NCBI RefSeq assembly: GCF_000334405.1
Contig: NC_020195.1
Coordinates: forward strand, 1 to 64,000
Direction of reading: 5' to 3'
Source of the DNA: Blattabacterium sp. (Blatta orientalis) str. Tarazona
Lineage (GTDB): Bacteria > Bacteroidota > Bacteroidia > Flavobacteriales > Blattabacteriaceae
DNA: 64,000 bases
How positions within the stretch are numbered: position 1 is the stretch's first letter; each line of letters starts with the position of its first letter. The translations under genes were made by a program, and so were the position numbers. This document shows, piece by piece, positions 1 through 64,000 of this stretch. The notes under the pieces were generated by a model. The model did not search any database. It saw only the letters and a list, made by a program, of their open reading frames with translations, and had not been told where the DNA came from.

Positions 1-525
1 TTGTTGAAAGAACATGATATTTTCTTATTACAAGGAAGCAATAAGAATAATAAAAAAAATTATTTAGAAGAATCTTTAGTCTTAATTTCTAAAGAAATAG
101 GAAAAGTAATTAAAAAATCCTCTTATTTTGAAAGTGAAGCTTGGAATATGAATAAAAATACATCCACTTTTTATAATAGGGCTTTACATATAAAAACTTT
201 GTATTCGCCCATGGAAATTTTGGAAAAAATCTCTCATATTGAATTGAGACTCGGAAGAAAATCTAAATTTATTACGGATAAAAATGATTCTTATGAAAAA
301 AGAAAGTACAAGGATAGAGAAATAGATATAGATATTTTGTTTTACGATCATCTTATAATGCACAGTTCTATTTTAACTATTCCACATCCTTTATTCCATT
401 TTCGTAGATTCGCTCTAGAACCTATGTGTGAAATATCACCAAGAAAATATCATCCCGTATTTCATATTACTCTATTAGAGATATTAGGTTTTTGTGCAGA
501 TAAATTTAAAACAAGAAGAATATAA
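1..525 (+). CDS. folK: 2-amino-4-hydroxy-6-hydroxymethyldihydropteridine pyrophosphokinase (HPPK)
   Basis: This enzyme transfers pyrophosphate from ATP to 6-hydroxymethyl-dihydropterin in folate synthesis (cytoplasm). The protein has the HPPK layout: a GSN motif near residues 12-14, the acidic metal-binding segment DREIDIDILFYD at 105-116, and the IPHP motif at 127-130 followed by RRFALEPM. At 174 residues it is slightly longer than the usual 155-165 because of lysine-rich loops. The only start visible is TTG at base 1, the first base of the window, so the true start could lie upstream. The next gene follows after 65 bases. Family assignment is firm; only the N-terminus is uncertain. Confidence 0.88.
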   Translation: MLKEHDIFLLQGSNKNNKKNYLEESLVLISKEIGKVIKKSSYFESEAWNMNKNTSTFYNRALHIKTLYSPMEILEKISHIELRLGRKSKFITDKNDSYEKRKYKDREIDIDILFYDHLIMHSSILTIPHPLFHFRRFALEPMCEISPRKYHPVFHITLLEILGFCADKFKTRRI

Positions 526-590
526 TTGAAAAAAATAGGGGAAAACCAATAAGATGATTGATATTTTCCTGATTAGGATTTTTTTCTAAA

Positions 591-2921
591 ATGTTAATGT
601 TAAGTAAAGCATTTTTCATAGAGAGTTATAGAAATTTAATTCAGTTTCCTAGGACCATAATATTTTTATTTTTTTTATTCCCTATTTTTAGTTATGCAAG
701 AAAGGAAAATAATAATTCTATATCTTTTTCTGAATCAAAGATAGAGACAGAGAAACTTGATAAGGAAAATCCTTTAAATGTAGTCAAGTATCGTTCTAAT
801 ATTCAAGAACATAATGTAGAAAAAGGAAAATCTTATTTAAATGGAAATGCTTTGATAGAATATCTTGATACGAAAATTGAAGCAGATAGTATAGAGTTCA
901 ATTGGAAAAAAGGATATATACACGCTACAGGAAAAAAAAACCATCCAATTTATATCCAAAAAGGAGATAGAAAATATTCTATTTACAGACTTTTTCATCT
1001 AGACTTAGGTGAAAAAAAGTGGAATGCTAAGGAAATCTATATCCAAGAAAAAGATCATGTGATTATAGCCAATAGTATAAAAGAAGAAAAGAATTATAGT
1101 TTAATGGAAAAAGTAATATATACCGCAGATCCACTATTTATAGAAAAAAAGGAGATATATCCAGATTTTTATCTGAAAACAAATTATTTGAAATATTTTC
1201 ATAAAAAAAAATCTATTTTTACCGGACCTGTATTTTTTTATTTGTATCGAGTTCCAATTCCTCTAGTGTTTCCATTTTTATATATCCCTGATAGTATTTC
1301 TTCTTATGGAATTCCTTTTCCTAGATTTGGAATTAAGAACAAGAAAATTTCTATAGAAAACATAGGAATTTTTTTTCCTATTTCCAATTATTTCAATTGT
1401 AGAATTAACGGTTCTATATATGGAATTGACAAATGGAAATTAAAAACAGAAATAGAATATAAATTAAAATATGGAGATAATGGATTCCTTTTTTTTGATT
1501 ATCAATCCATATCAAAAAAAGATTTTGATTATCAATTAAAATGGAAACATAATCAAGATATTAAATCAAATTCTGAAATAAAATTTAATGCAGATATGAA
1601 TTATCATAATCAATTTACTAAAAAAACAAATTCATCCATAAATAAGGAAGTAAATATTTCTAATATTAGCTTAATAAAAAAATTTCAAGAATCTTTTTTA
1701 AAGATCGAGACTTATATGATTCAAAACCTACAGAAAGGAGAGACGGATTTAAAAGTTCCAAAAATTAATCTATCCATTCGAAAAAAACCTTTTTTTCTAA
1801 ATAAAAATCCGTTTTTACGTCAATTCGTTATGGATTATAAAGTTTCGGCATCTAATTCTATCTATCAAAATAAAATAGAAAAAAGAACAGATATTCAAAC
1901 TGAAATCAATAACACTATAAACTTATCCACCTATTATATTCTTCCTGTTCATTATTATCCTTATTTGAATTTGAAAATTTCTCCAAAAATTCATTATAAA
2001 GGATCTTCTACCTGGTATTTTTTTTCTTGTAAATCTTTATTTCAAGCAATAAATATATCCATGGATGTATTATTTCCTTCTATAGAAAGGATATTTGTAA
2101 TGAATAAAAGGTATTTATTATTGAGATATAAAATGGAACCTATGCTATCTTTCAATTTTGGATCATTTTTTCCTATTTTTATTCATCAGGAGGAGGAGGA
2201 GAAAAACTCTATTAAAAAAAGAATCCATCTAACGTTAGATAATAATTTTGAATTAAAAATAAAGAATAATAGAGAATATGAAAAAATAAAAATACTTGAA
2301 TCATTTCAAATGAAATCCTCTTATGTCTTTGAGGAAGAATTCTTGAAATTGGAAAACTTCTATTTTGCAGGATATACAGATTTTACGAAATATTTAGGAA
2401 TAAAATATGAAGGGAGAATAGATTTCTATGAAAAAGAAAATTGTAAATCAATTTTTTTGGATAAAAAAAAATTCAAATTCGATTTTTCACTTCGTTATCA
2501 TTTGATAAAAAATCAAATGAATTTCTTGTATGAAAAAGAAGGAATTAATTCTTATGAATGCTTTCTTTTCGATAAGGATAATTATGCGAAATATCCAATT
2601 CCATTGGATTTAAGAATTGATTTTCATTCGAATTATGAAAATAAAAACAATAATAATAAACCTTATTCATTAAATAACAATTTTTTAAGTATAAATGGAT
2701 CTATAGGTTTAACCAAATATTGGAAGATAGAGATTCACACGGATTATGATCTTTTCAAAAAAAGAATAACTTTTGCAAACATAATCTTTTACAGAGATTT
2801 AAGAAGTTTCAAAATGAATTTTAACTGGTCCCCCATGGGGAAAACTCCTTTTTGGTCTTTTTTTATTGGAATAAAAGATCCAAATTTAAGCAACATTATA
2901 CAGTATAAGGAAACCAATTAA
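591..2921 (+). CDS. LptD-like outer-membrane LPS assembly protein
   Basis: A large protein (776 residues) with an N-terminal hydrophobic signal-like segment (about residues 20-36, ending in FSYA). An OstA/LptA-like segment follows (about 70-200, with repeated beta strands such as IEADSIEF), then a long region of alternating aromatic and hydrophobic residues typical of an outer-membrane barrel. In Bacteroidota this architecture is annotated as putative LPS-assembly protein LptD, which inserts lipopolysaccharide into the outer leaflet. The OstA-like gene at 3362 and lptB at 10096 belong to the same transport route. The start used is ATG; an in-frame ATG two codons later is equally possible. Sequence divergence is high, so the role is inferred from architecture and context. 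Confidence 0.72.
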   Translation: MLMLSKAFFIESYRNLIQFPRTIIFLFFLFPIFSYARKENNNSISFSESKIETEKLDKENPLNVVKYRSNIQEHNVEKGKSYLNGNALIEYLDTKIEADSIEFNWKKGYIHATGKKNHPIYIQKGDRKYSIYRLFHLDLGEKKWNAKEIYIQEKDHVIIANSIKEEKNYSLMEKVIYTADPLFIEKKEIYPDFYLKTNYLKYFHKKKSIFTGPVFFYLYRVPIPLVFPFLYIPDSISSYGIPFPRFGIKNKKISIENIGIFFPISNYFNCRINGSIYGIDKWKLKTEIEYKLKYGDNGFLFFDYQSISKKDFDYQLKWKHNQDIKSNSEIKFNADMNYHNQFTKKTNSSINKEVNISNISLIKKFQESFLKIETYMIQNLQKGETDLKVPKINLSIRKKPFFLNKNPFLRQFVMDYKVSASNSIYQNKIEKRTDIQTEINNTINLSTYYILPVHYYPYLNLKISPKIHYKGSSTWYFFSCKSLFQAINISMDVLFPSIERIFVMNKRYLLLRYKMEPMLSFNFGSFFPIFIHQEEEEKNSIKKRIHLTLDNNFELKIKNNREYEKIKILESFQMKSSYVFEEEFLKLENFYFAGYTDFTKYLGIKYEGRIDFYEKENCKSIFLDKKKFKFDFSLRYHLIKNQMNFLYEKEGINSYECFLFDKDNYAKYPIPLDLRIDFHSNYENKNNNNKPYSLNNNFLSINGSIGLTKYWKIEIHTDYDLFKKRITFANIIFYRDLRSFKMNFNWSPMGKTPFWSFFIGIKDPNLSNIIQYKETN

Positions 2922-2932
2922 TAAAAAATAAT

Positions 2933-3319
2933 ATGAAGCCAAAAAAAATTTTCATCAAAAAAATATCTTCTTTTGGACCATACAGTACATGCGTCCTAAT
3001 AGAAAATTTTCTGTTTATTTCTGGACAAATAGCCGTTGATCCAGATACTGGAAAATTAGTTGATGAAACTATAGAAATGGAAACGGAAAGAGTCATGAAA
3101 AACTTGCAAATTATTCTTTCAGAAATTGGAATCGATTTTCAAAACGTTATAAAATCTTCCTTATTTGTAAAAAATATGGAAGATTTCTCAAAAATAAATT
3201 ATTCCTATTCAAAATTTTTTCCAAGAGAATATTACCCTGCTAGAGAAACTATTCAAGTTTCTGGATTGCCAAAAAATGCGAACATAGAAATATCCTTAAT
3301 AGCATATAAAAAAAATTAA
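2933..3319 (+). CDS. RidA/YjgF/YER057c family imine deaminase
   Basis: A 128-residue protein of standard RidA length. It shows the family features: LFISGQIAVDPDTGKLV near the N-terminus, a central ETERVMKNLQIILSEIG segment, and a C-terminal ARETIQVSGLPKNANIEI that carries the conserved arginine (ARETI) which binds the substrate carboxylate. RidA proteins hydrolyse reactive enamine/imine intermediates released by PLP enzymes. Such a role fits a cell with the class III aminotransferase encoded nearby, but the specific substrate is not known. It starts 11 bases after the LptD-like gene and is probably co-transcribed. Confidence 0.9.
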   Translation: MKPKKIFIKKISSFGPYSTCVLIENFLFISGQIAVDPDTGKLVDETIEMETERVMKNLQIILSEIGIDFQNVIKSSLFVKNMEDFSKINYSYSKFFPREYYPARETIQVSGLPKNANIEISLIAYKKN

Positions 3320-3361
3320 AAATGGAGATTTTATTTTCCTGATTTTTGAATTGAAAAAAAG

Positions 3362-5059
3362 ATGAATTCAAAATATTATTTTTTTTTATTAGGATTCATT
3401 TTACTTTTTTTCTATAAAGGGAACTCTAAAGGAAAAAAAAAAATACAAATCAAACTAATTCATGCCGATTTTATACAAAAAAATGAAAACAACGATAAAA
3501 ATGCTTTTTTTCTCATAGGACGTGTTCATTTTCAACATAATGGATATGATCTTTTTTGTGATAGAGCTATCTATTACAAAAAAAGTAATCTATTTTCCGG
3601 ATATGGAAATGTTCAATTAAAATCAGATAAAAACAAAATATTTTCTCATGAAATAGAATATCATGGAAATAGCAATAACCTGAAGGTTTTAGGTAGGGTA
3701 GTTTTATTTCAAGAAAATATAAAACTAACAGCAAATGCAATTAATTATAATTTTAGGAAAAAAATTTTTCAGGCTATCAAAAACGTCGTTTTATTTTTCC
3801 ACGAATTAAAATTATCTACTAATATTTTAGAATATAATCTGCATCTTAAAAAGATTTCTTATAAAAAAGGCGGTTTTGTTTTTTATAAAGATTCAGCTCT
3901 CTATAGTAAGGAAGGAGATTTTTTTCCTGTAAAAAAAAAGGCAAAACTAAAATTTGAAGTAAAATTAATCCTTAGTAAAAAATATACAGTATATTCAAAT
4001 GCCATGGAATATCTATTCCAAAAAAATAAAATAAATTTTCCTAGTCCTACTATTATAATGGAAAGGAATAATACAAATAATTTTATCTATACAAAAGAAG
4101 GATCTTTTTTGCCCAAAGAAGAAATTTTTTTATCCAAAAAATATTGTAGCATTCATTACAACGGAAAAATTGTAGCAGGAGATTATTTTTTTTTCGATCA
4201 AAAGAAAAAATATGGATTTATCAAAAATGTCTTTTTAGAAGATAAAGAAAAATCCTATGTAATAGGAGGTGATGGATATTTAGATTTTGTTTCCGGATTA
4301 ATTTCTTTAAAAAACCATCCCGTGTCTGTAATAAAAATATCTGCAGATAATTCTATCTTTCTTTATTCGGATGCTATAAAAATATACTTCAAAAATGATT
4401 CTGCATACTTAATTCAAGTTTTTTCTGTTAAAGGTTTTTTTCTGAATGAAAACCTTCAAGGAAGATGTGAATATTTGATATACAAAAAATTAGATAATTC
4501 CATTCATTTTTATGGAAATCCCATTTTTTGGATAAATAACCAACAATTTTCTGGAGATTTTATATCTATTCATCTTAAAAAAGATTTTTTATTAGATTAT
4601 TTGAAAATTTTTAAAAATGCCTTCTACATAAAAAAAATAAATTCAAATGAATTTAATCAAATACAAGGAGAAATTATGATAGGTTTTTTTCATCCAAAAA
4701 ATATTTTATCAAAAATTTTGATTAAAGGAAATGTGAAAAGTATTATTTTTCCTTATTTTTTTCAGGATAAGGGGAATATGAAGAAAATAATTAATAAATC
4801 TTCTTGTGGGATGATCGACGTGGATTTAGAGAAAGGAAAAAAAATCAAAAAAATTTCCTGCATAAATAATGCTAATTCAGAACTCTTCTTTTTGCATAAG
4901 ACCAATTACAAGGAGCCTCTTTTTCTTCCTAACTTTTCCTGGATAGAAAAAGAAAAACCTAAAAATGAAAAATATCTTATCCATAAAAAAATGGAAAAAT
5001 ATCGAAGAGAAAGCTTATTGGAAAAAAAAGAAATCAAAAAAATAATAAAATACAATTAA
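3362..5059 (+). CDS. OstA-like (LptA-like) periplasmic/outer-membrane LPS transport protein
   Basis: The 565-residue product starts with a signal-like hydrophobic segment (residues 5-18). Repeated short beta-strand units of the OstA/LptA type follow (for example GRVHFQHNGYDLFCDRAIYY, GNVQLKSDKNKIFSHEIEY, AINYN), as expected for the beta-jellyroll that shields lipid A in the periplasm. Bacteroidota carry such long OstA-like proteins in place of a short LptA. Together with the LptD-like gene upstream and lptB downstream it argues that an LPS or lipid A export route is kept. The C-terminal 80 residues are lysine-rich and low in complexity. It is 6 bases from the next start. Confidence 0.72.
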   Translation: MNSKYYFFLLGFILLFFYKGNSKGKKKIQIKLIHADFIQKNENNDKNAFFLIGRVHFQHNGYDLFCDRAIYYKKSNLFSGYGNVQLKSDKNKIFSHEIEYHGNSNNLKVLGRVVLFQENIKLTANAINYNFRKKIFQAIKNVVLFFHELKLSTNILEYNLHLKKISYKKGGFVFYKDSALYSKEGDFFPVKKKAKLKFEVKLILSKKYTVYSNAMEYLFQKNKINFPSPTIIMERNNTNNFIYTKEGSFLPKEEIFLSKKYCSIHYNGKIVAGDYFFFDQKKKYGFIKNVFLEDKEKSYVIGGDGYLDFVSGLISLKNHPVSVIKISADNSIFLYSDAIKIYFKNDSAYLIQVFSVKGFFLNENLQGRCEYLIYKKLDNSIHFYGNPIFWINNQQFSGDFISIHLKKDFLLDYLKIFKNAFYIKKINSNEFNQIQGEIMIGFFHPKNILSKILIKGNVKSIIFPYFFQDKGNMKKIINKSSCGMIDVDLEKGKKIKKISCINNANSELFFLHKTNYKEPLFLPNFSWIEKEKPKNEKYLIHKKMEKYRRESLLEKKEIKKIIKYN

Positions 5060-5065
5060 ATTCTT

Positions 5066-6259
5066 ATGAAAGGATTAGAAAATGATTTTATGCAATATCA
5101 GACTCAAGTGGTTCCTCATCCTATGAAAATTAGGGTAGATTATGCAGATGGTCATTATATTTACGGAAAAGATGGTAAAAAATATTTAGATTTTGTTGCA
5201 GGGGTTTCTGTCAATACCTTCGGACATGGAAATAAAAAAATAAAAGAAGCCATAAAAGAACAAGTAGAAAAATATTTACATACTATGGTCTATGGGGAAT
5301 TCATACAGGAACCATGTGTAAAACTTTGTAAAAGTCTAGCAGAAAATACTCCATATCCGCTAAAGAAAACTTATTTAGTCACGTCTGGAACGGAAGCTGT
5401 AGAAGGGGCCTTGAAATTAGCTAAGGGTTATACTGGAAGAGAAGAAATCATATCTTGTAAATGGGCTTATCATGGGAGCACTCATGGATCTATGAGTATT
5501 ATGGGGAATGAAAACTACAAAAGGTCTTTCAGGCCTCTACTTCCCCTAATTAAATTTTTTACATTTAATAAAATAGAAGAATTAGCTTCTTCCATTACAG
5601 AAAAAACAGCTTGTGTTATTTTAGAAACGATACAATGTTCTTCTGGAGTTAGATTGCCTAAAAATTCTTTTCTCAAAGAAGTAAAAAAAAAATGTGAAGA
5701 AAAAAAGGTTTTAATGATATTGGATGAAATCCAAACAGGATTTGGAAGAACAGGAAAACTTTTTGCCTTTGAACATTATGGAATAGTTCCAGATATTCTG
5801 ATAATGGGAAAAGGAATGGGAGGAGGAATGCCTATAAGTGGATTTATGTCCTCTGATGAAATCATGAAATTTTTTTCTGATCATGTTCCTTTTGGTCATT
5901 TAAGCACTTTTGGGGGGAATCCTGTAGCGGCTTCTGCTTCTTTAACAACACTAAATCAACTTATTGAGTCTAACATCATGGATGATATTTTTCTAAAAGA
6001 AAAATGGATAAGAAAATATTTAGTTCATGATCAAATCAAAAATATTCATGGAAAAGGACTTCTTTTATCTTTGGAATTGAAAAATGAAAATTATACTCAT
6101 AGAGTATTAGAATCTTGTTTAAAAAAAGGATTAATTTTATTTCGTTTTTTATTTCATAGTAGTTCTTTGCGGATTTCCCCTCCGTTAACTATTACAGAAA
6201 AAGAAATTCAAGAAGGATGTTCTATTATTATAGAATCTTTGAACAATCTTAAAAAGTAA
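5066..6259 (+). CDS. Class III PLP-dependent aminotransferase (acetylornithine/ornithine aminotransferase family)
   Basis: A 397-residue fold-type I aminotransferase. Visible landmarks are the N-terminal DGKKYLDFVAGVSVNTFGHG, the phosphate-binding SGTEAVEGALKLAK, the cofactor aspartate in LMILDEIQTGFGRTGK, and the Schiff-base lysine K249 in LIMGKGMGGGMPISG, followed by STFGGNPVA. Members act on omega-amino groups, such as acetylornithine or ornithine. Bacteroidota often have this subgroup annotated only as aspartate aminotransferase family protein. A role in arginine synthesis (ArgD-like) is plausible, but no other arg genes are adjacent, so the substrate is left open. Confidence 0.85.
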   Translation: MKGLENDFMQYQTQVVPHPMKIRVDYADGHYIYGKDGKKYLDFVAGVSVNTFGHGNKKIKEAIKEQVEKYLHTMVYGEFIQEPCVKLCKSLAENTPYPLKKTYLVTSGTEAVEGALKLAKGYTGREEIISCKWAYHGSTHGSMSIMGNENYKRSFRPLLPLIKFFTFNKIEELASSITEKTACVILETIQCSSGVRLPKNSFLKEVKKKCEEKKVLMILDEIQTGFGRTGKLFAFEHYGIVPDILIMGKGMGGGMPISGFMSSDEIMKFFSDHVPFGHLSTFGGNPVAASASLTTLNQLIESNIMDDIFLKEKWIRKYLVHDQIKNIHGKGLLLSLELKNENYTHRVLESCLKKGLILFRFLFHSSSLRISPPLTITEKEIQEGCSIIIESLNNLKK

Positions 6260-6291
6260 GAAAATTAAGATGTTTTTTTAAAAAAATGTAA

Positions 6292-7035
6292 TTGAGATTT
6301 TTTATTGAATTATCGTATAATGGGAAATCTTACCATGGATGGCAAATTCAGAGTGAAGTAAATTCTGTAGAAGGACAATTAGAATATTGTTTATCTAAAT
6401 TATTAAATACTTCTATAAATATAGTGGGAGCGGGGAGAACAGACAGAGGAGTTCATGCCAAACAAATGTTTGCACATTTTGATTTTGAAGAAAAGATAAG
6501 TAGTAATTTTGTTAAGAGATTAAATCTTTTTTTGCCTAAATCTATTTATGTCTCCAATATTTTTCCAGTTAAAAAACATATTCATGCAAGATTTAATGCA
6601 TTAAGACGTACTTACAAATATTATTTGAAAAGTGAAAAAAATCCATTTTTTCAAGATTTTTCTTGGCATTGTTTCTATCCATTAGATATTCAAAGAATGA
6701 ATCTAGCTTCTCAAATTTTAATGAAATATAAAGATTTTAGTTCTTTTTGTAAAAAGAGAAAGGATAAAAAAAATAATATATGTGATATATATCATGCTGA
6801 TTGGTCTAGAAATAAAATTCATTTTTGTTTTACTATTGAAGCTAATCGTTTTTTAAGAAATATGGTTAGATCCATAATTGGAACATTGATTGATGTGGGA
6901 AGAGGAAAAATTAGCATAAATCAATTTATAGAAATTATAGAGTTAAAAGATCCTAATACTTTTAGTAGTCCTTCCGTTCCTGCATGTGGTTTATTTCTTA
7001 CTAAAATTCTTTATCCAGAAGACATTTTTCTATGA
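6292..7035 (+). CDS. truA: tRNA pseudouridine synthase A
   Basis: TruA makes pseudouridine at positions 38-40 of the tRNA anticodon stem-loop. The 247-residue protein has the YNGKSYHGWQ opening, the catalytic aspartate within GAGRTDRGVHA (about residues 46-56), and the C-terminal FLRNMVRSIIGTLIDVG and GLFLTKILYP motifs. The start is TTG at 6292; no ATG in frame gives a better match to the family N-terminus. The stop overlaps the next gene in an ATGA arrangement, so translational coupling with the ABC exporter is likely. Confidence 0.93.
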   Translation: MRFFIELSYNGKSYHGWQIQSEVNSVEGQLEYCLSKLLNTSINIVGAGRTDRGVHAKQMFAHFDFEEKISSNFVKRLNLFLPKSIYVSNIFPVKKHIHARFNALRRTYKYYLKSEKNPFFQDFSWHCFYPLDIQRMNLASQILMKYKDFSSFCKKRKDKKNNICDIYHADWSRNKIHFCFTIEANRFLRNMVRSIIGTLIDVGRGKISINQFIEIIELKDPNTFSSPSVPACGLFLTKILYPEDIFL

Positions 7036-8765
7036 AAAAAAATTTAAAAAAAGAAAAATCTTCCTTAAAACAACTTTTAAAAATTAGTTTAAATTATAAA
7101 CTTATATTAATAGTTACAGTAGGGATTTCTATATTAATATCTTTTATATCTGCTTATCGTCCTAAATTGATACAAAAGGCTATAGACGTTCATATAGTTT
7201 ATAAGGATTTTTTTGGTCTGAAAAATATTTTAATATGGATTATTTTACTTCTTTTCTTAGAAAGTATATTTCATTTTATTTTATTATATCTATCTAATAT
7301 ATTAGCCCAAAATGTTATCAAAACAATTAGAATTCAATTGTTTGAAAAATTACTACATTTCAATAATTCTTTTTTTAGTAAGACCCCAATTGGTAAATTG
7401 GTTTCTTATTCTGTTTCAGACATAGAAACTATTACTGTCATATTTAATGATGGAATCCTACTTGTATCTGGAGATGTTTTAAGAATCATGATGATCATTA
7501 TTATGATGTATACAGTGCATAAAGAGTTATCCTTTATAGTTTTTTTAACAATTCCCTTTATGTACTTTATTACTCGTTTTTTTCAAAACACATTGAAAAA
7601 AACTTTTCATGAAGAACGTGTACAAACTTCACGTTTAAATAGTTTTTTACAAGAAAATATCATAGGAATGTCTATTATACAACTTTTTCATAAAGAGAAA
7701 GAAGAATATTTAAAATTTAAATCTATCAATCATAGATTGATGAATGCACATTTTAAAACTATTTTTTATTTTTCTATTTTTTTTCCAATAGTGGAACTTG
7801 TATCTGCAGTTACAATAAGTATTGTAATATTTTATGGAGGGTTTCATGCTATGGAAAGTGAAAATGTGAAACCTGGACAAATTATTGCTTTTATTTTTTT
7901 TATTTATCTTCTTTTTCGCCCTATGCGGCAAATAGCAGATAGATTTAACATTATACAAAGAGGAATAGCTGGTATAGAACGTCTATTTTCCATATTAAAC
8001 TCTGAAGAGATGATTGTTAATAAGGGGAACATACGAATAAAAAAATTAAAAGGACATATTGTATTTAATAATGTTTATTTTTCCTATATTGATGGAGAAA
8101 CAGTTTTGAAAGGAATTTCTTTTGAAATAAAACCTGGAGAAAAAATAGCTATAGTGGGATCTACAGGTTCTGGAAAATCTACCATAACACATTTAATTTC
8201 TAGATTATACGATATAAAAAAAGGAAAAATCATAATTGATGGACATTGTATTCAAGATATTGAACTAAAAAATCTAAGATCTCATATAAGAGTAGTTACA
8301 CAGGATACCTTTTTATTTAATGATTCTATTCTCAATAATATTACCTTAGGGGATCCTTCAATTAGTGTAGAAAAAATAGAAGAAATGGCAAAAAAAATAG
8401 GAATACATGGTTTTATTACATCTTTTCCTCACGGATATAAATCCATTGTAAAAGAAAGAGGAGGGATCTTATCACTTGGAGAAAAACAATTGATTGCCTT
8501 TTTAAGAGTACAAATGCATCCTTATTCTATACTGATCTTAGATGAAGCAACTGCATCTTTAAATAAAGAATTGGAAAAATTGATCTATCATGCTACAGAT
8601 CGTTTAACTAAAAATAAAACTTCAATTATTATCACTCATCGTCTTTCTACGTTAGAAAATGCTGATAAAATTTTAGTGATAAACAAAGGTCATCTTGTAG
8701 AAAAAGGAAGTCATAAGGAATTAATTCAATTAAATGGATATTATGCAGGTTTATTCAATAAGTAA
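7032..8765 (+). CDS. ABC exporter half-transporter (MsbA/MdlB-like, fused membrane and ATPase domains)
   Basis: The 577-residue protein has six predicted membrane helices in the first 320 residues and a C-terminal ATPase. Walker A is GSTGSGKST (about 376-384), the Q-loop is in VVTQDTFLF, and Walker B is ILILDEAT with the catalytic glutamate present. The signature reads LSLGEKQ rather than LSGGQ, a variant often seen in one partner of heterodimeric MdlA/MdlB-type exporters. The H-loop is IIITHRLS. Possible cargo is lipid A-core or another lipid; the sequence does not settle it. It overlaps truA by 4 bases. No second half-transporter is present in the window. Confidence 0.82.
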   Translation: MKKNLKKEKSSLKQLLKISLNYKLILIVTVGISILISFISAYRPKLIQKAIDVHIVYKDFFGLKNILIWIILLLFLESIFHFILLYLSNILAQNVIKTIRIQLFEKLLHFNNSFFSKTPIGKLVSYSVSDIETITVIFNDGILLVSGDVLRIMMIIIMMYTVHKELSFIVFLTIPFMYFITRFFQNTLKKTFHEERVQTSRLNSFLQENIIGMSIIQLFHKEKEEYLKFKSINHRLMNAHFKTIFYFSIFFPIVELVSAVTISIVIFYGGFHAMESENVKPGQIIAFIFFIYLLFRPMRQIADRFNIIQRGIAGIERLFSILNSEEMIVNKGNIRIKKLKGHIVFNNVYFSYIDGETVLKGISFEIKPGEKIAIVGSTGSGKSTITHLISRLYDIKKGKIIIDGHCIQDIELKNLRSHIRVVTQDTFLFNDSILNNITLGDPSISVEKIEEMAKKIGIHGFITSFPHGYKSIVKERGGILSLGEKQLIAFLRVQMHPYSILILDEATASLNKELEKLIYHATDRLTKNKTSIIITHRLSTLENADKILVINKGHLVEKGSHKELIQLNGYYAGLFNK

Positions 8766-8800
8766 TCTTAATTATTTCCCTGGACAAGGATATTCTATTC

Positions 8801-10036
8801 TTAAATAAGTTTTTTTAACTGGTTTTTTATCCAATTTTTGATTTTTTCTTCTTGCTTTATATTCATGACTAAATTTTTTAATTGAGCATAATCTTCTTTA
8901 AAAGAAATAGGATGAGAAGGTTTACGTTTTAATAATTTGATTATGAAAAAAACTTCTTTTCCATTTACAATTTCTTTATAAGGTTCAGAAATTTCTCCAT
9001 CTTTTAAATTTTGTAATGTTTTTTTCAAATTTTTTGATATTTGATTTTCTTCAACCCAAATTTTTTTCCATACAGAATGATTCACAATTCCATTGTGCAA
9101 TAGAGGTCTTTCATTTGAAATAGTTTCAAAAGAAATTTCATGATTTATAAGACGATTTTTAATTTCATATGCAAATGATTTAGCTTTTCGTAATTCTTCT
9201 TCCGTATATTTAGGTTGTATTAAAATGTGTCTTATATCTATTTCTTCTCCTCTTTTTTTTTCTAACTTAACTAAATGAAAACCTAAATCTGTTTCAAAAG
9301 GTTCAGATATTTGTTTTTCTTCTAAAGAAAAAACTATTCGTTCGAATTCTTTTGATATATTTTTTTTCTTAATTCCATTAATGAGACCACCTTTGAATGC
9401 AGAAGAATAATCTTCTGATAATAAAATAGCTTTCATGGAAAAATCCTTATCAGAATGTATTTCCTTTTTTATTTTTTTTAAAAAATTCACAATTTTTTCT
9501 CGATGTTCTTTACTGAATTTTGGAGATAAAATCATATAAGAAACACAAATTTTTTTAGGAACAATAGGAAGTTTTTCTTTTTCTTTATTAAAAAAATATT
9601 TTACCTCTTCAGGAGATATCTCAATATCTTCCTTCATTTTTTGATAAAACTTCTCTATATACTGATTATTTTTAATTTTTTCAGTCAATTCTTTCAAAGA
9701 TAAATTTTTGGAAAAATCACTATTAAATTTCTTTAAAAATTCTTCTTTGTTTGATTGGATTTCTTGATTATCTATTTGTATACTCGGATCTTTTTTTGCA
9801 TGATAAAGTATCAACTTATGAATTATCAAATTTTCTAATCCTTTACAAGGGGGAATTTTTTTATTAGAATTTAAATAATGTTTTAATTCGGAATCTAAGA
9901 GTATTTCATCTCCTATGACAGCTGTAATTCCACCTATCTTTTCAAAAGTGAATGAATGAGAAGGAATACAGAAAATTATCAACATCAAAAAAATAAAAAA
10001 ACATTCTTGTTTTAACTTAAAGAAAATATTTCTCAT
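8801..10036 (-). CDS. SurA-like periplasmic peptidyl-prolyl cis-trans isomerase (parvulin)
   Basis: The protein has an N-terminal signal-like helix (about residues 9-28), then a SurA N-domain beginning GGITAVIGDEILLDSELKHY, which is the hallmark of this family. Two parvulin-type regions follow: about 160-255 (FSMKAILLSEDYSSAFKGG, then EPFETDLGFHLVKLEKK) and a weaker one from about 265 to 370 (IDIRHILIQP). SurA helps outer-membrane proteins fold in the periplasm, consistent with retention of the LptD-like barrel gene. At 411 residues the length is near that of E. coli SurA (428). It lies between two plus-strand genes and converges with the ABC exporter. Confidence 0.85.
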   Translation of the reverse strand: MRNIFFKLKQECFFIFLMLIIFCIPSHSFTFEKIGGITAVIGDEILLDSELKHYLNSNKKIPPCKGLENLIIHKLILYHAKKDPSIQIDNQEIQSNKEEFLKKFNSDFSKNLSLKELTEKIKNNQYIEKFYQKMKEDIEISPEEVKYFFNKEKEKLPIVPKKICVSYMILSPKFSKEHREKIVNFLKKIKKEIHSDKDFSMKAILLSEDYSSAFKGGLINGIKKKNISKEFERIVFSLEEKQISEPFETDLGFHLVKLEKKRGEEIDIRHILIQPKYTEEELRKAKSFAYEIKNRLINHEISFETISNERPLLHNGIVNHSVWKKIWVEENQISKNLKKTLQNLKDGEISEPYKEIVNGKEVFFIIKLLKRKPSHPISFKEDYAQLKNLVMNIKQEEKIKNWIKNQLKKLI

Positions 10037-10095
10037 ATCATAAATTAAATTTGCAATTTAATAATCAAACTGATTAAAAAAAAAAATTATCAATT

Positions 10096-10833
10096 ATGAC
10101 TTTGATAACTAAAAATCTATACAAAAAGTATAAAAAAAAAAATGTGGTTAAAGATGTCTCTATTCGTTTAAATCGCGGAGAAATAGTGGGGATTATAGGT
10201 CCAAATGGAGCTGGAAAAACTACTTCTTTTTATATGATTGTAGGAATGATTCAACCTGATCAAGGTAAAATATTTCTTAATGGAGAAAATATTACTGGAT
10301 ATCCCATGTATAAACGTTCTAGAAAAGGAATTGGATATTTAGCACAAGAACCGTCTATTTTTAGAAAACTATCTGTAGAAGATAATATTTTATGCATATT
10401 AGAAATGAAAAAAAATTCCTATAAAGAAATAAAAATAAGAACGGAAGAACTTCTGGAAGAATTAGGATTACAGCATATCCGAAAATTACAGGGAGGAATT
10501 CTCTCTGGTGGAGAACGTAGACGTACTGAAATTGCTAGATGTTTAGCTATAAATCCTACATTTATTCTTTTAGATGAACCTTTTTCTGGAATAGATCCTA
10601 TAGCTATAGAAGAATTACAAAAAATTATTCTTTACTTTAAAAAAAAAAATATTGGGATATTAATTACTGATCATAATGTTCAAGAAACTTTTCTGATAGC
10701 AGATCGTCTTTATCTCATGTTTGAAGGGCAAATTTTAAAAGATGGACCTCCTAAAAAATTAATGCAAGATCCTATGGTAAAAAAAGTTTATTTGGGAAAT
10801 TATTTTGTAAAAATCCATAAAAAAGAAAAATGA
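10096..10833 (+). CDS. lptB: LPS export ABC transporter ATP-binding protein
   Basis: LptB is the cytoplasmic ATPase that drives lipopolysaccharide extraction from the inner membrane. The 245-residue protein contains Walker A GPNGAGKTT (about 36-44), a Q-loop in YLAQEPSIFRKL, signature LSGGERRRTEIARCL, Walker B FILLDEPFSGIDPIA, and the H-loop in LITDHNV. The phrase SGGERRR and the SGIDPIA stretch are specific to LptB among ABC ATPases. It is likely divergently transcribed from surA-like (59 bases apart). Its stop overlaps the ATG of the thiN-like gene at 10830 (ATGA). Confidence 0.93.
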   Translation: MTLITKNLYKKYKKKNVVKDVSIRLNRGEIVGIIGPNGAGKTTSFYMIVGMIQPDQGKIFLNGENITGYPMYKRSRKGIGYLAQEPSIFRKLSVEDNILCILEMKKNSYKEIKIRTEELLEELGLQHIRKLQGGILSGGERRRTEIARCLAINPTFILLDEPFSGIDPIAIEELQKIILYFKKKNIGILITDHNVQETFLIADRLYLMFEGQILKDGPPKKLMQDPMVKKVYLGNYFVKIHKKEK

Positions 10834-11457
10834 ATCATCGTTTTAAAGGTCCAGAAATAGAATTATTTCTTAATGGAGAACCGCCTGATATTTTCTGTAA
10901 AAAAAATTTTTTTTATAAAAAAAATATTTGCGGTTGATGGAGCTTTTTACTATTTAAAAAAAATGGGAATCCAGATAGATTATCTTAGTGGAGATTTAGA
11001 CTCTCTTTTAAAAAAAGATATTCCTTTAGGAAGTAATTTTTTTGAAACGAATGATCAAAATTATACTGATTTTGATAAAGCTTTGAAAATCATACATCAT
11101 AAAGGTTTTTTAAATGTGAATGTTTGGGGAGCTAGTGGAAAAGAACAAGATCATTTTTTGGGAAATTTATCTACAGCTTTGAAATATAAAAGAAAGTTAT
11201 CTTTAATTTTTCATGATGATTATCATTCTTATTTTTTTTCTGATAAAAAAAATATTTTTTATCAGAAAAAAAATAAAAAGATATCTCTCTTTCCATTTCC
11301 AAAAGTAGAAGGACTCCTTACTCATGGTCTAAAATATCCGATAAGTAAGGAATTATTAAAAATAGGTAAACGGATAGGAATTAGAAATGAAGCTATAGAA
11401 AATCTAATAGAAATAAGTTATCAAAAGGGAGAATTATTAATTTTCATAGAAAAATAA
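10830..11457 (+). pseudogene. Thiamine pyrophosphokinase (thiN-like), split by a frameshift in poly-A
   Basis: The gene makes thiamine diphosphate from thiamine and ATP. The natural start is the ATG at 10830 overlapping the lptB stop. That frame reads MNHRFKGPEIELFLNGEPPD, the usual opening of the Bacteroidota family, and then stops at 10935. The catalytic part continues in the next frame as KKIFAVDGA, LSGDLDS and NYTDFDKAL. Removing one A from the eight-A run at 10917-10924 joins the two parts as YKKIFAVDGA and gives about 208 residues, the expected length. A shift in the A8 at 10899-10906 or T8 at 10907-10914 would also work. The ATG at 10873 in the downstream frame gives a 194-residue product without the conserved N-terminus. 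It could be a recent pseudogene, a slippage-rescued gene or an assembly error. Confidence 0.75.
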
Positions 11458-11527
11458 TTGAAATACAATAAATTTTACGAATAATCTTTCCTATATTTTT
11501 AAATCTGGATAAAGAATGACGTAAATA

Positions 11528-13042
11528 TTACTTTTTTATCTCTTGATAAGATTTTCCTATATAATTTAGGAGATCTCCAGCTATTAGAGATTCTTCATTT
11601 AATTCTATAGAAGCTAAATCTCCGGATAATCCATGTAAATAGACCCCCATAAGACAAGAATCTTTTGGAGAGTATCCTTGAGCCAATAAACCTGTAATTA
11701 TTCCGGTAAGAACATCTCCACTACCTGCGGTGGACATTCCTGGATTTCCGGTACTATTAAAATATAGGTCTCCATTTGGAGTAGCAATGACTGTATGTGC
11801 TCCTTTTAATACAAGGTAAAAAGTATGTTTCTTGGCTAATTTTTTTAAATTATCCAATTTTTGATAATCATTTTTCCATGGACCATATAATCTATGAAAT
11901 TCCTTGGGGTGTGGAGTAAGAATAGTATTTTCCGGAATAAAATTTAATATGCTTAATTTATCTGATAAGATATTTATAGCATCGGCATCTATGACCATAG
12001 GAGTTTTCTTTTTTTTCTTCTTAAGAAAGAAAGATTCTAAAGCATATGCTGTTATAGGATTTTTACCCATTCCCATTCCTATTCCTATAGCATTAACAGG
12101 AATATCATTAGGGATGTTACTTATAAAATTATCTCTTAAATCTGTATTAACTATTGCTTCCGGAATAATGGTTTGTATGATTTGATATCCACAACGTGGG
12201 ATATATACACTTAATTTTCCTATTCCAATTCGAAACTCCTTTGCAGAAAGAACCATAGATCCAATCATTCCATAATGTCCTCCAATAAGCAGTCCATGAC
12301 CAAAATTTCCTTTATGGGAAAATTTTTTTCTTTTTTTATATATGAACTGAATACATTTTTTATCTAGATAAAAGTTTTTTACAGGAATATTATTTGTATA
12401 TTCATCTTTCCATCCAATGTTCAATAAATCCCATTTTCCAACATAATCCGCATAGTCTGGAAAAAAAAGAGGTAATTTTGGAACTTGGAAAGTTAATGTA
12501 TAATCAGCTTTAATAATAACTTCCAAATCTTCTCTATTTTTTTCCATAAAAATTCCAGAAGGAATATCTATAGATATAACAGATGTAAATTTTTTATCAT
12601 TGATAAAATGAAAAAATGATTTCCAATATTTATTTATAGAACGGTTCAATCCGATTCCAAAAATCGCATCAATAAGTATACTATTTCTATTTAGAAATGG
12701 AAATGGATCTCCTTTCTTAATTTTTTTCAATTCTATTCCATATTTGAATATCTTATTTTTATTTAAGACAAATTCTGGAGATAAATGATTAGAAATATAA
12801 AGGATATATACAGTTATATTAACTCCATGTTGATATAACATTCTAGCCAAAGCAAGACCATCTCCTCCATTTTTTCCATTTCCTGCTAAAACTATCACTT
12901 TATGAAGTGTATGGAAGTGATTCATGATCCAATAAAAACAACTTTTTGCTGCTCTTTCCATTAATTCTATAGAAGAAATATCTTCGTTATCAATACAATA
13001 TTGATCTATTTTTTTAATTTGATTTAATGAAAGAATTTTCAT
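11528..13042 (-). CDS. nnr: Bifunctional NAD(P)H-hydrate epimerase / ADP-dependent (S)-NAD(P)H-hydrate dehydratase
   Basis: This enzyme repairs hydrated NADH and NADPH. The N-terminal epimerase (YjeF_N) domain covers roughly residues 1-215 and includes the nucleotide loop AGNGKNGGDGLALARML. The C-terminal dehydratase (ribokinase-like) domain covers about 225-504 and carries KGNFGHGLLIGG, ILTPHPKEF, a long nucleotide-binding turn NSTGNPGMSTAGSGDVLTG and the YLHGLSGD motif. At 504 residues it matches the full-length bifunctional form. It converges with the thiN-like gene and sits back to back with the E2 gene. Function is secure from motifs. Confidence 0.92.
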   Translation of the reverse strand: MKILSLNQIKKIDQYCIDNEDISSIELMERAAKSCFYWIMNHFHTLHKVIVLAGNGKNGGDGLALARMLYQHGVNITVYILYISNHLSPEFVLNKNKIFKYGIELKKIKKGDPFPFLNRNSILIDAIFGIGLNRSINKYWKSFFHFINDKKFTSVISIDIPSGIFMEKNREDLEVIIKADYTLTFQVPKLPLFFPDYADYVGKWDLLNIGWKDEYTNNIPVKNFYLDKKCIQFIYKKRKKFSHKGNFGHGLLIGGHYGMIGSMVLSAKEFRIGIGKLSVYIPRCGYQIIQTIIPEAIVNTDLRDNFISNIPNDIPVNAIGIGMGMGKNPITAYALESFFLKKKKKKTPMVIDADAINILSDKLSILNFIPENTILTPHPKEFHRLYGPWKNDYQKLDNLKKLAKKHTFYLVLKGAHTVIATPNGDLYFNSTGNPGMSTAGSGDVLTGIITGLLAQGYSPKDSCLMGVYLHGLSGDLASIELNEESLIAGDLLNYIGKSYQEIKK

Positions 13043-13122
13043 TTTTTAAAATGAATTTATTATTTTTGATTTGGTTATTTGTTTAACAAAAATAATATAA
13101 AACGATAAATTTTGATATTTAG

Positions 13123-14328
13123 ATGGCCGAGTATAATTTGACCCTTCCAGCCATGGGGGAAAGTATAGCTGAGGCTACTATCATTCGTTGGTTAAAAAAC
13201 GAAGGAGATTCTATAAAAAAAGAAGATATTTTAGTGGAAATTGCTACGGATAAGGTAGATTCTGAAATTTATTCTCCTGTAAATGGAATATTGAAAAAAA
13301 AATTGTTTTCTGCAAATGAAGTGGCTAAGATAGGAAGTTCTATAGCTATTTTAGAAACAGAAGAAACATTCAAAATATTTCCTGAAGAGGATGTTTATGC
13401 AGCAGAATCTCCATGTAAACGTTTCTATTCTCCTCTTGTACGTGCTATTGCTCATAAGGAAGGAATCAGTTCATCTGAATTAGATACTATAGAAGGGACC
13501 GGATATAAAAATCGTGTAACTAAAAAGGACATTCTGAAATATCTTCTTCATTTAAAGAAAAAAACTAGAATCATATCTCCTAATTATGCATTGTTCTCCT
13601 CCTATAACAGTCAGAATCATGAGGAAATCGTAGAGATGGATAGAATGCGTAAGATTACGGCTACTCATATGATTGAAAGTAAAAACATATCTGCACATGT
13701 GACTTCATTTGTGGAAGCAGATGTGACAAATATTGTCAAATGGAGAGATAAAATAAAGGAGTCTTTCCAGAAAAAGACAGGAGAAAAATTAACCTTAATG
13801 TCCGTTTTTGTAGAATGTGTAGTTAAAGCTATAAAAGATCTTCCAATGATCAATATTTCTGTTAATGGAACTAATATTATAAAAAAGAGAAATATTCATA
13901 TAGGATTAGCTACCGCATTACCTAATGGTAATTTGATTGTTCCTGTGATTAAACATGCAGATTCCTATAGTTTAGGAGGATTAATAAAAATTATTAATGA
14001 TTTAATCAAAAGAGCTAGATCTAATCAATTAAAACCTGAAGAAACTCAAGGAGGAACTTATACAATCAGTAATATTGGAAGCTTTGGAAATCTATTTGGA
14101 ACTCCTATTATACATCAACCACAAGTGGCTATTATGGCAATAGGTTTAATCCAAAAAAAATTATCTATAATAGAAACTTCAGAGGGAGATTTTATTGGGA
14201 TAAGACATAAAATTTATTTATCTCATTCTTATGATCATAGAGTAATCGATGGAGTTTTGGGAGGAGGGTTTGTTAAAAAAGTAGCCTTATATTTAGAAAA
14301 ATTTAATTGTTATACAAAAATAATATGA
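13123..14328 (+). CDS. Dihydrolipoamide acyltransferase (E2) of a 2-oxo acid dehydrogenase complex
   Basis: The E2 core transfers an acyl group from lipoamide to CoA. Domains in order are a single lipoyl domain (residues 1-76, lipoyl lysine K44 in TDKVDSE), a peripheral-subunit-binding domain (about 105-140, SPLVRAIAHKEGI...GTGYKNRVTKKDI) and the catalytic domain. The catalytic domain ends with the active-site HSYDHRVIDG (about 367-376). The sequence resembles the Bacteroidota branched-chain/pyruvate type E2 more than OdhB. No E1 or E3 gene is adjacent, so the complex (pyruvate or branched-chain) is not decided here. It overlaps the ppa start. Confidence 0.87.
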   Translation: MAEYNLTLPAMGESIAEATIIRWLKNEGDSIKKEDILVEIATDKVDSEIYSPVNGILKKKLFSANEVAKIGSSIAILETEETFKIFPEEDVYAAESPCKRFYSPLVRAIAHKEGISSSELDTIEGTGYKNRVTKKDILKYLLHLKKKTRIISPNYALFSSYNSQNHEEIVEMDRMRKITATHMIESKNISAHVTSFVEADVTNIVKWRDKIKESFQKKTGEKLTLMSVFVECVVKAIKDLPMINISVNGTNIIKKRNIHIGLATALPNGNLIVPVIKHADSYSLGGLIKIINDLIKRARSNQLKPEETQGGTYTISNIGSFGNLFGTPIIHQPQVAIMAIGLIQKKLSIIETSEGDFIGIRHKIYLSHSYDHRVIDGVLGGGFVKKVALYLEKFNCYTKII

Positions 14329-14822
14329 AAATAAGTTTTGATGTATTAATAGAAATTCCTAAAGGAAGTAGAAATAAATATGAATTTGATAAAAAAAATA
14401 ATCTAATTCGTTTAGATAGAGTCTTATATTCTCCTATGAGCTATCCAACAGACTATGGTTTTATTCCAAAAACTCTTTCAAAAGATGGAGATCCATTAGA
14501 TGTCTTAGTTTTCTTAACAGAACCTACAATACCAGGTTGTTTAATTACAGTAAAACCCATTGGAATTTTTTTTATGACTGATGAAAAAGGCGAAGATGAA
14601 AAAATTATCTGTGTTCCTATCTCTGATCCAAATTATAATACAATTAACAATGTTGATGAAATATCATTTCATGTTAAAAAAGAAATTGAACATTTTTTTC
14701 TCGTGTATAAAGATCTAGAAAATAAGAAAGTAAAAATTGGAGATTGGAAGAATCAAAAGGTAGCTATTTCTGTTTATAAAGAATCTTATTTGAGGTATAA
14801 AAATTTTTATCCGAATGGATAA
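14325..14822 (+). CDS. ppa: Inorganic pyrophosphatase (family I)
   Basis: The enzyme hydrolyses pyrophosphate to phosphate and pulls biosynthetic reactions forward. I chose the ATG at 14325, which overlaps the E2 stop as ATGA and gives MKISFDVLIEIPKGSRNKYE, the normal family N-terminus. A TTG six codons upstream is also in frame but adds an unconserved LYKNN tail. Active-site stretches seen are SYPTDYGFIP, the acidic metal cluster DGDPLDVLV, and the C-terminal IGDWKN...AISVYKESYLRY. Length (165 residues) is typical of bacterial family I enzymes. Only 3 bases separate its stop from the convergent aspS stop. Confidence 0.93.
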   Translation: MKISFDVLIEIPKGSRNKYEFDKKNNLIRLDRVLYSPMSYPTDYGFIPKTLSKDGDPLDVLVFLTEPTIPGCLITVKPIGIFFMTDEKGEDEKIICVPISDPNYNTINNVDEISFHVKKEIEHFFLVYKDLENKKVKIGDWKNQKVAISVYKESYLRYKNFYPNG

Positions 14823-14825
14823 ATT

Positions 14826-16550
14826 TTATAAACGCAATTCTTTTAATTTTTCCTTTTTTAAAAAATAAGGAGTGTTTACCATCGTATCTCTTCCAGAATT
14901 ATTTTTTGGAAAGGCAATAAAATCTTTTATATTTTCTTTTCCTTCTAAAATAGTTATTAATCTATCTAATCCAAAAGCAATTCCCCCATGAGGTGGGGCC
15001 CCATATTCAAAAGCTTTTGTTAAAAAACCAAATTCTGATTCTATGTCTTTTATTGAAAACCCCAAATGTTTAAATATTGAATCTTGTATATTTTTATCAT
15101 GAACACGTATAGAGCCTCCTCCAATCTCCATTCCATTAATAATCAATTCGTAGGATTTGGAACGAATATATCCTGAATTTTTCTTATCCAATAAATGAAT
15201 ATCCTCTTTTATTGGACTAGTAAAAGGATGATGGAAAGATTTATATCGTTTGGATTCTTCATCCCATTCAAAAAGCGGTAAATCTATAATCCATAAAGGT
15301 TTAAATACTTGAGGATTTTTTAAATTTAAATGATGAGCCATTTCTATACGTAATTTACTTAGTTTCGCTCTTGTTTGTTTTTTTTTCCTAAAAATTATGA
15401 ACAGTAAATCACCAGGTTTTGCTTTAAAACATTTTATGAGTTTCATTAAATTTTCATGACTTAATAATTTTTTTGAAGAAAGTATTGTCTTATCCGTAAA
15501 GAATTTTATCCAAAATATTTCTTCAGGGTTTATTTTTGGTTCTCTTATACCTTCTATAATTGAATAAATTTGATTACATGTATAATGACTACATTTTGGA
15601 ACATTTATTCCTATTGTTAATTCATTTTTTTTGAAAAATTCAATTCCTTTTTTTTGTACCCACTCATTGAGTTTCACAAATTTCATTCCAAAACGTAAAT
15701 CAGGAGAATCTGTTCCGTACAGATCCATGGACTCAGAATAAGAAATGCATGTAAAAGATTCTAATTCAATATTTTTCATTTTTTTAAATAGATGTTTAAT
15801 AAAATTTTCAAAAAAAATCAAAATGTCATGAACATCTACAAAAGCCATCTCACAATCTATTTGTGTAAATTCTATTTGACGATCTGAACGAGCATCTTCA
15901 TCTCGAAAACATTTTGCTATTTGAAAATATTTATCTATGCCTCCTATCATCAATAATTGTTTGAATAATTGAGGAGATTGAGGTAAGGCATAAAACATTC
16001 CAGAATGTATCCTAGACGGGACCACAAAACTTCTAGCTCCTTCCGGAGTTTGGTTTATCAATACAGGAGTTTCTATTTCTAAAAATCCGTTTTTAGAAAG
16101 GAAATTTCTTATTTCTAGAGAAATATCATGACGAAGGATTAAATTATTTTTTATAGGATTTCTTCGAATATCAAGATATCTATATTTCATCCGACATTCT
16201 TCATCTCCATCTGTTTGATCTTCTATAAGAAAAGGAATAGGAATAGAAGGATTTAATATTTCTAGTCTAGAAACTAAAACTTCTATTTCCCCTGTAGGGA
16301 TCTTTTGATTTATAGATTTTCTTTTTATTACTTCTCCACTGATTTTAATGACGAATTCTTTTCTTAATTCTATCTTATTGATTAACTTTTTTGAAAAAAT
16401 AAGTTGTATAATTCCAAAAAAATCTCTAAGATCTATAAAAATTAAGGAACCTAAATTTCTTATTTTTTGAATCCATCCAGATAAAATTACTTTTTTTCCA
16501 ATATCATTTTTACACAATTCTCCGCAATTATGTGTTCTGTAATAGTGCAT
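14826..16550 (-). CDS. aspS: Aspartyl-tRNA synthetase (class II)
   Basis: It charges tRNA-Asp. Start chosen at 16550: this ATG lies one base after the infB stop and gives MHYYRTHNCGELCKNDIG, matching the family opening. The upstream in-frame ATG at 16589 lies inside infB and adds 13 unconserved residues. The N-terminal OB-fold (LSGWIQKIRNLGSLIFIDLRD) is followed by class II motifs: motif 1 around EIETPVLINQTPEGARSF, motif 2 around FRDEDARSDRQIEFTQID, and motif 3 GIAFGLDRLITIL. The GAD insertion between motifs 2 and 3 is present. At 574 residues it is close to the bacterial norm. It is the last gene of nusA-infB-aspS. Confidence 0.95.
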   Translation of the reverse strand: MHYYRTHNCGELCKNDIGKKVILSGWIQKIRNLGSLIFIDLRDFFGIIQLIFSKKLINKIELRKEFVIKISGEVIKRKSINQKIPTGEIEVLVSRLEILNPSIPIPFLIEDQTDGDEECRMKYRYLDIRRNPIKNNLILRHDISLEIRNFLSKNGFLEIETPVLINQTPEGARSFVVPSRIHSGMFYALPQSPQLFKQLLMIGGIDKYFQIAKCFRDEDARSDRQIEFTQIDCEMAFVDVHDILIFFENFIKHLFKKMKNIELESFTCISYSESMDLYGTDSPDLRFGMKFVKLNEWVQKKGIEFFKKNELTIGINVPKCSHYTCNQIYSIIEGIREPKINPEEIFWIKFFTDKTILSSKKLLSHENLMKLIKCFKAKPGDLLFIIFRKKKQTRAKLSKLRIEMAHHLNLKNPQVFKPLWIIDLPLFEWDEESKRYKSFHHPFTSPIKEDIHLLDKKNSGYIRSKSYELIINGMEIGGGSIRVHDKNIQDSIFKHLGFSIKDIESEFGFLTKAFEYGAPPHGGIAFGLDRLITILEGKENIKDFIAFPKNNSGRDTMVNTPYFLKKEKLKELRL

Positions 16551-16551
16551 T

Positions 16552-19236
16552 TCAACTATTTTTATGATTTTTAGTAGATAATTCCTCATAAACTTCTACA
16601 AGATCTCCAGGTCTAAGATTATTGAAATTTTTAATCCCCAGTCCACATTCATATCCTTTAGAAACTTCTTTCACATCTTCTTTAAAACGTTTCAAAGAAG
16701 CAAACTCTCCATTATGAATTACAATCCCTTCCCTAATTAATCTTACTTTTGCTTGACGTAATAATTTTCCTTCTACTACCATACATCCAGCTATCGTTCC
16801 AGTTTTTGGAATTTTGAAGATCTCTCTTATTTCTGCATTTCCTAATATCTTTTCTCTTATTTCAGGGGATAGCATTCCATCCATGGCTTCTTTTATATCA
16901 TTGATCACATCATATATAATTGAATAAGTCCGTATTTCTATATCCTCTTTTTTTGCTATATTTTTAGCCCCATGATTAGGACGAACATTAAATCCTATAA
17001 TAATAGCATCAGAAGCGCTAGCTAATAAAATATCAGACTCTGTTATTTGACCAACTCCTTTATATATAATATTTACCATAATGGTCTTTATAGATAATTT
17101 TTGAAGTGCATCAGCTAGAGCTTCAACAGATCCATCTACATCTCCCTTAAGAATTATTTTTAGTTCTTTAAAATCTCCTAGGGCTATACGTCTACCTATT
17201 TCATCTAAAGTCAAATGCTTTTGAGCTCGTATATTTTGTTCTCTTTGTAATTGTTCTCTTCTGGAAGCAATCTGTTTAGCTTCTTTTTCATCTTTAAAAA
17301 CTTTGAATTTATCTCCAGCGGTAGGAGCTCCATTTAATCCAAGTATAGTAATCGGCTTAGAAGGTCCTGCTAATGAAATGGATTTTCCCCGTTCATCTAA
17401 AATATTTTTTACTTTTCCATGATGGATCCCTGCTAATACATAGTCTCCCAATTTTAAGGTTCCACCTTGTAAAAGCATAGTTGTTACATAACCTCTTCCT
17501 TTATCTAAAGAGGCTTCTATTACTGTACCTACAGCAGGTTTATTCGGATTAGCTTTTAAATCTAGTAGTTCAGCTACCAAAAGAACTTTTTCTAATAATT
17601 TATCCACTCCTGTTCCTAATTTTGCGGATATTTCTTGGGAAGGGTATTTTCCTCCCCATTCTTCAACTAAGAAATTTAAATTAGCCAATTGTTCTCTAAT
17701 TTTTTCAGGTCTTGAATTTATCTTATCTATTTTATTAAGCACAAATATTATAGGAACATTTGCTGCCTGAGCATGACTAATAGCTTCTTTTGTTTGAGGT
17801 CTTACTTGATCATCCGCGGCAATGACTATGAGAGCGATGTCTGTGATTTGTGCCCCTCTCGCACGCATTGCTGTAAAAGCCTCATGACCTGGAGTATCTA
17901 AAAAAGCGATGCTTTGATGATTAGGACATTCTACACTATAAGCGGCTATATGTTGAGTAATTCCACCAGCTTCTCCAGCAATAACATTAGTATTTCTAAT
18001 ATAATCTAACAAAGAAGTTTTTCCATGATCCACATGCCCCATCACAGTAATAATAGGAGGTCTTGGTTTTAGATTTTCTTCTAAATCCTCATCATCTTGC
18101 ACTGCTTCTTCTAAGTCTAAACCAACAAATTCTACATTATATCCAAATTCATCTGCCACTAGTGTTAGTATCTCTGCATCCAATCGTTGATTCATAGTTA
18201 CCATAATGCCTAAAGACATACAGGAGACAATCACATCCGTTGCATTGACATTCATCATAGATGCTAATTCATTGACGGTTGTAAATTCAGCTACTTTAAG
18301 GACTTTATCTTGTTTTTTATTTTCTATTTCACTTTGTAGAATCCTTTTTTCTTTTTTAGATTGACGTTTTTCTTTTCTAATTTTTGAAGCTTTTGATTTT
18401 ATTCCTTTTGAGGAAAGTTTTTCTAGAGTTTCTTTAATCTGTTTTTCAATTTGCTCATCTGTAATTCCTGATTTTTGTAAATTTTTCTTAGTCTTATATT
18501 TTTCCACTTTATCTTTATTATTCTCAGGATAGAAAGAATGTTTAAAAGAATTTCTTCTATTTTTATCCTGTTTTTTTCTCATAGAAGTATTCTTTATATC
18601 CTCGACAATAATTTCTTTCTTAATTCTTTGCGTTTTTTTTAATGTTATTTTCTTGTTTTGTTCTTTTTTTTCAAATTGAGATAAATCAATCCTATCTCCT
18701 GTTAACATGACTCCATCTAGTTTTTGGTAAATAGTATCTATGTGTTCAGGTTTATCTTTATTATGTTGAATGGATTTTTCTGTTTTTTTATCTACAAAGT
18801 ATTTGATATTTTTTTCTTTTATCGATTTTGATTTTATAAATGGTTTCTTTCTTTCTCCTTTTTTTTCTTTAGTTTTAGCATATTCTTTTGTTCCATATGT
18901 ATTTTCTAATGCATCAATATCTATTTTTCCTATTTTTTTAAATTCAATTAAATTTTCTGATTTTGCACGAATAATTTGAGGAGAATTTTTTGATTTTAAT
19001 AATTCTTCTTTTATTTTTTCCTTTTCTATTCTTTTTGTAAAAAGCTTTTCTGAAGCATCTCGTATTTCTTTATAGGTCTGAAATTCTCGAACTAAAAATC
19101 TGTAGACTTTTTCTCCTATTTTTGCATTAGGGTTATTTTCTATTTCAATTCCTTTTTTTTGTAAAAAATTAACGACTCTTTGCAAAGAAATATTGAATTT
19201 AGTTAATACTGTTTTTAATCTGATTTTATCAGTCAT
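16552..19236 (-). CDS. infB: Translation initiation factor IF-2
   Basis: IF-2 is the GTPase that places initiator tRNA on the 30S subunit. The 894-residue protein has a lysine/glutamate-rich, low-complexity N-terminal third (about 1-310), then the IF2_N helical domain, then the G domain with G1 GHVDHGKT (about 397-404), G2 GITQHIAAY, G3 DTPGHEAF and G4 NKID. Domain II has the VIEASLDKGRGYVTTML region and domain III/C2 ends with the VYEELSTK tail. The N-terminus is ATG at 19236 (MTDKIRLKTVLTKFN), the standard start. It lies 48 bases downstream of nusA and touches aspS. Confidence 0.96.
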   Translation of the reverse strand: MTDKIRLKTVLTKFNISLQRVVNFLQKKGIEIENNPNAKIGEKVYRFLVREFQTYKEIRDASEKLFTKRIEKEKIKEELLKSKNSPQIIRAKSENLIEFKKIGKIDIDALENTYGTKEYAKTKEKKGERKKPFIKSKSIKEKNIKYFVDKKTEKSIQHNKDKPEHIDTIYQKLDGVMLTGDRIDLSQFEKKEQNKKITLKKTQRIKKEIIVEDIKNTSMRKKQDKNRRNSFKHSFYPENNKDKVEKYKTKKNLQKSGITDEQIEKQIKETLEKLSSKGIKSKASKIRKEKRQSKKEKRILQSEIENKKQDKVLKVAEFTTVNELASMMNVNATDVIVSCMSLGIMVTMNQRLDAEILTLVADEFGYNVEFVGLDLEEAVQDDEDLEENLKPRPPIITVMGHVDHGKTSLLDYIRNTNVIAGEAGGITQHIAAYSVECPNHQSIAFLDTPGHEAFTAMRARGAQITDIALIVIAADDQVRPQTKEAISHAQAANVPIIFVLNKIDKINSRPEKIREQLANLNFLVEEWGGKYPSQEISAKLGTGVDKLLEKVLLVAELLDLKANPNKPAVGTVIEASLDKGRGYVTTMLLQGGTLKLGDYVLAGIHHGKVKNILDERGKSISLAGPSKPITILGLNGAPTAGDKFKVFKDEKEAKQIASRREQLQREQNIRAQKHLTLDEIGRRIALGDFKELKIILKGDVDGSVEALADALQKLSIKTIMVNIIYKGVGQITESDILLASASDAIIIGFNVRPNHGAKNIAKKEDIEIRTYSIIYDVINDIKEAMDGMLSPEIREKILGNAEIREIFKIPKTGTIAGCMVVEGKLLRQAKVRLIREGIVIHNGEFASLKRFKEDVKEVSKGYECGLGIKNFNNLRPGDLVEVYEELSTKNHKNS

Positions 19237-19284
19237 AAGAAAAAAAATAAAAATTTAGGTAAAAAAAAATCATGTATCATGTAT

Positions 19285-20535
19285 TTAATTATTATATATT
19301 TCCTCCTCAAACTCTTTTTTTAAAATTGAAACCACTTTATTTATAATTTTTTCTTCAAGATTCGTACGTTTACTTAGATCGTTATTTCTGTAATTTAAAA
19401 CAGATTTTGCAGTAGTTAAACCAACTTTGTGAAATCTTTCAAGAACTTCCGGTTCTATTTCATCAGAAAACTCTGTTAATTCTACGTCATCTTCATAAGG
19501 AAAATCTCTAAATATGTGTATTTTATATCCAGTTAATTGACTAGCTAATCGAATGTTTTCGCCCCCCCTTCCAATTGCTTTAGATATTTCTTCCAATTTT
19601 ACATATACATTTACATATTTGTGTTCTTCATTCACTTCCATCATAGAAACTTTAGCAGGACTTAGTGCCCTTGTTATATATAATTGGATATTAGTAGTGT
19701 AATTAATAACATCTATATTTTCGTTTTTTAATTCTCTCACAATAGGATGAATCCTAGACCCTTTCATCCCTACGCAAGCACCAACTGGATCTATACGATC
19801 ATCATAGGAATCTACGGACACTTTAGCTTTTTCTCCCGGAATACGTGCTACTTTTTTTACTGTAATTAAACCTTCAGATACTTCTGGAATCTCTAATTTA
19901 AAAAGTTCTTCTAGAAAAGAATCATCTTTTCTGGTAAGAATTGCTAAAGGTTTATTGTCTTTCCAATCCACTCTTTTTACTAATGCTCTAACAGGATCTC
20001 CTTTGCGAAAAAAATCGTTTGGAATTTGTTCTTGTTTAGGCAAAACCATTTCATTTTGTTCTTCATCTCTCATAATAATTTGCTTAGGTAAAATGTGATA
20101 TACTTCGACATTAACAATTTCCCCAATTTTATTCTTGAATTTTTTATAGATATTGGTATTATCGTATTCATTTATTTTGGAAAGCAAGTTTTGTCTCAAA
20201 GATAAAATAGCTCTTCTTCCAAGGGATTTAAGTTCCACTTTTTCCGTGACTTCTTCTCCTATCTCAAAATCTATTTCTATTCTACGTGCTGTAGATAATT
20301 CTATCTCCTTATTAACATCTTTCACCGTTCCATCTTGAACAACTATGCGATTTCTCCATATTTCTAAATCTCCTTGATCTGGATTTACAATAATATCATA
20401 ATTTTTAGAAGAATCGTATTTCTTTCTTAATACACATCGTATGGATTCTTCTAAAATAGCCATTAGACTTGCTCTATCTATGTTTTTTTCATCTTTAAAA
20501 ACTGAAAAAGAATCTATTAAAGCTTCATTATCCAT
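19285..20535 (-). CDS. nusA: Transcription termination/antitermination factor NusA
   Basis: NusA binds RNA polymerase and modulates pausing, termination and antitermination. The start used is ATG at 20535 (MDNEALIDSFSVFKDEKN), which fits the Bacteroidota family; the frame stays open upstream to an ATG at 20625 (see separate entry). Domains in order are the N-terminal polymerase-binding domain (1-130), S1 domain (about 130-200) and two KH domains (about 205-345, including IGRGGENIRLASQLTG). A short C-terminal helical region ends at residue 416. The acidic AR repeats of E. coli NusA are absent, as in most non-proteobacteria. It is the first gene of the nusA-infB-aspS operon. Confidence 0.94.
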   Translation of the reverse strand: MDNEALIDSFSVFKDEKNIDRASLMAILEESIRCVLRKKYDSSKNYDIIVNPDQGDLEIWRNRIVVQDGTVKDVNKEIELSTARRIEIDFEIGEEVTEKVELKSLGRRAILSLRQNLLSKINEYDNTNIYKKFKNKIGEIVNVEVYHILPKQIIMRDEEQNEMVLPKQEQIPNDFFRKGDPVRALVKRVDWKDNKPLAILTRKDDSFLEELFKLEIPEVSEGLITVKKVARIPGEKAKVSVDSYDDRIDPVGACVGMKGSRIHPIVRELKNENIDVINYTTNIQLYITRALSPAKVSMMEVNEEHKYVNVYVKLEEISKAIGRGGENIRLASQLTGYKIHIFRDFPYEDDVELTEFSDEIEPEVLERFHKVGLTTAKSVLNYRNNDLSKRTNLEEKIINKVVSILKKEFEEEIYNN

Positions 20536-20625
20536 AATTTTTAAATTTAAAAATTGAATCAAAATTTTTATATTCCTATAATGAAATTCAATATCTATTA
20601 TATTCTTCAATCTACCAAGAATCAT
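20536..20625 (-). other. Possible remnant of the rimP C-terminus upstream of nusA
   Basis: The nusA frame remains open for 30 codons upstream of its likely start. The peptide contains DIEFHYRNIKILIQFLN, which resembles the usual RimP ending (an IE..Y..IK.A.I.F pattern). In most Bacteroidota rimP sits directly before nusA. Here there is room for only about 30 codons before the divergent mscS-type gene, so a complete rimP cannot be present. I read this as a possible relic. It could equally be a chance extension or a true N-terminal extension of NusA. Confidence 0.35.
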
Positions 20626-20708
20626 ATAGACAAAAAAAATAATATGAAATTCTAATTACAGGATAAAATTATTGAAAATAACTTATACTAAGTTAATGTT
20701 GAGAATAG

Positions 20709-21986
20709 ATGTTTTGTAAAATTATTATGGAAATATTAGGAAAATTCAATATTCAATATTATGAATGGCTTTATGAATTTCTCCATTATTTAGATCTCAA
20801 AAAATGGGGAAGTATAACTATTATTATAATTAGTAAAATGTTTTTATTCAGTGTTTTATTAATTATCTTAGAATGGATATTCAATAGAGGAGTTCGTTTT
20901 ATTGGAAGGAGAATAGTGAATTCTACTCATTTTATTTGGGATAATATTTTATATGAGAATAAAGTTTTTGACAGTTTAGCTCATTTTTTTCCATTATCAA
21001 TTGGATATCTTTTAATCAACCCATTTTTTAAAAATTACCAGACGATCATCATCTATCTAGAAAAAATATTCGACATTTTGTTTGTTCTGATTATTTTACA
21101 ATTTTTAATTCGAGTGGTTAATTCAATTATGAGAATTGCTACTAGTGAAAATAATCATCAAACAATAGCTGTACGTTCTTTTTCACAATTATTAAAAATT
21201 GTATCTGTTATATTTTGCGTTTTAGTCATTATTGCTATTTTAACAAAAAATGATCTTATTACAGTACTTACTAGTTTAGGGGCTATAACAGCTATTGTAA
21301 TCTTAGTTTTTAGAGATACGATCCTGGGATTTGTATCCGGAGTGCAAATGGCTTCCACAAAAATGATTAAAGTAGGAGATTGGGTAGGAATACATAAATA
21401 TAGTATAGAAGGAACAGTAAGAGAAATTAACTTAACTTCTGCAAAAATAGAAAATTTTGATAAAACGATTACAAGCGTCCCCACTTATGATTTGATATCT
21501 ACTGCTGTAACAAATTTTGAAGTAATGCGTCAAAAAAACATACGCAGAATTAAAAGATCTATTTTATTTAACATCCAATCATTTCATTTCTGTAATTCGG
21601 CTAAATTAGAAAAGTTTAAACATTTTTATCTAATTAAGAATTATATCCATAGGAAACAAAAAGAAATAGAAAGTTTTAATAAAGAAAACAATATTGATGT
21701 TAGTATGGATATTAATGGAAGAAGATTAACTAATATCGGTCTTTTCCGTCAGTATGCCTTAGAGTATTTACATCAACATCCCCGAATATCACAGTCGGAA
21801 ACGTTAATGGTTAGACATTTAGAACCTACTCCTTATGGCCTCCCTATAGAGTTATATTGTTTTACAAATACTTCTGAATCCATCAAATATGAACAAATAC
21901 AAGCTAGTGTTTTTGATCATTTATTAACAGCTGCTAAAGAATTTAACTTAAAAGTCACACAAGTCACTACAAACGTCCCTTATTAA
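20709..21986 (+). CDS. MscS-family mechanosensitive ion channel (YbdG-like)
   Basis: A membrane channel protein that would open under membrane tension. About five hydrophobic helices are visible in the first 190 residues. The pore-lining helix follows, with the MscS pattern VLTSLGAITAIVILVFRDTILGF (quoted in part: LTSLGAITAIVILV), then the beta domain segment KVGDWVGIHKYSIEGTVREINL. A long C-terminal cytoplasmic part with HPRISQSETLMVRHLEPTPYG resembles the large YbdG-type channels (415 residues in E. coli). The ATG at 20709 or the ATG at 20727 could be used. It is divergent from nusA and one base before pdxJ. Confidence 0.85.
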   Translation: MFCKIIMEILGKFNIQYYEWLYEFLHYLDLKKWGSITIIIISKMFLFSVLLIILEWIFNRGVRFIGRRIVNSTHFIWDNILYENKVFDSLAHFFPLSIGYLLINPFFKNYQTIIIYLEKIFDILFVLIILQFLIRVVNSIMRIATSENNHQTIAVRSFSQLLKIVSVIFCVLVIIAILTKNDLITVLTSLGAITAIVILVFRDTILGFVSGVQMASTKMIKVGDWVGIHKYSIEGTVREINLTSAKIENFDKTITSVPTYDLISTAVTNFEVMRQKNIRRIKRSILFNIQSFHFCNSAKLEKFKHFYLIKNYIHRKQKEIESFNKENNIDVSMDINGRRLTNIGLFRQYALEYLHQHPRISQSETLMVRHLEPTPYGLPIELYCFTNTSESIKYEQIQASVFDHLLTAAKEFNLKVTQVTTNVPY

Positions 21987-21987
21987 T

Positions 21988-22719
21988 ATGGTAAAACTAA
22001 GCGTGAATTTAAACAAAATAGCTACATTAAGAAATGCAAGAGGAGGGAATATCCCAAATCTTTTACAGGTAGCAAAAGATGTTCAAAAGTATGGAGCACA
22101 TGGGATTACTATTCATCCTCGTCCTGATGAAAGACATATTACATATAAAGATGTTTATGATTTGAAATCCATTGTAAAAACAGAATTGAACATTGAAGGA
22201 AGGCCTATTAATAAGTTTATGAATTTGGTATTAGATATTTTGCCCAATCAAGTCACATTAGTCCCTGATCCAAATAATGTTATTACTTCAAACTCCGGAT
22301 GGGATACTATTCGTTATCAGGATTTATTGACTGAAACCGTGAAAAAACTAAAGAATCACGGAATTCGCACTTCTATTTTCTTAGATCCGAATCCAAAATT
22401 AGTCCCGTATGCAGCTAGTACAGGGGCGGATAGAATAGAGTTATACACGGAAAATTTTTCTGTAGGATACGCTAATCAAAGATGGAATTGTATTGATCCT
22501 TATATTATTACTGCAAAAGAGGCTCTCAATCATCATTTGTTAGTTAACGCAGGACATGATTTAAATTTAGAAAATATCTCTTTTTTAATTGAAAATATTC
22601 CTTCACTTGTAGAAGTCTCTATAGGACAGGCTTTAATTAGTGATTCTCTTTATATGGGATTAGAAAATACTATTCAAACTTACTTAAAACGCATTTATAA
22701 AGCAAATCATAAAATATGA
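21988..22719 (+). CDS. pdxJ: Pyridoxine 5'-phosphate synthase
   Basis: PdxJ condenses 1-deoxyxylulose 5-phosphate with 3-amino-1-hydroxyacetone phosphate to give pyridoxine phosphate, in the DXP-dependent vitamin B6 route. The 243-residue TIM-barrel protein shows the family motifs KLSVNLNKIATLRNARGG at the start, GITIHPRPDERHI (about 37-50), LDPNPKLVPYAASTGADRIELYT, and VNAGHDLNLENI. Together with pdxH at 49816 it implies that this organism makes or salvages pyridoxal phosphate. The stop overlaps the ATG of the next gene by 4 bases. Confidence 0.95.
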   Translation: MVKLSVNLNKIATLRNARGGNIPNLLQVAKDVQKYGAHGITIHPRPDERHITYKDVYDLKSIVKTELNIEGRPINKFMNLVLDILPNQVTLVPDPNNVITSNSGWDTIRYQDLLTETVKKLKNHGIRTSIFLDPNPKLVPYAASTGADRIELYTENFSVGYANQRWNCIDPYIITAKEALNHHLLVNAGHDLNLENISFLIENIPSLVEVSIGQALISDSLYMGLENTIQTYLKRIYKANHKI

Positions 22720-23492
22720 TATTACATTCTAGAATTTTTGGAAAAGGAAAGCCTATTTTAGTTTTTCATGGTTTATTTGGAAGTGGAGAAAATTGGATTT
22801 CTTTTGCAGAAAAATTTTCTCAAACATATCAAGTACATTTGTTAGATATTAGAAATCACGGAAAAAGCTTTTTTTCAGAAAAAATGAATTATGATCTTAT
22901 CTCAGAAGATCTATTAGAATATATTAATTATTATAATTTAATTCATCCTATATTGATAGGTCATTCCATGGGAGGAAGAGCTGTTATGAAATTTTCTATA
23001 AATTATCCGTCAATTCCTAAAAAAATCATCATTGTAGATATAGGTCCTAGGTCATATTCTTCCACTTATCATAAAAAAATTATTCAAGTCTTGAAGAATG
23101 TAGACTTTGATATTATTAAAACTAGAAAAGATCTTGATCTTTTTTTAAAATCTTTTATTTCTTCTGTAGAGATTCGGTCCTTTTTTTCTAAATGTACTTA
23201 TAGAAAAAAAGATGGAAAATTAGCGTTTCGTTTTTACTTGCTAGGAATTGAAAATAATTATTCCTATTTGATTCAAGAGGAGATCCAAGGGGGAATTTTT
23301 GATAATCCTGCTCTTTTTTACGCGGAGAATATTCGGATTATCTTATCCATCAAGATTTTTTTCGCATACAAAAACTTTTTCCAAAAGCAAAATTGTTCTT
23401 GTAAAAAAGCAAATCATTGGATTCATGTAGATAATCCTATAGATTTTTACAGAGAAGTATCTGATTTTCTATCCGGAACGAACATAGGATGA
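22716..23492 (+). CDS. YbfF-like alpha/beta-hydrolase with two compensating frameshifts
   Basis: An esterase-type alpha/beta hydrolase. The frame from 22716 shows the oxyanion HGLFGSGENW and the nucleophile elbow IGHSMGGRA, and ends with the histidine region ANHWIHVDNP. Between about 23318 and 23401 this frame gives unrelated residues (YAENIRIILSIKIFF). The -1 frame there reads LRGEYSDYLIHQDFFRIQKL, then FPKAKLFL, the expected family sequence, before a TAA at 23402. One base seems missing at the T6 run (23314-23319), and the frame returns before 23402. The open frame of 258 codons is therefore intact only by chance of a double shift. It may be non-functional, or the second frame may be reached by slippage. 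Confidence 0.78.
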   Translation: MILHSRIFGKGKPILVFHGLFGSGENWISFAEKFSQTYQVHLLDIRNHGKSFFSEKMNYDLISEDLLEYINYYNLIHPILIGHSMGGRAVMKFSINYPSIPKKIIIVDIGPRSYSSTYHKKIIQVLKNVDFDIIKTRKDLDLFLKSFISSVEIRSFFSKCTYRKKDGKLAFRFYLLGIENNYSYLIQEEIQGGIFDNPALFYAENIRIILSIKIFFAYKNFFQKQNCSCKKANHWIHVDNPIDFYREVSDFLSGTNIG

Positions 23493-23567
23493 TAGGATAA
23501 TTTATCGTTTAACGAAAATGTTTAACGGGTTGTGGTTAATTATTCTTTAAATGTAACAGAAATTGTA

Positions 23568-23807
23568 ATGCATAAAAAAAAGTTACGTATGAAAGTATTC
23601 AAGATTTTCCTATTAAAAATTGTTCAATTTTATCAAATTGGAATATCCCCATGGATAGGAAAACATTGTAGATACATCCCTAGCTGTTCAGATTATATGA
23701 TTCAATCTTTAACTACATATAATCTCTATAGAGCTATTTTAATAATTTTTAAAAGAATTATTCGGTGTCATCCATGGGGAAGTTCAGGATATGATCCTAT
23801 CAAATAA
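23568..23807 (+). CDS. yidD: Membrane protein insertion efficiency factor YidD
   Basis: A small basic protein thought to assist YidC-mediated membrane insertion. Family hallmarks are present: YQIGISPWIGKHCRYIPSCS, with the paired cysteines, and the C-terminal RCHPWGSSGYDPIK. I chose the ATG at 23568, giving 79 residues. The frame is open upstream to a GTG at 23532, and a further ATG at 23589 is nearest to the family core. Its placement away from rnpA-yidC differs from the textbook order, although rpmH is in this window at 36.5 kb. It lies 23 bases before lgt. Confidence 0.9.
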   Translation: MHKKKLRMKVFKIFLLKIVQFYQIGISPWIGKHCRYIPSCSDYMIQSLTTYNLYRAILIIFKRIIRCHPWGSSGYDPIK

Positions 23808-23830
23808 AAAATAAAATTAAATTCACAATT

Positions 23831-24709
23831 ATGTTAAAATATATTAATTGGGATCCCATTACGAAATTTGTTTTATGGAATGGAATATCTATTCATATCT
23901 ATAGTTTAATGTTTGTTGTTTCTTTCTTAGTAGGATGGTCTGTCATGAAATATATTTATCGAATTGATAATATTCATCATAAATATTTAGATCCTTTATT
24001 GATTTATACGGTTTTAGGAACTATCCTAGGAGCTAGATTAGGACAAGTATTTTTTTATGATTTCTCATATTTTTCCGATCATTGGATAGAGGCTTTACTT
24101 CCTGTGAGAGAAAATCCTTCCAGTCTTTTATTAGGAATGATCAAAGGTTATGAATTTATTGGTTATAGAGGTTTATCTAGTCATGGAGCTACTATAGGAA
24201 TTATTTTATCTAGTTTTTTTTATAATAAAAAAATATTGAGAAATAAAAATAAATCATTTTTTTGGATATGTGATAGATTATGTATTGTAGCTTCATTAGC
24301 TGCTTTTTTCATACGAATAGGAAATTTTTTCAATTCTGAAATTGTGGGAAAACCTTGTGATTTTCCTTGGTCTGTTAAATTTGTACAAATGGATACTGCA
24401 TATGGAGATCTAGTCCCTAGACATCCTGCTCAGATATATGAAGCTATTAGTTATTTACTTATTTTTTTATTTTTATGGTTTTTATACCGAAAAAAAAATA
24501 TAAGAGATCTTGTTGGGTATATATCTGGAATTTTTTTTACTTTTCTTTGGTCTGTTCGTTTTTTGTTAGAATTTATAAAAGAACCACAAGGAAACGAGAT
24601 CATCAATTTATTTTTTTTAAACACTGGACAATGGCTAAGTATTCCATGTGTAATTTTTGGAATAATTATTCTTAGTTTTTCAAGGAGAAGAAAATATTTT
24701 TTTTCATGA
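23831..24709 (+). CDS. lgt: Prolipoprotein diacylglyceryl transferase
   Basis: Lgt adds diacylglycerol to the lipobox cysteine of prolipoproteins at the inner membrane. The 292-residue protein has about seven hydrophobic helices. The signature block YRGLSSHGATIGIILS (about 115-130) and the PRHPAQIYEAISY motif (about 196-208) are present, and the N-terminal arginine in LGTILGARLGQVFFYD is conserved. Retention of lgt suggests that some lipoproteins persist in this reduced genome. The stop overlaps the next start as ATGA. Confidence 0.94.
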   Translation: MLKYINWDPITKFVLWNGISIHIYSLMFVVSFLVGWSVMKYIYRIDNIHHKYLDPLLIYTVLGTILGARLGQVFFYDFSYFSDHWIEALLPVRENPSSLLLGMIKGYEFIGYRGLSSHGATIGIILSSFFYNKKILRNKNKSFFWICDRLCIVASLAAFFIRIGNFFNSEIVGKPCDFPWSVKFVQMDTAYGDLVPRHPAQIYEAISYLLIFLFLWFLYRKKNIRDLVGYISGIFFTFLWSVRFLLEFIKEPQGNEIINLFFLNTGQWLSIPCVIFGIIILSFSRRRKYFFS

Positions 24710-25224
24710 AGAAAGTGAATATTTTATTTTCTCTAATAGTTTTTTTCTTTTTTTTATCTTCTGAAAAAAGTGAAAAGGAGGATGAATTATTCCGAGATAT
24801 AGGAGATCAATTAGAAATTCAATTTTTGAAACATGGAGAATTATACATAAAAAATAAAAATTTTTTGTTAAAAAAAATTGAAATAGAATTAGCTAATAAA
24901 GAAATAGAAAAAAAAACGGAATTAATGTATCGATCTTTTATGAAAGAGGATAGAGGAATGTTATTTATTTTAGATAAAAAAGAAAAAATTCAAAAAATGA
25001 ATATGAAAAATATGCGAATTCCTTTAGATATTGTTTATATTGATCATTTTAACATAGTTATTTTTGTTAATAAATATGTTTCCCCTATGAGAAATATAGA
25101 AGTTATTAATAATCCTTCGGTTAAATATATTTTGGAAATTAATGCAGGGATGTCAGAAAAATGGGGAATTAAAAAAGGAATTACAAAGGTTTTTTTTAAA
25201 ACATATACATATAAAAAAATTTAA
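24706..25224 (+). CDS. DUF192 family protein
   Basis: A 172-residue protein with an N-terminal hydrophobic segment (residues 5-17) suggesting export. The DUF192 fold follows: LMYRSFMKEDRGMLFILD (about 74-91), MRIPLDIVYID (about 102-112), and a C-terminal VKYILEINAGMSEKWGIKKG (about 144-163). Family function is unknown. In relatives the signal peptide usually ends in a lipobox; no cysteine is seen here, so it may not be lipidated although it is coupled to lgt by a 4-base overlap. It ends 5 bases before the Fe-S cluster operon. Confidence 0.85.
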   Translation: MKKVNILFSLIVFFFFLSSEKSEKEDELFRDIGDQLEIQFLKHGELYIKNKNFLLKKIEIELANKEIEKKTELMYRSFMKEDRGMLFILDKKEKIQKMNMKNMRIPLDIVYIDHFNIVIFVNKYVSPMRNIEVINNPSVKYILEINAGMSEKWGIKKGITKVFFKTYTYKKI

Positions 25225-25229
25225 ATATT

Positions 25230-25559
25230 ATGGTTTTTATATCAGATCAAGCTAAAAATAAATTGAATTCTCTTATGAAAGAAGAAGGAATTTCTAATGA
25301 AATTTCTTTCATTAGATTTGGGGTTAAAAAAGGAGGATGTTCTAGTTACTCCTATGAGCTGACTTTTGATCAAAAACAAAAAAAAGAAGATAAACTTTTT
25401 CAATATGGAGATATGAAAATATTAGTAGATAAAAATAGTTTTCCTTATTTAGAAGGAACAACGTTAGAGTATTCAGGTGGATTAAATGGAAAAGGGTTTT
25501 ATTTTAAAAATCCTAATGCTAAACATACTTGTGGATGCGGAAAAAGTTTTTCATCATAG
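25230..25559 (+). CDS. sufA: A-type iron-sulfur carrier protein (SufA/IscA/ErpA family)
   Basis: A 109-residue A-type carrier that passes Fe-S clusters to target proteins. The three conserved cysteines are visible: one in [14 protein letters not shown] (about residue 36) and two in the C-terminal CGCGKSF. It is the first gene of sufA-sufB-sufC-sufD-sufS and ends 7 bases before the sufB start. SufA is named from this context; the protein alone could also be called IscA or ErpA. Confidence 0.92.
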
Positions 25560-25566
25560 TGTGTGT

Positions 25567-27009
25567 ATGAAAGAAAATAATAAAATATTAGAAAGTTTTA
25601 CTAGTTCTGAATATAAGTATGGGTTTTATACTCCAATAGAATCGGATAAAATTCCAGTAGGATTAAGTGAAAATGTTATTCAAAAGATCTCGGAAAAGAA
25701 AGAGGAACCAACATGGATGTTAGATTGGAGATTAGAAGCCTATTCTATATGGAAAAAAATGAAAGAACCAACTTGGGCAAATATAAAATATGATAAACCA
25801 AATTATCAGGAGATCAGTTACTATTCTGCTCCAAAAAAGAAAATAAATCTGAATGATTTAGATCAAGTGGATCCAGAATTATTAGATACATTTAATAAAT
25901 TAGGAATTTCTCTGAAAGAAAAAAAACACGTTTCTGAGGTTGCAACAGATATAGTTTTAGATTCTGTTTCTTTAGCTACTACGTTTCAAGAGCAACTAAA
26001 AAGTCAGGGAATTCTATTTTGCTCCATCAGTGATGCTTTGAAGAAATATCCAGACATTGTTAAGAAATATTTAGGTTCGGTAGTTTCAAGGAAAGACAAT
26101 TTTTATGCAGCTCTTAATTCAGCTGTTTTTTCAGATGGTTCTTTTTGTTATATTCCAAAAGGAATTCGCTGTCCTATGGAATTGTCTACCTATTTTCGTA
26201 TTAATGAAAATAGAACTGGTCAATTTGAAAGAACTTTAATTATTGCAGATAAAGGATCTTTTGTTAGTTACTTAGAAGGATGTACTGCTCCGCAAAGAAA
26301 TGAGAATCAGTTACATGCCGCAGTTGTAGAAATAGTTGCTTTGGAAAAATCTGAAATTAAATACTCTACCGTTCAGAATTGGTTTCCTGGTGATAAAAAA
26401 GGACAAGGAGGTGTTTACAATTTCGTTACAAAACGTGGATTATGTGAAGAAAGAGCTAAAATATCTTGGATACAAGTAGAAACTGGGTCTTCTATTACTT
26501 GGAAATATCCATCTTGTGTTCTGAAAGGAGATTTTTCTATTGGAGAATTTTACTCTTTAGCTTTAACTAAAGATTTTCAACAAGCGGATACGGGAACTAA
26601 AATGATTCATCTGGGAAAGAAAACAAAAAGTGTTATTATTTCAAAGGGAATTTCTGCTGGAAAAGCTCAAAATAATTACAGAGGATTAGTGAAGATATCT
26701 CCTAAAGCCGTAAAATCACGTAATTTTTCCCAATGTGATTCTTTATTAATAGGAAACGAATGTGGAGCGCATACTTTTCCTTACATCAATGTATATAATT
26801 CTACCTCTCAAGTAGAACATGAAGCTACTACTTCAAAAATTGGAAAAGATCAACTATTTTATTGTAATCAACGTGGAATTGATACAGAAAAAGCAATTTT
26901 TCTCATTGTTCATGGTTTTAGTAGTGAAATTTTAAAAAAACTGCCAATGGAATTTGCGGTAGAAGCTCAACAACTTTTAGAAGTTTCCTTGGAAGGATCT
27001 GTTGGATAG
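25567..27009 (+). CDS. sufB: Fe-S cluster assembly scaffold SufB
   Basis: SufB, with SufC and SufD, forms the SufBC2D scaffold on which Fe-S clusters are built. I chose the ATG at 25567. The opening [20 protein letters not shown] then lines up with the family, whereas the frame open further upstream (from 25486) overlaps sufA. Conserved blocks are [51 protein letters not shown] and the C-terminal ANNLLIG-like block [18 protein letters not shown]. Length is 480 residues, as expected. Confidence 0.95.
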
Positions 27010-27047
27010 TGGATTTTGATTTATTAGGGAATAAATAATCATTTAAT

Positions 27048-27806
27048 ATGTTGAGTATAAATAATTTACATGTTTCTATAGAGGGGAAGGAGGTTCTTAA
27101 AGGGATTAATTTTCAAGTTAATCCAGGAGAAATTCATGTAATTATGGGGCCTAACGGTTCTGGAAAAAGTACACTAGCTTCTGTTATCGCTGGAAAAGAA
27201 GAATATCATATAACTAAAGGAAATATTTTTTTTCAGAATAAGGATTTGATCTCTCTTTCTCCAGAAAAACGTGCACACTTTGGAATTTTTCTTTCTTTTC
27301 AAAATCCTGTAGAAATTTCAGGGATTTCTGTAATTAATTTTATTAAGACAGCGATTAATGCATCTCGTAAAGCACGAGGTTTAGGTAAAATGCCTGCTAA
27401 AGAAATGCTTTTTAAAATGAAGGAAAGAGCAGATCTTTTAAATGTAGAAAAAGATTTTTTTTACCGTTCTTTAAATGAAGGATTTTCTGGAGGAGAAAAA
27501 AAAAGAAATGAAATATTTCAAATGGCTATGTTAGATCCTTTATTATCTATTTTAGATGAAGTAGATTCAGGTTTGGATATAGATTCTTTGAGGACTGTAG
27601 CGCGAGGAATTAATACGTTAAAAAACGAAAAAAATTCTATGATTATTATTACTCATTACAAGAGATTATTAGATTATTTATTTTCAAATTATATTGTACA
27701 TATTTTGTATGATGGAAAAATAGTTCAATCAGGAAATAAGAATTTATCTGAAAAATTGGAAAGAGAAGGATATGATTGGATTAAAAATCAAATAAAAGAA
27801 AATTAA
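27048..27806 (+). CDS. sufC: Fe-S cluster assembly ATPase SufC
   Basis: The ABC-type ATPase of the SufBC2D complex. Walker A is GPNGSGKST (about 35-43), the signature is FSGGEKKRNEIFQMA, and Walker B LLSILDEVDSGLDIDSL carries the family-typical D-E-V-D-S-G-L-D. The H-loop is in IIITHYKRLLDYL. These features separate SufC from transport ATPases. At 252 residues it has standard length. It lies between sufB (38 bases) and sufD (11 bases). Confidence 0.95.
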   Translation: MLSINNLHVSIEGKEVLKGINFQVNPGEIHVIMGPNGSGKSTLASVIAGKEEYHITKGNIFFQNKDLISLSPEKRAHFGIFLSFQNPVEISGISVINFIKTAINASRKARGLGKMPAKEMLFKMKERADLLNVEKDFFYRSLNEGFSGGEKKRNEIFQMAMLDPLLSILDEVDSGLDIDSLRTVARGINTLKNEKNSMIIITHYKRLLDYLFSNYIVHILYDGKIVQSGNKNLSEKLEREGYDWIKNQIKEN

Positions 27807-27817
27807 TTGATGGTCTC

Positions 27818-29113
27818 ATGTTATTAAAAGATAGAATTTTTTCTTCACTTTCAAGTTCGAAAAAAAACATTCATGGAGAATCTTCCTATATATCTAGTTT
27901 ACGACACAAATCTATAGATATTTTTCTAAAAAAAGGGTTCCCATCTGTTACAGATGAAGAATGGAAAAATACAAATGTTAATTCAATTCTTAATCAAGAA
28001 TATAATCTTTTTTCTAAACTTTCTCAACAAAGAAAAGATTTAGAATATAAAAAGATCAAAGAATTGATTTATTTAGACGATTCTTTTCTTATAATTTTTA
28101 TTGATGGGAAATATCAATCCATTTATTCTCATACATCTAATAACATTAGATTATCTAATCTAGCTTCACAAGAAGAAAAAAAAATTAAAGATTTTTATGG
28201 GAAATTATTTAATCTTGATGAGGCTTTTAACATTTTAAATACCATTTTTTCAAAAGATGGAGTATATATTTATATTCCTGATAATCTTTTTTTGAAAAGA
28301 CCTATAGAAATATTGCACATCTATACGGGGATAGAGTCGAAAATTATGTTAAATCCAAGAAATTTAATTATAGTGGGAAAATCTTCTTTTGTTAAAATTA
28401 TTGAACATCATAAATGTTTAAAAAAACATTTATTGTTTAATAATTCTGTTAGTGAAATCTATGCTTTTTCCAATAGTCAAATAGAATATTATAAAATTCA
28501 AGATAATTTGGACGAATTATCCATCATAGATAATACTTTTGTGAAGCAGGATTTACGTAGTAAATGTTCATTTTATACCTTTTCTTTTCAAGGAAAGTTT
28601 ATTAGAAACAATTTGAATTTTTCTTCTCATGGAAAATTTACTTCTTCTTATTTATATGGAATTTCTCTATTATCAGGGGAGCAATTAGTAGATCATCATA
28701 CATCAATGGAGCATTTATATTCAAATGCTCATAGTTTTCAATTATATAAAAATATTTTATGGAATAAATCGATGGGAATTTTTAATGGAAAAATCCTCGT
28801 TGATAAGTGTATCAAAAACATTAAGGCATTTCAGAAAAATAATAATATTCTTCTTTCTGACGAAGCTTGTATATATGCTAAACCTCAATTAGAAATTTTC
28901 TCTGATGAGGTGAAATGTTCACATGGTTGTACTGTTGGAAGTTTTCATGAACTTGATTTATTTTATTGTCAATCAAGAGGGATTCCGGAAAAAGAAAGTA
29001 AAGTTTTATTATTGCTTTCTTTTTTAGAAGAAATCTTAAAAACTATGAATATTTTAAAATTGAGAAATTTAGTTTATGAAAATATGAAAAAAAAATTAGG
29101 GGTATATTTATAA
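27818..29113 (+). CDS. sufD: Fe-S cluster assembly protein SufD
   Basis: SufD is the SufB paralogue that partners SufB and SufC. The 431-residue protein shows the weakly conserved N-terminal helical part (KGFPSVTDEEWKNTNVNSIL), the central beta-helix and the C-terminal block QLEIFSDEVKCSHGCTVGSF. That block is followed by LFYCQSRGIPEKESKVLLLLSFLEE, which is typical of SufB/SufD (quoted in two pieces). The identity is also fixed by its place between sufC and sufS (2 bases to the next start). Confidence 0.93.
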   Translation: MLLKDRIFSSLSSSKKNIHGESSYISSLRHKSIDIFLKKGFPSVTDEEWKNTNVNSILNQEYNLFSKLSQQRKDLEYKKIKELIYLDDSFLIIFIDGKYQSIYSHTSNNIRLSNLASQEEKKIKDFYGKLFNLDEAFNILNTIFSKDGVYIYIPDNLFLKRPIEILHIYTGIESKIMLNPRNLIIVGKSSFVKIIEHHKCLKKHLLFNNSVSEIYAFSNSQIEYYKIQDNLDELSIIDNTFVKQDLRSKCSFYTFSFQGKFIRNNLNFSSHGKFTSSYLYGISLLSGEQLVDHHTSMEHLYSNAHSFQLYKNILWNKSMGIFNGKILVDKCIKNIKAFQKNNNILLSDEACIYAKPQLEIFSDEVKCSHGCTVGSFHELDLFYCQSRGIPEKESKVLLLLSFLEEILKTMNILKLRNLVYENMKKKLGVYL

Positions 29114-29115
29114 TT

Positions 29116-30336
29116 ATGTTTTCACAAAAAACAATTCAAGAAATACGAAGTCAATTCCCAATTCTAAAAAAAACAGTTTATTCCAATCCTTTAGTTTATA
29201 TAGACAATGCAGCAACGACTCAAAAGCCTTTGCAAGTGATTCATGCTTCTGAAAATTATTATTCTACGATAAATTCTAACGTTCATAGAGGTCTACATTT
29301 TTTAAGTCAAAAAGCTACCTTTCATGTAGAAGATGTAAGAAAAAAAATCCAAAATTTTATTCACGCGAAACATTCTTCAGAAATTATTTTTACAAAAGGG
29401 ACTACTGAATCTATTAATTTAGTAGCATCTAGTATTAATATTAAAAAAGGAGATGAAATAATTATTTCTTATCTTGAACATCATTCCAATATTGTTCCAT
29501 GGCAAATTATTTGTAAAAAAAAAGGTGCTTTACTAAAAATTATTCCAATTGATAAAGATGGAATTTTGCAATTAGAAGATTTCGAATTATTAATTTCAGA
29601 AAAAACTAAACTAGTAGCAATAACACATGTATCTAATGTTTTGGGAATTGTGAATCCCGTTAAAAACATTATTGATAAATCTCATGAATATGGGGCCATG
29701 GTTTTGATTGATGGAGCTCAAGTTCCTTCTAATTTAAGCTTAAATGTACAAGATTTAAATCCAGATTTTTATGTATTTTCTGCGCATAAAATGTATGGAC
29801 CTACTGGAATTGGAGTTTTATATGGAAAGGAAAAAATATTAGAGGCTCTTTCTCCTTATCAAGCAGGTGGTGAAATGATTAAAAATGTAAGTTTTGAAAA
29901 AACAACTTATTCCGATTTACCATTTAAGTTTGAAGCTGGAACACCAAATATAGAGGGAATTATTGTTTGGGGATCTGCTATAGATTTTGTAGAAAAAATA
30001 GGCGTAGAAAATATACAATCTTATAAAGAAAAACTTTTAAATTATGCTATACAGCGTTTAAGTACTATTGATGGAATCAAATTATATGGAGGAGTAGATT
30101 ATAAAAAAAGATTGAGTATTATATCTTTTAATTTGAGTAAATTGCATTGTTTTGATATAGGGAGTATCCTAGATCGTCTAGGAATTGCCGTTCGTACGGG
30201 TCATTTATGTGCTCAGCCTTTGATGAATTTCTTCAATGTGTCAGGAATGGTTCGTGTTAGTTTTTCTATTTATAACACTTTTAAAGAAATAGATTATTTA
30301 TTGGAAGGACTTTTGAAAGCGAAAAGTTTTTATTAA
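29116..30336 (+). CDS. sufS: Cysteine desulfurase SufS (group II)
   Basis: SufS takes sulfur from cysteine for Fe-S assembly. The PLP lysine is K225 in FSAHKMYGPTGIG, the histidine that stacks on PLP lies in ISYLEHHSNIVPWQ, and the catalytic persulfide cysteine is C365 in RTGHLCAQPLM. The N-terminal LVYIDNAATTQKP block is standard. The protein has 406 residues. No sufE or sufU is adjacent, so the sulfur acceptor is either elsewhere or SufB itself. It is the last gene of the suf cluster and is followed 23 bases later by rplU. Confidence 0.95.
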   Translation: MFSQKTIQEIRSQFPILKKTVYSNPLVYIDNAATTQKPLQVIHASENYYSTINSNVHRGLHFLSQKATFHVEDVRKKIQNFIHAKHSSEIIFTKGTTESINLVASSINIKKGDEIIISYLEHHSNIVPWQIICKKKGALLKIIPIDKDGILQLEDFELLISEKTKLVAITHVSNVLGIVNPVKNIIDKSHEYGAMVLIDGAQVPSNLSLNVQDLNPDFYVFSAHKMYGPTGIGVLYGKEKILEALSPYQAGGEMIKNVSFEKTTYSDLPFKFEAGTPNIEGIIVWGSAIDFVEKIGVENIQSYKEKLLNYAIQRLSTIDGIKLYGGVDYKKRLSIISFNLSKLHCFDIGSILDRLGIAVRTGHLCAQPLMNFFNVSGMVRVSFSIYNTFKEIDYLLEGLLKAKSFY

Positions 30337-30359
30337 AGTAAAAATGGTATTATATAATT

Positions 30360-30707
30360 ATGATATACGCAATTGTGGATATTCAAGGAACCCAATTTAA
30401 ACTTATTGAAAATAAATACGTTTATGTTCCTCTTCTTTCTTCTATGAGTTTAGGAGAAAAGATATTGTTGGATAAAATTTTTTTCTTTTATAAAAATGGT
30501 TTTCCTAAAATAGGTTCTCCTTTTTTAGAAAATATAAAGGTAGAAGTAGAAATTCTACAACATTTAAAAGGAGATAAAGTAATTATATTCAAAAAAAAGA
30601 GAAGAAAAGGATATAAGGTAAAAAATGGATTTAGACCATTTTTTACAAAAATTAAAGTAATTTCCTTTTTAGAAAAAGAATCTAAAAAAATTAAAAATGG
30701 CTCATAA
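30360..30707 (+). CDS. rplU: 50S ribosomal protein L21
   Basis: A 115-residue ribosomal protein. The N-terminal [19 protein letters not shown] matches the L21 start, and the RNA-binding loop [23 protein letters not shown] is clear (quoted in part: [14 protein letters not shown]). A lysine-rich C-terminal tail is slightly longer than in E. coli. It is followed by rpmA in the usual L21-L27 order, with the two frames overlapping by 11 bases. Confidence 0.94.
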
Positions 30708-30957
30708 AAAAGGTTCAGGAAGTTCTAGAAATGGACGGGATTCAGAAGGAAGAAGATTAGGTGTAAAAGTATTTGGGAATCAGAAGGTCAAGTGTGGGGG
30801 GATTATTGTTCGTCAGCGTGGAACAAAACACCATCCTGGAATCAATGTCGGAATGGGGAAAGATCACACTTTATATGCTCTGAAAAAAGGTTTTGTTTTT
30901 TTTAAAAAGGGAACTAAAAATAAATCCATTGTATCTGTTATTTCATTAAATAAATGA
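30697..30957 (+). CDS. rpmA: 50S ribosomal protein L27
   Basis: An 86-residue protein beginning [20 protein letters not shown], the conserved L27 N-terminus that reaches into the peptidyl-transferase centre, with no N-terminal extension of the kind cleaved in Firmicutes. Further family sequence is [18 protein letters not shown] and [12 protein letters not shown]. Its start lies inside the end of rplU. It stops 4 bases before a tRNA gene. Confidence 0.96.
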
Positions 30958-30961
30958 AATC

Positions 30962-31035
30962 GACTGGGTAGTTCAATAGGATAGAGCAACAGTTTCCTAA
31001 ACTGTAAGTTGTGGGTTCGAATCCCTCCCCGGTCA
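30962..31035 (+). tRNA. tRNA-Arg (anticodon CCT)
   Basis: The sequence folds as a cloverleaf. The acceptor stem is GACTGGG with CCCGGTC (one G-T pair), the D-stem GTTC/GAGC, the anticodon stem ACAGT/ACTGT with loop TTCCTAA, and the T-arm GTGGG-TTCGAAT-CCCTC. Anticodon CCT reads AGG. The T-stem has a T-T mismatch at its second pair. No CCA is encoded. It lies just after rpmA. Confidence 0.92.
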
Positions 31036-31044
31036 CAAAAAAGA

Positions 31045-31118
31045 TGGTCCCAGCTGGATTTGAACCAACGACTCCCTGATTATGAGTCAGGTGCTCTAAC
31101 CAACTGAGCTATGGGACC
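31045..31118 (-). tRNA. tRNA with CAT anticodon (elongator Met or lysidine-modified Ile2)
   Basis: Read on the minus strand, the acceptor stem GGTCCCA pairs with TGGGACC, followed by D-stem GCTC/GAGC. The anticodon stem CCTGA/TCAGG is perfect, with loop CTCATAA, and the T-arm is GTTGG-TTCAAAT-CCAGC. Anticodon CAT could mean Met or, after TilS modification, Ile for AUA. The GACTCATAATC core and the C-rich acceptor resemble tRNA-Ile2, and a second non-initiator CAT tRNA is at 49633. I lean to Ile2 but cannot prove it. It converges with tRNA-Arg(CCT). Confidence 0.88.
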
Positions 31119-31203
31119 TAAAAATAAATACAATGTTACAACAATATTTTTCAGATTACAAATTTTCTGATGAAAAAATTTTATTCTTCATTTTTTTTTT
31201 AAC

Positions 31204-31509
31204 ATGATAGAAATGAATTCTATTAGAAATCAAAGATTATCTTCAATATTTTATATGGAAATAGCAGAGATTTTGATGAAAGATGAAACAAAAAAAGGTT
31301 TTCTAATTACTCTAATCAAGATTCGTATGACGCCTGATCTTAGTTTAATAAAAAGTTATATATCTATCTATCCTTTTTTAGATAAAGAAATTTTTGAAAG
31401 TATTCGTTCCAAATCTGGATTTTACAGAAAATTACTTTCTAAAAAACTTAGATATCGTGTAAAAAAGATTCCAGAATTGGATTTTTTTGTAGTAAATTCT
31501 CGTAATTGA
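31204..31509 (+). CDS. rbfA: Ribosome-binding factor A
   Basis: RbfA binds the 30S subunit during maturation of the 16S rRNA 5' region. The 101-residue protein has the KH-like layout, with the N-terminal RNQRLSSIFYMEIAEIL, the VRMTPDLSLIKSYISI-like strand (here IRMTPDLSLIKSYISIYP), and the end LRYRVKKIPELDFFV. It is shorter than typical (115-130), having lost the acidic C-terminal tail. Its stop overlaps the TTG start of the permease gene. Confidence 0.9.
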   Translation: MIEMNSIRNQRLSSIFYMEIAEILMKDETKKGFLITLIKIRMTPDLSLIKSYISIYPFLDKEIFESIRSKSGFYRKLLSKKLRYRVKKIPELDFFVVNSRN

Positions 31510-32711
31510 ATCATTTTTATTTGAGAACTTCTTTTTACATAACTATACGCTATTTCTTTTACAAAAAAAAAACTAACATTGTTAACCTCATAATTTTTTT
31601 GTCTATCATATCACTCAGTATATCTACATTTTCTTTATCTACCATTTTATCTGTTTTTTCAGGATTAAAAGACTTAAATATTAAATTCTATCAAAATAAC
31701 TACCCTGATATTATGATTTCTTCTTTTAATGGAAAAGATATCTTCTTTCATGAAAATGTTTTAAATAAAAAAATGAGATCAATAAAAGGAATTATGTGTT
31801 TTTCTAAAACAATGGAAAAAAAAGTTTTTTTCCATTATAAAAATGAAAAATATTTTTTTCACTTAAAAGGAGTAGATTCAAAATATGAAGAAGTGATGAA
31901 TCAATTTAAAAAAATAACCTTCCAAGATAAAAATGATAAAAATTTATCCCATAATAAATTGGATCTATATGTAGGTCTATCATCCATTTTTCCGTTTTTA
32001 TTTATGGATAAAATAGAAAAAGACTCTATGAGTATTAGTTTTTTTTCCTATAAAAAAAACTCTTTTTCCATTTTTAATGCAAAAAAAGTTAGAATAAAAG
32101 GTCTTTTTCATTTTAACCAAGAAATAGATCAAAAATATTTATTTTGTGATATTCAAAATTTGATTAAGAAAAATGCTTTTCATTCTCTGGAAATAAAAAT
32201 TCATCAAAAGGAAAATATAGATAAGATAAAAAAGATTTTAAAAAAAAAATTTGGTCAAAAATTTAGGATAAAAACACGTACAGAAGAAGAAAGAGCTTTT
32301 TACAAAGTAATTAATACAGAAAAAATATTTATTTATTTTTTATTTAGTTTAATAACTGTAATGACGGCTTTTAACTTAATTGGTGCTATTTTTATTTTAC
32401 AGTTAGATAAGAGAGAGAATATTTTTCTCTTATGGAGTTTTGGTTATTCTTTGTATAGAATTAGAAGAATATTCTTTTATATAGGAGTCCTTATCAGTGT
32501 ATTTGGATGGTCTATTGGAGTATTGGCTACTTTTATTCTATCTCTCTTGCAAGAGAGATATCATTTATTTAAAATTGGAAGAAAAATTCCATTTCCTATG
32601 AAATTTACCATAGAGGATTTTGTAATGATGACATGTATTATTTTAATAGTTGGTCTCTTTATCTCTTTCATTTCCTCTAAAAAAATAGAGATGAATTATT
32701 CATCTAGGTAG
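31506..32711 (+). CDS. LolC/LolE-like ABC transporter permease (FtsX family)
   Basis: A 401-residue membrane protein with one N-terminal helix (about 25-50), a large extracytoplasmic domain, and three C-terminal helices (from about 275). This is the MacB/FtsX-type topology. The N-terminal RYFFYKKKTNIVNLIIFLS and LSVFSGLKDLNIKF segments match Bacteroidota lipoprotein-releasing permeases. It would extract lipoproteins from the inner membrane, in line with lgt. The start is TTG at 31506 overlapping the rbfA stop. Its end overlaps the convergent rnz gene by 16 bases. The partner ATPase is not in this window. Confidence 0.82.
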   Translation: MNHFYLRTSFYITIRYFFYKKKTNIVNLIIFLSIISLSISTFSLSTILSVFSGLKDLNIKFYQNNYPDIMISSFNGKDIFFHENVLNKKMRSIKGIMCFSKTMEKKVFFHYKNEKYFFHLKGVDSKYEEVMNQFKKITFQDKNDKNLSHNKLDLYVGLSSIFPFLFMDKIEKDSMSISFFSYKKNSFSIFNAKKVRIKGLFHFNQEIDQKYLFCDIQNLIKKNAFHSLEIKIHQKENIDKIKKILKKKFGQKFRIKTRTEEERAFYKVINTEKIFIYFLFSLITVMTAFNLIGAIFILQLDKRENIFLLWSFGYSLYRIRRIFFYIGVLISVFGWSIGVLATFILSLLQERYHLFKIGRKIPFPMKFTIEDFVMMTCIILIVGLFISFISSKKIEMNYSSR

Positions 32712-33619
32712 TATGTTTTTAATGGTTCAGAAGCTTCTACATTATCAAATATTTCTTTTGCTTCTTCTTCAAATGCTTTAAAATTAGGAAATCTATTCGA
32801 ATAATGTCCCAATAATAATTTTTTTACTTGAGCTTTTTTAGCTATACAAGCAGCTTGGTTAGCCGTAGAGTGTCCTGTCTTGATAGCTCTATCTTCTTCT
32901 TTTTTTAAAAAAGTAGACTCGTGATATAATAAATCTACATATTTTATTTGTTCAATAATAGGAAAATAATAGGAAGTATCTGAACAAAAAGCATAAGATA
33001 AGATTTTTGGAGGATCCAATGTGAGTTGATAATTCGGAATGATTCTCCCTTCTTTGGTTCTAAAATCTTTTCCAAGTTGTAAATTCTTATAATCTTCTAT
33101 TTTAATAGAAGAAATTTTTTTTATCTCCTTCATATTTAATTTTCTATGACAAGGTTTTTCTTTGAAAAGAAAACCATTAGTGTAAATTCTATGTTTTAAT
33201 GGAATGGTATAAACTTCTACTTTTTCAGTTTCCATAATTTTTTCCAATTTTTTAGAAGATAATTCAATATGATCAATACAGAATTTTAATCGTGTATATG
33301 ACCATTTAAAATGAACATCTATAATTTCTTTTAACCCTTTTGGGGCGTAAATATATACTGATTTCTCTCTTCCTAGTAAATGAAAAGTAGAAAGCAAACC
33401 AATTAATCCAAAAAAATGATCTCCATGTAAATGAGATATGAATATGTGTACTATTTTGTTAAATTTTATTTTCGCTTTTCTTAATTGAACTTGTGTTCCT
33501 TCTCCACAATCAATAAGAAAAAAAGCTCCTTTCATCTCTAATATTTGAGCTGTAGGATAAAATTTTTCCGTTGGAATTGAGGAATGACACCCCAAAATTG
33601 TTAATGAAGTTTTATCCAT
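32696..33619 (-). CDS. rnz: Ribonuclease Z
   Basis: RNase Z cuts the 3' trailer from tRNA precursors. That matters here because the tRNA genes in this window encode no CCA. The 307-residue metallo-beta-lactamase protein has the HLHGDH zinc motif (about residues 62-67), the family FLIDCGEGTQVQLRKA, the AFCSDTSYY aspartate region, the LYHESTFL histidine motif and GHYSNRF. The stop lies within the convergent permease gene. The start touches the rdgB stop. Confidence 0.94.
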   Translation of the reverse strand: MDKTSLTILGCHSSIPTEKFYPTAQILEMKGAFFLIDCGEGTQVQLRKAKIKFNKIVHIFISHLHGDHFFGLIGLLSTFHLLGREKSVYIYAPKGLKEIIDVHFKWSYTRLKFCIDHIELSSKKLEKIMETEKVEVYTIPLKHRIYTNGFLFKEKPCHRKLNMKEIKKISSIKIEDYKNLQLGKDFRTKEGRIIPNYQLTLDPPKILSYAFCSDTSYYFPIIEQIKYVDLLYHESTFLKKEEDRAIKTGHSTANQAACIAKKAQVKKLLLGHYSNRFPNFKAFEEEAKEIFDNVEASEPLKTYYLDE

Positions 33620-34200
33620 TATAGGTGATGATGATTCATGAATTTCATGAGTTTTTTAAAAGCTTTTATTCTATGACTGATCTTGTTTTTTTGATGAATG
33701 TTTATTTGAGATAAAGTCCTTTTATGTTTATCTGGAATAAATATAGGATCATATCCAAAACCTTTTTTTCCAATAATTTTTTCAGAGATGTGTCCGGTTA
33801 ATTTTCCTTCAAAAAATAATTTTTTCTTCATTTTTTTTAAACAAAAAACACAAAAAAGTTCTGCTTTTCTGGATGAATTTTTTTTTATACTAAGAAGCAA
33901 TTTTTCTAGACTGTTTTCTTTTTGAAGATATCTAGAGGAATAGATACCTGGAGCTCCATTTAAACATTCTATTTTCAATCCAGAATCTTCTGAAAAGCAA
34001 GGAATATGTGTTTTTTGAAAAAAAAATTCTGCTTTAATTAAAGCGTTTTCTTGAAAAGAATTTCCATTCTCTTTAATGGAATATGGAAATAGAATATCTT
34101 TTAAGGATAAAATATTCAATTGATTAGCATTAGAATAAAGAAAAGATTTTATTTCTCTTTCTTTAAAAAAACTTCTTGTAACAAAAACAATTTTTTTCAT
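33619..34200 (-). CDS. rdgB: XTP/dITP diphosphatase (non-canonical purine NTP pyrophosphatase)
   Basis: It removes ITP, dITP and XTP from nucleotide pools. The 193-residue protein has the Ham1 features: IVFVTRSFFKEREIKSFL at the start, SEDSGLKIECLNGAPGIYSSRY in the active site, and GKKGFGYDPIFIPD. Active-site residues appear complete. It begins inside the end of the CPBP protease gene (38-base overlap) and shares one base with rnz. Confidence 0.94.
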   Translation of the reverse strand: MKKIVFVTRSFFKEREIKSFLYSNANQLNILSLKDILFPYSIKENGNSFQENALIKAEFFFQKTHIPCFSEDSGLKIECLNGAPGIYSSRYLQKENSLEKLLLSIKKNSSRKAELFCVFCLKKMKKKLFFEGKLTGHISEKIIGKKGFGYDPIFIPDKHKRTLSQINIHQKNKISHRIKAFKKLMKFMNHHHL

Positions 34201-34987
34201 TCTTTTCTTCTTTTTTAAAAAGAAAAACGCAACCCATAATTATGATAAAACTAATTATCAAAATTAACCAAAAATTAAAATTTATTTTTTTTGAAAGGTC
34301 TTCTTCATTTTTCATGAAAAAAAACACAGTAAATATGGCAAAAGCATTGTTGAAAACATGTAATAATATGCAGTCTATTATAGAAGAGGTAGTGAAATAA
34401 ATAAACCCGATGAAACTTCCAATAAGAATCCCTCCTAAAAATTGCCAAGGATTCATATGAGTTATTCCAAATAAAAAAGAAGAAAAGAGGATAGCTTTGA
34501 TTGGATGTATTTTATTTTTTAACATCCCATTTAAAATAATTCCTCTAAAAAGAACTTCTTCACATATAGGAGCTAACAAAACTGTAGTGGAAAAAAATGG
34601 AATTGTATTTTTAGATTCTTCTTTTAAGAAATCCTCAATCTCTTTATACATATTTCCTAACAATGGGCCATCTTTTGGAACTAAAGAAGTCACGTAATCG
34701 TTAAGTATAATCAGACAAAGCATCATACAAAAAAAAACAAGATAAATATACCATGGAGAAACTTTAAATGATAATTCTATGATTAGGTTTTTTTTTTGAG
34801 CTTGGTAAGAAATAAAAATAAATAAAAAAATGAAGGGAATTGTATATGATATAGAAAATATCATACTATCAGGTAGATGTATAGCAATCAATAATTTTCT
34901 AAAAATTATGTTAAAAAAGTTCAAACCCGTAAATGCTAAAATTAATAGAACTGATTCCGTGTAGTTTATTTTAAAATATTTCTTCAT
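34163..34987 (-). CDS. CPBP-family intramembrane glutamic endopeptidase
   Basis: A 274-residue membrane protein with about eight hydrophobic helices. The CPBP (Abi) motifs are present: EE in APICEEVLFRG (motif 1, about 143-150), the F..H motif 2 in LFGITHMNPWQF and the C-terminal HVFNNAFA. Members cleave or process membrane-bound substrates; its target here is unknown. The last 13 residues overlap rdgB in another frame. If the six-A run (34210-34215) had one more A, the protein would end nearby with the usual ATGA overlap at the rdgB start, so a small shift is possible. Confidence 0.83.
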   Translation of the reverse strand: MKKYFKINYTESVLLILAFTGLNFFNIIFRKLLIAIHLPDSMIFSISYTIPFIFLFIFISYQAQKKNLIIELSFKVSPWYIYLVFFCMMLCLIILNDYVTSLVPKDGPLLGNMYKEIEDFLKEESKNTIPFFSTTVLLAPICEEVLFRGIILNGMLKNKIHPIKAILFSSFLFGITHMNPWQFLGGILIGSFIGFIYFTTSSIIDCILLHVFNNAFAIFTVFFFMKNEEDLSKKINFNFWLILIISFIIIMGCVFLFKKEEKNEKNCFCYKKFF

Positions 34988-35211
34988 AATTAAGTAAAAA
35001 TTCGTTCATTCCCTAATGAAAGGAGCTATAGAATAGCTGTTTTCACAGACGTATAATTCCTTTTTTATTATTTTTTTCCTATTTTAGGAATTTATGTTAA
35101 TATTTTCTTGATGTGAATCCTCATTCACTTGTGTTTTTGCGAAAATATAAAACTTTTAATAAAATTGTTTAACTCTTTCTTAGATTAGGAAAAGAAAAAA
35201 TAAAATCATTC
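34988..35211. promoter_or_regulatory. Divergent intergenic region with three inverted repeats
   Basis: The region separates the minus-strand CPBP gene from the plus-strand M14 gene and must hold promoters for both. Perfect inverted repeats are AGCTAT/ATAGCT at 35024-35038 (3-base loop), AATTCCT/AGGAATT at 35055-35092 (24-base loop), and GTGAAT/ATTCAC at 35113-35128 (4-base loop). No known ncRNA (SRP, RNase P or tmRNA) is recognised. The use of the hairpins is unknown. Confidence 0.4.
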
Positions 35212-36387
35212 ATGATTATGTTAGATTTGGATATACATTCTTTATTTAAAAATTATAATCTTTTTAAAGAGAAAAGTTTTAATTCTTCTAAAATTTTTAA
35301 ATACTCTGAATTATTAAAAATGATAAAAACATATGAAAATATATGTTCTATTGTTCCTGTAGGAACTTCTATAGAAAATAGAAAAATTTTTAAAATTCAA
35401 TGGGGGGATGGAACTTGTAAAGTTTTTATATGGTCTCAAATGCATGGAAATGAAACAACGGGAACAAAAGCCATGTTTGATATTCTTCACTTTTTTCTAA
35501 AAGAGAAAAACCATGATTTAGTTAAATTTATAAGAAAAAATTTGACTATTTTATTTATTCCTATGTTAAATCCAGATGGTTCTGAAAAATATCAAAGAAG
35601 AAATGCTGTAAATATTGATTTAAATAGAGATGCTATTCGTTTACAATCTCCAGAAATTCAGATACTATTTCATGAAATTCAATATAGTAACCCAAATATT
35701 TTATTTAATTTACATGATCAAAGAAGTATTTATAATGTTGGAAATAAAAATTTTAATCCAGCTATTTTATCCTTTTTATCCCCTTCGGTAAAAGAGGAAA
35801 AAGACACAAAGATTTCTCCTGAAAGAAAAAAGTCTATGGGATTGATAGCTTTTATTGAAAAAAAAATAAGATCCATTTTGCCAAAAATAGGTTCAATAGG
35901 GAGGTTTTCAGATGAATTCTATCCTACAGCTACTGGAGATAATTTACAAAAAATGGGTTATCCTTGTATTCTTTTTGAAGCAGGAAATTATCCAAAAGAT
36001 CCTAAAAAAGATATAATTAGAAAATATAATGCTTTATCCATCTTAATAGGATTCTATTTTCTTTCTTTCCAAAAAATAGATTTTGAAAAAGAATATTCTT
36101 CTTATTTCACTATACCTGAAAATAAGAAAAAACTATTAGACAAAATTTATAGAGAAGTGGAAATTCAAAGAGGAAAATATAAATTTTTAGTTGATATAGG
36201 GATAAGAAATATAGAAAAATTTAATTTTTTTAAAAACGATATTGATTTAATTTCAAAGATAGTTGATATAGGAGATTTATCTAATTTTTTTTCCTATGAA
36301 GATTCCATTTGTCATGGAAAAAAATTTCATCTAAAAGGAATCAATTGTCCTATAATTGGAGACATAGAATTATTTGATATTTTATGA
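35212..36387 (+). CDS. M14-family zinc carboxypeptidase
   Basis: A 391-residue metallopeptidase. The zinc ligands of the M14 family are visible: H and E in SQMHGNETTGTKA (about 93-96) and the second histidine in LFNLHDQRS (about 164). NPDGSEKYQRRNAVNIDLNRD carries the substrate-binding N-R pair (quoted in part: NAVNIDLNRD). A family glutamate lies in PCILFEAGNYP. No signal peptide is seen, so it is probably cytoplasmic. Bacteroidota have a widely conserved copy; the substrate is not known. It is followed by rpmH in the opposite direction, 2 bases away. Confidence 0.87.
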   Translation: MIMLDLDIHSLFKNYNLFKEKSFNSSKIFKYSELLKMIKTYENICSIVPVGTSIENRKIFKIQWGDGTCKVFIWSQMHGNETTGTKAMFDILHFFLKEKNHDLVKFIRKNLTILFIPMLNPDGSEKYQRRNAVNIDLNRDAIRLQSPEIQILFHEIQYSNPNILFNLHDQRSIYNVGNKNFNPAILSFLSPSVKEEKDTKISPERKKSMGLIAFIEKKIRSILPKIGSIGRFSDEFYPTATGDNLQKMGYPCILFEAGNYPKDPKKDIIRKYNALSILIGFYFLSFQKIDFEKEYSSYFTIPENKKKLLDKIYREVEIQRGKYKFLVDIGIRNIEKFNFFKNDIDLISKIVDIGDLSNFFSYEDSICHGKKFHLKGINCPIIGDIELFDIL

Positions 36388-36389
36388 TT

Positions 36390-36539
36390 TTATTTTTTAA
36401 AATTAGAAACTGTTAATTTTTTTCTCCCTTTTTTTCTTTTTCTAGATAGAATTTTACGACCTGTTTTTGTGGACATACGTTTTAAAAATCCATGAACATT
36501 TACTTTTTTTCTATTAGAAGGTTGATAAGTTCTTTTCAT
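36390..36539 (-). CDS. rpmH: 50S ribosomal protein L34
   Basis: A 49-residue basic protein, [18 protein letters not shown]..., with the L34 core ([16 protein letters not shown] and [11 protein letters not shown]). Too small for automated cut-offs and easily missed. It starts one base after the end of the DUF4258-like gene region (stop at 36541-36543). rnpA and yidC do not follow on the other side, where the M14 gene lies in the opposite direction. Confidence 0.95.
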
Positions 36540-36540
36540 A

Positions 36541-36930
36541 TTATTTTATATTTTTTCTAAAAAAAATAATTTTCTTTATATATATAACATCTAAATTTTC
36601 TTCTATAACAAAGATTATTTTCCTATTTTTATCTTTTATCTCAATATGAGAAATCAGAGGATATAGTTTTGTTTTTAACAATCTTTTTTTAAAATGATTT
36701 TTCCTTTCTTTAAAAGCTCTGATTTGATGAAAATAGGGTTCATGTTATTTTTTTTTACAATTCCTAATTGTATCTTCATTTATTTCAAATATTATTTTCT
36801 TCCTTTTTATATTATTATCTAATATTTTTTGATGATAAGAATAAGAGACAGGAGGTGAGCAGTATAATAAAATCATCAAACCAATAATAAAACCTGTTAA
36901 GAAACAAATAAAACGCCTAAAAAAATTCAT
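36541..36930 (-). pseudogene. DUF4258-like small membrane protein, two compensating frameshifts
   Basis: The first frame gives MNFFRRFICFLTGFIIGLMI..., an N-terminal membrane helix seen in flavobacterial DUF4258-type proteins, and stops at 36745 after KKK. Removing one A from the nine-A run (36748-36756 on the plus strand, T9) continues as NNMNPIFIKSELLKKGKIIL. Adding one A at the seven-A run (36684-36690) then restores the original frame as RLLKTKLYPLISHIEIKDKN and runs to a TAA at 36541-36543, right before rpmH. The total of 390 bases (129 codons) and the order of blocks fit the family (about 125-130 residues). Read without shifts, only a 61-residue peptide is made. The family identity is by pattern only. 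Confidence 0.65.
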
Positions 36931-36975
36931 GAAAAGAACACTTGTAACTCCCTAAATTACATAAAGTTTTTTATT

Positions 36976-36998
36976 TTTCTTTACTTTCATTAAAGAAA
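36976..36998. promoter_or_regulatory. Perfect 8-bp inverted repeat in the lpxC-fabZ upstream region
   Basis: TTTCTTTA and TAAAGAAA flank a 7-base loop in the 166-base divergent gap between the DUF4258-like gene and lpxC-fabZ. It could be an operator-like site or part of a leader hairpin. I see no strong promoter match nearby. Such AT-rich repeats can arise by chance. Confidence 0.3.
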
Positions 36999-37096
36999 GA
37001 ATTCATATTGAATATATTTACAAACATGAAAAATAAAATTTTTTTTTTATAAAAATGAAGTAAATAATTTTTTTAGAAAGATAGAATCATCAAGTT

Positions 37097-38365
37097 ATGA
37101 TTGATAAGCAAAAAACTATTGCAAAAAAAATCTCCTTACAAGGAGTAGGATTATATACGGAAAAAAACGTAACCATAACTTTTAAACCAGCTCCTGAAAA
37201 CTCAGGATTTCTTTTTGTAAGAACTGATATAGAAGAAAAACCTAGTATAAAAGCACATCTTTCATTGTTGTTCAATGAAACTACGGATCGTGGGATTATT
37301 TTAGAAAAAAATGGATTGAAAATTTGTACTAGTGAACATGTGTTGGCTGCTCTTATGGGAATGGATTTAGATAATGTGATTATAGAATTGGATAACATGG
37401 AATTTCCTATAATGGATGGCTCTTCAAAATATTTTGTCGAGGCTATTGAAAAAGCAGGATTGATAGAACAAAATGCAGAAAGAGGATATTACTCGATCAA
37501 AGAAATTATATCTCACGCGGATTCAAAAACAGGAGGAGAGATTATTGCCACCCCCTCTAAAAAATTAGAAATAGTATCCCTGGTTGATTTTGATTCTAAA
37601 TTTATAAATATGCAAAATGCTGTACTAAAATATCCAGATCAATTTAAAAAAATAGCGAATTCAAGGACTTTCTGTTTTCTTTATGAAAAAGAAAATTTAA
37701 AAAAAAACGGAAATATCTCCCGTTCTTCCTCTTCTTCTAACGAAATAGCAAAACATAATCTTTTGGAGATTATGGGATACTTAACTTTAATAGGAGTTAA
37801 ATTAAAAGGAAAAATAATTGCTTACAACACAGATTCACATATAAATACACAGTTTGCAAGGAAATTAATTCAAAATATCCAAACACAAAAAGATATTCCA
37901 AAATTTGATTTAACAAAAAAGCCTATTTTGGATATTAGAAATATTATGAAAATTTTGCCTCATAAACCTCCATTTCTCTTAGTAGATAAAATTATGGAAT
38001 TAACCGAAGATTGTGTAATAGGGGTTAAGAATGTAACGATGAATGAATCTTTTTTTATGGGCCATTTTCCTAAAGAGCCAATCATGCCTGGAGTATTGCA
38101 AATAGAATCTATTGCACAAGTAGGTGGAATTCTTGTATTAAACCAAGTAAAAAATCCAGAATATTATTCTACATATTTTTTAAAAATAGATAAAGTAAAA
38201 TTTAAAAAAAAAGTAATTCCTGGAGACTTGTTAGTTTTTCAAGTAGATTTGTTAGAACCAATAAGAAGGGGGATAGTCCATATGCAAGGAAAGGGATATG
38301 TCAATAATCAACTTGTAGTTGAAGCAGAAGTTATGGCAAAAATAGTAAAAATTCAGGAATCCTAA
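37097..38365 (+). CDS. lpxC-fabZ: Fused UDP-3-O-acyl-N-acetylglucosamine deacetylase / 3-hydroxyacyl-ACP dehydratase (LpxC-FabZ)
   Basis: The N-terminal LpxC domain (about 1-275) performs the committed step of lipid A synthesis. Zinc-site elements are SEHVLAAL, the LIGVKLKGKI block and the DSHINTQFAR region. The C-terminal FabZ domain (about 280-422) dehydrates 3-hydroxyacyl-ACP and contains ILPHKPPFLLVDKI and the active-site GHFPKEPIMPGVLQIES. This fusion is characteristic of Bacteroidota. In free-living relatives lpxD precedes and lpxA follows. Neither is here: efp comes 22 bases after the stop. Confidence 0.95.
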   Translation: MIDKQKTIAKKISLQGVGLYTEKNVTITFKPAPENSGFLFVRTDIEEKPSIKAHLSLLFNETTDRGIILEKNGLKICTSEHVLAALMGMDLDNVIIELDNMEFPIMDGSSKYFVEAIEKAGLIEQNAERGYYSIKEIISHADSKTGGEIIATPSKKLEIVSLVDFDSKFINMQNAVLKYPDQFKKIANSRTFCFLYEKENLKKNGNISRSSSSSNEIAKHNLLEIMGYLTLIGVKLKGKIIAYNTDSHINTQFARKLIQNIQTQKDIPKFDLTKKPILDIRNIMKILPHKPPFLLVDKIMELTEDCVIGVKNVTMNESFFMGHFPKEPIMPGVLQIESIAQVGGILVLNQVKNPEYYSTYFLKIDKVKFKKKVIPGDLLVFQVDLLEPIRRGIVHMQGKGYVNNQLVVEAEVMAKIVKIQES

Positions 38366-38387
38366 AACTAAAAAAAACTAAGATAAA

Positions 38388-38960
38388 ATGCATACGAATA
38401 TTAGAAAGGGATTACATATACAACATAATAAGGAAGTCTATAAAATAATTGATTTTCTTCACGTTAAACCTGGAAAGGGATATGCTTTTGTAAGAACTAA
38501 GTTGAAGAATCTGATTACAGGTCATATTTTGGAAAATAATTTTTCAGCAAAACATAGAGTAAAAGAAGCAAAAATAGTATCTGATTTATACCAATATTTG
38601 TATAGAGATGGAGAGATTTTTTATTTTATGAATACAATCAACTACAATCAAATCCAAATTGATAAAAAACTGATAAAAAATCATACTGATTTTTTAAAAG
38701 AAGGAATAAGATTAACTATTTTTTTTCATGTAAAAAGTGATAATAATCAAATAGCTTTATTTTTAAAAATGCCTCCTACTGTTATTTTAAAAGTAAAATA
38801 TACGGAAAAAGTGAGAAAAATAGATACCATTAATACTTCCAGTAAAATTTCTATTTTAGAAACAGGAGCCAAGTTATTGGTTCCTTTATTCATAAATACT
38901 GGAGAATTTATTAAGATAAATACGGATAGAAAATCTTATATAGAAAGAATTAGAAAATAA
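38388..38960 (+). CDS. efp: Elongation factor P
   Basis: EF-P relieves ribosome stalling at proline runs. The 190-residue protein has the KOW-like domain with the modified-loop lysine at K30 in KPGKGYAFVRTKLKN. Two OB domains follow, the first containing YQYLYRDGEIFYFMN and the last ending LETGAKLLVPLFINTGEFIKI. The lysine is present, so modification by an EpmA-like enzyme is possible, though none is in the window. It lies between lpxC-fabZ and sucD, a Bacteroidota order minus lpxA. Confidence 0.93.
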   Translation: MHTNIRKGLHIQHNKEVYKIIDFLHVKPGKGYAFVRTKLKNLITGHILENNFSAKHRVKEAKIVSDLYQYLYRDGEIFYFMNTINYNQIQIDKKLIKNHTDFLKEGIRLTIFFHVKSDNNQIALFLKMPPTVILKVKYTEKVRKIDTINTSSKISILETGAKLLVPLFINTGEFIKINTDRKSYIERIRK

Positions 38961-39004
38961 TTGTGTAATTAATATCAATTTTATTTATTTAGAAAAAGAT
39001 TATT

Positions 39005-39895
39005 ATGAGTATTTTGATAGATAAACACATTCGTGTTATTGTACAAGGGTTAACGGGGAAAGAAGGTCTATTTCATACTGAGCAAATGATTAATTATGGG
39101 ACCTGTATAGTCGGAGGAGTGACTCCAGGAAAAGGAGGAAGGAAATATTTAGGGATTCCTATTTTTAATACTATGTATGAAGCTGTCTCCTATACAGGAG
39201 GAGATGTCAGTGTGATTTTTGTTCCTTCTTTTTTCGCATCAGATGCTATTCTAGAATCGATTAGCATGAATATGAGAGTCATTGTGTGCATCACTGAAGG
39301 GATTCCAGTTTCGGATATGATTCAAATCAAAAATTTTTTAAAAGGAAAAAAATCACGCTTGATTGGACCGAATTGTCCTGGAATTATTTCTCCAGAAGAG
39401 TCTAAAGTGGGGATTATGCCAAATTTGGTTTTCAATAAAAAAGGAAAAATCGGTATAGTTTCTAGATCTGGAACGCTTACTTATGAAGCAGCAGATCAAA
39501 TAGTACAATACGGATATGGAATTTCTACGGCTATTGGAATAGGAGGAGATTCTATTATTGGAATGACTATTACGGATATTTTGGATTTATTCTTGAAAGA
39601 TACAGAAACAAAATGTATTGTAATGATTGGAGAAATAGGAGGAAAATTAGAAATTGATGCAGCTGACTGGTGGATTAAAAATTCAGAAAATAAAAAACCC
39701 ATAATAGGTTTTATTGCAGGTCAAACAGCTCCTAAAGGTCGGACAATGGGACATGCTGGGGCAGTTATAGGAAACAAATTAGAAACAGCACAAGTCAAAA
39801 TGGATATTTTGAAAAATAACGGAATCCATGTAGTTATGTCTCCAGCAGATATAGGAATGAAAGTCCACGAAGTCCTCCAAAAGAAGGATCAATGA
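39005..39895 (+). CDS. sucD: Succinyl-CoA synthetase alpha subunit
   Basis: It binds CoA and carries the catalytic histidine of succinyl-CoA ligase, which interconverts succinyl-CoA and succinate with NTP formation. Features are RVIVQGLTGKEGLFHTEQMI at the N-terminus, CoA-binding GGVTPGKGG, the GPNCPGIISPEE segment, and the phospho-histidine loop GRTMGHAGAVIG (about 245-252). The 296 residues are complete. The beta subunit (sucC) is not in the window. Its stop overlaps the pth start. Confidence 0.95.
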   Translation: MSILIDKHIRVIVQGLTGKEGLFHTEQMINYGTCIVGGVTPGKGGRKYLGIPIFNTMYEAVSYTGGDVSVIFVPSFFASDAILESISMNMRVIVCITEGIPVSDMIQIKNFLKGKKSRLIGPNCPGIISPEESKVGIMPNLVFNKKGKIGIVSRSGTLTYEAADQIVQYGYGISTAIGIGGDSIIGMTITDILDLFLKDTETKCIVMIGEIGGKLEIDAADWWIKNSENKKPIIGFIAGQTAPKGRTMGHAGAVIGNKLETAQVKMDILKNNGIHVVMSPADIGMKVHEVLQKKDQ

Positions 39896-40488
39896 TTTTT
39901 TTCAAAAAAATGAAAAAATTTTTAATAACTGGATTAGGAAATCCAGGATTTCTATATCAAAAAACAAGACATAATTTAGGTTTTTTGATTTTAGATAAAA
40001 TTTCTGAAAAATATTTTCTATCTTTTTCGATAAAGAAATTAGGTTTTATTTCAAAATTGGTTTATAAAGAAAAATTACTTTTTTTCTTAAAACCATCTAC
40101 TTATGTCAATGAAAGTGGAAAATCTGTAAAGTATTGGATGAATAAAAAAAAGATAGACTTGGAAAATATTCTTGTAATCTCTGACGATATTTATCTTAAT
40201 TTTGGAAATATTCGTTTGAGAGGAAAAGGAGGAGATGGAGGACATAATGGATTAAAAAGTATTGAAAAAGAATTAGGAACATCTCATTATGCGCGTATGC
40301 GTTTTGGGATTAAAAATCATTTTTATCAGGATAGTAAAATAGATTATGTATTAGGGAATTGGAAGGAGGACGACTTAAAAAGTCTATTTAATAGATTGGA
40401 AATAAGCGTAGAAATAATATTTTCATTTGTTTTAAATGGGTTACAAAAAACGATGGATTTATTCAACAATAGAAATTTTAAAATTTAA
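39892..40488 (+). CDS. pth: Peptidyl-tRNA hydrolase
   Basis: Pth cleaves peptidyl-tRNA to recycle tRNAs. The motif GLGNPGFLYQKTRHNLGF has the catalytic histidine; FLKPSTYVNESGKSV and GGDGGHNGLKSIEKELGT are the other family blocks. The start overlaps the sucD stop (ATGA at 39892); the ATG at 39910, giving MKKFLITGLGNPG, is closer to the family start and is the likelier one. The stop codon is directly followed by tRNA-Arg(CCG), with no spacer. Confidence 0.93.
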   Translation: MIFFKKMKKFLITGLGNPGFLYQKTRHNLGFLILDKISEKYFLSFSIKKLGFISKLVYKEKLLFFLKPSTYVNESGKSVKYWMNKKKIDLENILVISDDIYLNFGNIRLRGKGGDGGHNGLKSIEKELGTSHYARMRFGIKNHFYQDSKIDYVLGNWKEDDLKSLFNRLEISVEIIFSFVLNGLQKTMDLFNNRNFKI

Positions 40489-40561
40489 GACCTTGTAGTT
40501 TAATCGGATAGAATATAGGATTCCGGTTCCTATGGAATGGGTTCGAATCCCTTCAAGGTCT
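40489..40561 (+). tRNA. tRNA-Arg (anticodon CCG)
   Basis: The acceptor stem GACCTTG pairs perfectly with CAAGGTC. The D-stem is GTTT/GAAT, the anticodon stem TAGGA/TCCTA with loop TTCCGGT (anticodon CCG, reads CGG), and the T-arm ATGGG-TTCGAAT-CCCTT, again with a T-T mismatch at the second pair. No CCA is encoded. It begins immediately after the pth stop and ends 23 bases before the lepA start. Confidence 0.92.
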
Positions 40562-40584
40562 TTCATCATAAAAATCGAAAAACG

Positions 40585-43847
<3,263 letters not shown>

Positions 43848-43919
43848 ATCTAATAACTTTTTAAATAAAAATCTAAAGTTTATAATCAAAATAAGTAAAA
43901 TCCAAAGTAAGCATTCTTT

Positions 43920-44867
43920 ATGTTAAAGAAAAATAAAATAATGGATTGTGTAATTCTTGGATCTGGTCCAGCCGGATATACTGCGGCTATATATGCGGCA
44001 AGAGCAGACCTTAACCCTATCCTATTTGTCGGAATGCAACCGGGAGGACAATTAACATCTACAACAAAGGTTGATAATTATCCAGGGTTTCCTGCAGGAA
44101 TTAGTGGAAATGAATTTATGGAAAATTGTAAAAAACAAGCAGAACGTTTTAATACTATTATTATTCATAAAACCATTACGAAAGTAGATTTTTCTGATAA
44201 AAAAGGCGGAATACATCGTGTTTATATGATGAAAAATGAAGAAAATATAGAAAGTAAAGGGATTATCATAGCTACAGGTTCTAGTCCTAAATTTTTAGGA
44301 ATGGATAAAGAAAAAAAATTTTTGGGATTTGGAGTTTCTTTTTGTGCTACTTGTGATGGTTTTTTTCATAAAGGAAAAGATGTAGCTGTTATAGGAGGAG
44401 GAGATACCGCTTTAGAAGAAGCTAGTTATTTGTCAAAAATTTGCAGAAATGTATATTTGGTAGTTAGAAAAAATTATTTCAGAGCTTCTAAAGCTTTACA
44501 ATATCGAATCTCAAAAATAAATAATGTGAATATATTTTTTTGTTCTCAGATTACAAAAATTATGGGGAATGATTTTTTAGAAGGAATTCAGATATTTAAC
44601 ACTAAAAATAAAATTAGTAGAACTATTTTAATAAGCGGGTTGTTTATTGCTATAGGTCATTCTCCTAATACAAAATTGTTTAAAAATCAATTAAACTTAG
44701 ATGAAAGAGGATATATCATTGTAGAAAAAGGAAGTACTAGTACTAATAAACCAGGAGTATTTGCTGCAGGAGATGTCCAAGATCCTACCTATCGACAAGC
44801 TGTCACTTCTGCTGGAACAGGATGTATGGCGGCTTTAGATTTGGAAAAATATTTATGTTTGTGTTGA
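43920..44867 (+). CDS. trxB: Thioredoxin reductase
   Basis: A flavoenzyme that reduces thioredoxin with NADPH. The FAD motif GSGPAGYTAAIYAARA is at the start, the redox pair C142/C145 is in CATCDGFF, and the NADPH motif VAVIGGGDTALEEA follows. The FAD C-terminal motif is PGVFAAGDVQDPTYRQAV. At 315 residues it is complete. The start may be ATG at 43920, or the ATG at 43941 (MDCVILGSGPAG). It is divergent from the HsdR_N-like gene and 27 bases before glyS. Confidence 0.93.
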   Translation: MLKKNKIMDCVILGSGPAGYTAAIYAARADLNPILFVGMQPGGQLTSTTKVDNYPGFPAGISGNEFMENCKKQAERFNTIIIHKTITKVDFSDKKGGIHRVYMMKNEENIESKGIIIATGSSPKFLGMDKEKKFLGFGVSFCATCDGFFHKGKDVAVIGGGDTALEEASYLSKICRNVYLVVRKNYFRASKALQYRISKINNVNIFFCSQITKIMGNDFLEGIQIFNTKNKISRTILISGLFIAIGHSPNTKLFKNQLNLDERGYIIVEKGSTSTNKPGVFAAGDVQDPTYRQAVTSAGTGCMAALDLEKYLCLC

Positions 44868-44894
44868 TTTTTATTGAATTTTCATTTCATTAAG

Positions 44895-46358
44895 ATGAAT
44901 CAAAACGATCATTTTTTCCATTTTTTGGCATCTCATGCTAAAAATTACGGTTTTGTTTTTCCTTCCAGTGAAATTTATGGAGGATTGAATGCCGTATATG
45001 ATTATGGACCATATGGAATTGAATTGAAAAATAATATCAAAAAATATTGGTGGAAATCAATGACTCAACTTCATGAAAATATAGTAGGATTGGATTCGTC
45101 TATACTTATGCATTCTGATATTTGGAAAGCATCTGGACATATTGAGAAATTTAATGAATTGTTAATGGATAACAAAGATTCTAAGAAAAGATATAGTCCT
45201 GAGGTGTTAATTAGAGAGCACATAAATTTTATGCAAAAAGCACCAAAAACTTTTAAATTCACAAAGAATCTAAAAGATGAAATATTATCTCGTTTAGATA
45301 AATCTATAAAAAAAAAGGATTTATTAGATATTCGTGTTTTAATTGACGAATTAAATATTTCTGATCCTATATCTGGTTCGAATAATTGGACAAATATTCG
45401 TTCATTTAATATGATGTTTAAGATTAAAGAAGAAAAAGGAGATTTATTTCTTCGTCCAGAAACAGCTCAAGGGATATTTTCTAATTTTTTTTCTGTAAAA
45501 AAATCTAGTAGAAAAAAAATTCCATTTGGAATTGCTCAAATAGGAAAATCATTTAGAAATGAAATTATGGCAAGACAATTTCTTTTCAGAATGCGTGAAT
45601 TTGAACAAATGGAAATGCAGTTTTTTATTCTTCCGGAAGAAGAAATGAAATGGTATGAATATTGGAAGAAAATTAGATTAAAATGGCATTTAGAATTAAA
45701 TTTGGGAGATAAAAAATATCAGTTACGGAATCATGATCATCTAGCTCATTATGCTAGTGCAGGAGCGGATATAGAATTTCATTTTCCTTTTGGATTTAAA
45801 GAGATTGAAGGAATCCATTCTCGTAGAGATTTCGACTTGAAAAGACATGAGTTTTTTTCTGGAAAAAAACTAAGAGTTTTTGGAGATAATCTAGAAAACT
45901 ATATTCCTTATGTAATAGAAACTTCACTAGGTTTAGACCGTTTTTTTCTTGCTATATATTCTTCTTCTCTTAAGAAAGAAAAATTGGATAATGGAAAGGA
46001 ACGAGTCGTCCTGAAACTCCCACCCTGTTTATCACCTGTAAAAGCAGCTATATTTCCGTTAGTTTTAAAAGACGGATTACCAGAAATTGCAAAGAAAATA
46101 TTTCATAATCTGAAAATAGATTATAGATTAGTCTATGATCAAAAAGAATCTATTGGTAAACTATATCGTAGACAAGACGCTATTGGAACTCCTATTTGTT
46201 TCACCATAGATTATGATACCATAGATAACGATACAGTAACCATGAGATATAGAGATTCTATGTTACAAAAAAGAGTTCCTATAAAAGAGATTTCAAATAT
46301 TATAGAAAAAGAAACCGGAATGAGAAAAATTTTAAGAAATTTATCTCAGTTTATCTAG
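44895..46358 (+). CDS. glyS: Glycyl-tRNA synthetase (single-chain, class II)
   Basis: It charges tRNA-Gly as an alpha2 enzyme (the eukaryote/Bacteroidota form, not alpha2beta2 GlyQS). Start chosen at 44895 (MNQNDHFFHFLASHAKNYGF); the TTG at 44874 adds six unlikely residues. Motifs are GGLNAVYDYGPYGIELKNNI, RPETAQGIFSNFF and IAQIGKSFRNEI (motif 2), LGLDRFFLAIYSSS (motif 3) and a C-terminal anticodon-binding part. At 487 residues the length is usual. It converges with pheT. Confidence 0.94.
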   Translation: MNQNDHFFHFLASHAKNYGFVFPSSEIYGGLNAVYDYGPYGIELKNNIKKYWWKSMTQLHENIVGLDSSILMHSDIWKASGHIEKFNELLMDNKDSKKRYSPEVLIREHINFMQKAPKTFKFTKNLKDEILSRLDKSIKKKDLLDIRVLIDELNISDPISGSNNWTNIRSFNMMFKIKEEKGDLFLRPETAQGIFSNFFSVKKSSRKKIPFGIAQIGKSFRNEIMARQFLFRMREFEQMEMQFFILPEEEMKWYEYWKKIRLKWHLELNLGDKKYQLRNHDHLAHYASAGADIEFHFPFGFKEIEGIHSRRDFDLKRHEFFSGKKLRVFGDNLENYIPYVIETSLGLDRFFLAIYSSSLKKEKLDNGKERVVLKLPPCLSPVKAAIFPLVLKDGLPEIAKKIFHNLKIDYRLVYDQKESIGKLYRRQDAIGTPICFTIDYDTIDNDTVTMRYRDSMLQKRVPIKEISNIIEKETGMRKILRNLSQFI

Positions 46359-46367
46359 AATTTCTTT

Positions 46368-48455
46368 TTATTGAGATATTCCTCTAATTTTTGCTCCTAA
46401 CTTGTTTTTTAGAAATTTATCTATTTTTTTCATGACTTCATCTATCATCAAATCGGTTAACGTTCCTTCTTGACTTTCAAAAAAGAAACTTATTGTACAG
46501 GTATTTTTTTTCTTTTGGTAAATCTTTTCCTTCATATAAATCATATATCTTAATTTTTTTGATCTAATTTTTTTCTTTTTTTTTATTAACTGATAAATTT
46601 TTTCAAAGGAAATGGTTTTATCCACTAAGAATGATAAGTCTCTTTTTGAAGTAGGATATTTAGAAAAGGGGATAAATATTACTTTTTTTTTTTGAATTAT
46701 AGAAATCAAATATTCCCAATCTATTTCCGCATAAAAAACTTCCTGTTTTTTGAATAAATCTTCTTTTAATTTTCCTAATTCTACTAGATTTTTATTTTTA
46801 TATTTGATGAATATACTTTCTCTTAAAAAAGGATGAGTAGAGTTTATTTGAGTATAATGTAAAATACCAATTCTCTGAAAAATTTGTTCTATAATTCCTT
46901 TCAAATCAAAAAACAAAGAACTTAAAGAACTTTTTGATTCCATGATTTTTTTTTTGTTTTGATCTTTTTCCGATAAAGCAATGCTTAAACAGGTTTTTTC
47001 TAAAAATTGATTATTACTTTTATAATAAATTTTCCCTATTTCAAAGAATTTAATTTTTTGATTCCCTCTATTATAATTATGTTTTATGCTATCTATCATT
47101 CCAAATAATAAACTGGAACGCATGGAATTATAGGATTTATTTACAGGATTTAAAATCCTTATTTCTTCTCTTTTTAAAAAAGAATTCAATAATAAAGAAT
47201 CTTTGTTTTTATTTATGATGGGAGGATTTATAATTTCTTGAAACCCATAATTCACTAATTGATTGAAAATAGTTTTTTGGATTTTTTCTTTTGTTTTATA
47301 AAAAAAATTTGGAAGTGGAGAAATTTGTATTTTCTTAGAAATTTTTATTTGGGTTAATCCATAAATACGCAATATTTCTTCTATTAAATCTACTTCTCGT
47401 TGTACATCTATTCTATAAGGAGGGACAAGAACTAGTAGAGATTTTTTATTTTCATCAAGAATAACTATTTCAAGTAGTAATAAAATTTTTTTGATGTTTT
47501 TTTCGGAAATTCTTTTTCCGATAAGATCATGTATTTTTTGATAACGTAGTTTTATTGTCGAAGGATCTATTGGATTAGGATAAATATCCATTATATCAGA
47601 ACTAATGTTACATTTTGTAACTTCTTTTATGAGAAGAGCGGTTCTTTGTAAAGCATATACTGTTAGATTAGGATCTACTCCTCTTTCAAATCGAAATCTA
47701 GCATCCGTTTTTATCATGTGCCTGATTCCAATAGAGCGGATATCTACAGGATTAAAATAGGCGCCCCCTAAGAAAATATTTTTAGTTCTTATATTAACAT
47801 TTAAGTTAGTTTCATTTATAATTCCAGCTATTGATAAAGGTTTTATTTTATCAGAAATGATAAAATCTTTTTCATTTAGGATTCTTTTTCGATTATCTTC
47901 TGAATTGAAATAAATCTTATTTTTTACGTTTTTTATTATAAGAATTTTTCCTTCTATTTTGTCCATATCAAAAACCTGTATAGGTTGCCCTAATTCATTC
48001 ATCACAAAATTTGTGATATCTATTATATTATTTATTGGTTTTATTCCAAGAGATTCTAATTGGTTAGTTAACCAATTCGGAGATGAATTTATTTCTATTT
48101 TAGAAAGAATTAGTCCAGAAAATCTTCTGCATTTATTTTTTTCTTCAATAGAAATTTGAAAACGATATTTATTAATGTCTTTTTGATAATTACTTATTAT
48201 TGGTTTTGACAAATGGGTTTTGTAACCGCGAAATGTTAAAACAGCATATAAGTCACGAGCTATTCCGTAATGACTCATTGCATCAGAACGATTAGGGGTA
48301 ATTTCTACATCCAAAATAGAATCTTCTGTTTCTCCTATTTTTTTTTTTATTACATCTTTTACTGATAAACCTATTTCCGTTAAGATGTCTGATATTTTTT
48401 TTGCGCTAAGATCAATAGAAATATATTTTCTAAGCCAATTATATGAGATTCTCAT
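46368..48455 (-). CDS. pheT: Phenylalanyl-tRNA synthetase beta chain, lacking the N-terminal tRNA-binding domain
   Basis: PheT forms the alpha2beta2 synthetase with PheS. The protein starts normally (MRISYNWLRKYISIDLSAKK...GLSVKDVI). It then passes directly to DSILDVEITPNRSDAMSHYG, which lies beyond the EMAP-II-like OB-fold of ordinary PheT. About 100 residues are missing, giving 695 residues instead of about 800. The B3/B4 editing core, B5 and the C-terminal FDX-ACB domain (SKYPTSKRDLSFLV...) are present. Loss of this domain has been seen in small genomes. pheS is not in the window. Confidence 0.92.
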   Translation of the reverse strand: MRISYNWLRKYISIDLSAKKISDILTEIGLSVKDVIKKKIGETEDSILDVEITPNRSDAMSHYGIARDLYAVLTFRGYKTHLSKPIISNYQKDINKYRFQISIEEKNKCRRFSGLILSKIEINSSPNWLTNQLESLGIKPINNIIDITNFVMNELGQPIQVFDMDKIEGKILIIKNVKNKIYFNSEDNRKRILNEKDFIISDKIKPLSIAGIINETNLNVNIRTKNIFLGGAYFNPVDIRSIGIRHMIKTDARFRFERGVDPNLTVYALQRTALLIKEVTKCNISSDIMDIYPNPIDPSTIKLRYQKIHDLIGKRISEKNIKKILLLLEIVILDENKKSLLVLVPPYRIDVQREVDLIEEILRIYGLTQIKISKKIQISPLPNFFYKTKEKIQKTIFNQLVNYGFQEIINPPIINKNKDSLLLNSFLKREEIRILNPVNKSYNSMRSSLLFGMIDSIKHNYNRGNQKIKFFEIGKIYYKSNNQFLEKTCLSIALSEKDQNKKKIMESKSSLSSLFFDLKGIIEQIFQRIGILHYTQINSTHPFLRESIFIKYKNKNLVELGKLKEDLFKKQEVFYAEIDWEYLISIIQKKKVIFIPFSKYPTSKRDLSFLVDKTISFEKIYQLIKKKKKIRSKKLRYMIYMKEKIYQKKKNTCTISFFFESQEGTLTDLMIDEVMKKIDKFLKNKLGAKIRGISQ

Positions 48456-48477
48456 ACTATTATAGACATAATCAATA

Positions 48478-49599
48478 TTAAAGTTGATTCTTCTTTTTTG
48501 AAGAAGAAAATGGTTTTAAAATACCCATTCTATTTGAACTATAGAGTTCAAAACTAACAAAATCTTCCTTAAAAGAGGATAGGATTTCTATTAAAAATTT
48601 TGAATTAAAACCCATTTTTATTATAGATTTATCTTGAAAATATTCAGCGATGTATTTACATCTAATTTTTGAAAAAATAGAAATTCTTGTATTTTCTTCA
48701 TAAATTTTTAATGTATTGTCACTTAAATTAAATCGAATAAAATTTGTCTCTTCTTTAGAAAAAAGAGATATTCTTTTAATAGAATTTAAAAAAAAAAGGC
48801 GATTAATAATAAATGAGATATCTTTCTTTTTGGGAAGAATAGAATTATAATCTGGATATTTTTCGTTTATTAGTTCACATAGGAAAGTTTTAGTTTCAAA
48901 ACTGAATTTGAGTATTCCCGTTTTTTTGTATTCAATAGTCACACTTTTTTTTTCATTAAATAAAATATTTTGAAGTATTCTAAGGGATTTTCTCGAAATG
49001 ATAAACTCTATGCATTGATTAGATTTAATATTTTTTAAGGTATATTTGACTAATTTATAAGTATCTGTGGCTACAAAAGTTGATCCTTTTGGAGAAAATC
49101 GAAAGAAGACTCCATTCATAACAGGTTTTATTTCCTCATTTCCTGTAGCAAATAAAGTTTTATTCAAAATTTTTAAAAGTATTTTTGAAAATAAAGTAAT
49201 TTTCAAAGTTTTTCCTTTTTCAAAATTTTCTATACTGGAAAAAATAGTTATATGATGTCTATTTTCATTTTCATGACAGATAATAGGAATAGGGTAGTCT
49301 CCCTGTTCAGAATAAATGTTGAGCGTATTTTTTTCTTTTTTTATAAAAATAGTTTCATTCGGAAAAGTTTTTAAAATTTCTATCATCAATTTTGGATGAA
49401 TAGCTATTTTTTCTTCGGAAGTTTTTTTTACATATACTTGTATCTCTGCAGTAACCAAATAATTTTCTGAATCAGAAACCATGATCACCAATTTTTTTCC
49501 GAAAATTTTGAATTTGAAAAGAGAATATTTAGTATTTATAATTTTATGTAAAAAATATAATTCTTGTAAAAGAGAAAAGCTAGAAACGGAAAAGTGCAT
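48478..49599 (-). CDS. dnaN: DNA polymerase III sliding clamp (beta subunit)
   Basis: The clamp tethers polymerase III to DNA. I use the ATG at 49599 (MHFSVSSFSLLQELYFLHKI), which aligns with the family; an upstream ATG at 49623 adds MCKVKKYN. The 373-residue protein has three clamp domains, with ATGNEEIKPVMNGVFFRFS in the middle of the chain and FVATDTYKLVKY following. The C-terminus lacks the usual MPMR ending: it reads FELYSSNRMGILKPF with a basic tail. It lies 22 bases before pheT. Confidence 0.9.
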   Translation of the reverse strand: MHFSVSSFSLLQELYFLHKIINTKYSLFKFKIFGKKLVIMVSDSENYLVTAEIQVYVKKTSEEKIAIHPKLMIEILKTFPNETIFIKKEKNTLNIYSEQGDYPIPIICHENENRHHITIFSSIENFEKGKTLKITLFSKILLKILNKTLFATGNEEIKPVMNGVFFRFSPKGSTFVATDTYKLVKYTLKNIKSNQCIEFIISRKSLRILQNILFNEKKSVTIEYKKTGILKFSFETKTFLCELINEKYPDYNSILPKKKDISFIINRLFFLNSIKRISLFSKEETNFIRFNLSDNTLKIYEENTRISIFSKIRCKYIAEYFQDKSIIKMGFNSKFLIEILSSFKEDFVSFELYSSNRMGILKPFSSSKKKNQL

Positions 49600-49632
49600 G
49601 TTATACTTTTTAACTTTACACATAAGTATAGA

Positions 49633-49706
49633 TAGCGTGAGGGGGAATTGAACCCCCGACCTCTGGGTTATGAATCCAACGCTCTAACCAACTGAGCTAT
49701 CACGCC
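49633..49706 (-). tRNA. tRNA-Met (anticodon CAT, probably elongator)
   Basis: On the minus strand the acceptor stem is GGCGTGA with TCACGCT (one G-T pair), the D-stem is GCTC/GAGC, the anticodon loop is TTCATAA with stem TTGGA/CCCAG, and the T-arm is GGGGG-TTCAATT-CCCCC. The GATTCATAACCC core is typical of elongator tRNA-Met. It lies upstream of dnaN in the same direction. Ile2 is a less likely alternative. Confidence 0.9.
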
Positions 49707-49815
49707 TCATATCAATCAATAATCATAAAACAGGTATAAAGAACTTACTTGTGTAATAAAGTTAATATATTTTTATTTGATATATAATCAATCAACATTT
49801 TTTACATAAAATATT

Positions 49816-50466
49816 ATGACTTTTGATTTAAGTAATTATAGAAAAATTTATAAAAAAATTACTTTGACAGAAGCAGAGGTTCCCTTAGATCCTTTCAAAT
49901 TATTTCATAAATGGTTTCAAGAAGAAAAAAATATTCATAAAGTCAACGAAGAATACAATGCTATGTCTATTTCAACTATAGGAGAAGACGGAGTTCCTGA
50001 AACAAGGATTGTTTTACTGAAGATGTATTCTGAAGAGGGATTTATTTTTTATACAAATTATCGGAGCCTTAAAGGTAAATCCATTCAAAAAAGACCAAAA
50101 GTATGTATATCTTTCTATTGGCCTAATACAGAAAGACAAATTCTCATTAAAGGAAATGTGATGAAATTACCAAAAAATCAATCAGATGAATATTTTTCTA
50201 GAAGACCTATAGAAAATCAAGTAGGATGTTGGGCTTCTAAACAAAGTACCGTTATTCCGTCTAAACCACACTTATTGATTCAATATAAAAAGTGGAGTGC
50301 TTTCTTTAAAAAAAATATCATAAAACGTCCTTTTGATTGGGGAGGATATATCGTAAAACCCTATAAAATGGAGTTTTGGCAAGGACAACCGAATAGACTT
50401 CATGATAGATTGGTTTACGGTTTAACTAAAACTAATAAATGGAATTTGTATAGATTATCTCCATGA
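49816..50466 (+). CDS. pdxH: Pyridoxamine 5'-phosphate oxidase
   Basis: PdxH oxidises PNP or PMP to pyridoxal 5'-phosphate with FMN, the last step of the DXP-dependent B6 route that starts with pdxJ at 21988. The 216-residue protein shows VPETRIVLLKMYSEEGFIFY, TNYRSLKGKSI, QVGCWASKQSTVI and the C-terminal MEFWQGQPNRLHDRLVY, which are the FMN and substrate contacts. Full length. Followed by a strong hairpin at 50491-50529. Confidence 0.95.
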   Translation: MTFDLSNYRKIYKKITLTEAEVPLDPFKLFHKWFQEEKNIHKVNEEYNAMSISTIGEDGVPETRIVLLKMYSEEGFIFYTNYRSLKGKSIQKRPKVCISFYWPNTERQILIKGNVMKLPKNQSDEYFSRRPIENQVGCWASKQSTVIPSKPHLLIQYKKWSAFFKKNIIKRPFDWGGYIVKPYKMEFWQGQPNRLHDRLVYGLTKTNKWNLYRLSP

Positions 50467-50490
50467 CTTAAAGATTAATAAATAATAAAA

Positions 50491-50529
50491 AATAGAAGAT
50501 AAAAATACTACACGACTTTATCTTCTATT
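50491..50529. terminator. Bidirectional terminator hairpin between pdxH and hup
   Basis: A perfect 13-bp stem (AATAGAAGATAAA with TTTATCTTCTATT) has a 13-base loop and lies between the convergent stops of pdxH and hup. AT-rich tracts flank both sides (poly-A before and poly-T on the other strand). This is the only strong intrinsic terminator-like hairpin I noticed in the window. Confidence 0.6.
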
Positions 50530-50542
50530 GAAAAAAATAAAA

Positions 50543-50809
50543 TTACAAATTTGTTAATTCTGCACCTATTTTGAATTTAGCTACTTTTTTTCCTGGAATG
50601 TGAATTTTTTTTCCTGTTCTAGGATTAATTCCATTTCTTGGATTTCTTTCTACAACAGAAAAGGTACCAAATCCAACTAAGGTAACTTTATTTCCTTTTT
50701 TTAGGGATTCAATAACCGTTTCAATAAATGCATCCGTAACGTTTTTTGCTTTTATTTTCGTAATACCTGTTTTTTCAGCTATTGAATTCACCAATTCTGT
50801 TTTGTTCAT
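50543..50809 (-). CDS. hup: HU family DNA-binding protein
   Basis: An 88-residue histone-like protein. It starts MNKTELVNSIAEKTGITKIKA and has the DNA-intercalating loop with ERNPRNGINPRTGKKIHIPG, ending in the VAKFKIGAELTN tail. The proline in NPRTG used for bending is present. HU compacts DNA and is commonly retained in reduced genomes. A TATATTTG box lies upstream at 50856-50863. Confidence 0.95.
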   Translation of the reverse strand: MNKTELVNSIAEKTGITKIKAKNVTDAFIETVIESLKKGNKVTLVGFGTFSVVERNPRNGINPRTGKKIHIPGKKVAKFKIGAELTNL

Positions 50810-50855
50810 GAAATATATATTGAATTAACTATAAAACATTTATTTACTCAGATAA

Positions 50856-50863
50856 CAAATATA
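50856..50863 (-). promoter_or_regulatory. Candidate Bacteroidota -7 promoter box for hup
   Basis: TATATTTG on the minus strand matches the Bacteroidota consensus TAnnTTTG, about 47 bases before the hup start. I do not see a clear TTTG/TTG element at the expected -33 distance, so support is modest. Confidence 0.4.
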
Positions 50864-50911
50864 AAAGATTTATTATGGATAAAAGGAGTTATGCAGTAAA
50901 AAAATACTTTT

Positions 50912-51871
50912 TTATCGAACAAAAAGATTTTTTCTTATTTTTATTCCGTTAATTAAATTTTTTATATTCATTTTTTTTTTCCCTTCTATTTGTCCTTCAA
51001 GAACAGATATAAATCCTTCTTTTACAGAAATTTTCATTTCCAAGGAAGAAAGGATTACTAATCCAATTGGAAAATTGTGTGCTTTTCGTATTTTTTTGAC
51101 AAAGAAGATTTTGAATCTTACAAATCTATTTTTCTTCAAAAATAAGGTAGTCCATGCTGATGGATAAGGACTAAGTCCTCTTATCTTATTATAAATAACA
51201 TCTATAGAAGTTTCTTCCCAATGAATTTTACAATCTATAGGAGATATTTTTGGGGCATATCTTAATAATGAAGAACTTATGATTTTTTGCGGAATAGGTT
51301 TAATTTTTTTTTGTAAAATTCCTTCTAATGTTTTTAGAACTAAAGATCCACTAATCTTTTTTAATTTATTTTCAAGTTCTCCAGCAGTTTCATCTCTTTT
51401 GACCTCTACTTCTTTTTGCAAAAGAATATTTCCAGAATCTACTTGATTAGAAATAAAAAAAGTAGTTAATCCAGTTTTTTTTTCTCCATTGAGAATTGCC
51501 CAATTTATAGGCGCTGCTCCTTTGTATTGAGGAAGGAGTGAAGCATGTAAATTAAAAGTTCCCATTTTTGGATAAGACCAAATTTCTATAGGTAAAATTC
51601 GAAAAGAAACAACAATTTGTATATCTGCTTTCCACCTCGCAAAATTTCTCAAAAAAGAAGAATCTAAAAGATTTTTTGGTTGTAAAAGAGGAATATGATT
51701 TTCTAAAGCATATTCTTTGACAGGAAAAGTAGTTTTTTTTCTTCTAAAAAATGGAGGATCAGGAGTAGTTATTATTCCTACAATATTATATTTTCGAGTA
51801 TATAATTCTTTCAAAGAGAAAAAAGAAAAAGGAGTAGAACCTATAAATACAATTCTAGGAAACTTTTTCAT
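50912..51871 (-). CDS. fmt: Methionyl-tRNA formyltransferase
   Basis: It formylates the initiator Met-tRNA using 10-formyl-tetrahydrofolate. The 319-residue protein carries the formyltransferase core with NLHASLLPQYKGAAPINWAI, the catalytic aspartate in VDSGNILLQKEVEV and a C-terminal OB-fold domain (about 205-319). It ends with LEGQIEGKKKMNIKNLINGI, typical of the family. It links folate synthesis (folK) to translation start. It stands alone, with hup in the same direction downstream. Confidence 0.94.
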   Translation of the reverse strand: MKKFPRIVFIGSTPFSFFSLKELYTRKYNIVGIITTPDPPFFRRKKTTFPVKEYALENHIPLLQPKNLLDSSFLRNFARWKADIQIVVSFRILPIEIWSYPKMGTFNLHASLLPQYKGAAPINWAILNGEKKTGLTTFFISNQVDSGNILLQKEVEVKRDETAGELENKLKKISGSLVLKTLEGILQKKIKPIPQKIISSSLLRYAPKISPIDCKIHWEETSIDVIYNKIRGLSPYPSAWTTLFLKKNRFVRFKIFFVKKIRKAHNFPIGLVILSSLEMKISVKEGFISVLEGQIEGKKKMNIKNLINGIKIRKNLFVR

Positions 51872-52027
51872 CTTAATATATGTTTAAAATAATATCAAAT
51901 TATTTGTAATTTAAATACACTAATTTTATCTTGTATATGAAAAAGTTTATTGATTTTTGAAAATCAAACAAATATCATTTCTTTGCAAAAAAACTTTTAA
52001 GGATTTTTTATATAATATAATTCATAT

Positions 52028-52261
52028 ATGTATTGGACTTTAGAATTAGCTTCTCATTTAGAAGATGCCCCATGGCCAGCAACAAAAGAGGAATTAATTG
52101 ATTTTGCTATTCGCACTGGCGCTCCATTAGAAGTCGTGGAAAATCTTCAGCAATTAGAAAATGGAGAAGGAGAAGTTTTTGAATCCATAGAAGATATATG
52201 GGCTGATTATCCACGTGATGACGAAGATTTTTATTGGAATAGAGATGAATATGAACTTTAA
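52028..52261 (+). CDS. DUF2795 domain protein
   Basis: A 77-residue acidic protein: MYWTLELASHLEDAPWPATK, then EELIDFAIRTGAPLEVVENL and a C-terminal acidic stretch IEDIWADYPRDDEDFYWN. This is the DUF2795 small family found almost universally in Bacteroidota, of unknown function. Its retention here suggests it is important. It is 38 bases before secA and probably co-transcribed. Confidence 0.85.
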   Translation: MYWTLELASHLEDAPWPATKEELIDFAIRTGAPLEVVENLQQLENGEGEVFESIEDIWADYPRDDEDFYWNRDEYEL

Positions 52262-52299
52262 TTATCTGACTCATATTTATATTTTAATCATTGCATTTA

Positions 52300-55200
52300 A
52301 TGAGTTTTTTAAAAAATATTAAAAATTTATTGGGAAATAAAAATGAAAGAGATCTTCAAGAAGTGAAAAAATTAATCATTCATATAAAAGAAGAAGAAAA
52401 AAAAATATCGTTTTTATCAGATGATGAATTAAGGAATAGCACTCAAGAATTTAAAGAAATTATAAAAAAATCTACAAAAAAATTTTATGAAAAGAAAAAA
52501 GATTTCATTAAAAAAATAAAGGAAAAATCTTATTCTATAAGTACTTTAGAGGAAATTTACTTGAAAATAGAAAAACTGAAAGAAGAATGTTATAGAATCG
52601 AACAAAAAGTTTTAATGAATCTTTTACCCAAAGCTTTTGCAGTTATTAAGGAAACAGCTAAACGTTTTAAAGAAAAAAAGCAGCTTATAGTCAAATCTAC
52701 TCCTTTTGACGAGGAATTGTCAAAAAAAAAATCTTATGTTTTATTGCAAAATAATAAGGCTATTTGGAAGAATAAATGGAATGCATATGGAAAATCTATC
52801 ATATGGGATATGGTCCATTATGATGTTCAATTAATGGGAGGAATAGTTTTACATCAAGGGAAGATAGCGGAAATGGCAACTGGAGAAGGAAAAACATTTG
52901 TGGCTACTTTATCTGCTTATTTAAATGCTCTATCTGGAAGGGGAGTCCACATTGTTACCGTAAACAATTATCTATCTAAAAGAGATGCCAATTGGATGGC
53001 TCCTTTAATGGAATTTCATGGATTAAGAGTTGATTGTATTGATAATTATCCATCTTCTAATGGATATATGCGTAAAAAAGCTTACCAAGCGGATATCACT
53101 TATGGAACTAATAATGAATTTGGTTTTGATTATTTACGTGATAATATGGCCTGTTCTAAAGAAGAATTAGTTCAAAGGGATTTGAATTATGCTATTATAG
53201 ATGAAATTGATTCTGTTTTAATAGATGAAGCACGTACTCCTTTAGTGATATCAGGACCAGTGGCCCCTCATAAAGATAATAAAGAGGAATTTAAATTATT
53301 AAAAGATAAAGTAGAAAATATTGTTAATCAACAAAATATAGAAATTACAAAATTTTTTCAAGAATCTAAAAATTTAATTAAATCTGGAGAAAAAAAATTA
53401 GGTGGGTTTAAACTTCTTCAGGCTTACCGTGGTTTACCAAAAAAGAAATCCTTGATTAAATTCTTAAGTGAAGAGAAAATACGTTTGCTTTTACAAAAAG
53501 TGGAAAGTCAATATTTACAAGATAATGGTAGAGAAATGCATAAAGTAGATAAAGATCTTTATTTTGTTATTGATGAAAAAAATAATACTGTAGAATTAAC
53601 AGATAAAGGAATTGAATTCCTATCTAAAAATGTAGAAGATGTAGGTTTTTTTATTTTGCCTGACATTAACGTGGAAATTACTGAATTAGAGAAAGAAAAT
53701 TACTCAAAAGAGAAAGAAACAAAAGAAAAAGAAAAGCTTTTAAAAAATTTTACTGTAAAATTACAACGTATACATACTATTAATCAGCTTCTTAAAGCTT
53801 ATACTTTATTTGAAATAGATATAGATTATGTCGTTATGGATGGAAAAGTGAAAATAGTAGATGAACAAACTGGTCGTATTATGGAAGGAAGACGTTATTC
53901 AGATGGTCTTCACCAGGCTATTGAAGCTAAAGAAAAAGTGAAAATAGAATCTTCTAGTCAAACTTTTGCTACTATAACTTTACAAAATTATTTTAGAATG
54001 TATAAAAAGATTTCTGGAATGACTGGAACTGCAGAAACAGAAGCTGGAGAATTTTGGCATATCTATAAATTAGACGTAGTAGTCATCCCTACACATAAAA
54101 CTATGCAAAGACAGGATTTACAAGATCTAGTTTTTAAAACACAACGTGAAAAGTATAACGCTATTATAGAAAAAATTATTCATTTATCTAAATATGAAAA
54201 ACGTCCTGTTCTTGTTGGAACAACTTCTGTTGAGATTTCTGAATTTCTTAGCAGAGCTTTAAAATTTAGAAAAATAGCACATAATGTTTTAAATGCTAAA
54301 TTACATGATAAAGAAGCGGAAATTATAGAGAAAGCAGGCCTCCCTGGATCCGTAACTATAGCAACCAATATGGCAGGTAGAGGGACGGATATAAAGCTTT
54401 CGAAAGAAGTCGTAAAATATGGAGGTTTATCCGTTTTAGGGACGGAAAGACATGATTCTAGAAGGGTAGATAATCAATTAAGAGGACGTTCTGGGCGTCA
54501 AGGTGATCCAGGAAGTTCTCAGTTTTATGTATCGCTAGAAGATAATTTAATTCGTTTATTTCTTGATTCAGAAAGACTTTCTAAATTAATGGATCGTTTT
54601 GGACATAAAGAAGGAGATATTATTCAACATCCTTTATTAACAAAATCTATAGAAAGAGCACAAAAAAAAATAGAAGATAATAACTTTAGTATACGTAAAC
54701 GTTTGCTAGATTATGATGATGTTATTAATAAACAACGAGAATTTATTTATAAAAAACGTAGAAATGCTTTATGTGGAGAAGAGTTAAGTTTAGATATTTC
54801 CAATATGATCTATGTTTTATTAGATAATATGATATTGGTGAACAAATCTTTGAATGATTTTAAAAATTTGGAATATGAATTCATCCAAATTTTTGGACTG
54901 GAGTTTCCTATAAAAGAGAGTGAATTTTTTTCTTATAAAGAACGTGATTGTATCAATTATCTTCATGATCTCATTATAGATTTTTATGAGAAAAAAAAAG
55001 AAAGAATGGTTTTTAAAGAAATTATTCCTGTTATATCTAATATAATAGGAAAGGATCAAACTGATTATCACATTCAGGTTATGTTTACGGATGGCGTTAA
55101 CAATATTAGTTCTGTATCTAACTTAAAAGAAATTTATGAGAGTCGTGGATTATCATTATTATCTATTTTTGAAAAAAAAACTATATTGTGTTTTTTAGAT

Positions 55201-55581
55201 GAAAAATGGAAAGAACATTTACGAGAAATGGATAGTTTGCGATATTCAGTGCAAAATGCCGTTTTTGAACAAAAAGACCCTCTGATTGTTTATAAGCAAA
55301 ATGCTTTTAATTTATTTCAAGAAAGAGTCTATGAAATTAACAAACAGGTAATTTCTTTTTTTCTAAAGTCTATTATAATGAAAAGTGATATTTTATGTAT
55401 TCCAAATCATCATAAAATGATAGATCCTTTTTTGAAAGGAAAAAATGGGAAAAAATTAGGAAGAAATAATAGAATTAATATCCGTCATCTAATTACAGGA
55501 GAAACTAAAAACATAAAATTTAAACAAGTGGATTTTTTTTTAGAAAAGGGAGAATGGATCATAGAAGACGATCTTTTTTAG
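52300..55581 (+). CDS. secA: Preprotein translocase ATPase SecA
   Basis: SecA drives export through SecYEG. I use the ATG at 52300 (MSFLKNIKNLLGNKNERD); the ATG at 52291 adds three residues. The ATPase motif MATGEGKT lies at about 192-199, the DEAD-like motif is IDEIDSVLIDEARTPL, and GGLSVLGTERHDSRRVDNQL and RGRSGRQGDPGSSQFY are in NBD2. The protein has 1093 residues, the long Bacteroidota form with insertions. It ends with the flavobacterial GRNNRINIRHLITGETKNIK tail and lacks the zinc-binding SEC-C motif. Confidence 0.95.
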   Translation: MSFLKNIKNLLGNKNERDLQEVKKLIIHIKEEEKKISFLSDDELRNSTQEFKEIIKKSTKKFYEKKKDFIKKIKEKSYSISTLEEIYLKIEKLKEECYRIEQKVLMNLLPKAFAVIKETAKRFKEKKQLIVKSTPFDEELSKKKSYVLLQNNKAIWKNKWNAYGKSIIWDMVHYDVQLMGGIVLHQGKIAEMATGEGKTFVATLSAYLNALSGRGVHIVTVNNYLSKRDANWMAPLMEFHGLRVDCIDNYPSSNGYMRKKAYQADITYGTNNEFGFDYLRDNMACSKEELVQRDLNYAIIDEIDSVLIDEARTPLVISGPVAPHKDNKEEFKLLKDKVENIVNQQNIEITKFFQESKNLIKSGEKKLGGFKLLQAYRGLPKKKSLIKFLSEEKIRLLLQKVESQYLQDNGREMHKVDKDLYFVIDEKNNTVELTDKGIEFLSKNVEDVGFFILPDINVEITELEKENYSKEKETKEKEKLLKNFTVKLQRIHTINQLLKAYTLFEIDIDYVVMDGKVKIVDEQTGRIMEGRRYSDGLHQAIEAKEKVKIESSSQTFATITLQNYFRMYKKISGMTGTAETEAGEFWHIYKLDVVVIPTHKTMQRQDLQDLVFKTQREKYNAIIEKIIHLSKYEKRPVLVGTTSVEISEFLSRALKFRKIAHNVLNAKLHDKEAEIIEKAGLPGSVTIATNMAGRGTDIKLSKEVVKYGGLSVLGTERHDSRRVDNQLRGRSGRQGDPGSSQFYVSLEDNLIRLFLDSERLSKLMDRFGHKEGDIIQHPLLTKSIERAQKKIEDNNFSIRKRLLDYDDVINKQREFIYKKRRNALCGEELSLDISNMIYVLLDNMILVNKSLNDFKNLEYEFIQIFGLEFPIKESEFFSYKERDCINYLHDLIIDFYEKKKERMVFKEIIPVISNIIGKDQTDYHIQVMFTDGVNNISSVSNLKEIYESRGLSLLSIFEKKTILCFLDEKWKEHLREMDSLRYSVQNAVFEQKDPLIVYKQNAFNLFQERVYEINKQVISFFLKSIIMKSDILCIPNHHKMIDPFLKGKNGKKLGRNNRINIRHLITGETKNIKFKQVDFFLEKGEWIIEDDLF

Positions 55582-55590
55582 AATACGATT

Positions 55591-56191
55591 GTGTTAACTA
55601 AAAATAAAACGTATATTCTTTATTATAGTTTTTATCATAGTTATTTGTTATCTCGGAATTAGTTTATGGGCTATAAGAAAAAGCTATGATAATATTGAAA
55701 AAATTCCATATAATACATTTGGAGTCGTTTTAGGGACTTCTAAGTATTTGCATGGTGGGGGATTAAATGCTTATTTTAAATATAGAATAGATGCTGCTTG
55801 TTTTCTATTTTATCAGAAAAAAATTCGTTATATCATCGTGAGTGGAGATAATAGAGAAAAGAATTATAATGAACCAAAAATGATGAAAAAAGAATTAATA
55901 AGTAAGGGGATCCCCGCTTATTTTATATATGAAGATTTTTCTGGGATCAGCACTATACATTCTGTATTAAGAGTCTACAAAGTTTTTAATCAAAAAAAGT
56001 TTACTATAATTTCTCAAAGATTTCATAATGAGAGAGCCATATTCATTGGAAATTGTTTAGGTTTAGATGTCATAGGTTTTAACGCTCAAAGTCTATCTTT
56101 TGATTGCAAAACACAGTTTAGAGAAATTTTAGCTAGAATAAAAGCTATATGGGATATTTTATTATCTTTAAAATCAAGAAAGATAGGATAA
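55591..56191 (+). CDS. YdcF/SanA-like DUF218 membrane protein, N-terminus out of frame
   Basis: The conserved DUF218 core is FGVVLGTSKYLHGGGLNAYF, KYRIDAACFLFYQKK, YIIVSGDNREKNYNEPKMMK and ISQRFHNERAIFIGNCLGLD, as in SanA-type proteins. The same frame continues upstream to 55598 as a membrane helix (RIFFIIVFIIVICYLGISLW) but has no ATG, GTG or TTG before 55748. A GTG at 55591 in the neighbouring frame, plus removal of one A from the A5 run (55600-55604), gives MLTKIKRIFFII and a normal 199-residue protein. Alternatives are a rare start codon (ATA or ATT) or a truncated product from TTG at 55748. Its end overlaps menD by 18 bases. Confidence 0.7.
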
Positions 56192-57868
56192 ATATTTTTT
56201 CAATATTTTTGCATTGTTAGATTTTTGAGTGTCTATTTCTAATAGACAAGGAATATCCGATTTATTCCAAAAAATATCTAAACTCTTTTTCAAAGAGAAT
56301 TTATTTGATACTCTTTCATATTTCCAATTATGCATTTCACAAATTTTTTCTGCAGTAAAAAGATGTTTTGTTTCAAAAAAATTGAATATTTTTTCAGGAA
56401 TTTTATATTCTGAAATAGATCTAAAAATATTCCCCCCTCCATTGTTAATAAGTATAAGGCGAAAATTATTTGGAATATAATTATTCCATAAGGCATTGCT
56501 ATCGTAAAAAAAACTTATGTCTCCAATGATTAAGGTGACCTTTTTTTTGCTACTGACAGCATAACCTATGGCAGTAGAAACACTTCCTTCTATTCCGGAA
56601 GTTCCTCTATTACAATAAGATTCTACGGAATGTTTTTTTTCATCAAAAAGTTGATAATATCTTATTATAGTGCTATTTCCTAATTGCAAAACTGAATGAT
56701 TAGGAATATATTTGAATATGCAAAATAAAACTTTAAGATCTGAAAAACTTTTCTCCTTTTTTAAAAACCAGTTATTTTTTTTTCTTCTACATTTTCTCAA
56801 TTTTTCCCATTTATATCGATAATCAGATGATTTTAAACTTTCTAAACTTGAGACATGAAATATTTTGAAAAAAAATTCTGGTTCTATAGGCCAATAGGTG
56901 TTTAATCGATAATAGATATCTGGGTAATTTTTTCTATTATTTTCTCCTAGGTGCCAATGATACTTAGGAGGATTTTTTCTTAAAAAATACTTTATTTTTT
57001 TGGATATAATATTTCCACCAATAGTTAATAAGATATGAGGTTTTAATTTTATCCATTCAGTATCTTTCATACTGAAAAGTAGTTGATCTATACAGGAGAA
57101 AAAAAATTTTCCGTATACATGAGATGTGGTTTCCGTGAAAATAACTATGGTAGGGTCTCTACTTAATTTATTTAAAATTTTTTCTAATTCTTTTCCTGTA
57201 TTATATAAACCTAGCAAAATCATTTTTTTTTTAGATTTTTTCCATATATGTTTTTCTTTTCGATAATATTTAGTTTTTTCAATACAATTTTTAACAGGAA
57301 AAGTATTGATAATTTTAGGTTTTACGTGTAAAAATTCAGTGGTTTCATAAAGAGGTTCTGAAAAAGGGATATTAATATGTATAGGTTTTTTTTTTTCAAT
57401 ACATTTATTAATAGATTCATTGATTAATCTTTCATTATACCATAATCCTAATTTTGTTTCATCTTCTGTTAATTGAATAGATGATTCTACATGGTTTTGA
57501 AAAATATTTTCTTGATGAATGGTTTGTTCTTCTAGAATATTTATAATTTCTTTAGGACGATCTGCTGTAAGAAAAATAAGTGGAATATTTTGATAAAAAG
57601 CTTCTGTAACTGAAGGATAATAGTTAACAACGGAAGATCCAGAAGTACAACTAAGAATTACAGGCTTTTTTATTTCTTGAGCGATTCCTAAAGCGAAAAA
57701 ACCTGCACAACGTTCATCTACAATACTATAAGTTTTAAAGTCTTTATGCTGTGTGAAATGAATAATTATTGGAGCGTTTCTAGAACCTGGAGAGATTACT
57801 ATATGAAATATGGATTTAGCTTTTAGTATTTCTCCTAAACTTTGTACAATCTTTTTATTTGAATACAT
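56174..57868 (-). CDS. menD: 2-succinyl-5-enolpyruvyl-6-hydroxy-3-cyclohexene-1-carboxylate synthase
   Basis: MenD joins isochorismate and 2-oxoglutarate in menaquinone synthesis and depends on thiamine diphosphate. The 564-residue protein has the N-terminal VISPGSRNAPIIIHF, SIVDERCAGFFALGIAQE, and the C-terminal TPP-binding region LIIGDISFFYDSNALWNN and LILINNGGGNIF. It points to menaquinone as the respiratory quinone. It overlaps the ydcF-like gene and is 5 bases after fabG. Confidence 0.94.
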   Translation of the reverse strand: MYSNKKIVQSLGEILKAKSIFHIVISPGSRNAPIIIHFTQHKDFKTYSIVDERCAGFFALGIAQEIKKPVILSCTSGSSVVNYYPSVTEAFYQNIPLIFLTADRPKEIINILEEQTIHQENIFQNHVESSIQLTEDETKLGLWYNERLINESINKCIEKKKPIHINIPFSEPLYETTEFLHVKPKIINTFPVKNCIEKTKYYRKEKHIWKKSKKKMILLGLYNTGKELEKILNKLSRDPTIVIFTETTSHVYGKFFFSCIDQLLFSMKDTEWIKLKPHILLTIGGNIISKKIKYFLRKNPPKYHWHLGENNRKNYPDIYYRLNTYWPIEPEFFFKIFHVSSLESLKSSDYRYKWEKLRKCRRKKNNWFLKKEKSFSDLKVLFCIFKYIPNHSVLQLGNSTIIRYYQLFDEKKHSVESYCNRGTSGIEGSVSTAIGYAVSSKKKVTLIIGDISFFYDSNALWNNYIPNNFRLILINNGGGNIFRSISEYKIPEKIFNFFETKHLFTAEKICEMHNWKYERVSNKFSLKKSLDIFWNKSDIPCLLEIDTQKSNNAKILKKYLSYLS

Positions 57869-57873
57869 TTAAA

Positions 57874-58608
57874 TTAAATTAATCCCCCGTTAACATTTAA
57901 AACAGATCCAGTTATGTAATTGGATAAATCCGATGCTAGAAATAGAGTACAATTGGCAATATCTTGAGGAATTCCAGGTCTTTTTAATGGAATATTCTTT
58001 ATCCAATTTTCTTTTGTTTTTGGAGAGAAATAAGAATTCATTTTCGTAGAAATATATCCAGGAGCGATGGCATTACAACGTATGTTTTTTCTTCCTAATT
58101 CCTTAGCTATAGATTTAGTAAAGCCAATAATTCCAGCTTTAGATGTCGCATAATTAGATTGTCCAGAATTTCCTGTTATTCCTATAACGGAACTCATATT
58201 AATGATGCTTCCATTTTTTTGTTTAATCATAGGAAATATGACATATTTAGTTAGATTAAAAACAGAATAAATATTAGTACGAATAACTGTATCCCAATTT
58301 TTTTCAGACATTCTAAATAAAAAATTATCTCTTATCATTCCAGCATTATTGACTAATATATCTATACTTCCAAATTTTTCTATAACTTTTTGAACAAAAT
58401 TTTTAGAAGAATTTAAATCTTTTAGATCTATTTCGTAAGCTTCTACAGAATTTCCTAATTCTTTCACTAATTTTTTAGCGTTTTTTTTTGATGAAAAGTA
58501 TGTGAAAATAACATAGGCTCCATGTTTTACAAATGTTTTCACTATAGATTTTCCTATATCTCCTGAACCACCTGTAACTATGGCAATTTTTCCATTTAAA
58601 AGTTTCAT
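57874..58608 (-). CDS. fabG: 3-oxoacyl-ACP reductase
   Basis: A short-chain dehydrogenase of fatty acid synthesis. The NADPH motif is TGGSGDIGKS (about 12-21), NNAG is present, and the catalytic serine-tyrosine-lysine set reads INMSSVIGITG and SNYATSKAG. The C-terminal SNYITGSVLNVNGG ends the 244-residue chain. Together with the FabZ domain of lpxC-fabZ it covers two steps of the elongation cycle. It overlaps the cmk stop. Confidence 0.92.
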   Translation of the reverse strand: MKLLNGKIAIVTGGSGDIGKSIVKTFVKHGAYVIFTYFSSKKNAKKLVKELGNSVEAYEIDLKDLNSSKNFVQKVIEKFGSIDILVNNAGMIRDNFLFRMSEKNWDTVIRTNIYSVFNLTKYVIFPMIKQKNGSIINMSSVIGITGNSGQSNYATSKAGIIGFTKSIAKELGRKNIRCNAIAPGYISTKMNSYFSPKTKENWIKNIPLKRPGIPQDIANCTLFLASDLSNYITGSVLNVNGGLI

Positions 58609-59306
58609 ATCTTATTTTTTTTTCTAATCTTATCTATCAATTGAAGTACAAGATCTAACTGCTTTTCAACATTAAGAAATGTATTATCTATTTCTACGGA
58701 ATCTATAGGTTTTTGAAGTGGAGAAATTTTACGAGAAATATCCATCATATCTCTATGGAAAATGTTTCTTCGCATTTCTTCATAAGAAACTTTTTTTCCT
58801 TTTTTTTGAAAATCTTGATATCTTCTATGAGCACGAATATCTAGAGATCCCTTCATAAATATTTTTAATTCTGAATGAGGAAAAATTCTATGTCCGATAT
58901 CTCTTCCTTCCATAATAACCCCTTTTTGATTTCCAAATTTTTTTTGTATCACTGCTAATTTTTCACGAATTTCTGGGATTCTTGCTATAAAACTTACTTT
59001 ATCTGTCACTTCTATCGACTTAATTTCAGATTGAACGTTTTCTTTATTTAAAAAAATTTCTGTCTGATTCAATTTTTTATTCCATTTAAATTGGAAATTT
59101 ATATTATTTAAAACAGGTATAAAATTTTTTACATTCCATAAATCACTGTTGAAAATTTTTTTTCTAATAGCTAACAAAGCTATACTTCTATACATAGCTC
59201 CAGTATCTATATGGGAGTATGCTAATCTCTTAGAAAGAGCTTGAGCTAAAGTACTTTTTCCAGAAGAAGAATATCCATCTATAGTTATGATCATTTTTGG
59301 ATTCAT
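58605..59306 (-). CDS. cmk: Cytidylate kinase
   Basis: It phosphorylates CMP and dCMP. The P-loop GYSSSGKST (8-16), the substrate segment IDTGAMYRSIALLAI, EGRDIGHRIFPHSELKIFM and RAHRRYQDFQKKG are typical. At 233 residues it is standard. It overlaps both fabG and speB by 4 bases, so the four-gene run speB-cmk-fabG-menD is likely one transcript. Confidence 0.95.
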   Translation of the reverse strand: MNPKMIITIDGYSSSGKSTLAQALSKRLAYSHIDTGAMYRSIALLAIRKKIFNSDLWNVKNFIPVLNNINFQFKWNKKLNQTEIFLNKENVQSEIKSIEVTDKVSFIARIPEIREKLAVIQKKFGNQKGVIMEGRDIGHRIFPHSELKIFMKGSLDIRAHRRYQDFQKKGKKVSYEEMRRNIFHRDMMDISRKISPLQKPIDSVEIDNTFLNVEKQLDLVLQLIDKIRKKNKI

Positions 59307-60169
59307 GATTGATAAGTTATTAATTCATATTTATATGACAAGAGTTTATAATAAAGTTTAACGACTAAAAAATCTGTAGAAGATTCTCGTTCATTTGGTA
59401 AAAGTTCCACAATATCAAAACCTATAATTTTTTTCTTTTGAAAGACCATTTTTAAAAATTTTAAAGTCTTGTACCAAGATAAACCTCCTGGTTCTGGAGT
59501 TCCTGTAGAAGGAGCTATGCTTGGATCAAAAACATCGATATCTATGCTTAAAAATACATTTTCAGATAGTCTTTGAACAGCTTTTTTCATCCATAAATCA
59601 TTTTGATAAATTTCATGAAAGTAAAAAATGTTTCCATTTTGGATGTACGATTTTTCTGAAATATCCATACTTCTAATTCCTATCTGGATTACAGGATATT
59701 TTTTAGAGGCTTCATGCATAGAACATGCATGATTATAAGGATCTCCATTATAGATAGGACGCAAATCGGCATGTGCATCCATATGAAGAATACTCATGTT
59801 CGTATATTTTTCTCCAAAAGCTCTGATACTTCCTATGGAAATGGAATGGACTCCACCAATGAGAGTAACAAATTTATCTTTTAAAAGATATTTTTTAGTA
59901 ATATTGTAAACTTTTTTTACCATTTTTCTGGAAGAATTTGAAGAAATTACAACAGGTTGAACAAGAAAAATTCCTCTTTTGTATACTTCAGAATTAGTTT
60001 CTATATCATATAATTCCATATGTTCTGATGCAGATAAAAAAGCTTTAGGTCCTTTTTTAGATCCTTTTTTCCATGTTCCTGTATAATCGTATGGAACAGG
60101 AATAAGTACTATTTGAGATTTTTCAAGAGTTGCATATTTTAGAGGAATTTTGCGAATGTTTTTTTTCAT
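59303..60169 (-). CDS. speB: Agmatinase / ureohydrolase (arginase family)
   Basis: A manganese ureohydrolase of 288 residues. The metal ligands are seen as GGVHSISIG (histidine), MDAHADLRPIYNG and SIDIDVFDPSIAPSTGTPEP. Its position directly after speA favours agmatinase (agmatine to putrescine plus urea) over arginase. The sequence motifs alone cannot separate the two. It lies 19 bases after the speA stop. Confidence 0.9.
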   Translation of the reverse strand: MKKNIRKIPLKYATLEKSQIVLIPVPYDYTGTWKKGSKKGPKAFLSASEHMELYDIETNSEVYKRGIFLVQPVVISSNSSRKMVKKVYNITKKYLLKDKFVTLIGGVHSISIGSIRAFGEKYTNMSILHMDAHADLRPIYNGDPYNHACSMHEASKKYPVIQIGIRSMDISEKSYIQNGNIFYFHEIYQNDLWMKKAVQRLSENVFLSIDIDVFDPSIAPSTGTPEPGGLSWYKTLKFLKMVFQKKKIIGFDIVELLPNERESSTDFLVVKLYYKLLSYKYELITYQS

Positions 60170-60188
60170 AATATTTTTTTTAATCCCC

Positions 60189-61580
60189 TTAATAACCTAA
60201 TATTTTCAATATTTCTTCAGGATTTTGAGAATGACGAAATATTTTATATACTAATTTTTTTTGATCATCATGATCAATTAAAATATGAATAGGTTGTGGG
60301 ATTAAACAGTGATGGACTCCTCCATATCCACTGATGGTATCTTGATAGGCTCCAGTATTAAAAAAACCAATATAAAGTGGAGGATTTTCTCTAAAACGAG
60401 GAAGATATATGGCATTCATATGCTGTTCAGAATTATAATAATCGTCACTATCACACGTTAAACCTCCTAAAAAAACTCTTTCATAAGAATCATTCCAACG
60501 GTTTATAGCCATCATAATAAATCTACGACTAATAGCCCAAGTATCAGGAAGAGTAGTCATAAAAGAACTATCTATCATATTCCATTTTTCTCTATCATTT
60601 TGTCTTTTTTGACTAAGTATTCTATAGATAATTCCTCCACTTTCTCCAACTGTATAAGCTCCAAATTCTGTGTATATGTGAGGTTCTGAAATATTTTCTT
60701 CTTGACAAAATTTTTTTATTTGATAAACAATTTCATTAGTCATGTATTCATAATCATACTTGAAAGACATAGAGGTTTTAATAGGAAAACCTCCCCCTAT
60801 ATTTAAAATATCTAACTCTGGAGAAATTTTTTTTAATTTAGCGTAAATGTGTAAACATTTGAAAAGTTCATTCCAGTAATAAGCCGTATCTTTAATTCCC
60901 GTATTTATAAAAAAGTGGAGCATTTTTAGTTCAACTTTTGGATTGTTTTTTATTTTATTCAAGTAAAAAACGATGATGTCTTTATATCCTATTCCTAAAC
61001 GGGAGGTATAGAATTCAAATTTTGGTTCTTCCTCAGAAGCGATTCGTATTCCTAATTTAAATGGATAATGGATAAAAAAACTCAATTTTTCCAATTCATC
61101 GGAATTATCCAATATAGGAATAGTATTATAAAAACCATTATTAATCAAATAGGATATATTTTCTATGTAATTATGAGTTTTAAACCCATTGCAAATAACT
61201 TCAATATTTTTATTTGTTTTTCCTTTTTGATAAAGATTTTTCACAATTTCTATATCATAAGCATATGAAGTTTCAATACTAATATTGTTTTTTAAGGCTT
61301 CTTCTAATACAAAAGAAAAATGAGAGCTTTTTGTGCAATAACAATAAGTATATTTATTATTATACTTATTAGAATGAATGGCTTTTTCAAACCATTTTCT
61401 AGCCTTTTGTATGTTTTTAGATATTTTTGGCAAATAAGTAAACTTCAATGGAGTTCCATATTTTTGAATAATATCCATTAATGGAATTCCATGAAATTCT
61501 AGAAGATTATTCTTGAGAGAAAATTCCTCGGTAGGAAAATCAAAAGTTTGATCGATAAGATCTGCATAGCGAATTTTCAT
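60189..61580 (-). CDS. speA: Biosynthetic arginine decarboxylase
   Basis: It makes agmatine from arginine. The protein is a fold-type III PLP enzyme; the lysine is in YCYCTKSSHFSFVLEEAL (about residue 83) and the glycine-rich phosphate loop is LDILNIGGGFPIKTS. The C-terminal FFNTGAYQDTISGYGGVHHC carries the expected tyrosine-rich site. At 463 residues it matches the compact Bacteroidota form, not the 630-residue E. coli form. With speB it forms the arginine-to-putrescine route. Confidence 0.88.
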   Translation of the reverse strand: MKIRYADLIDQTFDFPTEEFSLKNNLLEFHGIPLMDIIQKYGTPLKFTYLPKISKNIQKARKWFEKAIHSNKYNNKYTYCYCTKSSHFSFVLEEALKNNISIETSYAYDIEIVKNLYQKGKTNKNIEVICNGFKTHNYIENISYLINNGFYNTIPILDNSDELEKLSFFIHYPFKLGIRIASEEEPKFEFYTSRLGIGYKDIIVFYLNKIKNNPKVELKMLHFFINTGIKDTAYYWNELFKCLHIYAKLKKISPELDILNIGGGFPIKTSMSFKYDYEYMTNEIVYQIKKFCQEENISEPHIYTEFGAYTVGESGGIIYRILSQKRQNDREKWNMIDSSFMTTLPDTWAISRRFIMMAINRWNDSYERVFLGGLTCDSDDYYNSEQHMNAIYLPRFRENPPLYIGFFNTGAYQDTISGYGGVHHCLIPQPIHILIDHDDQKKLVYKIFRHSQNPEEILKILGY

Positions 61581-61638
61581 TAAAGAAAAATTAATTTTAT
61601 GGTTAAATAAAAATAAGGTTTAAAAATTTTTAATTTTT

Positions 61639-62739
61639 TCAATCTTTTTCTTTTTCTTCTATTTTTTTATTGTATACCAAAAATTTTTTCAAGAAAATAT
61701 CTATTTCTCCATTCATTACAGAATGGATTTGTGTAGTTTCATAACCGGTTCGTAAGTCTTTTACCAATTTATAAGGATGCATTATATAATTTCGAATCTG
61801 GGATCCCCATTCAATTTTTTTTTTACTGGATTCTATTTTGTTTTTTTTCATTTTTTTTGAAATTTCTATTTCAAACAATCTAGACTTTAAGAGATGCAAG
61901 GCTTTTTGTCTATTTTGCATTTGCGAACGAGTCTCTGTATTTTCAATAATAATTCCCGTAGGATGATGACGTAATCTGACCCCAGTTTCCACTTTATTAA
62001 CGTTTTGTCCTCCAGATCCACTAGAACGAAATGTCTCCCATTGAATATCAGATATATTAATGTTTATATCTATGTCTTTATCTACTAAAGGATATACATA
62101 AACAGAAGAAAAAGAAGTATGACGTTTTGAATTATTATCAAATGGAGATAAACGTATTAATCTATGAACTCCATTTTCTCCTTTTAAATATCCAAAAGCA
62201 TATAATCCATCTAATTCTAAAGTAACAGATTTGATTCCTGTGATATCTCCAGGAAGATGATGAATGTTTTTTACAGAAAATTTATTTTTTTCAGCCCACA
62301 TAATATACATTCTCATTAACATAGAAGTCCAATCACAACTTTCAGTTCCTCCTGCCCCAGAGGAAATTTGTAATACTGCGTTAAAAATATCTTCTTCTTC
62401 CGAAAGAAGATTTTTAAATTCTATATTTGACAGAAGGTTTTTCGTTTTATTTAATTGAATTTTAACCTCTTTTTCTAGATCTTCTTCTTTAGATAAAGAG
62501 AATAGAATTTCTAATTCTTCTAGAGCGTTTTTTAATTCAAAAAAATCTTTTATGCATGTCTTCATAGCATGCAAACGTTTTGTAAAATTTTTAGCTTTTT
62601 TACAATTTTTCCAAAAATTTGGATTTGAAATTTTTTTTTCTTCTTTCTCAATAGATTCTTTAATTTGATCTATGTTTAGAACTTCTTGAAGTTTATTAAT
62701 TTTTTCTGAAATAGATTGAATGTCTTCATTTTTTATCAT
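61639..62739 (-). CDS. prfB: Peptide chain release factor 2
   Basis: RF2 terminates translation at UGA and UAA. The SPF recognition motif lies in RLIRLSPFDNNSKRHTSF, and GGQ is in SSGSGGQNVNKVETGV. The 366-residue frame is continuous, so the programmed +1 frameshift used in many bacteria is absent. It begins just after a perfect dyad (62742-62763). Confidence 0.95.
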   Translation of the reverse strand: MIKNEDIQSISEKINKLQEVLNIDQIKESIEKEEKKISNPNFWKNCKKAKNFTKRLHAMKTCIKDFFELKNALEELEILFSLSKEEDLEKEVKIQLNKTKNLLSNIEFKNLLSEEEDIFNAVLQISSGAGGTESCDWTSMLMRMYIMWAEKNKFSVKNIHHLPGDITGIKSVTLELDGLYAFGYLKGENGVHRLIRLSPFDNNSKRHTSFSSVYVYPLVDKDIDININISDIQWETFRSSGSGGQNVNKVETGVRLRHHPTGIIIENTETRSQMQNRQKALHLLKSRLFEIEISKKMKKNKIESSKKKIEWGSQIRNYIMHPYKLVKDLRTGYETTQIHSVMNGEIDIFLKKFLVYNKKIEEKEKD

Positions 62740-62741
62740 AA

Positions 62742-62763
62742 TACGAAAATAAATATTTTCGTA
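62742..62763. promoter_or_regulatory. Perfect inverted repeat directly upstream of prfB
   Basis: TACGAAAATA and TATTTTCGTA flank only two bases, starting 3 bases from the prfB ATG. It could hide the ribosome-binding region in a hairpin, act as an operator for a dimeric regulator, or both. No regulator is identified. The perfect 10-base arms are unusual even in an AT-rich sequence because they include a CG in each arm. Confidence 0.5.
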
Positions 62764-62903
62764 AAAAAAATAGGTACATCTAAGTTATAACACTTATTTT
62801 CTACTAATTCTTGAATTTTTTGTAAATTCTGGTTAGAAAAGAAAAACTTAATTCATCCAGAAATATATGGAACTAATTTTCTATTAATAATTCCACTTTT
62901 ATT

Positions 62904-64000
62904 ATGAATTTCAATAATAAATTTACTATAAAAACTCAAAAAATAATACAAGAAGCACAACGTATTGCTTTAAAAAATAATCAACCTTCAATTGAGAATG
63001 CACATATTTTAAAATCTCTTTTGGAAAAAGAGGAAAATGTCATTCCTTTTCTTCTAAAAAAATTAAATGTTCCCCATCAAACAATTATGATCGGTTTGGA
63101 TCGAATTATATCTTCTTATCCTAGAGTAGTAAGTGGAACAGTCACTAAACAACATTTAAGCCATTCAGTTACACAGATGTTCAATATAGCGGAAAATTAT
63201 GCTAAAACATTAAAAGATGAATTTATTTCTCTTGAACATATTTTCTATGGAATTTTTATGACTTCGGATGTGACTTCTAAACTTTTGAAAGATCAAGGAA
63301 TTACAGAATTCAAGATAAAAATTTTGATTGAAAATATTAGAAAAAAAAGCGGAAATGTTATTTCTCAAACAGAAGAAAATACTTATAATGCTTTAGATAA
63401 ATATGCAAAAAATCTTAATGAATGGGCATCTAAAGGAAAATTAGATCCTGTTATTGGACGTGATGAAGAAATTCGTCGAGTTTTACAAATTTTGTCCAGA
63501 AGAACGAAAAATAATCCTATTTTAATTGGAGAGCCAGGAGTAGGAAAAACCGCCATAGCTGAAGGATTAGCTCATCGGATTATTAATGGAGATATTCCAG
63601 ATAATTTAAAAGATAAAAGAGTTTTTTCATTGGATATGGCTTCTCTCATTGCAGGAGCTAAATATAAAGGAGAATTTGAAGAACGTCTTAAATCTGTTGT
63701 AAAAGAAGTGACTTCTTCAGATGGAGAAATTATTTTATTTATTGATGAAATACATACTTTGGTAGGTGCGGGAGGTGGAGAAGGAGCTATGGATGCTGCA
63801 AATATTCTAAAACCTGCATTGGCTAGAGGAGAACTTCGTGCTATAGGAGCAACGACTTTAAATGAATACCAAAAATATTTTAGAATAGATAAAGCTTTAG
63901 AAAGAAGATTCCAGCAAGTATATGTAGATGAGCCTTCAGTCACTGATGCCATATCCATATTGCGTGGAATTAAAGAAAAATATGAAAGTCATCATAAAGT
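62904..64000 (+). CDS. clpB: ATP-dependent disaggregase ClpB (N-terminal part, runs off the window)
   Basis: ClpB resolubilises aggregated proteins with DnaK. The ATG at 62904 gives [20 protein letters not shown], the ClpB N-domain start. The first AAA module begins around residue 155 with [17 protein letters not shown]. Walker A GEPGVGKT is at about 209-216 and Walker B is [15 protein letters not shown], followed by the GATTLNEY sensor and [13 protein letters not shown]. The 365 visible codons end at the edge of the middle region. The gene is cut by the window, not broken. Confidence 0.94.

Follow-up and report, generated by a model that had tools for sequence, protein, structure and literature searches.

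Rescue of single frameshifts by slippage has been described for poly(A) runs of the insect endosymbionts Blochmannia and Buchnera, and for Blochmannia about 30% full-length transcripts have been cited (PMC3017870). In Buchnera, 151 of the 157 transcription insertions were located in homopolymer runs, deletions were few there, and not one frame was seen to be restored (PMC5574713). Rescue by slippage does exist, although at a single run and not at two. A gene resembling these cases occurs in the window, by which we mean the whole analysed stretch of 64,000 nucleotides from the Blattabacterium symbiont of Blatta orientalis (genome of 638,184 bases in total, chromosome of 634,449 bases): the genome is again that of an AT-rich insect endosymbiont, and one-base indels at or beside A runs interrupt an otherwise conserved gene.

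A second point of reference is provided by DUF4258-like proteins of free-living Flavobacteriales, which the Blattabacterium proteins resemble in a profile match over the full length (E from 2e-7 to 1e-4, 123-124 aa), in the N-terminal hydrophobic segment and, for most of the free-living proteins, in a conserved pair of glycines. The gene adjoins an alanine dehydrogenase-like gene in the free-living species, whereas in Blattabacterium it lies between rpmH and lpxC-fabZ. The initial annotation of the window had described this gene as carrying two opposite frameshifts that cancel. That observation is largely right, the position given for the first lesion is wrong, and the idea of a meaningful compensation is unsupported; what we probably see is ordinary loss, in which a protein has kept its membrane anchor and shed a C-terminal domain that is dispensable.

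Reading frames and the two lesions

Homology of the gene extends along the minus strand from 36930 to 36541 and passes from frame a to frame b and back to frame a, as initially described, and the frame translations contain exactly one internal stop in the direct frame, the number that had been counted between the shifts. The path starts with a frame-a ORF (36745-36930, minus strand; 61 aa plus a TAA at 36745-36747) that comprises the N-terminal membrane anchor and a linker, is present in the ORF list and has an N-terminal match in 40 other species. Between the lesions lies a frame-b segment beginning MNPIFIKSELLKKGKIIL (36691-36744, minus strand, the start being approximate), which is seen in the frame translations and is conserved with the two closest relatives. 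The remainder of the C-terminal domain is again in frame a (36541-36683, minus strand, read from the frame translations and the sequence), and its stop (36541-36543) ends one base ahead of the ATG at 36539 of the downstream neighbour rpmH (ribosomal protein L34; 36390-36539, minus strand, in the ORF list), exactly as claimed. The total of 129 codons had been taken for the family length, which we can support; the single-frame homologues measure 119-127 aa. The stop of the 61-aa ORF is located 205 bases upstream of rpmH, and under standard decoding this ORF is the only product expected. No RNA element was identified with Rfam, and a scan for promoters performed near chance. On the minus strand at 37132-37145, a terminator-like stem with a T8 tail falls inside the beginning of lpxC-fabZ, immediately upstream of the gene studied here.

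The closest relatives (G021 and G018) possess the same gene in a single open frame of 127 and 124 codons, respectively, and single-frame genes of 119-124 codons occur in five more distant Blattabacterium species; the a-b-a pattern therefore corresponds to two indels in a once-intact gene. Over the gene and the start of rpmH, the DNA of the window is 95.0% identical to that of G021 and 92.7% identical to that of G018, and alignment with both reveals two opposite one-base indels in the window copy. The first is an extra A (36745-36746, minus strand) in the window sequence A9-T-AA-CATG, aligned with A9-T-A-CATG of the relatives; it changes TAC to TAAC and thereby creates the TAA that ends the 61-residue product, with an ATG in frame b one base past this stop (TAACATG). 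The initial annotation had placed this shift in the A9 run itself (36748-36756, minus strand), but the alignment puts the extra A just 3' of an unchanged run of ancestral length: nine As are found in the window, G021, G018 and G044, and eight in the other four intact genes.

The second lesion was correctly located at the A7 run (36684-36690, minus strand). The run is, however, itself the product of a one-base loss, and a pairing of A9 and A7 as slippage sites is unsupported. The relatives have an extra base there: the window reads AAAAAAAG where they read AAAGAAAAG or AATAAAAAG, and the site itself appears in their alignments as AAAGAAAA or AATAAAAA. In frame b, the A7 run reads A AAA AAA. A slippage-rescued frameshift gene would be expected to have its indels inside homopolymers, which is not the case here, the first lesion lying outside the A9 run and the second having created the A7 run.

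Family identity and distribution in Blattabacterium

A profile built from the seven intact Blattabacterium proteins matches full-length proteins of free-living Flavobacteriales of 123-124 aa (1-122 of G085, 2.3e-7; 1-119 of G120, 2.6e-7; 1-121 of G127, 1.0e-4), and by this full-length similarity the gene belongs to a flavobacterial family of membrane-anchored DUF4258-like proteins. Neither the composite sequence from the window nor the seven full-length Blattabacterium proteins matched Pfam DUF4258 (PF14076) itself, and the free-living homologues, three of four of which resemble that family, scored 16.3-23.7 bits, below the Pfam gathering cut-off of 25 bits that we used as the threshold of membership. 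Calling the protein DUF4258-type was thus fair as a lead but not as a statement of membership; its similarity to DUF4258 is weak, and its identity as a short flavobacterial protein with a membrane anchor is supported. Pfam and NCBIfam offered no family for the Blattabacterium proteins, and a sequence search of the PDB returned nothing convincing.

Comparison of the syntenic region upstream of rpmH had been proposed as a check, and we took this region from 49 Blattabacterium genomes, rpmH being found in all 49. Only seven of these species keep the full-length gene and most have a short one: the N-terminal segment alone is found in frame in 34 others, namely 33 short-form species and L045, the latter with an intact 28-aa version. 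The in-frame segment measures 22-71 residues in the 33 species and the window, and the most reduced genome (511 kb) retains 27 residues, MNFAKRLIFFFMGFFIGILILVILKQI. No trace of the gene was found upstream of rpmH in L042 and L049. Relatives restricted to the short form had been named in advance as evidence against a meaningful double frameshift, and this is indeed what most of the genus displays, but not G021 and G018, where the gene is full length. The full-length state is scattered inside one part of the tree, and C-terminal loss is seen in other parts too. Given this scatter and the full length of the free-living relatives, the genus has probably lost the C-terminal domain on more than one occasion.

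Five species (L035, L040, L046, L050 and L052) exhibit a different arrangement, with the membrane micro-ORF frameshifted at a T9 or T10 run and the downstream glycine-pair segment conserved; the shift is common to the sister species L050 and L052. These five are better candidates for slippage at a single run than the gene in the window.

The C-terminal domain evolves with an omega of about 0.17 in the species keeping it, as estimated with a codon model. The C-terminal segments of the window and G021 are still close, with a pairwise dN/dS below 1 (0.33 when both segments are combined), as expected for a very recent loss and also for a domain still in use. When substitutions in the two segments are polarised, about 1.5 synonymous changes and about 2.5 replacements fall on the branch leading to the window, too few to separate decay from rescue; because there is only this handful of changes, the loss looks recent.

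The retained transmembrane segment

Residues 7-24 of the frame-a ORF (36859-36912, minus strand) form a predicted transmembrane helix, with a 17-residue Kyte-Doolittle maximum of 2.54 from residue 7, and hold the motif G-x-x-x-G (Gly13 and Gly17). A single N-terminal transmembrane helix is predicted throughout the 41 Blattabacterium members examined: the 17-residue hydropathy maximum is 1.95 or higher in each of them and begins at residues 5-10. Arg6, Gly13 and Gly17 are invariant in the 41 sequences, and the third positions of their codons vary. With the codon model fitted on a tree from neighbouring genes, the likelihood for residues 1-24 of the 33 short-form species peaks at an omega of about 0.2 (lnL -1006.7, against -1041.9 at an omega of 1), the gap of 35 log units serving as a guide and not as an exact probability, as the fits have more parameters than the 24 codons. 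The shifted frames of the same DNA peak at an omega of about 0.5-0.8. The case for purifying selection on the N-terminal segment in the short-form species is strong, if not exact.

Positions 36859-36930 and the homologous sites in 40 other species thus encode a transmembrane segment of about 24 aa under purifying selection, often within an ORF of fewer than 35 aa, and ORFs of this size carrying the segment are probably missed by gene callers. The stub is presumably made and would work as a small helix-packing membrane protein, with an N-in topology suggested by the positive-inside rule. The C-terminal loss itself is ordinary, and of more interest is its by-product, the membrane stub, which deserves the attention of specialists: a tiny, probably unannotated membrane peptide outlasts its partner domain in genomes down to about 510 kb, and nature thereby tests which part of an uncharacterised protein family does the work.

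Explanations for the interrupted gene

The explanation that we favour as probable is ordinary loss of the C-terminal domain. An insertion just after the ancestral A9 run, presumably the earlier of the two lesions, produced the stop and would have left a 61-residue protein consisting of the intact transmembrane anchor (N-in, with the GxxxG helix-packing motif) and a basic linker, so that the C-terminal domain would no longer be made in this symbiont. The one-base deletion, lying beyond the stop, was probably free to accumulate and would have had a nearly even chance of cancelling the first lesion. Such a loss would be tolerated because selection in the genus mainly preserves the anchor, most species having the stub only. 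The window retains the segment that the genus retains, and what is broken in it is missing from most of the genus.

The initial annotation saw in the paired lesions more compensation than random decay would yield. However, of two independent indels of plus or minus one base, the second offsets the first about half the time. The insertion here introduces a stop that shuts the direct frame immediately: unless recoding occurs, translation does not reach beyond it, and the deletion by itself cannot give back the protein. The usual selection for a compensating indel is therefore inapplicable. The two lesions have the look of common gene reduction and not of some trick of decoding, and the case warns against inferring recoding from cancelling frameshifts near A runs before relatives have been compared.

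An assembly error, with one or both indels being false and the gene in reality intact or singly frameshifted, is rather unlikely. It would fit the position of both lesions at or beside A runs, as 454 pyrosequencing, which is error-prone near runs, was used in part for a related Blattabacterium genome (Bge). Nevertheless, an error behind both indels is unlikely because the frames agree with those of the relatives in nearly all of the approximately 55 ORFs compared over 64 kb; only two other genes are broken on the window side, one of them with a multi-base deletion too, and two independent errors inside about 66 bases would be an improbable coincidence. Sequencing error across the whole window was likewise rejected, frame breaks being rare in the comparison with G021 and G018. 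The first of the two other broken genes (43374-43954; 202 aa and intact in G021) has suffered a one-base loss from an A run and a 17-base deletion, and the second (10830-11454; 209 aa in G021) is split between two frames; here the window and G021 differ by two bases close to the gene's start, next to A and T runs. Conversely, two genes with an open frame in the window, one of 507 aa (25486-27009) and one of 401 aa (31506-32711), are frame-broken in G021.

Recoding that would yield some full-length or C-terminal protein from the window gene seems unlikely. Both frame changes could be bridged at the runs adjoining the lesions, the single-frameshift precedents cited above exist, and the pairwise dN/dS below 1 of the shifted segments is in line with such a rescue. 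RNA polymerase would have to slip twice in one transcript, by a deletion at A9 (one A lost, or else two gained) and the insertion of one A at A7; the first event must thus go in the direction that is rarer in runs (PMC5574713), and the A7 run is short. The A9 run, moreover, is ancestral (A8-A9 in the intact genes) and does not call for any particular explanation, and this route is unnecessary and quantitatively unlikely. Alternatively, ribosomes might reinitiate at TAACATG and slip by -1 at A AAA AAA, but reinitiation would yield a C-terminal piece devoid of the anchor.

That the N-terminal segment serves rpmH as a leader or translational-coupling ORF, and is not a working membrane peptide, is very unlikely. 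The short ORF does end within a few bases of the rpmH start, or overlaps it, in many species; yet the position of its stop relative to rpmH varies widely, between 235 bases upstream and 29 bases within the gene, with the window near the upper end of this range, and selection acts on amino acids (two glycines and an arginine), not just on an open frame. No more credible to us is a combination in which the locus has as its selected product a transmembrane microprotein (about 25-60 aa) that several lineages derived from the larger DUF4258-like protein, and slippage (at A9 and A7 here, at T9 or T10 within the micro-ORF of the five other species) still sets the length made.

The slippage genes of Blochmannia and Buchnera have one lesion, whereas the gene in the window has two, the first of which lies beside the run and creates a stop; they differ further in that the affected domain has here been lost in most relatives. 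Unlike the DUF4258-like proteins of the free-living species, the window copy no longer has its C-terminal frame. With the stepwise erosion known from obligate endosymbionts it shares small indels and the fact that lineages of one genus have repeatedly lost the same part, but here the erosion stops at a defined border, with the transmembrane segment kept under selection.
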